Below are positions 1-35,580 of a DNA stretch of 35,580 nt, in pieces. Positions within the stretch are counted from its first letter, which is position 1; every line of letters starts with the position of its first letter. The notes under the pieces were generated by a model. That model saw nothing but the letters and a program-made list of their open reading frames with translations, ran no database searches and had not been told where the DNA came from. The translations under genes and the position numbers were made by a program. Source of the stretch: Actinomycetota bacterium (lineage in GTDB: Bacteria; Actinomycetota; Thermoleophilia; Gaiellales; Gaiellaceae); contig VAYM01000142.1 in assembly GCA_005884945.1 (NCBI GenBank), positions 1 to 35,580 on the forward strand, in the 5' to 3' direction.

Positions 1-8
1 TCTGCGGC

Positions 9-1358
9 GTGAGATTGCGTCCGGGGCGCGAGCTGGCGATCGACCTCGGCACTGCGAACACGCTCGTGTTCGTTCGCGGCGAGGGAATCGTCGTCTTCGA
101 GCCGTCGGTCGTCGCGATCGACGAGCGCAGCGGCGACGTGCAGGCGGTCGGCGAGGAGGCGCGGCGGATGATCGGCCGGACGCCCGCGGCGATTCGCGCG
201 ATCCGACCCCTCCGTCACGGCGTGATCGCGGATTTCGACGTGACCGCGGCAATGCTCCGCTACTTCATCGGCCGCGTCGGAGGGGGAGCGTTCTCGCGCG
301 TCATGTTGTGCGTGCCCAGCGGGATCACGAAGGTCGAGCGCGACGCGGTCGAAGAGGCAACCCTTGCCGCGGGTGCGCGCACGGTGTCGCTGATCGAGGA
401 GCCGATGGCCGCGGCGATCGGGGCCGGGCTGCCGGTTGCCGAAGCGCAGGGCAGCATGGTCGTCGACATCGGCGGCGGCACGACCGAGGTGGCCGTCCTC
501 GCGCTCGGGGGGATCGTCGTCTGGGAGTCGCTTCGGCTCGGCGGCTACGAGATGGACGACGCACTCGTTCGCCACCTCGACACGAACGCGCGTCTCCTCA
601 TCGGGCCGGAGACCGCGGAGACCGCGAAGATCGCGTGCGGCTCCGCGTGGCCGCTCGACGGCGAGGTGAAGACCGACGTCGCCGGTCGTGACCGGATGAC
701 CGGTCTGCTCCGCCGGACGACCGTCGACTCCGGCGAGATCCGTCACGCGCTCGAGTCGACGATCGAGACGATCACGGACGCCGTTGTCCGGACGCTCGAG
801 TCGACGCCGCCGGAGCTCGCGGCCGACATCAGCAATCGCGGCATCGTCCTCGCCGGCGGGGGCGGTCTGCTTCGCGGGATGGACCGCCGGCTCGCGGCGG
901 AAACGAATGTTCCCGTCGTGCTCGCCGATGCGGAAGACGCCGGCGCCGCTCCCGTCGCTGATACGCGCGGACAGGTTCCCCCGTTCGAGGGTTCCGCGCC
1001 GTCCCGGAACCGCCGTAGGTTCGATCAATGCGCCTGGCCCCAGCGCTTCTCGCCGTCGTCATGGGCGGAGCCGTCGCCGCCGCGTCGCCGACCGCGTACG
1101 ACGGCCAGCGTGCGGCGCTCGCTCAGGCGGCGCTGCAGCACACGTTCTTCGACGGAAAGCAAGGCCTCTACCGGGACGTCGCGGGCCGGCCGGCGATCGC
1201 TGACGCCTGGCCGTACTCGCAGGCGCTCGCCGCGACGATCGCGCTGGCGCAGGTCCCGCATGCCGGCCGCCGGTACGTGCGCGTCGCTCGCGCACGCATC
1301 GCGGCCCTCGCGCGCTATGCGCGGGGGGACGGCGCGCGGCGAATATTCAGGGTCGTGA
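9..1358 (+). CDS. mreB: MreB/Mbl-like actin-fold cell-shape protein; recognisable homology ends near nt 930, remainder of the ORF is probably not genuine
   Basis: GTG start; ELAIDLGTANTLVFVRGEGIVVFEPSVVAID, MLCVPSGITKVERDAVEEA, IEEPMAAAIGAGLPV, MVVDIGGGTTEVAVLALGGIV, GIVLAGGGGLLRGMD motifs. The normal MreB C-terminus and stop are absent and the ORF runs 331 nt into the next gene in another frame. Confidence 0.85.
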   Translation: MRLRPGRELAIDLGTANTLVFVRGEGIVVFEPSVVAIDERSGDVQAVGEEARRMIGRTPAAIRAIRPLRHGVIADFDVTAAMLRYFIGRVGGGAFSRVMLCVPSGITKVERDAVEEATLAAGARTVSLIEEPMAAAIGAGLPVAEAQGSMVVDIGGGTTEVAVLALGGIVVWESLRLGGYEMDDALVRHLDTNARLLIGPETAETAKIACGSAWPLDGEVKTDVAGRDRMTGLLRRTTVDSGEIRHALESTIETITDAVVRTLESTPPELAADISNRGIVLAGGGGLLRGMDRRLAAETNVPVVLADAEDAGAAPVADTRGQVPPFEGSAPSRNRRRFDQCAWPQRFSPSSWAEPSPPRRRPRTTASVRRSLRRRCSTRSSTESKASTGTSRAGRRSLTPGRTRRRSPRRSRWRRSRMPAAGTCASLAHASRPSRAMRGGTARGEYSGS

Positions 1359-1999
1359 CGGGCGCGTGGGACAGCGATCCCTCACATCCCTGCGCCGGCG
1401 GTGTCTTCTGGACGACCGTCGCCGGCAACCACGACCGCAACACCGTCACGACGGCCACCGGCGCCCTCCTCGCGATGCGGCTCTACGGTGCGACGCACGC
1501 GTCCGGTTACCTCGTGTGGGCGCGTCGGATGCTCGCCTGGGCCGAGCAGTGCATGGCGTCGCCGAACGGACTGCTCTGGGACCACATCGACCTGCGCGGC
1601 AGAGTCGACCGGACGGAGTGGAGCTACAACCAGGGAACGGCGATCGGCGCCTACGTCCTCCTCTACCGGCTCGTGGGCGACCGGACCGCGCTCGCGCGCG
1701 CCGAGGAGCTCGCCGATGCGTCGCTGCGTTACTTCGACGAGAACCGGCTCCGTGCTGAGCCGCCCTTCTTCCTGGCGATCTTCTTCCGGAATCTGCTCTC
1801 GCTCGGCCAGGCCGCCCACGATCCGCGTTGTCGCGCCGCGGCGCAGGCGTACGCGGACGGCGTCTGGACGGACCGGCGCGACCCGCGCACCGGCCTCGTC
1901 GCCTTCCACGCGGGCGCGCCCGCACGGCTCCTCGAGCAGTCCGCGCTCGTCCAGCTGTACGCAGCGCTGGCGCAGCCCCACTCCGTGCCCGGCGCCTGA
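1028..1999 (+). CDS. Secreted glycoside hydrolase family 76-like protein (alpha-1,6-mannanase family), probably missing an internal segment
   Basis: Signal-peptide-like N-terminus; GAWDSDPSHPCAGGVFWTTVAGNHDRNTVTTATGALLAMRLY and NGLLWDHIDLRGRVDRTEWSYNQGTAIGAYVLLY are GH76-type motifs. Confidence 0.75.
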   Translation: MRLAPALLAVVMGGAVAAASPTAYDGQRAALAQAALQHTFFDGKQGLYRDVAGRPAIADAWPYSQALAATIALAQVPHAGRRYVRVARARIAALARYARGDGARRIFRVVTGAWDSDPSHPCAGGVFWTTVAGNHDRNTVTTATGALLAMRLYGATHASGYLVWARRMLAWAEQCMASPNGLLWDHIDLRGRVDRTEWSYNQGTAIGAYVLLYRLVGDRTALARAEELADASLRYFDENRLRAEPPFFLAIFFRNLLSLGQAAHDPRCRAAAQAYADGVWTDRRDPRTGLVAFHAGAPARLLEQSALVQLYAALAQPHSVPGA

Positions 2000-2017
2000 C
2001 GTCCGCGTGTTTAGGAG

Positions 2018-2043
2018 GCGCCGTTCCGTGCAACGGCGTCTTT
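2018..2043 (+). terminator. Candidate intrinsic terminator after the first GH76 gene
   Basis: CGCCGTT-ccgtgc-AACGGCG stem (2019-2038) followed by tcttt. Confidence 0.5.
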
Positions 2044-2059
2044 AGCCCAGGTTTTACCG

Positions 2060-3298
2060 ATGTCATCCGTCCGGCAGGCGGCCGGACTCCACGAGGACCG
2101 AATGGCCGTTTCACGAGACGTCGCGATCCAGCATGCGACGCATCGAATCGAGTCCCGCCCGAGGCCGACGCTCGTCGATCTCGAGCGGTTGCGTTCGTCC
2201 ACACGCGTGTGCGCATGGTTCGCGATCGGCGGCTGGTGGATCCTCTCGCGCGCGCTGGTCGTCGTCACCGCCGCGGTCGTTCAGTACACGCAGTGGCCTG
2301 CCGGTGCATGGAGGCCGGCGCTCGCGCACCGGCCGCTCGCACTCCTCACTGCCTGGGACGGCCGCTGGTATCGGATGGTCGCCGAGCGCGGGTACCTCGT
2401 CATCCCGCGACATCAGAGCGACACCGCCTTCTTCCCGCTCTATCCCGCGCTCCTGCGTGCGGGGCGCGCGGTCGGCCTGTCCGCCGACACGGCGGGCCTG
2501 CTGATCGCGAACCTCGCGCTGCTCGTCGCGCTCGTCGCGCTGTACGAGCTCGTGCGCGTGTGGACCGATGAACGGACGGCGCGGCGTGCGGCCGTGTACG
2601 CGGCGATCTTTCCGGTCGGCTACGTCTTCTCGATGGTGTATCCCGAAGCGGTCGTGCTCGCGGGGATGTCGGTGGCGGGCGTCCTCGCGGCACGCGGACG
2701 GTGGACCGGCGCCGCGGCCGCCGCCGCCGTCGCGGCATTGACGCGACCGGAAGGGCTGCTCCTCATTCTCCCGCTCGGAGTGCTCGCGGCCCGGACCTGG
2801 CGGGGCGCCGACGCATCGAGTCGTCGGCGGGCTCTGACTGCGGTGGCCGCTGCACCCGCCGCCCTCGCAGGCGTGTGCGCGTACGAGTGGCGGACGTTCG
2901 GCGACGCGTTCGCGTTCAGCACGGCGCAGCGCTCGTGGGGACGAGCGTTCGAGGCCGCGGGTCCAGTGCGCGCGGTCGAGGAGCTCGTTCGCTCCGTCGG
3001 GACGCCGAATGCGTGGTTGTTCCGCGACGCGGCCTTTTGCGTCGTGTACGTGATGCTGATCGTGATCGCGGCGCGGTTCGTTCCCACAGCCTGGACCGCC
3101 GCGGCGCTGCTGATCGTGCTGCTGCCGCTGTGGAGCGGGTCGTTCACGTCCGACGCGCGCTTCGGGCTCGTCGCGCCGCCGGTGTACGCGGGCCTTGCCC
3201 GGGTCGGCAGCCGTCGCGCGGCTGACGTCGCGTTGAGGGTTTGCAGCGTCGCGCTGCTCGTCGTCGCAACCGCAACGGTGCTGCTTCGGTGGCCGTGA
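2060..3298 (+). CDS. PIG-V/GT-C type mannosyltransferase family integral membrane protein
   Basis: Polytopic hydrophobic protein with LTAWDGRWYRMVAERGY, DTAFFPLYPALLR, AAIFPVGYVFSMVYPEAVVLAG, ALTRPEGLLLILPL. Start codon uncertain (2060 or 2102). Confidence 0.7.
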   Translation: MSSVRQAAGLHEDRMAVSRDVAIQHATHRIESRPRPTLVDLERLRSSTRVCAWFAIGGWWILSRALVVVTAAVVQYTQWPAGAWRPALAHRPLALLTAWDGRWYRMVAERGYLVIPRHQSDTAFFPLYPALLRAGRAVGLSADTAGLLIANLALLVALVALYELVRVWTDERTARRAAVYAAIFPVGYVFSMVYPEAVVLAGMSVAGVLAARGRWTGAAAAAAVAALTRPEGLLLILPLGVLAARTWRGADASSRRRALTAVAAAPAALAGVCAYEWRTFGDAFAFSTAQRSWGRAFEAAGPVRAVEELVRSVGTPNAWLFRDAAFCVVYVMLIVIAARFVPTAWTAAALLIVLLPLWSGSFTSDARFGLVAPPVYAGLARVGSRRAADVALRVCSVALLVVATATVLLRWP

Positions 3299-3909
3299 TC
3301 CGCCGCGTCCTCGTTCCTCTGGTCGGCGCCGCCTTCGCGGCCGGCGCGATCGCCGCTGCAGCGTTTGCGCTCGTCAAGGCACTGCCGCAGCCGACGAGAG
3401 GAGACCGTGTCGGCGTGAGGCTCCTCGAGCTTCTCCACCAGCGCGGCGGCCGAGGCAGCCGCATGACGATCGGCGGCATCTCGCTCACCTCTCGTTGCCG
3501 TCAGCTTCCGCAGCGGCGGAGCCTCGTCGAGCTCAGCGACGGGAACACGTTCGTCGTCAGCGGCTCGCACGTCCGCGCGTGGCACGCGCCCGCGACCGAG
3601 CTCGCCGGTATGGCGCAACGGCCGGCGCTCGTCCGTGCCGCGGAGGCGGATCTCGCCGGCAGCTACCAGCTCTATGCGTCGGAGCTGACGAGCCAGCTCG
3701 AGCGCGGGAAGCGGGTGACGGAACGCGTGGTCACGGTGGGCGGGCGGCGCGTGTACGAGATCGCGCTGGCGCGGGAACGTCCCCGCGTCGTGCTCGTCGT
3801 CGACAGCCGGACGTTGCGGCCGCTCGAGGCGCGTTTCGATTCGGCTGCGCTCGAAGCGTCGGCGGTGCTCGAGCCGCCCCAGATGGAGCGAGGTCTCGCG
3901 ACGTGCTGA
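3295..3909 (+). CDS. Membrane-anchored exported protein of unknown function (LolA/RseB-like beta fold possible)
   Basis: GTG at 3295 overlaps the upstream TGA (GTGA); N-terminal hydrophobic anchor; stop overlaps the next gene start. Confidence 0.6.
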   Translation: MIRRVLVPLVGAAFAAGAIAAAAFALVKALPQPTRGDRVGVRLLELLHQRGGRGSRMTIGGISLTSRCRQLPQRRSLVELSDGNTFVVSGSHVRAWHAPATELAGMAQRPALVRAAEADLAGSYQLYASELTSQLERGKRVTERVVTVGGRRVYEIALARERPRVVLVVDSRTLRPLEARFDSAALEASAVLEPPQMERGLATC

Positions 3910-4949
3910 GGCTCGCACGTGTTGCTCTGGTCCTCGGGACGCTTGCGGCAGTCGCGCTCGCGCCTGCCTCCGCGCGGGCCTACGGCGACCGCGAGGCGTA
4001 CGTGCGCGCGAGCGACGGGCCGCGCGACGTCGCGACCCTCTGGGACGTCTTCCCGCTCTTCGAGGCCACGGACCTCGTCGCGATCGCCCGTCCGAGCCCT
4101 GCGCATCGCGCGGCGGTCGAAGCGATCGGGCGCGGCGCGGAGCGGTACTGGAACCCGACGTTCAAGCCGGTCGGCGGCTACTGGTATCGCCCGGAACAAC
4201 GGCCGAACGTCAACGTCTTCTTCGACGACAACGGCTGGTGGGCGCTCGCGTTCTTCGATGCCTACACGGCGACTCACGACCGCCGCTTCCTCAACGACGC
4301 GATCCGCGGCTGGCGCTTCATCGCCGTCGCCGGCTGGGCGCAGAACGACGGCGGCGGGATCTGGTGGGACACGAACCACGACTGGAAGACGTCCGAGCCG
4401 CTCGCTGCCGAGGTCCTCGTGGGCGCGGAGCTGTACCGGACAACACACAGCAAGGCGTACCTCAACGAGAGCCTCAAGCTCCTCGCGTGGGCGAACGCGC
4501 ACTCGTGGAACCGCACGCGCAACCTGTATCAACGAAACGAGCACGACGCGACCGTCATGAACTACGTCGAGGGGATGATGATCGGCGCGCACGCGACGCT
4601 CTGCCGTGCAGTTCGGCGGGTGTCGTATTGCCGGCGCGCGGAGCAGCTCGCCGCTGCGTCGGCCCTCGCGTTTCCGCCGAAGTTCTTCTGGGCCAACGAG
4701 ACCGACGCGATCTACTACCGCTGGCTGCTCACGCTATACGGCGTCGACGCGAATCCGCGGTGGTATCGCCTCGCCGACGCGTGGGCTCGCAAGGCGCTCG
4801 CGAATGCACGCGATAAGAACGGGCTCTTCACGCGCCGCTGGGACGGGACTCCGCCGCGGACCCCGCGGCTCTTGACGCCGGGCGGGACGCTGATGCTGCT
4901 CGCCGCAGTCGCGGCGGCACCAACGCCGGCGGGAACGTCTGGCGGGTAG
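3903..4949 (+). CDS. Secreted glycoside hydrolase family 76-like protein, second copy
   Basis: GTG start at 3903 overlapping the upstream stop; signal peptide; FFDDNGWWALAFFDAYTATHDRRFL, GGGIWWDTNHDWKTSEPLAAEVLVGAELY. Confidence 0.75.
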   Translation: MLRLARVALVLGTLAAVALAPASARAYGDREAYVRASDGPRDVATLWDVFPLFEATDLVAIARPSPAHRAAVEAIGRGAERYWNPTFKPVGGYWYRPEQRPNVNVFFDDNGWWALAFFDAYTATHDRRFLNDAIRGWRFIAVAGWAQNDGGGIWWDTNHDWKTSEPLAAEVLVGAELYRTTHSKAYLNESLKLLAWANAHSWNRTRNLYQRNEHDATVMNYVEGMMIGAHATLCRAVRRVSYCRRAEQLAAASALAFPPKFFWANETDAIYYRWLLTLYGVDANPRWYRLADAWARKALANARDKNGLFTRRWDGTPPRTPRLLTPGGTLMLLAAVAAAPTPAGTSGG

Positions 4950-4968
4950 AGCGCGTTTTCAGCTGAAC

Positions 4969-5295
4969 ATGGCAACGGAACTGGCACTCGCGGCGTATCG
5001 TGCGCGACCGGGGAAGGACGACGAGCTCTTGCAGATCCTGGGCGAAGACATCGCGACGTTGCGTGCGCGCGGTCACGTCACGGATCGGCCCGCGCCGGTC
5101 GTTCGGACAGGCGACGGCGAGCTGATGGTCGTCCTCGAGTGGTCGTCGGAGCACGCTGTCGACGAGGCGCACGCCGATCCGGAGGTGATGGCGATGTGGG
5201 AGCGGAAGGGCGAGCTCGCGGAGTACCTCCCACCGAATGCCCTCACCGGCGCGGGCGTACCCTTCGCGCGCTGGACGGTCGTCGCCGATCTCTAG
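4969..5295 (+). CDS. Small ABM-like (dimeric alpha/beta barrel) domain protein
   Basis: 108 aa, LALAAYRARPGKDDELLQILGEDIATLRARG...MVVLEWSSEHAVDEAHADPEVMAMWER. Confidence 0.5.
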   Translation: MATELALAAYRARPGKDDELLQILGEDIATLRARGHVTDRPAPVVRTGDGELMVVLEWSSEHAVDEAHADPEVMAMWERKGELAEYLPPNALTGAGVPFARWTVVADL

Positions 5296-5314
5296 GAGGG
5301 CGCTCTGCTCCGTC

Positions 5315-6511
5315 TCAGTCGGGCAGGAGCGGCACGACAAGGCCGGTGTCGCGGCCGAGCAGCACCGCGCGGGTGATCGCTGCGCTCCCGTAGCGGTCGC
5401 GAATCTCGTCGAGCGCCGCGTCGAGCGTTTCCCTGCTGCGCGAGTCGAACGGAAGCGGAAGCTGGAGGGCACGGCTGTCCTCGAGGTTCGCCACCGAGAT
5501 GCCGACGAGCGTGAGCCCGCGCCGCTCGATCGTCGGCGACGAGGCCGCGAAGAGCCAGCGCACGGTGGCGAGAATCGCGCTTGTCTCTGCGGTCGGGCGC
5601 GGCAGCGTGTACGACCGTGTCGCGCGCGAGAAGTCGTCGAAGCGCAGCCGAAGGACGACGGTACGCCCGGCCCGCCGCGCGGCGCGCATCCGGCGCGTCA
5701 CTCGCTCGACGAGTCCGACAACGATCGCGTCGACGGCCTCGTGCGTCCGTCGTGCGCGGCCGAGCGCGCACTGTGAGCCGATCGAGCCGCGCCGCCGGCC
5801 GACGCGAACGCGGCGCGGATCGCGGTTGTGCGCCAACGCGTGCAACTGTCGTCCCGACGCGCGTCCGAGCAGCTCGACGAGTGTCGGCTCGTCGAAGGAC
5901 GCGACCTGGCCGACGGTCCAGATCCCGCGGTCGTGCAGCTTCTCCGCCGTCACGTCGCCGACGCCCCAGAGGCGCTCGACCGGCAGCGGGTGCAGGAACG
6001 CCAGCTCGCCTTCCGGCGGCACGACGAGCAAGCCGTCGGGCTTCGCGATCCCGCTCGCCACCTTGGCGAGGAACTTCGTGCGCGCGACGCCGACCGAGAT
6101 GCGCAGGCCGACGCGTTCCCGCACCTCGCGACGGAGGCGCGCGGCGATCTCCGTCGCGGACCCGGCGATCCGGCGCATCCCGCGCACGTCGAGGAACGCC
6201 TCGTCGATCGACAGACCTTCCACGAGCGGCGACGCGTTCTCGAAGACGCGGAACAGAGCTTTGCTCGCATCCGCGTACGCCGCCATCCGCGGCGGGACGA
6301 CCACCGCGTGTGGGCAGAGCTCGAGCGCCAGCCGGCCGCCCATTGCCGTCCGCACGCCGTGTGCCTTCGCCTCGTAACTCGCGGCAAGCACGACTCCGGC
6401 GCCGACGATGACGGGGCGGCCACGCAGCGAGGGGTCGTCCCGCTGCTCCACGGAGGCGTAGAAGGCGTCGACGTCCGCGTGGAGGATGGTCGGCTCCTCG
6501 TGAACGAACAT
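5315..6511 (-). CDS. dinB: DNA polymerase IV (Y-family)
   Basis: MFVHEEPTILHADVDAFYASVEQRDDPSLRGRPVIVG, SIDEAFLDV, ISVGVARTKFLAKVAS, LWGVGDVTAEKL; start ATG lies inside the LexA box. Confidence 0.93.
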   Translation of the reverse strand: MFVHEEPTILHADVDAFYASVEQRDDPSLRGRPVIVGAGVVLAASYEAKAHGVRTAMGGRLALELCPHAVVVPPRMAAYADASKALFRVFENASPLVEGLSIDEAFLDVRGMRRIAGSATEIAARLRREVRERVGLRISVGVARTKFLAKVASGIAKPDGLLVVPPEGELAFLHPLPVERLWGVGDVTAEKLHDRGIWTVGQVASFDEPTLVELLGRASGRQLHALAHNRDPRRVRVGRRRGSIGSQCALGRARRTHEAVDAIVVGLVERVTRRMRAARRAGRTVVLRLRFDDFSRATRSYTLPRPTAETSAILATVRWLFAASSPTIERRGLTLVGISVANLEDSRALQLPLPFDSRSRETLDAALDEIRDRYGSAAITRAVLLGRDTGLVVPLLPD

Positions 6512-6519
6512 ATGTTCGT
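6504..6519 (-). promoter_or_regulatory. LexA (SOS) box overlapping the dinB start codon
   Basis: Perfect 16-nt palindrome ACGAACATATGTTCGT containing CGAAC-N4-GTTCG, the Gram-positive/actinobacterial LexA consensus. Confidence 0.85.
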
Positions 6520-6520
6520 G

Positions 6521-6526
6521 ATGATA
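6521..6526 (-). promoter_or_regulatory. Candidate -10 box (TATCAT) of dinB
   Basis: TATCAT on the minus strand 9 nt upstream of the dinB ATG; -35 weak. Confidence 0.45.
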
Positions 6527-6590
6527 CGCCGCTAGCTGCAGCCGTCGAGGACGACGATGAGGGCCACGCGGAGCTCGCGCACCGGACCGG

Positions 6591-7004
6591 TCATTGCGTC
6601 TCCGGGATCGAAGCGACGCCTTCGATCTCCACGAGCTGCTCGGTGTAGCCGAGGAAGGAGACTCCGAGCAGCGTGCTCGGCGGACGGGCGGGTGCAAGCG
6701 CCGCTTCGACGACGCGCCAGACGCGCACGAGGTCCTCGCGCTCGCGCGCGGCGACGTAGACGGTCGTCTTCACGAGGCCGCTCGCGTCCGTGCCGGCCGC
6801 GGCGAGGGCGGTGAGGAGATTCGCAACCGCGACCCGCGCTTGCTCCTCGAAGTCGCCGGGGGCGACGACCCGTCCGTTCGAGTCGAGCGGACACGCGCCG
6901 GCGGTAAAGACGGTGCTACCCGGTGCGGCCACCGCCGCGTACTCGTACGGCGCCTCCGGATACAGCGCGCCGCTCGACACGAACGTCGGCTTCGATCCCG
7001 CCAC
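6591..7004 (-). CDS. RidA (YjgF/YER057c/UK114) family protein
   Basis: GTG start at 7004; KPTFVSSGALYPEAPYEYAAVAAPGSTVFTAGACPLDSNGRVV...ARPPSTLLGVSFLGYTEQLVEIEGVA. Confidence 0.85.
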   Translation of the reverse strand: MAGSKPTFVSSGALYPEAPYEYAAVAAPGSTVFTAGACPLDSNGRVVAPGDFEEQARVAVANLLTALAAAGTDASGLVKTTVYVAAREREDLVRVWRVVEAALAPARPPSTLLGVSFLGYTEQLVEIEGVASIPETQ

Positions 7005-7165
7005 GCCTCTATCTTGGCGGTTTCCGGACGATGCGCGCGAGCACTGTCTCGAGCGCCGCACGGAAACGTCGCGGGCTCACCGCCGCCGACTCGTCCGAGG
7101 GCGAGGTGGACTCATGCAGTTGTCCGGGGACTGCCCGTAAGTGAGGACTGTCAGACTCACGAGCC

Positions 7166-8133
7166 GTGACCGACGAACGCGTGCTCGTCGTCAACGCCGG
7201 CTCGACGAGCTTGAAGGTCGGCGTCGTGTCGCGCGACGGCTCGGTCGAGACGATCGCGTCCATCGCCGATGCGCCCGACGACGTGCTCGGAGTCGCGCAC
7301 CGCGTCGTGCACGGCGGCTCCCGCTTCCGAGCGCCGGTGATCATCGACGCCGCCGTCGAGAAGGAGCTGCACACCCTGGCGGAGCTGGCGCCGCTGCACA
7401 ACCGCAGTGCGATCGCAGCGATCGACGACGCGCGTCGAACGCTCCCGGCGCTGCGTCACGTCGCTGTCTTCGACACGGCGTTCCACGCGACGATCCCCGA
7501 CGACGCTCCGTTCAGTGGGCTGCGGAGAACGTCCCGGTCGAGCGGCTCGTCGTCTGCCACCTCGGCGGCGGCTGCTCCGTCACCGCGGTGCATGCCGGAC
7601 GTTCGGTCGACACGACGATGGGCTACAGCCCGCTCGACGGCGTGCCGATGGCGACCCGCTCGGGCTCGATCGATCCGGAGATCCCGCTGCATCTCCTGCG
7701 CGCGGGACTGCTCGAGCTCGAGGAGCTGGAACAGGCGCTCGAGCGCGAGTCGGGCCTGCTCGGTCTCTCGGGGCGCTCGGCGCGCTACGAGGAGCTGCAG
7801 GCCGCCGGCGATCCTGCGGCGCGCCTCGCGCTCGCGGTGTTCGCGCGTCGCGTTGCGGGCGCGGTGGCGGCGATGGCGGCGTCGGTCGACGGCCTCGACG
7901 CGCTCGTCTTCACCGCCGGCGTCGGCGAGAACTCACCGCGGGCGCGCGCCGACGTCTGCGGACGACTTCGGTTCCTGGGCGTCGAGCTCGATGAGGTGCG
8001 CAACGAGTCCGCGCTTCCCGATGCCGAGATCGCGCGAGACGGCTCGGCGGTGCGGGTCGTCGTCCTGCGCGCACGCGAGGACATCGTCGCCGCCCGCGCG
8101 GCGCGAGCTCTGCTTACCCCGCGCGGCGCGTAA
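7166..8133 (+). pseudogene. ackA: Acetate kinase, disrupted by a frameshifting internal deletion
   Basis: N-terminal half in frame 2 (VLVVNAGSTSLKVGVV...FDTAFHATIPDDAP), C-terminal half in frame 1 (VQWAAENVPVERLVVCHLGGGCSVTAVHAGRSVDTTMGYSPLDGVPMATRSGSIDPEI...VFTAGVGENS); switch near 7505-7515. Confidence 0.85.
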
Positions 8134-8767
8134 GCGTCTCGAGGTCGAGCACGATCGTCTTGCCGCGCCCGAGCGTCACCGTTCCCCTCGACTCCTCCTC
8201 GCGGAGGACGCGATTCACCGTTGCGCGCGAGGTGCCGGCAAGCCCGGCGAGGTCCTCCTGCGTCAGCGGCACCGTAACCGTCGCCGATCCGTTGCCGTAC
8301 ACACCCGCCAGGTCGCGCAGGCGTCGCAGCACACGCTTCTCGGCGCCGACGTAGAACGCCTCGACGATCAACTCGTCCATCCGCCGCACGGATGCGGCGA
8401 GGATGGCGACGAGCACGCGGTTGACGTACGGGTACTCGCGCCGCAGTTCGTCGAACTCGCGGCGGTACAGGGAATGCGTCTCCGCTGGCTCGAGCGCGGC
8501 GACGGTGGCCGATCGCGGGGAGTCGGACACGAGCGCGAGCTCGCCGAACGCCTCCCCCGGGCCGCGGATCGCAAGTGTCGCCGTCTCGCCGAGCGGCGTC
8601 GTCACGCGCACCGCGAAGCGACCTTTTGCGATCAGGTGGACCGAGTCGGCCGGATCTCCTTCGTGGAACACGACTTCGCCTCTGCCGAAGGTGCGCCGGC
8701 GAGCCATGGCCAGGACGCGGCGGACTTCCTCGGGCGGCAGATCGCCGAAGAGCTGCCAGTGCATCAT
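8114..8767 (-). CDS. Crp/Fnr family transcriptional regulator
   Basis: cNMP-binding fold (GEVVFHEGDPADSVHLIAKGRFAV, GPGEAFGELALVSDSPRSATVAAL) plus C-terminal HTH (LTQEDLAGLAGTSRATVNRVLREEESRG). 3' end overlaps ackA by 20 nt, tail to tail. Confidence 0.9.
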   Translation of the reverse strand: MMHWQLFGDLPPEEVRRVLAMARRRTFGRGEVVFHEGDPADSVHLIAKGRFAVRVTTPLGETATLAIRGPGEAFGELALVSDSPRSATVAALEPAETHSLYRREFDELRREYPYVNRVLVAILAASVRRMDELIVEAFYVGAEKRVLRRLRDLAGVYGNGSATVTVPLTQEDLAGLAGTSRATVNRVLREEESRGTVTLGRGKTIVLDLETLTRRAG

Positions 8768-8815
8768 CGTGAGCGTACTCCTCTCCGGTGGCGGTTTGGC
8801 CTCTGTTTTCGAGCC

Positions 8816-8841
8816 GGGGGCGTCTGCCGCTAGACGCCCCC
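8816..8841. other. Perfect 10-bp stem-loop in the crp upstream region
   Basis: GGGGGCGTCT-gccgct-AGACGCCCCC; no T-tract on either side. Confidence 0.6.
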
Positions 8842-8922
8842 GGCCACCTGGCCCTCGCGCCGCAGTACCTGCAACGTTAAGGCGCGCGGCTCGCGACGTC
8901 GTTCACGGCGGTGACAGAAGCT

Positions 8923-8940
8923 GTGTGACGGCGGTTACAC
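8923..8940 (+). promoter_or_regulatory. Candidate Crp/Fnr-type operator
   Basis: GTGTGACGGCGGTTACAC contains TGTGA-N6-TTACA, one mismatch to TGTGA-N6-TCACA. Confidence 0.5.
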
Positions 8941-8960
8941 GACGAGCGTCGCCGCGGCGA

Positions 8961-8989
8961 ACGACACGCGCGCGCCGCGCTCCTACAGT
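8961..8989 (+). promoter_or_regulatory. Candidate sigma70-type promoter of the 9022 gene
   Basis: ACGACA, 17-nt spacer, TACAGT. Confidence 0.45.
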
Positions 8990-9021
8990 GGTCGCACGCG
9001 CAGTGCAAGGGAAGGAGCGAG

Positions 9022-9285
9022 ATGCGCCGGTTCGTCGAAAGCTCAACGGGATTCTTCGAAGAGCTCGATCGCCGTGCGAGCGCCGGGCTCGAGGTGTCAC
9101 TACTGTGGAGCCGGAGTGCGAGCAAGCTGGTCGTCTCCGTCGCCGACACGCTGACCGGCGAACGGTTCGAGCTCCCGGTCGCGCGTGAGGAAGCGCTCGA
9201 GGCGTTTCACCATCCGTTCGCGTACGCGGCGGATCACGGCATCTCGTGGGGCGTGTCCGGATGGAAGCTGGAGAGCCGCCGCTAG
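9022..9285 (+). CDS. Small hypothetical protein (87 aa)
   Basis: ATG preceded by AAGGGAAGGAGCGAG; start and stop delimited by promoter and convergent neighbour. Confidence 0.65.
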   Translation: MRRFVESSTGFFEELDRRASAGLEVSLLWSRSASKLVVSVADTLTGERFELPVAREEALEAFHHPFAYAADHGISWGVSGWKLESRR

Positions 9286-10221
9286 GGCGTCGTGTCGTAC
9301 TCGCCGATCGCCGAGACCATCGCGGTCGCCGCCTTGTACATCGGAACCGCGTCGAGGCCGCGCTCGATCTTGAAGAACTCGCGCGCCGCGGGCGGGAGCG
9401 AGGCGAACGCGTAGCCGGAGCCGCCGCCGAGGACGGTTCCGTCCGCATCCATGACGACGGTCGAGAGCTCCGCGTTGCGGAGGATGAGGCTGGTGCTGTC
9501 GTTCGACACCTCCCCGTCGACCTCGCCGACGTACTCCGGGCGGAACGTAGATCTCCACGACGACCTCCAGCCGAGAGATCGGAGGAACGCCGCCGAAGAA
9601 GCTGAGGTCGTCGCCGAGCGCGAAGTCCTTCCCCGCCGGGATGCCCGAGAGATTGTTCGTCGCGGAGCCGACGAGCCGGTTGTCGGGACCGACGAAGTTG
9701 ACCAGTGTGTAGACGTCGAGCGCGTCCTGGTTCGGCGACGTGTTGCGAAGGATCACACCCCAGCTGATGCTGCCGCCGCCGTACTGCTCCTGCCGGATCG
9801 AGTAGCCGTCCTTGACGACGACGATCCGCGCGGGGATCACGGAGCCGACGACGAGAACCGTGCGCGACGCGCCGCCCGCGCGACCGCACGAGACGTTGAC
9901 GCGCGCGCGGCCCGGCTCGACGCCTCCGGAGATACGGAACTTCCACTTCGCCTGTCCGTTCGACACGCCGATCGGGCCGAGTTTCGGCTGGTACTGCCCG
10001 TCGGCGTAGCGCACGGCAAGCTGGCAAACAACCCCTGACGGACGGACGGAGACCCCCACGGTGATGAGGTCACGCTGCACCCAGCGCCGCGCAAGCGCCG
10101 TGAACTTCAGGCTCGTCGCGTGCGTCGGACTGAGCGTGCGCGCGCCTGCCGAGCCGACCGGGACGAGGAGGACAAGTCCGAGGGCGGCTGCGGCAAGGCG
10201 GCGCGAGCGGCGGTGACTCAC
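9282..10221 (-). pseudogene. Secreted protein of unknown function, split by an apparent +1 frameshift
   Basis: N-terminal part VSHRRSRRLAAAALGLVLLVPVGSAGA...EVVVEIYVPP in one frame, C-terminal part EYVGEVDGEVSNDSTSLILRNAELSTVVMDADGTVLGGGSGYAFASLPP in another; removing one G from 9538-9540 joins them. Confidence 0.75.
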
Positions 10222-10271
10222 GTGGTCCGTGTCGGCGGCATGCGCGCGCCCCTCGTCCCTCGAACGAGTGA

Positions 10272-10838
10272 TCAGACGAGCGAGGCCAGAGCGGAAGGAA
10301 GCTCTTGCAAGGCGCCGATCACGACGTCTGCGTCCCTCAGGCGATCCCTGTCGTACGCGCCCGTCGTCAATGCCACACAGCGGGCGCCTGCCTCGTGAGC
10401 GGACGAGACGTCGAGCGGCGTGTCGCCGACGGCGACCGTGCGCTCGGCGGGCCAACCCCCTGCGCGTTCGCGCGCGAGCTCGAAGAGCGCAACTCGATCC
10501 TCGCGCTCGCACCCGAACGCACCCTCACCCTTCGGAAACAGGTCGGCCAGGCCGAGGCGGCGCAGGCGCGCTCGGGCGACTGCTTCCGGATTGCCGGTCA
10601 GCAGCGCGCGATGGGCCACGCGCCGGAGCGTTGCCGCTGCACCGTCGGGCATCTGCCAGTGGCTGGTATCCGCGTCGCGCAAGAGCTCGACGTAGCGATC
10701 GGGGAACAGCGCGCACCAGCGATCGAGCCCCGCGTCGATCTCCTCGTCGCTGAAACCGGCACCGCGAAGCGCGCGCCGCGTATGTGCGGTCGCCGTGTCA
10801 CCCGGCACGTCGGGACCGTCCGGCGCCGATCCCCACAC
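10272..10838 (-). pseudogene. HAD-superfamily hydrolase lacking its N-terminal DxDGT segment
   Basis: RRALRGAGFSDEEIDAGLDRWCALFPDRYVELL...ALLTGNPEAVARARLRRLGLADLF...RTVAVGDTPLDVSSAHEAGARCVALTTGAYDRDRL; no DxDGT motif upstream. Confidence 0.7.
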
Positions 10839-11566
10839 TGCGAGAAGCGCGTCGCGGTTCGACTCGCATCGAGCGCGTGGCGCAATGACGCAACATAGTT
10901 GCGGAGCGCGTCCGGTCCGTCCTCTGCGACCTGGACTGCGCGGGAGCCGACGACGATCCCGTCAGCGAGCGCGGCAGCGGCGCGCGCGTGGTCCGGCGTG
11001 GAGATCCCGAAGCCGGCGTAGAGCGGGACGCCGTCGCCGAACCGGCGTGCACGTTCGACGAGGCCGGCGAGCGCGGGGGAGACGTCGTCGCGTGCGCCCG
11101 TCGTGCCGGTCAGCGTCACGAGGTAGAGCCACCCGTCGGTCTGCTCGGCGGCAAGCCGGATGCGCTCGTCGGTCGACGTCGGCGCGACGAGCTGTACGCG
11201 TCGCAGCTCGGGTTGCTCCCCTGCGGGGAGGTCGGCGACGATCAGCGAGGTCGCGCCGGCGGTGCGCGCGTCGCTCGCGAACCGGTCCCAGCCGTATGCC
11301 TCGAGCAGCGACGCGTACGTCATCGGGACGAGCGGCGTCTCGGGCGCCAGCGCACGCGTCCGTGCGAGGCAGTCGAGACACGCGCGCGTGCGCATCCCGG
11401 CCGCGAGCGCGCGTTCGGCCGCGCGGCGAATCACGGGACCGTCAGCGAGCGGATCGCTGAACGGGAAGCCGAGCTCGACGATGTTCGCGCCGCCGTCCAC
11501 GGCCGCGCGTGCGAGCTCGGGCGTGTCGGCGCCGGCCATCAGGTAGATCACGAGCGCCTTTGTCAC
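10598..11566 (-). CDS. trpA: Tryptophan synthase alpha chain; genuine homology ends near 10865, where the frame runs on into the HAD gene
   Basis: GTG start at 11566; YLMAGADTPELARAAVDGGANIVELGFPFSDPLADGPVIRRAAERAL, PLYAGFGISTPDHARAAAALADGIVVGSRAVQ. Confidence 0.9.
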   Translation of the reverse strand: MTKALVIYLMAGADTPELARAAVDGGANIVELGFPFSDPLADGPVIRRAAERALAAGMRTRACLDCLARTRALAPETPLVPMTYASLLEAYGWDRFASDARTAGATSLIVADLPAGEQPELRRVQLVAPTSTDERIRLAAEQTDGWLYLVTLTGTTGARDDVSPALAGLVERARRFGDGVPLYAGFGISTPDHARAAAALADGIVVGSRAVQVAEDGPDALRNYVASLRHALDASRTATRFSQCGDRRRTVPTCRVTRRPHIRGARFAVPVSATRRSTRGSIAGARCSPIATSSSCATRIPATGRCPTVQRQRSGAWPIARC

Positions 11567-11571
11567 CGGTG

Positions 11572-12696
11572 TCAGCCGGCGCGATGCGCCAGGACTTCCT
11601 CGAGGTCTTTGTCGCCCCGTCCGCTCAGGCACACGAGGACGAGCTCCTCCTCGAGGTCGCGCGCGCGGGCCAGCGCATGCGCAGGCTCCAGCGCCGGGAT
11701 GATCCCCTCGCAGCGCGTGAGGTCGCGAAACGCGGCGAGCGCCTCCCCGTCCGTGGCGCGCACGTACTCCGCGCGGCCCGTGTCACGCAGGAACGCGTGC
11801 TCGGGGCCGACGCCGGGATAGTCGAGACCAGCCGAGATGGAGTGTGCGTCGACGATCTGGCCGTCGTCGTCCGCGAGGACGGACGAACGCGCGCCGTGCA
11901 GGACACCGGCGTGCCCGGTCCCGAGCGAGGCTGCCCCCGCCGCTTCGACGCCGACGAGACGGACATCGGTGTCGTCGACGAAGCCGGCGAACATGCCGAT
12001 CGCGTTCGACCCGCCGCCGACGCAGGCGACGACGACCCCGGGCAGGCGACCCTCCGCGTCGAGGAACTGCGACCGCGCTTCGCTCCCGATCACCGATTGC
12101 AGCTCGCGCACGATCTCCGGATACGGCGCCGGCCCGACGCACGAGCCGATCAGGTAGTGCGTCGTCTCCACGTTCGTGATCCAGTCGCGGATCGCCTCGC
12201 TCGTCGCCTCCTTCAAGGTCCGCGTGCCGAACTCGACCGGCCGAACCTCGGCGCCGAGGAGCTCCATGCGCTCGACGTTCGGACGCTGCCGGCGCATGTC
12301 TTCCTCGCCCATGTAGACCACGCACTCGTACCCGAAGCGCGCGCACACGGTCGCAGCGGCGACACCGTGCTGTCCCGCGCCGGTCTCGGCGACGATCCGC
12401 CGCTTGCCGAGCCTGCGAGCGAGCACCGCCTGGCCGAGCGCGTTGTTGAGCTTGTGCGCGCCGGTGTGCAGGAGGTCCTCGCGCTTCAAGTACAGCCGTC
12501 TGCCCGGGGCGAAGCGGTCGGCTCGCGTCAGGGGCGTCGGCCGCCCCGCGAACGTGCGGCCGAGCTCGTCGAGCTCGGAACGAAAGTCCGGGTCCGCCCG
12601 CGCCTCGCGCCAACCAGCCTCGAGCTCGTCGAGCGCCGGGACGAGCGTCTCCGGGACGTAGCGCCCGCCGTACGTGCCGTAGAGGCCGGTCGTCAT
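11572..12696 (-). CDS. trpB: Tryptophan synthase beta chain
   Basis: [89 protein letters not shown]. Confidence 0.96.
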
Positions 12697-13853
12697 CGTG
12701 CCGCCGCCACGAACGCGCGCACCTTCTCGTGATCCTTGATCCCAGGCTCGGTCTCCAGACGTGACGCGGCGTCGACCGCCCACGGCCGCGCTGCGCGGAT
12801 CGCCTCACGGACGTTGTCGGGACCGAGCCGCCCCGCCAGCATCACGCGGCCTTCCGTCGCGACCGCGCGCTGGAGGTGCAGCGGATCCTGCTCGTCCCAC
12901 GGCAGGTCGATCACCGTCACGACCGGCTCGCCGTCGCGCAACAGCACGGCTTCGCGCCCCCGGACGCGCCCCTCCTCGCGCTCGTAGAGCTGCGCGAGAT
13001 CGGCTTTCGTGTCTTTGACCTCGCCGACGAAGACGGCAACGCTGAGCCGGTCGTCCGGCACGTCGAGCACGTCGGGAGCGCGGCGCGGGCTCGCCTCGGC
13101 GAGGATGAACCCGAGCATGTCGGCGCCGGCCTCGACCGCGACGTCGACGTCCTGCTGTCGCGTGAGCCCGCACACCTTGACGAGCGGCCGCGACAGGAGC
13201 TCGGCGAGCTTCGCCGCGGGGTCCTCGGCCCGCATGAGCGCGGAACCGACGAGGATCGCGTTCGCTCCGGCGAGCTCAGCCTCGGCACCTTGCGCGCGCG
13301 TGTGAATGCCGCTTTCGGCGACGACGACCGCCTCGTGTCGCCCCATCCGCCCGACGAGGTCGAGCTGCGCGCGCCGGTCGACCTCGAACGTCGACAGGTC
13401 GCGTGCGTTCACGCCGATGACGCCGGCTTCGAGCGCCACGGCTCGATGAAGCTCGTCCGCGTCGTGCGTCTCGACGAGCGAATCGAGACCGAGCTCGCGG
13501 GCGTACGAGAGCATGGCGCGCGCCCGCGTGTCGTCGAGGTCGCGGAGCAGAAGCAGGACCGCGTCCGCGCCTGCGACCCTCGCCTGCAGGATCTGCAACT
13601 CCTCGCGGAAGAACCCCTTCGCGAGCAGCGGCACGGTCGTCGCCGCGCGCGCCGCTCGAAGATCGTCGAGCGAGCCGCCGAAACGCTCGTCGACGAGCAC
13701 CGAGACGGCCGACGCTCCTGCGCTCGAGAACTGCGCGGCCAGCTTCGCGGGATCGGCGTCCGGGCGCAGATCTCCCGCGGAGGGAGAGCGTCGCTTCACC
13801 TCGGCCACGGCGCTCAGGCCTGGTCCCGCCAGCGCGTCCCGGAAGCGGCCCAC
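12693..13853 (-). CDS. trpCF: Bifunctional indole-3-glycerol phosphate synthase / phosphoribosylanthranilate isomerase (TrpC-TrpF fusion)
   Basis: Trp[35 protein letters not shown]; Trp[63 protein letters not shown]. Confidence 0.92.
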
Positions 13854-14878
13854 TAGGCCCGCACCTCCGCGCCCGAGAACACGATCAGCTCCTCGAGGCG
13901 TGACGCCGCGGCACCGGAGTCGACCGTTTCGCGCGCGACCTCGAGCCCTTCGCGCAGGTCGGCTGCGTGTCCGCCGGCCGCGATCGCGCCCGCTGCGTTC
14001 AGGAGGATTGCGCTGCGGCGCCCGCCGTCCGCGCCTGCGAAGACGTCGCGGATCGCCTGCGCGTTCTCCTCCGGCGTGCCGCCGCGAAGCTCGTCGACAG
14101 GCGCATGTGGAATCCCGAGCTCGCCCTCGGGATCGAGCTGCCGCTCCCGCACGTCGCCGTCGACTACCTCGCAGACGAGATTCAGGCCCGCGGGAGACAG
14201 TTCGTCGATCCCACCCGCGCCGTGTACGACAAACGCGCGACGCGCGCCAAGCCGCGCGAGCACCTCCGCGATCGTCCGGACGAGCTCCGGCGAGTAGACG
14301 CCGACGACCTGCGCGCGTGCCCCTGCGGGATTCGTCAGCGGCCCGAGGACGTTGAAGACGGTTCGGGTCGCAAGCTCGCGTCGCACCGATGCCGCGTGAC
14401 GCATCGCCGGGTGGTGGGTCGGCGCAAAGAGGAATCCGAAGCCGAGCTCGTCGATCGACCGCGCGATGCGATCGGGCTCCTGCTCGAGCGTGAAGCCGAG
14501 CGCCTCGAGCACGTCGGCCGAGCCGGACGCGGACGACACAGCGCGGTTCCCGTGCTTCGCGACCGCAGCGCCTGCGGCCGCCGCGACGAGCGCCGCCGCA
14601 GTCGAGATGTTGATCGTGCGCGCGCCGTCGCCACCCGTGCCGGCGGTGTCGACGAGATCCGAGCGCCGCGGACGCACGGCGCGGACGTGGTCGCGCATCG
14701 CCTCCGCGCAGCCGGCGATCTCATCCGCGGTCTCGCCCTTCACGCGGAGCGCGATCAGAAAGCCGCCGATCTGCGCAGGCGTCGTCTCGCCGCGCATGAT
14801 CGCGCCCATCACGTCGCGCGCGTCCTCGCGGGTCAGGTCGTGCCCGTCGAGCAACCGTTGCAACGCCTTCTGGATCAC
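13853..14878 (-). CDS. trpD: Anthranilate phosphoribosyltransferase
   Basis: DTAGTGGDGARTINISTAAALVAAAAGAAVAKHGNRAVSSASGSADVLEALGF, FNVLGPLTNPA. Confidence 0.96.
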   Translation of the reverse strand: MIQKALQRLLDGHDLTREDARDVMGAIMRGETTPAQIGGFLIALRVKGETADEIAGCAEAMRDHVRAVRPRRSDLVDTAGTGGDGARTINISTAAALVAAAAGAAVAKHGNRAVSSASGSADVLEALGFTLEQEPDRIARSIDELGFGFLFAPTHHPAMRHAASVRRELATRTVFNVLGPLTNPAGARAQVVGVYSPELVRTIAEVLARLGARRAFVVHGAGGIDELSPAGLNLVCEVVDGDVRERQLDPEGELGIPHAPVDELRGGTPEENAQAIRDVFAGADGGRRSAILLNAAGAIAAGGHAADLREGLEVARETVDSGAAASRLEELIVFSGAEVRA

Positions 14879-15435
14879 CTGCGCTCCAGGAAGTTTCGCG
14901 CGATCTCGCGGCCGAGTGGCGTGAGGACGGATTCCGGGTGGAACTGCACGCCGTCAACCGGCAGCTCGCGGTGCCGGACGGCCATCACCTCGCCGTCGTC
15001 CGCCCGTGCCGAGACTTCGAGCTCGGCGGGCACCTCCCTCGCGGCGAGCGAGTGATAGCGGCCGACCTCGAGGTCGGCCGGCAGGCCGGCGAAGAGCCCG
15101 CGCCCGTCGTGCCGGACGCTGCATGCCTTGCCGTGGACGAGCTCGCGCGCCGGCCCGACCGCTCCGCCGAAGACCTCGACGATCGCCTGATGTCCGAGGC
15201 ACACCCCGAGCGTCGGCGTCGTGGACGCGAGTCGCTCCACGATCGCCTTCGTCGCGCCCGCGTCGCGCGGGAGGCCGGGACCGGGGGAGACGACGAGCTG
15301 AGCAGGTGCGAGTCGCTCCGCCTCCTCGGCGTCGATCCCGTCGTTGCGGCGGACGACGACCTCTGCGCCCAGCTCGCCGAAGAGGTGCGCGAGGTTGTAC
15401 GTGAACGAGTCGTAGTTGTCGATGAGGAGGATCAT
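14875..15435 (-). CDS. trpG: Anthranilate synthase component II (glutamine amidotransferase)
   Basis: MILLIDNYDSFTYNLAHLFGELGAEV, SPGPGLPRDAG, GVCLGHQAIVEVFGG, VQFHPESVLT. Confidence 0.95.
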   Translation of the reverse strand: MILLIDNYDSFTYNLAHLFGELGAEVVVRRNDGIDAEEAERLAPAQLVVSPGPGLPRDAGATKAIVERLASTTPTLGVCLGHQAIVEVFGGAVGPARELVHGKACSVRHDGRGLFAGLPADLEVGRYHSLAAREVPAELEVSARADDGEVMAVRHRELPVDGVQFHPESVLTPLGREIARNFLERR

Positions 15436-16763
15436 CGTCCTTCCTTCTCCGCGAGCTCGATCGCCGCTTCCACCGCCGCGAGCTTGCGCAGGCACTCCTC
15501 GTGCTCGGCGGCGGGATCGGAGTCGGCGACGATGCCCGCGCCCGCCTGGAGATGCGCGACGCCGTCGACGAGCACGATCGTCCTGATCGCGATGCACGTG
15601 TCGAGACTTCCTTGTGGCGGGTCGGTTGATGGTTCGAACGTGTCGGCCGGTCGGTTCAGACGGACGCGCGGATGAACCGCGCGCCCTGAGGGCGGTGCCG
15701 CGAGCGGCGCCGCGGGGATCGCGTAGCCGACGGCACCCGCATATGGCCCGCGCCGCCGCCCTTCGAGCTCCGAGATGATCTGCATCGCTCGCACCTTCGG
15801 CGCGCCGGACACCGTCCCCGCGGGGAAGCACGCGCGCAGCAGGTCGAAATGCGCGACCCCGTCGCGGAGCTCGCCGTCGACCTGCGAGACGAGGTGCGTC
15901 ACGTGCGAGTAGCGCTCCGGCTCGCGGAACCGCTCGACGCGCACCGTTCCCGGCAGGCAGACGCGCGAGAGATCGTTGCGACCGAGATCGACGAGCATCA
16001 CGTGCTCGGCTCGGTCCTTGTCCGACGTGAGCAGACGTTCCGCATCCCCGTCGCCTCGCTCCGTCGTCCCCGCGATCGGATTGAGGCTCGCGCGGCGACC
16101 GTCCGCTTTGACGAGCGTTTCCGGGGACGATCCGACCAGCGCGATCCCGTCGAGCTCGAGCAGGAAGAGGTAGGGCGACGGGTTCACGCGACGCAGTGCG
16201 CGGTAGAGCTCGAGCGCGGAGGCCGGCGTCGGCCGTTCCGCGCGCTGCGAGACGACGATCTGGAACGCGTCACCCGCGCGGATGTGCTCCTGCGCGCGCC
16301 GGACGTTCTGCTCGTACGTCTCGCGGTCCGGAAACCGCTGCGTCCCGGCGGCTGCTCCGCTGCCGCGCGGGATCGGCGGCTCCGGCGACTCGAGCGCGCG
16401 CGCGACGTCGGCGGGATCGCCGCACACGACCTCCGCGGTGCCGAGCGCGTGGTCGAAGCGCACGAGCGTGTCGGCGACGAGGAACCGGCTCTCCGGCAGC
16501 CCAGATCCATCGGCGGGGAGCTGAACCGTCGGCTCGAGCGTCGCCGCGTAGTCGTACGCGAGGTAGCCCACGACGGGTGCGCCGCACGCTTCCGCTTCGT
16601 CGAACGAGCAGAGGCGCGTCCCGCACCCGACGAACGAGTGTCGTCCGAGCCGCCCGCGCTCCACCGACTCGAGCAGGAACGCGGCGCGCGCCATCGAGCG
16701 AAGCCGGAGGTACGCCCCGAGCGGAGTGATGAGGTCGGTCGCGATGTCTCTCGTTGCGTGCAT
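15432..16763 (-). CDS. trpE: Anthranilate synthase component I carrying an in-frame insertion
   Basis: NPSPYLFLLELDGIALVGSSPETLVK, NPIAGTTERG, LVDLGRNDLSRV, ACFPAGTVSGAPKVRAMQIISELEGRRRGPYAGAVGY, DTCIAIRTI, QAGAGIVADSDP. Confidence 0.94.
   Translation of the reverse strand: MHATRDIATDLITPLGAYLRLRSMARAAFLLESVERGRLGRHSFVGCGTRLCSFDEAEACGAPVVGYLAYDYAATLEPTVQLPADGSGLPESRFLVADTLVRFDHALGTAEVVCGDPADVARALESPEPPIPRGSGAAAGTQRFPDRETYEQNVRRAQEHIRAGDAFQIVVSQRAERPTPASALELYRALRRVNPSPYLFLLELDGIALVGSSPETLVKADGRRASLNPIAGTTERGDGDAERLLTSDKDRAEHVMLVDLGRNDLSRVCLPGTVRVERFREPERYSHVTHLVSQVDGELRDGVAHFDLLRACFPAGTVSGAPKVRAMQIISELEGRRRGPYAGAVGYAIPAAPLAAPPSGRAVHPRVRLNRPADTFEPSTDPPQGSLDTCIAIRTIVLVDGVAHLQAGAGIVADSDPAAEHEECLRKLAAVEAAIELAEKEGR
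15606..15722 (-). other. 39-codon in-frame, hairpin-rich insert inside trpE
   Basis: Encodes AIPAAPLAAPPSGRAVHPRVRLNRPADTFEPSTDPPQGS between GAVGY and LDTCIAIRT, a junction normally spanned by about 6 residues; three adjacent short hairpins at 15665-15683, 15682-15694 and 15697-15708. Confidence 0.7.
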
Positions 16764-16767
16764 GGTC

Positions 16768-16795
16768 AGACGAAACGACCTCCAGTCGGAGGTCG
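16768..16795 (-). terminator. trp attenuator hairpin
   Basis: Minus strand CGACCTCC-gact-GGAGGTCG followed by TTTCGTCT, between trpL and trpE. Confidence 0.8.
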
Positions 16796-16824
16796 GGACG
16801 AGCGGAGCGGGCTGTGCGCCAGAG

Positions 16825-16893
16825 TCAGTCCCGGCGCAGGCTCCCGCCCCGCTCGCAGCGCCAGGACCACCAGGTGCGAGTGGCGGGAGTCAT
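16825..16893 (-). CDS. trpL: trp operon leader peptide MTPATRTWWSWRCERGGSLRRD
   Basis: 22-codon ORF with Trp codons 8, 9 and 11, between a good promoter and an attenuator hairpin upstream of trpE. Confidence 0.82.
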   Translation of the reverse strand: MTPATRTWWSWRCERGGSLRRD

Positions 16894-16901
16894 CGGCCCT
16901 C

Positions 16902-16930
16902 AGGGTAGGCGCAGCGCCGGGCGAGGTCAA
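16902..16930 (-). promoter_or_regulatory. trp operon promoter
   Basis: TTGACC, 17-nt spacer, TACCCT; -10 ends 8 nt before the trpL ATG. Confidence 0.75.
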
Positions 16931-16964
16931 ACCGAGCACGGAGGGCCGTTGGTACGCTCGAATC

Positions 16965-18116
16965 GTGGGTCGCTCGGTCATCGTCTCCGCCGTCCGCACG
17001 CCGTTCGCGAAGCTCGGCGGCGCGCTCTCGCACTACGAGGCGACCGAGCTGGGCGCGTTCGCGATTCGCGCGGCGTTGGAGCGGATCGGCCTCGAGCCGC
17101 AGGAGGTCGAGTACGTGCTCATGGGCCAGGTGCTGCAGGGTGGCGCGGGGCAGGCGCCGGCGCGCCAGGCGTCGATCGGCGCCGGGCTGCCGATCGAGGT
17201 CGGCTCGGACACGATCAACAAGGTCTGCGCGTCTTCGATCCGCGCCGTCGAGATCGCCGACCAGATGATCCGCGCGGGCGACCACGACGTGATCGTCGCC
17301 GGTGGGATGGAGTCGATGACGAACGCGCCGTACGCGTTGAAGAAGGCGCGGTTCGGGTACCGCCTCGGTGACGGGACGCTCATCGACCTGATGACGCACG
17401 ACGGTCTCGTCTCCACGTTCGACAAGCGCCACATGGTCGAGCAGGCGTCCTTCGTGTCCCGCGAGCTCGGCATCGCGCGCGAGGACCAGGACCGGTGGGC
17501 CCTGCGCTCGCACGAACGCGCGGTCAAGGCGATCGACGACGGCAAGTTCCGCGAGGAGATCGTTCCCGTCGGCGCGCTCACGACGGACGAGGGGCCGCGG
17601 CGCGACACCTCCTACGAGAAGCTCGCGAAGCTGAAACCGGTGTTCGACCCCGAGGGGTCGACGACCCCGGGGAACGCCCCGAGCGTCAACGACGGCGCGG
17701 GCGCGCTCGTGATCACGAGCGAGGACTTCGCGCGGCGGCGCGGCCTCGAGCCGCTCGCGACGATCGTTGCCCAAGCGTACGTCGCGGGCGAGTTCGCATA
17801 CCTCGCGCGGATGCCGGCCACGGCAGGGAAGCAAGCGCTCGCCAAGGCGGGCAAGACGATCGACGATGTCGAGCGCGTGGAGCTGAACGAGGCGTTCTCG
17901 TCCGTCGTCCTCAACAGCGCGAAGATGCTCGACGTCGACCCCGAGCGCGTGAACGTGAACGGCGGCGCCGTCGCGCTCGGGCACCCGATCGGCGCGTCGG
18001 GCGCCCGGATCCTTGGGACGATGATCTACGAGCTTCGCCGGAACGGCGGCGGGCTGGGCCTCGCCGCGATCTGCTCCGGCGGCGGCCAGGGAGACGCGCT
18101 GCTGCTGGAGGTCTGA
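16965..18116 (+). CDS. Acetyl-CoA C-acetyltransferase (thiolase)
   Basis: GTG start at 16965; VIVSAVRTPFAKLGGALSHYEATELG, INKVCASSIRAVEIADQMI, GGMESMTNAPYAL, NVNGGAVALGHPIGASGARI, CSGGGQGDALLLE. Confidence 0.95.
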   Translation: MGRSVIVSAVRTPFAKLGGALSHYEATELGAFAIRAALERIGLEPQEVEYVLMGQVLQGGAGQAPARQASIGAGLPIEVGSDTINKVCASSIRAVEIADQMIRAGDHDVIVAGGMESMTNAPYALKKARFGYRLGDGTLIDLMTHDGLVSTFDKRHMVEQASFVSRELGIAREDQDRWALRSHERAVKAIDDGKFREEIVPVGALTTDEGPRRDTSYEKLAKLKPVFDPEGSTTPGNAPSVNDGAGALVITSEDFARRRGLEPLATIVAQAYVAGEFAYLARMPATAGKQALAKAGKTIDDVERVELNEAFSSVVLNSAKMLDVDPERVNVNGGAVALGHPIGASGARILGTMIYELRRNGGGLGLAAICSGGGQGDALLLEV

Positions 18117-18174
18117 CCCGGGACCCGAACGGTCCCGGCCGGTGTATCAGTCGCGTCGACCGAAGGAGGACGCG

Positions 18175-19107
18175 ATGCTTCGTCTCCCGCTCTGCTGCGC
18201 GCTCACCGCGCTCGTCGTCGTGCCCGCAGCATTCGCCGGCGGCCCTTCGCCCGGCGTAACGCAGGACGCTTCCCAGGGTGTCCAGCTGCCGGAAGGGGAC
18301 GTCTCGTACGTGGCCGAGCCCGACGGCGCGGGAACCACGCTCCTCGCCGTTCGCGAACGCGACGGCGGCGTCTTGCGCCAGGCCTCGCTCGCCGCGAGCT
18401 GGGGAATCCCACTCGTCGCCATGGACGGCACGACGGGCGGCCTGAGCGCCGACGGGCGGACGCTCGTGCTCGGCGACGCGTCACAGTACAACGGCCCGCT
18501 GCGCTCGAGCAGCCGTTTCCTCGTCGTCGACACCGCGACGCTCCGAACGCGTGCTGAGGTGAGGCTGCGCGGCGACTACGGATACGACGCGCTTTCGCCA
18601 GACGGCACGACGCTGTACCTGATCCAGCACGTGTCGAGTCGCGACATCTTCCGTTACGTCGTTCGCGCATACGACCTCGCGCACGGACGCCTGCTCCCAG
18701 GACGCATCGCCGACCGCACGCAGCGCGGCTGGGTGATGCAGGGCTTCCCGCTTGAGCGCGTGACGAGCCCTGACGGCCGGATGGCGTACACGTTCTACGC
18801 GAACCCCGGCGGGTACCCGTTCATCCACGCGCTCGACACCGTTCACGGCACCGCGCACTGCATCGGCGTTCCGTGGCGGGCACAGCAGAACGGCCTGTCG
18901 AAGCTGCAGATGACGCTCGCCCGGAACCAACTCCGGCTCGGTTGGCCGGGCGGGCGCACGTTCATCTCCGTCGACACGACCACGTACCGGCTCGCGCGAC
19001 CGGCGACGGCCGGCGGCGACTTTCCGTGGTGGGCGGTCGCAGTCGGAGGCAGCATCCTGCTCGCGGCCGTCGGCGGCGGGATCGTGCGGCGCGGCAACAA
19101 CACCTGA
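18175..19107 (+). CDS. Exported protein with beta-propeller-like repeats and C-terminal TM anchor
   Basis: AAGGAGG RBS; signal peptide; GLSADGRTLVLGDASQYNG, ALSPDGTTLYLI, TSPDGRMAYTFY repeat motifs; C-terminal WWAVAVGGSILLAAVGGGIVRRG. Confidence 0.7.
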   Translation: MLRLPLCCALTALVVVPAAFAGGPSPGVTQDASQGVQLPEGDVSYVAEPDGAGTTLLAVRERDGGVLRQASLAASWGIPLVAMDGTTGGLSADGRTLVLGDASQYNGPLRSSSRFLVVDTATLRTRAEVRLRGDYGYDALSPDGTTLYLIQHVSSRDIFRYVVRAYDLAHGRLLPGRIADRTQRGWVMQGFPLERVTSPDGRMAYTFYANPGGYPFIHALDTVHGTAHCIGVPWRAQQNGLSKLQMTLARNQLRLGWPGGRTFISVDTTTYRLARPATAGGDFPWWAVAVGGSILLAAVGGGIVRRGNNT

Positions 19108-19114
19108 CGGCAGG

Positions 19115-19143
19115 GGGCCGGCGGCTTCGCCGCCGGCCCTTTT
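19115..19143 (+). terminator. Intrinsic terminator
   Basis: GGGCCGGCGGC-ttc-GCCGCCGGCCC followed by TTTT. Confidence 0.9.
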
Positions 19144-19158
19144 GTCTACGCTGACGCC

Positions 19159-19422
19159 GTGGAGGATCAGCGCGTCAAGCGCGTCGTGCGCACGCTCTGG
19201 CTCGGTCTCCTCGCCGCCGCGATCACGGACGCGCTCCGCAACGAACGGACGCAGGGCGAGCTCTTCGGGTTCGTCCCGTACGACTTCCGGGCCCCCACAG
19301 TCGAGCGCCTCCGCGCGCGGATGTGGAACCCGGAGCTCGATCGCCTCCTGACGCCGCACACGTTCGGCGTCGGCTGGACGGTGAACCTCGGCCGCGTCGC
19401 GCGGCTGGCGCACCTCACGTGA
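19159..19422 (+). CDS. Small DUF5808-like protein
   Basis: [45 protein letters not shown]; family name from memory. Confidence 0.55.
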
Positions 19423-20249
19423 GGTTCGAGCATGTTCTCGTCGTCGGCGCCGGGCAGATGGGCGGCGGCATCGCGCAGGTCGTCGCCGCGTCCGGCCGTC
19501 GCGTGTCGTTGCACGACGCGGCTCCCGGCGCCGTCGAACGCGGTCTTGCTGCGATGCGCAAGTCGCTGTCGAAGCTCGTGGAGAAAGGCGGCGCCGATCC
19601 GGACGAAGTCATCGGGCGGATCGAAGCGGTAGACGCCGTCGTACCCGCCGAGCTGATGATCGAGGCGGTCGTCGAGGACGCAGACGTCAAGCGCGAGATC
19701 TTCCGGCGGGCCGACGCGGTGTTCCCCGCAGAGGCCGTGCTCGCGTCGAACACGTCGTCGATTCCGATCGCGTCGCTCGCCGCGGCGACCCGGCGCTCCG
19801 ATCGCGTCATCGGCATGCACTTCTTCAATCCGGTTCCTGTCCTGCAGCTCGTCGAGATCATCCGGGCGCGGGATACGTCCGACGAGACCGCAGAGGCAAT
19901 AACGGCGCTCGCGCGCGACCTCGGAAAGACGCCCGCCGTCGCGAACGACGTTCCCGGCTTCGTCTCGAACCGCATCCTGATGCCGTTCCTCAACGAGGCC
20001 GTGTGTGCGCTACAGGACGGCGTCGCCGAGGCTGAGGCGATCGACACGATCGCGCGGCTCGGGTTCGCGCATCCACTCGGCCCGCTCGCGCTCGCCGATC
20101 TGATCGGCCTCGACACCTGCGTGGCGATCATGGAGGTGCTGCAGGAAGGGCTCGGCGACGACCGTTACGCGCCGGCGCCGCTCCTCCGAGAGTACGTCGC
20201 CGCAGGCCGGCTCGGGCGCAAGAGCGGCCGCGGCTTCTACGACTACTGA
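19419..20249 (+). CDS. 3-hydroxybutyryl-CoA / 3-hydroxyacyl-CoA dehydrogenase
   Basis: GTG start overlapping the previous stop; [73 protein letters not shown]. Confidence 0.95.
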
Positions 20250-20371
20250 GCTGAATCGCCCATCCGGGCGCAGGTTTGCGCCGCCTGAGGGGTCTTACGG
20301 ACAGAGGCTCAAGTGACATGGGTGAAGTGCCGACACCCTTCACCAGGTTCGGGCAAGGGAGGTCCACCGTC

Positions 20372-21448
20372 TTGCGCATCCTGCTCGTCGACGACGATCC
20401 CGGGCTACTGAAGCTCCTGCGAACGACGTTCGAGGTTGCGGACGTCGACGTCGCCGTCGCCGAGGACGCCGAACGTGCGCGGCGGCAAGTCCGCAAGCAG
20501 CACCCGAGCGTGATCGTCCTCGACGTGAAGATGCCGGGCACGAACGGGCTCGAGCTCTGCCGCGAGCTCAAGAACGACCCGAAGACACGCGACATCCCGA
20601 TCGTGCTCCTGACGGGCTCGGACGACGATCCGGACGGAGCAGCGAAGGCGGCGGGCGCCGACGCGGTCATGCTCAAGCCGTTCAGCCCGCTCGAGCTCCT
20701 GTCGGTCGCCGAGCGGCTCGCCGGCGGCTTGTACGGCGTTCCGTTCCGCGCGACGAGGAAACGCGACCGCCGCCCGGACGCAGAGCTGCTCCTCTACGCG
20801 CGCGACCTGCGGCACATGCTCGAGCTCGAGCGCGGGCAGCGCCGTCTGCTGCAGAGCGCGTACATGGAGACCGTCTCGGCACTCGCGAGCGCGCTCGAGT
20901 CGAAGGACACGGGGACGCGCGCCCACTCGCAGCGCGTCCAGAGTTACGCGTCCGCCCTCGCCGAGCGCGTCGGCGACGGTGCCGTCACGAGGGATGCGAG
21001 CGCGCCGTATGGATTCCTGCTCCACGACGTCGGCAAGATCGGGATCCCGGACGGGATCCTCCAGAAGCCTGGTCCGCTGAGCGTTGCCGAGCGCCGGCGC
21101 ATGCAGACGCACACGGTGCTGGGCGAGGCGATGCTCTCGAGCGTCGCATTCCTGCAGGGCGAAGGTCTCCGCGTCGTGCGCTCTCACCACGAGCGTTGGG
21201 ACGGACGCGGCTATCCCGACGGACTGGCGCGTGACGAGATTCCCGCGGGCGCGCGGATCTTCGCCGTCGCGGACGCGCTCGACGCGATGACGAGCCACCG
21301 GCCGTACCGGCGAGCGATGGGCTGGGACGTCGCGCGGAGAGAGATCGTCGAGCAGTCCGGCCGGCAGTTCGATCCGCTGATCGTCGAGGCCTTCGTCTCG
21401 ATCGAGCCTGAGCTGCGCGAGATCCGGCGAGAGCTCGCAGCCGCCTAG
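20372..21448 (+). CDS. Response regulator: receiver domain plus HD-GYP phosphodiesterase domain
   Basis: ILLVDDDPGLLKLLRTTF, VIVLDVKMPGTNGLELC, LLHDVGKIGIPDGILQKPGPL, RSHHERWDGRGYPDGL. TTG at 20372 follows GGGAGG and begins LRILLVDDD; alternative ATG at 20318. Confidence 0.9.
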   Translation: MRILLVDDDPGLLKLLRTTFEVADVDVAVAEDAERARRQVRKQHPSVIVLDVKMPGTNGLELCRELKNDPKTRDIPIVLLTGSDDDPDGAAKAAGADAVMLKPFSPLELLSVAERLAGGLYGVPFRATRKRDRRPDAELLLYARDLRHMLELERGQRRLLQSAYMETVSALASALESKDTGTRAHSQRVQSYASALAERVGDGAVTRDASAPYGFLLHDVGKIGIPDGILQKPGPLSVAERRRMQTHTVLGEAMLSSVAFLQGEGLRVVRSHHERWDGRGYPDGLARDEIPAGARIFAVADALDAMTSHRPYRRAMGWDVARREIVEQSGRQFDPLIVEAFVSIEPELREIRRELAAA

Positions 21449-21485
21449 ACCCCCGCGGTCCGCGCCGCGCGTATCATCGCCGGCG

Positions 21486-22652
21486 GTGGACTTCCAGCTG
21501 ACGCCCGATCAGCGCGAGATCCAGGCGCTGACGCGTGACGTGGCGCGCTCCGAGATCGAGCCGTACGCGGCGGAGTGGGACCGCGACCACCGGTTCCCGC
21601 GCGAGCTCTATCCCAAGCTCGCCGAGCTCGGGCTCATGGGGGTCTGCATTCCGGAGGAGTACGGCGGCGCGGGAGCGGACTTCCTCTCGTACATCCTCGT
21701 GCTCGAGGAGTTGTCGCGCGCGGACGCGGGCGTCGGCGTGACGGTGGCGGTGCACACGAGCGCGGTGACGCTGCCGATCCTGATGTTCGGGACCGACGAG
21801 CAGCGCTCGCGATTCGTGCCGCCGCTCGCACGCGGCGAGCTGATCGGGGCGTTCGCGCTGACGGAGGCGGAGTCCGGGTCGGATGCCGGCTCGCTTCGCA
21901 CCGCGGCGACGCCCGACGGGGACGGCTGGCGCTTGAGCGGTGCGAAGCAGTTCATCTCGACGGCCGAGCACGCCGGGACGTTCGTCCTCTTCGCGCGGAC
22001 CGATCGCGGCACGCCGGGCGCAGACGGTGTCAGCGCGTTCATCCTCGACGCTGATCACGTCCGGGTGACTGGTCGCGAGGAGAAGCTCGGCCTCAACTCG
22101 TCGGTGACGAATTCGATCGCCCTCGACGACGTGCTCGTCGCGCGCGACCGTTTGCTCCACGAGGAGAACCGCGGCTTCCGCGTAGCGATGGCGACGCTCG
22201 ACGGCGGTCGAATCGGAATCGGCGCGCAGGCGCTCGGGATCGCACAGGCCGCGTACGACGCAGCGCGCGAGTACGCGCTGGAGCGGCGGCAGTTCGGCCG
22301 GCCGATCGCGGAGTTCCAGGCGGTGCAGTGGAAGCTCGCGGACATGGCGACGGAGATCGACGCGGCCAGGCTGCTCGTGTATCGCGCCGCGTGGCTGAAG
22401 CAGCAGGGCGAGCCGCACGGCGAGGCAGGCGCGAAAGCGAAGCTGTTCGCGTCGGAGGTCGCCCGCCGGCAGACTGCCGAGGCGATCCAGATCTTCGGCG
22501 GGTACGGCTTCACGAAGGAGTTCCCGGTCGAGCGCTACTTCCGGGACGCGAAGGTGACCGAGATCTACGAAGGGACGAGCGAGATCCAGCGGCTCGTGAT
22601 CGCGCGGTCGATACTCGGTCTGGCGGAGCGCTCGGTGCCGGTGCCCTCTTGA
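21486..22652 (+). CDS. Acyl-CoA dehydrogenase
   Basis: GTG start; GVCIPEEYGGAGADFLSYILVLEELSR, ALTEAESGSDAGSLRTAA, YALERRQFGRPIAEFQAVQWKLADMA, YRDAK-type C-terminus with EIYEGTSEIQRLVIARSIL. Confidence 0.96.
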   Translation: MDFQLTPDQREIQALTRDVARSEIEPYAAEWDRDHRFPRELYPKLAELGLMGVCIPEEYGGAGADFLSYILVLEELSRADAGVGVTVAVHTSAVTLPILMFGTDEQRSRFVPPLARGELIGAFALTEAESGSDAGSLRTAATPDGDGWRLSGAKQFISTAEHAGTFVLFARTDRGTPGADGVSAFILDADHVRVTGREEKLGLNSSVTNSIALDDVLVARDRLLHEENRGFRVAMATLDGGRIGIGAQALGIAQAAYDAAREYALERRQFGRPIAEFQAVQWKLADMATEIDAARLLVYRAAWLKQQGEPHGEAGAKAKLFASEVARRQTAEAIQIFGGYGFTKEFPVERYFRDAKVTEIYEGTSEIQRLVIARSILGLAERSVPVPS

Positions 22653-22669
22653 TGTACACGCGCGCGCGT

Positions 22670-22685
22670 CCCCACCCGGGTGGGG
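22670..22685. repeat. Perfect 16-nt palindrome CCCCACCCGGGTGGGG
   Basis: Direct reading. Confidence 0.7.
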
Positions 22686-22723
22686 GTGAACACCCACCAC
22701 CCACTGCGTTCGACGATACCGGC

Positions 22724-22749
22724 TTTCGGCATACCTGTCTGTGCCGAAA
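22724..22749. promoter_or_regulatory. Inverted repeat, candidate operator or stem-loop
   Basis: TTTCGGCA-tacctgtctg-TGCCGAAA upstream of the adenosyltransferase gene. Confidence 0.45.
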
Positions 22750-22791
22750 CTGTGCCGACTTTCGCGCGCCCGCTGGATCGCGCGCCCGCAC

Positions 22792-23370
22792 GTGAGCGCA
22801 CGCAAGCGCGACGAGCCTGTTCGCCTCACGCGCATCTACACGCGCGGCGGCGACCGCGGCGAGACCTCGCTCGGCGACGGCTCTCGCGTCTCGAAGCTCG
22901 ACCGGCGCATCGCCGCGTTCGGCACCGTCGACGAGCTCAACTCACAGATCGGTTTCGTGCTTGCGGGCGACATCCCGGGCGACTTCCGACCCTGGCTCGA
23001 GCGCGTGCAGAACGACCTCTTCGACGTGGGCGCCGACCTCTCCGTCCCGTTCGCCGCCGGCGACCGGCTGCGCATCACGCAGTCCGCCGTGGACGAGCTC
23101 GAGCGTCTCTGCGACGAGCTCAACGCACCGCTCTCGCCGCTGAAGAGCTTTGTCCTCCCCGGCGGGACGGAAACGGCGGCGCGCCTTCACGTCGCACGCG
23201 CCGTCTGCAGGCGAGCCGAACGCGAGGCGCTCGCCGCGAACGCCGAGCACGGCGTCAACCCGCTCGCGCTGACGTACCTGAACCGGCTCTCGGACCTGCT
23301 CTTCATCGCCGCGCGCGCGGCGAACGCGGGCGCCGGCCGCGACGAGCCGCTCTGGCGCCCCGGCGGCTAG
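22792..23370 (+). CDS. Cob(I)alamin adenosyltransferase, PduO type
   Basis: RIYTRGGDRGETSLGDGSRVSKLDRRIAAFGTVDELNSQIGF, FVLPGGTETAARLHVARAVCRRAER, LNRLSDLLFIAAR. Start at 22792 or 22741. Confidence 0.9.
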   Translation: MSARKRDEPVRLTRIYTRGGDRGETSLGDGSRVSKLDRRIAAFGTVDELNSQIGFVLAGDIPGDFRPWLERVQNDLFDVGADLSVPFAAGDRLRITQSAVDELERLCDELNAPLSPLKSFVLPGGTETAARLHVARAVCRRAEREALAANAEHGVNPLALTYLNRLSDLLFIAARAANAGAGRDEPLWRPGG

Positions 23371-26300
23371 GCCTTCCTCAGGAGCCGCGAAACGACCGCG
23401 GCGAGCACGGAATTCGGAATCGACCGGGGCAGCGCGATCGTCGCCCCGGCCTTCGCAGCCTTCGCCAGCGTCTTCGGGCTGCGCGAGAGCGCGACCATCC
23501 GCAGCCCGGGGAACACGGTGTGCAGGTCGCGGACGAACTGCACACCGAACTGATCGGCGTCCACGACCATCACCTGCACGCCGTTGCTGCCCGCGCCGGC
23601 CGCGTCGAACGCGCTGTCCTCGCCGGTCGTCTTGACGATCTTCGCGCTCTTCGTCCTCAGTGCGAGCTTCGGCGTGACGGCGGAGCCGGCGATCACGACC
23701 TGTACGGGACCGCCGCGGCCTCGGCCCGCGAAGAGCCGCACCCTGACGGTCCGCGTCACCGATTCGTGTCCGGAGACCGCCGTCCAGCGGATCGAGTAAA
23801 TGCCCGGCTGCCGCACCTGGGCGGGGAACCGGAGCCTGACGATCGTGCGTCCAGCCTTCATCGCGAAGCCCCACGTCGAGAGCTTCAGCAGTTGCGGGCT
23901 GTACAGAACTGCGGATACGCGCGCCTTGCGCGTGAGCAGGACGCGCGCCCCGAGCGTCCGCTTCGTCGCCCGCAGCTTCTTCGTGCTGACGACGCGGAAG
24001 ACGAGCTTCGTGAAGCCGGTCGTCCCCGGCGCGACCGTGACGTCGATCGCCGAGCCCGGAGCGGCAAGCACGAGGTTCGTCGGCCCGGTCACCGTACCCG
24101 GTCGGCCGACGCCGCCCCGCGTCACGTTCCCGAGCTTCAGGCCGGCGGCCTCGAGTGCCGATCGAGCCGCGTCGAGCGTCTTGCCGGTGAGCGCGGGCAC
24201 GCGCCTCAGCGTCGCGGTCGGCGGGCTCGTGTTCCCGGCGATGTCGGTTTCGTCGAGCGTGAACGTTCGCGAGTCGCTCGCCGTCCACGGGCCCACGTCC
24301 CCGCTCGTGCGGTCGACGCCGAAGTTCCCGACGCCGGCGCCGTTCGCGAGCACACGCACGAAGTCGTATGTGCCGCTGTTGTCGGTGCCCGGCGTCCAGG
24401 TGAGCGTCAGGTCGCCGCCGATCAGGAAGCCGAGCACGTTCGACGGCGCGGACGGCGCCTGCACGTCGCGCAGCACGCTGAACTCCGTGAGATGCAGCGT
24501 CCGCAGGAGGAAGCTCGTGCTGCTCGCCGTGAAGCCGTCGTCCCAGCCGTCGGGCAGCAGGTCGGTCGGCATGCGCCGAAGACCGCGCCAGGCGCCGTTC
24601 TCGAACGTGGCCGGCACGAGGCCCTTGCCGGACGCGCGCAGCAGGATCTCAATCGGCTTGAGGAAGCGGTGGACGGGCTGGCCGCTCAGTGCCCAGAAGG
24701 CGGTCACATTGACGACCTCGGAGCCGGGCGCGTAGCCGTTCGCGAGCGACGGCGCGCGCGTCGTCTCGAGCCGGATCACGATCCAGTCGTCGCCGTTCGG
24801 CGCCCACGCGCCCGCCGGCATCGTCACCGTGGCGAAGCCGTCCGCGGAGGTCACCGACGTCGACGAGCTCGAGCTCGACCCGCCCTCGACCGGCGGCGGC
24901 GTCCCGCCGGAGCTCGGCGTGAAGACGGTGAAGCTCACGCGGAAGGACGAGGACTTCCCGGTCGGGTCGGAGAGCCGGCCCGAGAGCGTGTGGAGGCCGG
25001 TCGCGAGCGGGCCGGTGTTGTAGAGGATGTGCGTTCCGGAGACGACCGGCGCCACCGTGCCCGCACCGTCGAGCCCCACGTTCGTCGGCGTCGCGGGCTC
25101 GTTCGTGACGAGCTCGATCGAGCTCGCGGAGCTGACGGTCGACCCGTCCGCGGGCATCGAGGAGACGAGGACCGGCGCGGTGTTGTCGACGCGGATGTTG
25201 GGGCGTGTGTCCTGCGACGTGTTGCCGACCGAGTCGGTCACGACCGCGCGCAGGTCGTAGAGGCCGTCCGCGACCGCCGTCGTGTCGAATGCGACGCTCC
25301 ATGGCGCAGCCGTGTCGATGCCGATCTGCTTCCACGAGTTCGCGCCGGCCGGGCTCGCGAGGAACGTCACCTGCGTCGCGCCGCTTCCGGTCACCGTCGC
25401 GTTCAGCGTCACCGTTCCGGCGAGCGTCGCGCCCGGGTCGGCGAGCGCGATCGTCGGCGCGGTCGCGTCGACGTGGACGGTCACCGTCGCGCCGGTGAAC
25501 GTGTTGCCGGCACGGTCGGTGATCACCGGCTGCAGGTCGTAGTCGCCCGTGGTCAGACCTGTCGTGTTCCAGCTCCCGTCGAACGGAGCGCTGGTCGAAG
25601 TCGAGACCGTCGAGAAGGAGCCGCCGCCGGTCGGACGCATCTCGTACCTCACGGACGCGACGCCCGAGCCGGAGTCGGAAGCAGACACGTGCAACGGCAC
25701 GGCCGAGCCGCCGACGGTCGCGCCCGCCGCCGGCGCCGTCAGCGAGCCGGTCGGCGGCGTGTTGTCCACTCGCCGGTTCGCGATCACGGCGCTCGTGCCC
25801 GTGTTGCCGATCCCGTCGGTCGCAACCACGCGGAGGTCGTAGAGGCCGTCGGCAAGCGTCGTCGTGTCGAGTTGTGCCGAGAACGGTGCGGCGGTGTCCG
25901 TCGCGATCGTCGTCCACGTCCCGCTACCCGCGTCCGCGCGCTGGAAGTCGACCGACACCGTGTCCGGGTCGGAGGTCGCAGTCAGCGTCACGGTGCCGCT
26001 GAGGCTCGCGCCCGGATCGCTCAGCGTCGGGACGGGCGAGCGGTTGTCGACCGTGATCGTGCGGACGGCGGACGTCGTGCTGTTGCCGGCCATCCACGTC
26101 GTGGAGTACGGCGCCGTGGTGTCCGTGTCGAGCGGCGAGCCGTTCACGAGGAACTGCACGGATGCGATCGGCGACGTGACGTCTGCCGCCGAGGCCGTGA
26201 TCCCGAGGTTGCCGGAGACGACCGCGCCCTGCGTCGGCGAGCCGACGACCGCGACGTTCGGCGGCGTGTTGTCGACGATCTTGTCCGCGAGCGTCGTGGC

Positions 26301-29300
26301 GGTCGTGTTGTTCGCGTTGTCGGTGACGAGGATCTGCAGGTCGTAGTGACCGTCCGGAACGGCCGTCGTGGCCCAGTTCACCGTGTAGGGGGCCGGCCCC
26401 GTCGTGTCGGTGCCGATCGTCGTCCACGTCGTCGAGCCGTGATCGGCGTACTGGAACGCGACCGACTTGATGCCGGCGCCGGTGTCGGCCGGGCTCGCGC
26501 TGAGCGTCACCGTGCCGCGCAGGTAGTCCGCCGCCGAGCAGGACGGACAGGCAGGCGGCGTCGCGTCGATGAGCACCGTCGCGCTCTTGACCTGCTCGAC
26601 GTTGCCGACGTTGTCGGCCGAGAAGTACGCGATCGTGTGCGCGCCGTCGTTCGACCCGTCGGACGGCGCCGGGATCGTCACCGTCGAGCCGACCGTGTAC
26701 GGGCCGCCGTCGACGCTGTACTCAGTCACGTTCACGCCCGACCCGGCGTCGGTCGCCGTCAGGTGGACCGTGACGTCGGACGCCTGCCAGCCGGAGGGCG
26801 CGTCGTCGGTCGTCACCGGCTTCGTGTTGTCGATCGTGTCGCCGACCGGTGCCGAGGTCGTCGTGTTGCCCGCGTGGTCGGTGACGATCACGTGGAGCAT
26901 CAGGTTGCCGTCCGGCATGGAGGCCGTGTTCAGCGTCGCGCCGGTGTTCGCCCACGTCGAGCCGCCGTTCGTCGAGTACTCGTAGGTGACGGAGGCGACG
27001 CCCGAGCCGTCGGTCCCGTTCGGGTCGTCGGTGACCGACGTCAGGTGGATCGTGCCGCGCACGAAGCCGCCCGCGGTGCTCGGGTCGTTCATCGTCGCGG
27101 TCGGCGGCGTGTTGTCGACCAACCGGCCGGTGACCGGAATCGACGTCGCCTGGTTTCCTGCGACGTCCACCGCAACGGTCTGGAAGTCGTAGTGGCCGTC
27201 CGGCAGGGTCGTCGTGTCCAAAGACGCCGAGTACGGAGCGGAGGCGTCGGTGCCGATCGTCGTCCACGTGCTGCTGCCGGCAGCCGCGACCTGGAAGTCG
27301 ACGTGGTCGACGCCGGAGCCGCTGTCCGCCGCGGAGCCGGTCAGCGTCACGGTCTGGCGCAGGTTCGCACCCGGATCGTCCTGGCTCGTCGTCGGCGGCG
27401 TGTTGTCGATCCGTACGTTCGTCACCGGTGCGGAGCCGGTCACGTTGCCGGCGACGTCGGTCACGACGACCCGGAGCTGGTAGACGCCGTCCGTGATCCC
27501 GACGGTGTTCCAGTTGATCGTGTCGAAGGGTGCCGAGGCCAGCGTGCCGATCGTCGCCCACGTCGTCCCGTCCGCCGAGTACTCGTAGCTGACGGACGCG
27601 ATTCCGGACGCGTAGCCGTTCGAGGTCGGGTCGCTCTCGGAGGACGTCAACGGTACGACGCCGCGCACGTTCGCGCCGGGGTTGTTGAGCGTTCCCGCCG
27701 GAAGCGTCGTGTCGCGATGCCACGACCACGTCGACGGCGTCTGATCCGTGTTGCCGGCCGGGTCGGTGGCGCGAACCTGTGCGGTGTGGAGCCCGTCGGT
27801 GAGGCCCGGGAACGTGTGCGGGCTCGTGCATGCGCCCCAGGCGCCGCCGTCGATCCGGCACTCGAACGTCGAGCCGGGCTCGCTCGAGACGAACGCAAAC
27901 GTCGCGGGCGCGTTGCTCGGATCGGCCGGATAGCTCGTGACGAGCGTGTCCGGCGGCGTCGTGTCGATGCTGACGTTCTCGATCGTCGACGCGGGGTGGC
28001 CGGCGTTGTCCGTCGCGACCGCCTCGAGCGCGTGGTTGCCGTCGCTCGGGACGTTCCAGCTGACGTTGTACGGCGCGGTCGTGTCGACGCCGAGCGAGGT
28101 GAACGTCCCGGTTGCGCAGTCGACGCTCGTGTTCGAGCACTCGAAGAACTCGACGGACGCGACGCCGCTGCCGCCGTCCGTTGCCGTGGCGCCGAACGTC
28201 GTCGGGCTCGGGAAGGACGCGTTGATGCTTGCCGGCGGCGCGGTGATCGTCACCGACGGCGGGATGCTGTCGACCAGGATGTTCGAGTTGACGACGTGTG
28301 CGGAGTTCCCCGCGTCGTCCGTGGCGCTCGCGCGCACGTCGTACCGGCCGTCTCCCGCGGGCAGCGCGGTCGTGTTCCAGGACGACGGCGTCGGCGTCCA
28401 CGTCGCGTCGCTGTGGAGCTTGTACTCGAACGTGACGGGCGGGCTTGCCGGCGAGGCGTCACTCGCGCTCGCGGTGAGCGGGACGATGCCGCTGACGAAG
28501 GCGCCGCCGGCCGGGCTCGAGAAGGTCAGGGACGGCGGCGTGTTGTCGACGCGCGCCGTGATCGGCGCGGAGGTGGTGGAGTTGCCGGCCGCATCCGTCG
28601 CCGTCACGCGCAGGTCGTAGAGGCCGTCGATCACGGCGGTCGTGTCCCACAGCGCGGTCTGGCTCGAGAACGCACCGCCGTGCGGCGCGATCTCGTAGGA
28701 GACGCTCGCGACACCGGAGCCGCCGTCGCTCGTGTTCGACGTGAGCGTGACCAAGCCGTGCACCGGATTGCCGGGGTTCGTCATCGTCGCGCTCGGGGCT
28801 ATGTTGTCGATGCGGCGGTTCGTCACCGGGACCGGCGCCGTCACCGAGTAGGGGGCCGTCGTGTCGCTTGCGATCGTCGTCCAGGAGCCGCCGCCCGAGG
28901 GCTTGCGCTGGAACGCGACGCTCGCGACGCCCGCGCCGCCCGTGTCTGAGGCGGAGGCGCTGAGCGTGATCGTCTGGCGCAGGTTCGTGCCCGGATCGCC
29001 GATCGAGCTCGTCGGCGCGGCAGTGTCCGACTTGACGACGCTTCCGCTCGTCGCCACGGCCACGTTGCCCGCGTCGTCCGCGACGCTGTACCGGTAGACG
29101 GCGCAGTGGCCGGACGCGACCGTGTCGGGGCTCGAGACGGCTGACCACCCGCCGAAGCCGCTGCACGTGTCGGTAGCGAGTGTGCCCGTCTGGCGCTCGA
29201 GCACTCCGGTGGATGCATCGACGTCCGGGTCGGGGCCGTTGTTCGTCGTGATCGTGACGGCGCCGCTCGCGTAGCCGTTCACGTACGAGACCGTGACGCC

Positions 29301-32300
29301 CGATGGCGCGGTGCGGTCGATCGAGATCGTCCTGACCTCGGCGCCGGTGTTCCCCGCTTGGTCGGTCGCGACGGCGCGGATCGCCTTCGGCCCGTCGAAG
29401 GCCGGCGTCGTCCACGAGCCGCTGTACGGAGCGGTCGGGTCGGTCGCGAAGACGCTCCACGTGCCCGTGGAGCAGTTTGCGCTCGCGTTCGAGCACTCGT
29501 AGAAGACGACGGACGCGACGTCGCTGTCCGGCGTCGACGCCGTGACCGTGTACGTCGTCGGATCCGACGCATTGATGTACTGGATCGGCGCCGTGATCGT
29601 GACGCTCGGCGCGGTCAGGTCGATCGTCCAGGTGGCCGACGCGGGCGACGGGTCGATCGAGCCCGCGCCGTTCTTCGCGCGGGCGCTGAACGTGTGCGTG
29701 CCGGCGAGGAGCGTGCCGAGCGTGTCCGGGCTGGAGCACGCCGACCACGATCCGCCGTCGAGCTTGCACTCGAACGTCGCCGGGCTCTGATCGGCGCTGA
29801 ACGTGAACGTCGGCGTCGGGTTGTTCGACGGATCAGCCGGGCCGGAGTCGATCGTCGTGTTCGGGACGGTGGAGTCGACCGTCCACGTGTAGCTCGCGGG
29901 CGTCGCATCCGTGTTGCCGGCGGCGTCGGTCGCGCGCACGTCGAACGTGTGCGACCCGTCCACGAGGCCGGAGAGCGAGTGCGGGCTCGTGCACGGCGCC
30001 CACGACCCGCCGTCGACGCGGCACTCGAATGTCGAGCCGGTCTCGGACGACGAGAACTGGAACGACGGCGCCGTGTCGTTGTCCGGGTTCGGCGGCTGGA
30101 CGTCGATCGTCGTCTGCGGCGCCGTCAGGTCGACCGTCCACGTGCGGCTCGCCGGTGTCGCGTCCGTGTTGCCCGCCTGGTCGGTCGCGCGGACGTCGAA
30201 CGTGTGGCTCCCCTCGGCGAGCGCGGGCGCGATCGTGTGCGGGCTGGAGCAGGGCGCCCACGAGCCGCCGTCGATCCGGCACTCGAAGGTCGAGCCGCTC
30301 TCGGTCGAGGTGAAGGAGAAGCTCGGGGCCGTGTCGTTCGACGGATTCGTCGGTGCGGACGTGATCGAAGTGTCCGGCGCGGCCGTGTCGACCGTCCAGG
30401 TGTAGGACGCGGGGCTCGCGTCGGTGTTGCCCGCGGCGTCCGTGGCGCGGACAGCGAACGTGTGCGGGCCGTCGGCGAGGCCGGAGAGCGAGTGCGGGCT
30501 CGCGCACGGCGCCCACGAGCCGCCGTCGACGCGGCACTCGAACGTCGAGCCGGTCTCCGTCGACGCGAAGGAGAAGCTCGGCGCCGTATTGCTGGACGGG
30601 TCGGCCGGATGCGCGGTGATCGACGTGTCCGGTGCGGTCGTGTCGACCGTCCACGTGTCGCTTGCGGGGCTCGCGTCGGTGTTGCCGGCCGGGTCGGTGG
30701 CGCGGACGTCGAACGTGTGGCTCCCTTCGCCGAGTGCGGGGGCGATCGTGTCCGGGCTCGAGCAGGACGACCACGAGCCGCCGTCGACGCGGCATTCGAA
30801 CGTCGAACCGGTCTCGCTGGAGCTGAACAGGAACACCGGCGACGTCGCGTTGGACGGGTTCGCCGGATGCGCGTCGATCGCGGTGTCGGGCGCCGTGTTG
30901 TCCACCTCGCGGCTCGTCACCACGGCGGAGGCGGCGCTGTTCCCGGCGAGGTCGGTCGTCACGACGCGCAAGTCGTAGAGACCGTCCGCGACGGCGGTCG
31001 TGTCCCAACTCGCCGTGTACGGGGCGGTCGTGTCGGTCCCTATCGTCGTCCACGTGCCGGCGCCGCCGGGCGACCGCTGGAAGACGACCTGCTGGACGTC
31101 CGACTCGGCGTCGCTCGCGCTCGCGCTGAGGCTCACCGTCGCATGGAGCGGCGAGCCGGGATTCGTGAGCGTGCTCGTCGGCGCGCCCGAGTCGACCTTC
31201 GCCGTCACCTGCACGGCCGCGGATTGGTTGCCGACGTTGTCGGACTCGACGAACGTGTAGCGGTAGCAATGGCCGTTCGAGACGGCGGTGTCGGGGCTCG
31301 TGAAGGTGCCGGCGTCCGGCGTGAAGCCGCTGCAGCTCCCGTTCGCGAGCGTGCCGGTCTCGCGCGTGACCGTGCGCGACGAGGCGTCGAGGCCGGAGCC
31401 GCCGCCGTTGTCGGTGCCGTCGGCGAGCGAGAACGTGACCGAGCCGCCGGAGTAGTACGGCGCGCCTGCCCCCGTCAGCGTGATCGTCTGGCCGCTCGGC
31501 GCTGTGGTGTCGTCCTTCAGCGTGATCGTGTCGGTGCCGTCGTTTCCGGCCGCGTCCGTCGCAGTCACCGTCTGCGCGCCCGGCTCGGCCGCGCCGGACG
31601 ACCATGTGTAGGCCGCCGGAGACGAGTACGGAGCCGACGTGTCGGCGCCGCCGGTCGAGCCGCTCCACCCGGACGTTCCGGACACGTCTGGGAAAGCGAC
31701 CTGCGCGACGGCCGTGTCCGTATCGAACGCGGTCGAGTTGAGGCGGAACGAGCCGGACCCGGTCGACCGGAAGAACTGCGTCTTCGTGCCGGCGTCGTAG
31801 TACTGGTTCCCGCTGCCGGTCAACTCGGTGGGCGCGGTGACAGCCGCGGTCGGCGCCGCGGTGTCGACCTTCGCGACGGCGCTGACGCCCGCGGAGACGT
31901 TGCCGACGCGGTCCGCGATCGCGAACGTGTAGCGGTAGCAGTGGCCGCCCGTGACGGACGTGTCGGGGCTCGTGTACGTGCCTGCGTCGGCGCTGAACGT
32001 GCCGCAGCTGTCGCCGTTCAGCGTCGAGCTCTCGCGAGTCACCGTCCGCGTCGAGGTGTCGAGGCCGGACTCGGAGTCGGCGCCGTCGGTGAGCGAGAAC
32101 GAGACCGACGCCGCCCTGTAGTACGGCGAGTTCGGACCGGTGAGCGTGATCCCCTGACCCGTCGGCGCGGTCGAGTCGGCGGCGATCGCGATCGTCGCGC
32201 TGCCGGGGATGCCCGCCGCGTTCGTCGCCGTGATCGAGCGTGCGCCCGGCGCCGTCGCGCCGCTCGTCCACGTGTAGTCGACCGGCGAGCCGAACGGCGA

Positions 32301-35300
32301 GGACGTGTCCGCACCGCCCGTCGAGCCGTTCCAGCCCGAGACGGCCGACACGTTCGGGAACGAGACGTTGTCGATGCCGCTCTCGGCATCCGAGGCACTC
32401 GCGTTGAGCGTGAACGATCCGGAGCCCGACGGCCGGAACCACTGCGTCTGCGTCGCGGAGTCGTAGTACTGGCTGCCGGCGCCGGCCACTTCGGTCGGCA
32501 CGGCGACGGACACGCCCGGCGCGTCGGTGTCGACCTTCCCCACGGTCTGGACCGGCGCGGAGACGTTGCCGACGTTGTCCGCGATCGTCAACGTGTAGCG
32601 GTAGCAGTGCGCGCTCGACACCGCGGTGTCGGGGCTGCTGAACGTCCCGGCGTCGGCCGTGAAGCCGGAGCACGTGCCGTTCGCGAGCGTTCCGGTCTCC
32701 CGTGTGACGGCGCGCGACGAGGCGTCGAGGCCGGAGCCCGCCGTCGGCGCGGCCGGGTCGGCGGCGATCGCGATCGCCTCGGAGCTCGAGTTGCCCGCCT
32801 CGTCCGTCGCCGTGACGTTCTCGGCGCCGGGCGCGCTCGCACCCGAGGTCCACGAGTAGCTCGCGGGCGACGCGTACGGGCTGGACGGATCGGTCCCGCC
32901 CGTCGAGCCGCTCCAGCCGGACGTCGCGGAGACGTCCGGGAAGGCGACGCCCGTCACGCCTGTGTCCGAGTCGGACGCGGTCGCGTTGAGCGTGAACGTG
33001 CCGGAGCCTGCCGGCCGGAAGTACTGCGTCTTCGTCCCGGCGTCGTAGTACTGGTTCGCACCGCCTGCGACCTCGGTCGGCCCCGTCACCGACACGTTCG
33101 GCCCGGCGGTGTCGACCTTGGCCGTCGTCGTCACTGTCGACGAGACGTTGCCGACGTTGTCCGCGACGGTGAACGAGTAGCGGTAGCAGTGGCCGCCGGA
33201 GACGGTCGAGTCCGGGCTCGAGTACGTGCCGGGGTCGGCGGTGAACGTGCCGCAGGAATCGCCGCTCAGCGGCGCCGACTCGCGCGTCACCGTGCGCGAC
33301 GACGTGTCGACACCGGAGCCGCTGCCGTCGTTGCCGTCGCCGAGCGAGAACGTCACCGCGCCGCCGAAGTACGGAGCGGTCGCGCCGGTGAGCGCGATCG
33401 TCTGGCCGGTTGGCGCGGACGAGTCCGGCGTCAGCGCGAACGGCGCGCTCGACGTCGCGCCGGCGCCGTTCGTCGCGACGACGTCGTGCGAGGCGGCGTC
33501 GTTCGTCGAGGCGTTCCACGTGTAGTCCATCCGGTACGGCGCGGACGCGGTCGTCCCGCCGCCGGTCACGCCTGCGACGGACGGGAAGGCGACGCCCGTG
33601 ACGCCCGTCTCCGCGTCGCTCGTCGCAGCCGTCACGCGGAACGTGCCGCTGCCGCCCGGCTTGTAGAAGAGGCTCGTCCCCGAGACGTACTGACCTGCGC
33701 TCGCAGGATTCTGCGCGAGCGTCAGCGTCGGGCCCGTCGGCGGCGTGCCGTCGAGCAGGATCGGTTGTGTGCCGACGGCCTCCTCGTTCCCGAGGTTGTC
33801 GTACGCGCGGAACTTGATCGTCGTCGTCGTGTTGACGTTGATCGCGCCGAGATAGTCGGATCCGTTGACGGGGCTCGGATCGCTGCCGTCCGTCGTGTAA
33901 CGGATCGTCTGCACGCCGGTGCCCGTGCCGTCGTCGGCGGACAGGGTCACAACTACGGGCGAGGAGGTGTAGTACGTGCCGTTGAGGCAGGTCGCCCCGT
34001 TGCACTGGATCGTCGTCGCCGGCGCGCTCGTGTCGTTCGTGAACGTCAGCGCCGGAGCGGCCGCGGTGTTCCCGGCACCATCGGCCGCGGTCACGACCTC
34101 GGTCGGCGTTGAGCTGGTGCCCGCGTTCCAGCTGAACGTGCTCGAGTCGTACGGCCCGCCGGCGGGTGTGGAGACGGTCGACGCCGTGTGCGACCAGCCG
34201 CTCGTCGTTCCGCCGAGCGCGGCGGTCGCGCTCGAAGCGGGGGCCGACTCGGCGTCGGACACCGCGTTCGTCAGCTTGAAGCTGCCCGCCGCGGAGCCGC
34301 GGTAGAAGACGGTGTTGCCGACCTTGTTCGCGTTGCCGGTCACAGACCAGAGCGTCAGCGAGCTCGTCTTGCCGCCGCTGAGCGTGACGTTCGTCCAGGA
34401 GCCGGAGTACGAGCCGCATGTCCCGTTCGAGAGGTTCGCGACGTCGCGTTGCACCTGGCTCGACCCGGACGCGAGCCCGGAACCGGAGTCCGAGCCGCTG
34501 TTCAACGTCACCGTTACGGACAGGCTCGTGTAGTAGCCGGCGGTCACTGTCGGGGCAGTGACCGCCGGCGCGCTCGAGTCGTCAGTGAAGGTCAGCGCCG
34601 TCGCGGCGGTCGTGTTCCCCGCCGCGTCCGCACCGGTCACGACCTCCGTCGGCGACGAATTCGTGCCTGCGTTCCAGCTGAAGGTGTTCGAGTCGTAGGG
34701 CCCGCCGGCCGGCGTGGACACCGTCGAAGGCGTGTGCGACCAGCCGCTCGTCGTCCCGCCGAGCGCCGCCGTCGCGCTCGACGCCGGGCCGGACTCCGCG
34801 TCCGACACCGCGTTCCTCACCTTGAAGCTGCCGGCGGCGGCACCGCGGTAGTAGACGGTCGTCCCGCTCATGTACGCACCGCCCGACACGGCCGAGAGCG
34901 ACAGCGAGTTCGCCGGCCCGGCCGTATCGACTTTCGCGACGTTCGACGCGGTCGAAGCGCTCTGGTTGCCGACCCGGTCGGAGAGCAGCTCGCGGTACTC
35001 GTAGCAGTGGCCGCTGAGGACGTTGGTGTCGTTCCCGCCGACGAGCGCGATCGTCGACCACGAGCCGCTGAAGCTTCCGCACGCGCCGTTCGCGAGGTTT
35101 GCGACGTCGCGCTGGACGATGCTCGTCGTCGCGTCGACGCCGGACCCCGAATCCGTTCCGCCCGCAGGCGTCACCGGAACCGAGAGTGTCGTGTAGTAGC
35201 CGGCCGTCACGCTCGGCGCGGTCACGGACGGCGGCGTCGTGTCCGCAACGACGGTGAACGGCGTCGAGGCCGAGGTAAGAGCCCAGCCGTTCGTCGCGGT

Positions 35301-35580
35301 CACGTCCTGGCTACCGGACGGAGCGGCCGCGGCCGCGCTGAACGTGTAGGCGCCGGTGTACGGCGAGCTCGAGTCGGCGCCGCCGCCGGTCCAGCCGGAG
35401 CCGAGCCCGCTCGCGAAGGTGAGGTGGTCGATACCGGACTCCGCGTCGGACGACGTGCCGGTGACGGTGAAGCCGCCCGCGGCGCCCTGGCGGACGTACA
35501 CGGTCGACCCCGTTGCGCTTGCGTTCGCGAACGAGCCGAACGAGAGCGACGGCGCGGACGGCGCGGTCGTGTCGTTGACC
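23367..35580 (-). CDS. Giant secreted/surface Ig-like repeat protein, 5' end outside window, over 4,060 codons
   Basis: Open frame to the window edge (in-frame VNDTTAPSAPSLSFGSFANASATGSTVYVRQG upstream of the listed GTG). Many TAPx..DxAGN Ig-like modules, then an Fn3-like module, a PASTA-like domain and a receiver-like C-terminus. Confidence 0.9.
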   Translation of the reverse strand, partial: VNDTTAPSAPSLSFGSFANASATGSTVYVRQGAAGGFTVTGTSSDAESGIDHLTFASGLGSGWTGGGADSSSPYTGAYTFSAAAAAPSGSQDVTATNGWALTSASTPFTVVADTTPPSVTAPSVTAGYYTTLSVPVTPAGGTDSGSGVDATTSIVQRDVANLANGACGSFSGSWSTIALVGGNDTNVLSGHCYEYRELLSDRVGNQSASTASNVAKVDTAGPANSLSLSAVSGGAYMSGTTVYYRGAAAGSFKVRNAVSDAESGPASSATAALGGTTSGWSHTPSTVSTPAGGPYDSNTFSWNAGTNSSPTEVVTGADAAGNTTAATALTFTDDSSAPAVTAPTVTAGYYTSLSVTVTLNSGSDSGSGLASGSSQVQRDVANLSNGTCGSYSGSWTNVTLSGGKTSSLTLWSVTGNANKVGNTVFYRGSAAGSFKLTNAVSDAESAPASSATAALGGTTSGWSHTASTVSTPAGGPYDSSTFSWNAGTSSTPTEVVTAADGAGNTAAAPALTFTNDTSAPATTIQCNGATCLNGTYYTSSPVVVTLSADDGTGTGVQTIRYTTDGSDPSPVNGSDYLGAINVNTTTTIKFRAYDNLGNEEAVGTQPILLDGTPPTGPTLTLAQNPASAGQYVSGTSLFYKPGGSGTFRVTAATSDAETGVTGVAFPSVAGVTGGGTTASAPYRMDYTWNASTNDAASHDVVATNGAGATSSAPFALTPDSSAPTGQTIALTGATAPYFGGAVTFSLGDGNDGSGSGVDTSSRTVTRESAPLSGDSCGTFTADPGTYSSPDSTVSGGHCYRYSFTVADNVGNVSSTVTTTAKVDTAGPNVSVTGPTEVAGGANQYYDAGTKTQYFRPAGSGTFTLNATASDSDTGVTGVAFPDVSATSGWSGSTGGTDPSSPYASPASYSWTSGASAPGAENVTATDEAGNSSSEAIAIAADPAAPTAGSGLDASSRAVTRETGTLANGTCSGFTADAGTFSSPDTAVSSAHCYRYTLTIADNVGNVSAPVQTVGKVDTDAPGVSVAVPTEVAGAGSQYYDSATQTQWFRPSGSGSFTLNASASDAESGIDNVSFPNVSAVSGWNGSTGGADTSSPFGSPVDYTWTSGATAPGARSITATNAAGIPGSATIAIAADSTAPTGQGITLTGPNSPYYRAASVSFSLTDGADSESGLDTSTRTVTRESSTLNGDSCGTFSADAGTYTSPDTSVTGGHCYRYTFAIADRVGNVSAGVSAVAKVDTAAPTAAVTAPTELTGSGNQYYDAGTKTQFFRSTGSGSFRLNSTAFDTDTAVAQVAFPDVSGTSGWSGSTGGADTSAPYSSPAAYTWSSGAAEPGAQTVTATDAAGNDGTDTITLKDDTTAPSGQTITLTGAGAPYYSGGSVTFSLADGTDNGGGSGLDASSRTVTRETGTLANGSCSGFTPDAGTFTSPDTAVSNGHCYRYTFVESDNVGNQSAAVQVTAKVDSGAPTSTLTNPGSPLHATVSLSASASDAESDVQQVVFQRSPGGAGTWTTIGTDTTAPYTASWDTTAVADGLYDLRVVTTDLAGNSAASAVVTSREVDNTAPDTAIDAHPANPSNATSPVFLFSSSETGSTFECRVDGGSWSSCSSPDTIAPALGEGSHTFDVRATDPAGNTDASPASDTWTVDTTAPDTSITAHPADPSSNTAPSFSFASTETGSTFECRVDGGSWAPCASPHSLSGLADGPHTFAVRATDAAGNTDASPASYTWTVDTAAPDTSITSAPTNPSNDTAPSFSFTSTESGSTFECRIDGGSWAPCSSPHTIAPALAEGSHTFDVRATDQAGNTDATPASRTWTVDLTAPQTTIDVQPPNPDNDTAPSFQFSSSETGSTFECRVDGGSWAPCTSPHSLSGLVDGSHTFDVRATDAAGNTDATPASYTWTVDSTVPNTTIDSGPADPSNNPTPTFTFSADQSPATFECKLDGGSWSACSSPDTLGTLLAGTHTFSARAKNGAGSIDPSPASATWTIDLTAPSVTITAPIQYINASDPTTYTVTASTPDSDVASVVFYECSNASANCSTGTWSVFATDPTAPYSGSWTTPAFDGPKAIRAVATDQAGNTGAEVRTISIDRTAPSGVTVSYVNGYASGAVTITTNNGPDPDVDASTGVLERQTGTLATDTCSGFGGWSAVSSPDTVASGHCAVYRYSVADDAGNVAVATSGSVVKSDTAAPTSSIGDPGTNLRQTITLSASASDTGGAGVASVAFQRKPSGGGSWTTIASDTTAPYSVTAPVPVTNRRIDNIAPSATMTNPGNPVHGLVTLTSNTSDGGSGVASVSYEIAPHGGAFSSQTALWDTTAVIDGLYDLRVTATDAAGNSTTSAPITARVDNTPPSLTFSSPAGGAFVSGIVPLTASASDASPASPPVTFEYKLHSDATWTPTPSSWNTTALPAGDGRYDVRASATDDAGNSAHVVNSNILVDSIPPSVTITAPPASINASFPSPTTFGATATDGGSGVASVEFFECSNTSVDCATGTFTSLGVDTTAPYNVSWNVPSDGNHALEAVATDNAGHPASTIENVSIDTTPPDTLVTSYPADPSNAPATFAFVSSEPGSTFECRIDGGAWGACTSPHTFPGLTDGLHTAQVRATDPAGNTDQTPSTWSWHRDTTLPAGTLNNPGANVRGVVPLTSSESDPTSNGYASGIASVSYEYSADGTTWATIGTLASAPFDTINWNTVGITDGVYQLRVVVTDVAGNVTGSAPVTNVRIDNTPPTTSQDDPGANLRQTVTLTGSAADSGSGVDHVDFQVAAAGSSTWTTIGTDASAPYSASLDTTTLPDGHYDFQTVAVDVAGNQATSIPVTGRLVDNTPPTATMNDPSTAGGFVRGTIHLTSVTDDPNGTDGSGVASVTYEYSTNGGSTWANTGATLNTASMPDGNLMLHVIVTDHAGNTTTSAPVGDTIDNTKPVTTDDAPSGWQASDVTVHLTATDAGSGVNVTEYSVDGGPYTVGSTVTIPAPSDGSNDGAHTIAYFSADNVGNVEQVKSATVLIDATPPACPSCSAADYLRGTVTLSASPADTGAGIKSVAFQYADHGSTTWTTIGTDTTGPAPYTVNWATTAVPDGHYDLQILVTDNANNTTATTLADKIVDNTPPNVAVVGSPTQGAVVSGNLGITASAADVTSPIASVQFLVNGSPLDTDTTAPYSTTWMAGNSTTSAVRTITVDNRSPVPTLSDPGASLSGTVTLTATSDPDTVSVDFQRADAGSGTWTTIATDTAAPFSAQLDTTTLADGLYDLRVVATDGIGNTGTSAVIANRRVDNTPPTGSLTAPAAGATVGGSAVPLHVSASDSGSGVASVRYEMRPTGGGSFSTVSTSTSAPFDGSWNTTGLTTGDYDLQPVITDRAGNTFTGATVTVHVDATAPTIALADPGATLAGTVTLNATVTGSGATQVTFLASPAGANSWKQIGIDTAAPWSVAFDTTAVADGLYDLRAVVTDSVGNTSQDTRPNIRVDNTAPVLVSSMPADGSTVSSASSIELVTNEPATPTNVGLDGAGTVAPVVSGTHILYNTGPLATGLHTLSGRLSDPTGKSSSFRVSFTVFTPSSGGTPPPVEGGSSSSSSTSVTSADGFATVTMPAGAWAPNGDDWIVIRLETTRAPSLANGYAPGSEVVNVTAFWALSGQPVHRFLKPIEILLRASGKGLVPATFENGAWRGLRRMPTDLLPDGWDDGFTASSTSFLLRTLHLTEFSVLRDVQAPSAPSNVLGFLIGGDLTLTWTPGTDNSGTYDFVRVLANGAGVGNFGVDRTSGDVGPWTASDSRTFTLDETDIAGNTSPPTATLRRVPALTGKTLDAARSALEAAGLKLGNVTRGGVGRPGTVTGPTNLVLAAPGSAIDVTVAPGTTGFTKLVFRVVSTKKLRATKRTLGARVLLTRKARVSAVLYSPQLLKLSTWGFAMKAGRTIVRLRFPAQVRQPGIYSIRWTAVSGHESVTRTVRVRLFAGRGRGGPVQVVIAGSAVTPKLALRTKSAKIVKTTGEDSAFDAAGAGSNGVQVMVVDADQFGVQFVRDLHTVFPGLRMVALSRSPKTLAKAAKAGATIALPRSIPNSVLAAVVSRLLRKA
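23370..23582 (-). other. C-terminal receiver-like (degenerate REC) segment of the giant protein
   Basis: GVQVMVVDADQFGVQFVRDLHTVFPGLRMVALSRSPKTLAKAAKAGATIALPRSIPNSVLAAVVSRLLRKA. Confidence 0.5.
24031..24200 (-). other. PASTA-like domain in the giant protein
   Basis: VPALTGKTLDAARSALEAAGLKLGNVTRGGVGRPGTVTGPTNLVLAAPGSAIDVTVAPG. Confidence 0.7.
29640..30905 (-). repeat. Five tandem Ig-like modules with period 255-258 nt
   Basis: FECRVDGGSW blocks at about 29751, 30006, 30264, 30519 and 30777 (spacings 255, 258, 255, 258 nt); consensus DTTAPDTSI...GSTFECRVDGGSWAPCxSPH...HTFDVRATDAAGNTDASPASYTWTVD. Confidence 0.9.
31200..33720 (-). repeat. Tandem composite two-module Ig-like repeat units (about 666 nt, one copy 582 nt)
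   Basis: tcgtagtactgg blocks at 31795, 32461 and 33043. Confidence 0.85.

Follow-up and report, generated by a model that had tools for sequence, protein, structure and literature searches.

A probable tryptophan-sensing attenuator upstream of trpE in Gaiellaceae, with a predicted antiterminator helix abutting the terminator

The trpE locus and its leader

The stretch of DNA analysed here (the window) is a contig of 35,580 nucleotides from the 2.86 Mb genome, in 198 contigs, of an uncultured soil member of the Gaiellaceae. A trpE gene lies on its minus strand with trpD and a trpC/trpF fusion recognised downstream, and it is preceded by a promoter, a short ORF containing three Trp codons and an intrinsic terminator (Table 1). 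The promoter spacer from TTGACC to TACCCT is 17 nt. The leader ORF reads ATG ACT CCC GCC ACT CGC ACC TGG TGG TCC TGG in codons 1-11 and CGC TGC GAG CGG GGC GGG AGC CTG CGC CGG GAC TGA in codons 12-22 and the stop. These elements had been described in an earlier note made from the letters of the window, and the promoter, the ORF, the terminator and the tail were recovered at exactly the positions given there; the terminator scan returned a single site, exactly the described one, where shuffles expect 0.2.

Table 1. Features of the trpE leader in the window (minus-strand features; numbering of the forward strand)
Feature	Position	Strand	Basis or remark
-35 box TTGACC of the leader promoter	16925..16930	-	read from sequence
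-10 box TACCCT	16902..16907	-	8 nt 5' of leader start codon
Leader ORF MTPATRTWWSWRCERGGSLRRD-stop, 22 aa, 3 Trp codons	16825..16893	-	sequence and relatives; ATG at 16893, 22 sense codons, stop TGA 16827-16825
Putative regulatory Trp codons TGG TGG TCC TGG	16861..16872	-	sequence and spacing in relatives; TGG at 16872-16870, 16869-16867 and 16863-16861
Segment 1, 5' arm of P0: CTCCCGCC of codons 2-4, plus CGC	16876..16889	-	
Segment 2, shared arm GCGAGCGGGGCGGGAG	16841..16856	-	partner segment 1 or segment 3; 16852-16841 pairs in P0, 16856-16843 in P1
Segment 3, 3' arm of P1 CCCGCTCCGCTCGT, 3' of leader stop codon	16798..16811	-	
Inner helix of P1, leader stop codon in loop	16815..16838	-	predicted fold
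Intrinsic terminator stem-loop T, CGACCTCC-GACT-GGAGGTCG	16776..16795	-	terminator scan; starts 2 nt past P1
U-rich tail of terminator TTTCGTCT	16768..16775	-	sequence
trpE, putatively controlled gene	15432..16763	-	NCBIfam TrpE-family match, E 1e-120; ATG at 16763, 4 nt past terminator tail

The TIGR00564 score of the trpE ORF is 404, under the cut-off of that model, and an insertion in TrpE is probably the reason for this low score. The insertion comprises about 33 residues in frame between GAVGYA and LDTCIAIRT (15606-15722, minus strand) and is missing from close relatives. Its DNA is a palindromic repeat with nine more copies in the genome (76-84% identity over 71-84 bp), some of which sit within open frames, and it recalls the Rickettsia palindromic elements; one relative (L002) carries another insertion at the same site of TrpE. 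The trpE gene was detected in 55 of 61 genomes searched, and the named relatives of the protein come mostly from metagenome-assembled Thermoleophilia and other Actinomycetota, including Gaiella sp. FR_16 and Ca. Gaiellasilicea maunaloa, which makes a placement in the order Gaiellales likely.

Conservation of the leader and of two helices predicted to be exclusive

Upstream regions of trpE were compared in 28 genomes, and nearly all contain a Trp-rich leader that follows the pattern MTPATxxWAWRxERGGS. These regions were used to build a covariance model, R1, which matches the genome of the window itself at E = 1.2e-18. With a threshold of E <= 0.01, R1 also matches 84 of the family's 103 genomes, a count that takes in a few genomes with a trpS leader only or with a doubtful match, such as G084, where the match is weak and no leader is visible. 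Among the family genomes with a completeness of >=90% and a contamination of <=5%, 33 of 35 are matched. The leader was aligned from 78 loci, in 77 of which the start is readable; all 77 possess a Trp-rich leader ORF. The gene that follows is trpE in 75 cases (74 assigned automatically and L099 on reading), a truncated trpE in one (L109) and trpS in one (L125). In L109 (G015:C122) the leader is intact and trpE ends after its first ~20 residues (TDVLTPLGAYP), either as a remnant or through an assembly error. The leader is thus more than a chance arrangement of letters, and the W-rich short ORF and the hairpin noticed in the window are conserved across the family.

The promoter is equally constant in its position. 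A TAnnnT box lies 6-10 nt before the leader start codon (ATG or GTG) in 77/77 leaders, and most of them have TTGACC, TTGACG or a TTG-containing variant at a spacing of 15-18 nt. In Streptomyces, the distance from the -10 box to the transcription start site has a mean of 6.3 nt and a range of 4-9 nt (PMC8079986). Given this spacing, the position of the -10 box places the start of transcription at or next to the start codon, and the leader mRNA is probably leaderless, as judged from promoter spacing.

Two helices are predicted to compete for one segment at the end of the leader ORF (segment 2). In the first, P0, the 5' end of the leader (codons 2-4 and often more) is complementary to segment 2. 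The statistics for P0, which are to be read as strong support and not as probabilities since the species permutation ignores relatedness, are a mean duplex energy of -21.1 kcal/mol over the 77 leaders versus -16.5 after synonymous recoding (Wilcoxon p 5e-13) and -17.6 in shuffles, and -19.26 (sd 0.25) when partners were permuted between species, with 0 of 5000 permutations reaching the observed value. In 71/77 leaders, the 5' end has its best partner at segment 2 or immediately beside it.

In the second helix, P1, the end of the leader ORF, GAGCGGRGCGGG, is paired with the region past the stop codon, CCCGTTCCGCTC, over 12-14 bp (14 bp in the window). In nearly all relatives, the first pair of P1 lies 9 nt past the beginning of the cluster's final TGG. 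Covariation was scored on two alignments: A2 was fitted to R1 and comprises related species, which inflates its counts, and A1 was made with MAFFT independently of R1. Double-sided changes were found in 7 of 12 pairs of P1 on A2 and in 4 of 12 on A1. The terminator stem on A2 has four such pairs, and P1 and the terminator together have 11 of 16 with 94.4% of cells pairing on A2, compared with 7 pairs and 94.8% on A1, for which RNAalifold was also run. None of 500 shuffles of A2 reached any of five measures, and sliding A2 by one column lowered pairing to about 50%. An inner helix of P1 is predicted in the window and in many relatives, with lower conservation. In two leaders (L111 and L117) a frame shift makes ERGGS into SGAGAC while the RNA GAGCGGGGCGGGAGC is kept, and L099 is similar; the conservation of segment 2 therefore resides in the RNA.

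P1 stands directly against the terminator. Measured in the stalled-state fold of 67 relatives, the gap between them was 0-5 nt, and in 28 of these it was 0; P1 and the terminator have no common bases in the family in these folds, and both coexist. The tail of the terminator in relatives is mostly TTTTTGTTT. At the level of sequence and predicted fold, the Trp codons, the promoter spacing, P0, P1, the terminator and its adjacency to P1 are all borne out by this comparison of leaders.

Related leaders and known attenuators

A second leader is found directly upstream of trpS in the same genome (G000:C121:7767-7850, L070; R1 E 8e-5), and trpS leaders occur in this genome and 14 others. All 15 possess a close promoter, Trp codons and a P1-like helix; a terminator with a U run follows in four, a hairpin with no U run in three and neither in eight. 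L070 itself has P1 and lacks an intrinsic terminator. For a trpS switch of this kind, Rho or translation are candidate effectors. In many other relatives, trpS has no such leader. In this genome, moreover, the sequence ahead of trpS is similar to the proximal leaderless promoter seen in relatives. In G020:C370, a trpS match lies ~570 bases 3' of trpE on the same strand, and the two genes possibly form one operon.

Across 398 genomes of the phylum, only four R1 matches fall outside the order. One (G295) is a leader of trpE, and the other three (L264, L265 and L266, from other actinobacterial families) are leaders of acetolactate-synthase genes. These three, in unrelated sequence, contain a run of Val codons, an 8-bp P1 that begins 9 nt past the end of this run and a terminator that follows P1 by 5 nt, so that helix and terminator abut with no overlap; they appear to match R1 by layout and not by provable homology. 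In another family of the order, trpE leaders with WWW (L214 and L217-L225) follow the same plan in unrelated letters (CCCGGGCGGGATC / GATCC...CGCCCGGG). The best partner of their 5' end again lies just past the Trp codons, in different letters, and in some of them this pairing is no stronger than in shuffles. Their P1 overlaps the terminator by ~3 nt.

Among characterised systems, S. lividans trpL1 and trpL2 are leaderless leader ORFs with Trp codons before trpE and trpS, respectively, each with two hairpins (PMC8079986); they resemble the present leaders in occurring at both genes, and the S. lividans trpS copy has no U stretch. In Streptomyces-like leaders fetched by means of the S. lividans peptide, 6-7 nt separate the -10 box from the ATG. 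The trp attenuators of Streptomyces and Corynebacterium comprise a leader peptide with a run of UGG codons, an antiterminator and a GC-rich terminator with a U tract (Seliverstov et al. 2005; PMC1262725). In Streptomyces, the sequence that follows the Trp codons, CCGGCGGCC, complements the 5' arm of the terminator, GGCCGCC, and thus overlaps it (PMC1262725), whereas here P1 abuts the terminator with no common bases. In the Streptomyces and Corynebacterium attenuators, the antiterminator has complementary triples gGCC-rGCy-GGCC in common with the terminator (PMC1262725); such triples were not seen in the present leaders. The leaderless trpL of Sinorhizobium meliloti (rnTrpL), which starts at its ATG and attenuates trpE(G), belongs to another phylum and differs in sequence, and mutually exclusive antiterminator and terminator structures are described for it (PMC7298713). 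An Rfam scan of the window gave no match; RF00513 (trp_leader), whose biological role is the same, stayed below its gathering score. Among the papers searched, none described trp attenuation in Thermoleophilia or Gaiella.

By its Trp-codon ORF, its intrinsic terminator and its predicted exclusive, ribosome-dependent helices, the leader would belong to the trpL kind in the broad sense. As modelled, it departs from the classical 1:2, 2:3, 3:4 form in that antiterminator and terminator have no common segment. P0 corresponds to the protector helix 1:2 of that form, with segment 1 lying in the start-codon region and not at the Trp codons. The principle is textbook knowledge, but the hairpins here abut instead of overlapping.

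Ribosome states, a proposed mechanism and its alternatives

Folding was carried out for defined ribosome states, in which masking of the RNA extended 12 nt beyond the A site, an assumed footprint limit. In nascent RNA before segment 3 emerges, P0 predominates with a median of 12 pairs. In free full-length RNA, the mean for P1 is 0.79. Under this footprint, it is 0.87 when a ribosome occupies the first Trp codon, 0.57 when it occupies the last and 0 when it has reached the stop codon. Because both require segment 2, P0 and P1 are mutually exclusive, and P1 is predicted to be permitted at the first Trp codon and excluded at the stop. The terminator folds in every state, with or without P1, and has 7-8 pairs downstream of P1; its lower mean over four fixed columns reflects alignment shifts in some rows. 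The search for mutually exclusive structures that the earlier note had proposed therefore yielded a switch between P0 and P1, while P1 and the terminator can coexist.

On this basis, the leader quite probably attenuates transcription of the trpE operon in a tryptophan-sensing, ribosome-mediated manner, acting on a probably leaderless mRNA through a P0/P1 switch and the adjacency of P1 to the terminator. When tryptophan is scarce, the ribosome would stall at the Trp codons, covering segment 1 and leaving segment 2 free; P1 could then form right against the terminator stem and antagonise it, and trpE would be transcribed. When tryptophan is plentiful, the ribosome would reach the stop codon and mask segment 2, so that P1 would be barred and the terminator would act. 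In an untranslated leader, P0 would be the first helix to form and would retain segment 2; since P1 is predicted in free RNA, low expression in this state would need kinetic trapping in P0. Ribosome-stalling attenuation is well supported by comparison of the leaders, and the predicted sign of regulation, in which a stalled ribosome gives P1 and completed translation excludes it, is right for a biosynthetic operon.

How P1 would act on the terminator is a separate matter. The terminator has no base-pairing rival, so any effect of P1 on it would have to come from proximity; as the terminator forms in all states, a block by P1 has no thermodynamic support and would follow from the adjacency and the sign of regulation. 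The P1 stem may stop the terminator from completing its final pairs while it is still inside the RNA exit channel, or P1 may fold away ~60 nt and thereby bring the stalled ribosome up against the terminator. An effect of proximity is favoured by the consistently short gap, by the overlap of no more than ~3 nt in the second family of the order and by the Val-codon leaders, in which P1 and terminator likewise do not overlap. We infer tentatively, at rather less than even chances, that the antiterminator disables the terminator by such crowding and never by competition for bases, either through P1 alone or with a stalled ribosome behind it.

The earlier note had proposed trp attenuation upstream of trpE, which agrees with the conserved Trp ORF, terminator and promoter, in the form of a textbook four-segment attenuator whose antiterminator, CGGGAC (16833-16828) with GTCCCG (16799-16794), would share its 3' arm with the terminator. 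The two motifs are indeed complementary in their letters, the trp attenuators of Streptomyces and Corynebacterium overlap in this manner (PMC1262725), the fetched Streptomyces leaders show such complementarity, and the second family of the order has its ~3-nt overlap. However, the proposed pairing has zero probability in every state folded and is absent from the closest relative (L003), P1 and the terminator have no bases in common in the family, and the upstream partners of the terminator arms are no better than chance (-9.1 versus -8.8 and -9.6 versus -10.1 in shuffles); a four-segment attenuator is accordingly improbable at this locus. A greater role of Rho or of RNA polymerase pausing, with P0 and P1 acting mainly through these and the intrinsic terminator being secondary, is unlikely as well. 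It would accommodate the eight trpS leaders out of 15, the one in this genome among them, that have Trp codons and P1 with no adjoining terminator hairpin, the C-rich RNA downstream in these leaders, and S. lividans trpL2, in which two hairpins precede trpS with no U stretch (PMC8079986), but the terminator before trpE is conserved and always lies within a few nucleotides of P1.

The GGAGG in the 3' arm of the terminator-like hairpin is the only Shine-Dalgarno-like sequence in the window and in several relatives, ~14-15 nt before the trpE ATG, which would fit a translational attenuation in which the hairpin hides the ribosome-binding site of trpE and stalling frees it. Against this stand the conserved U-rich tail, the separate GGAGG near the trpE ATG in several relatives (L004, L005) and a spacing that is long for such a site, and the mechanism is judged very improbable. 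The high conservation of ERGGS in the peptide could also suggest that the peptide, while nascent, causes arrest as TnaC does, with this motif as its active part. This explanation was rejected, its likelihood being slight, on the frame-shifted leaders L111 and L117 (and the similar L099), in which the peptide motif changes and the RNA does not; moreover, the trpS leaders of one genus stop at ER, and pairing in P0 and P1 explains the conservation of ERGGS. Ribosome-mediated transcription attenuation through P0 and P1 is thus the preferred reading.

Under this attenuation mechanism, the trpS copy, which has the switch and no terminator, offers a natural test of P1 acting by itself. A model of the R1 type could be used to annotate the leader, as Rfam has no match to it. 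The likeness of the Val-codon acetolactate-synthase leaders suggests that the abutting layout may be a general design. If this layout works as proposed, overlap with the terminator is no requirement for an attenuator, and abutting leaders would escape searches that insist on it.
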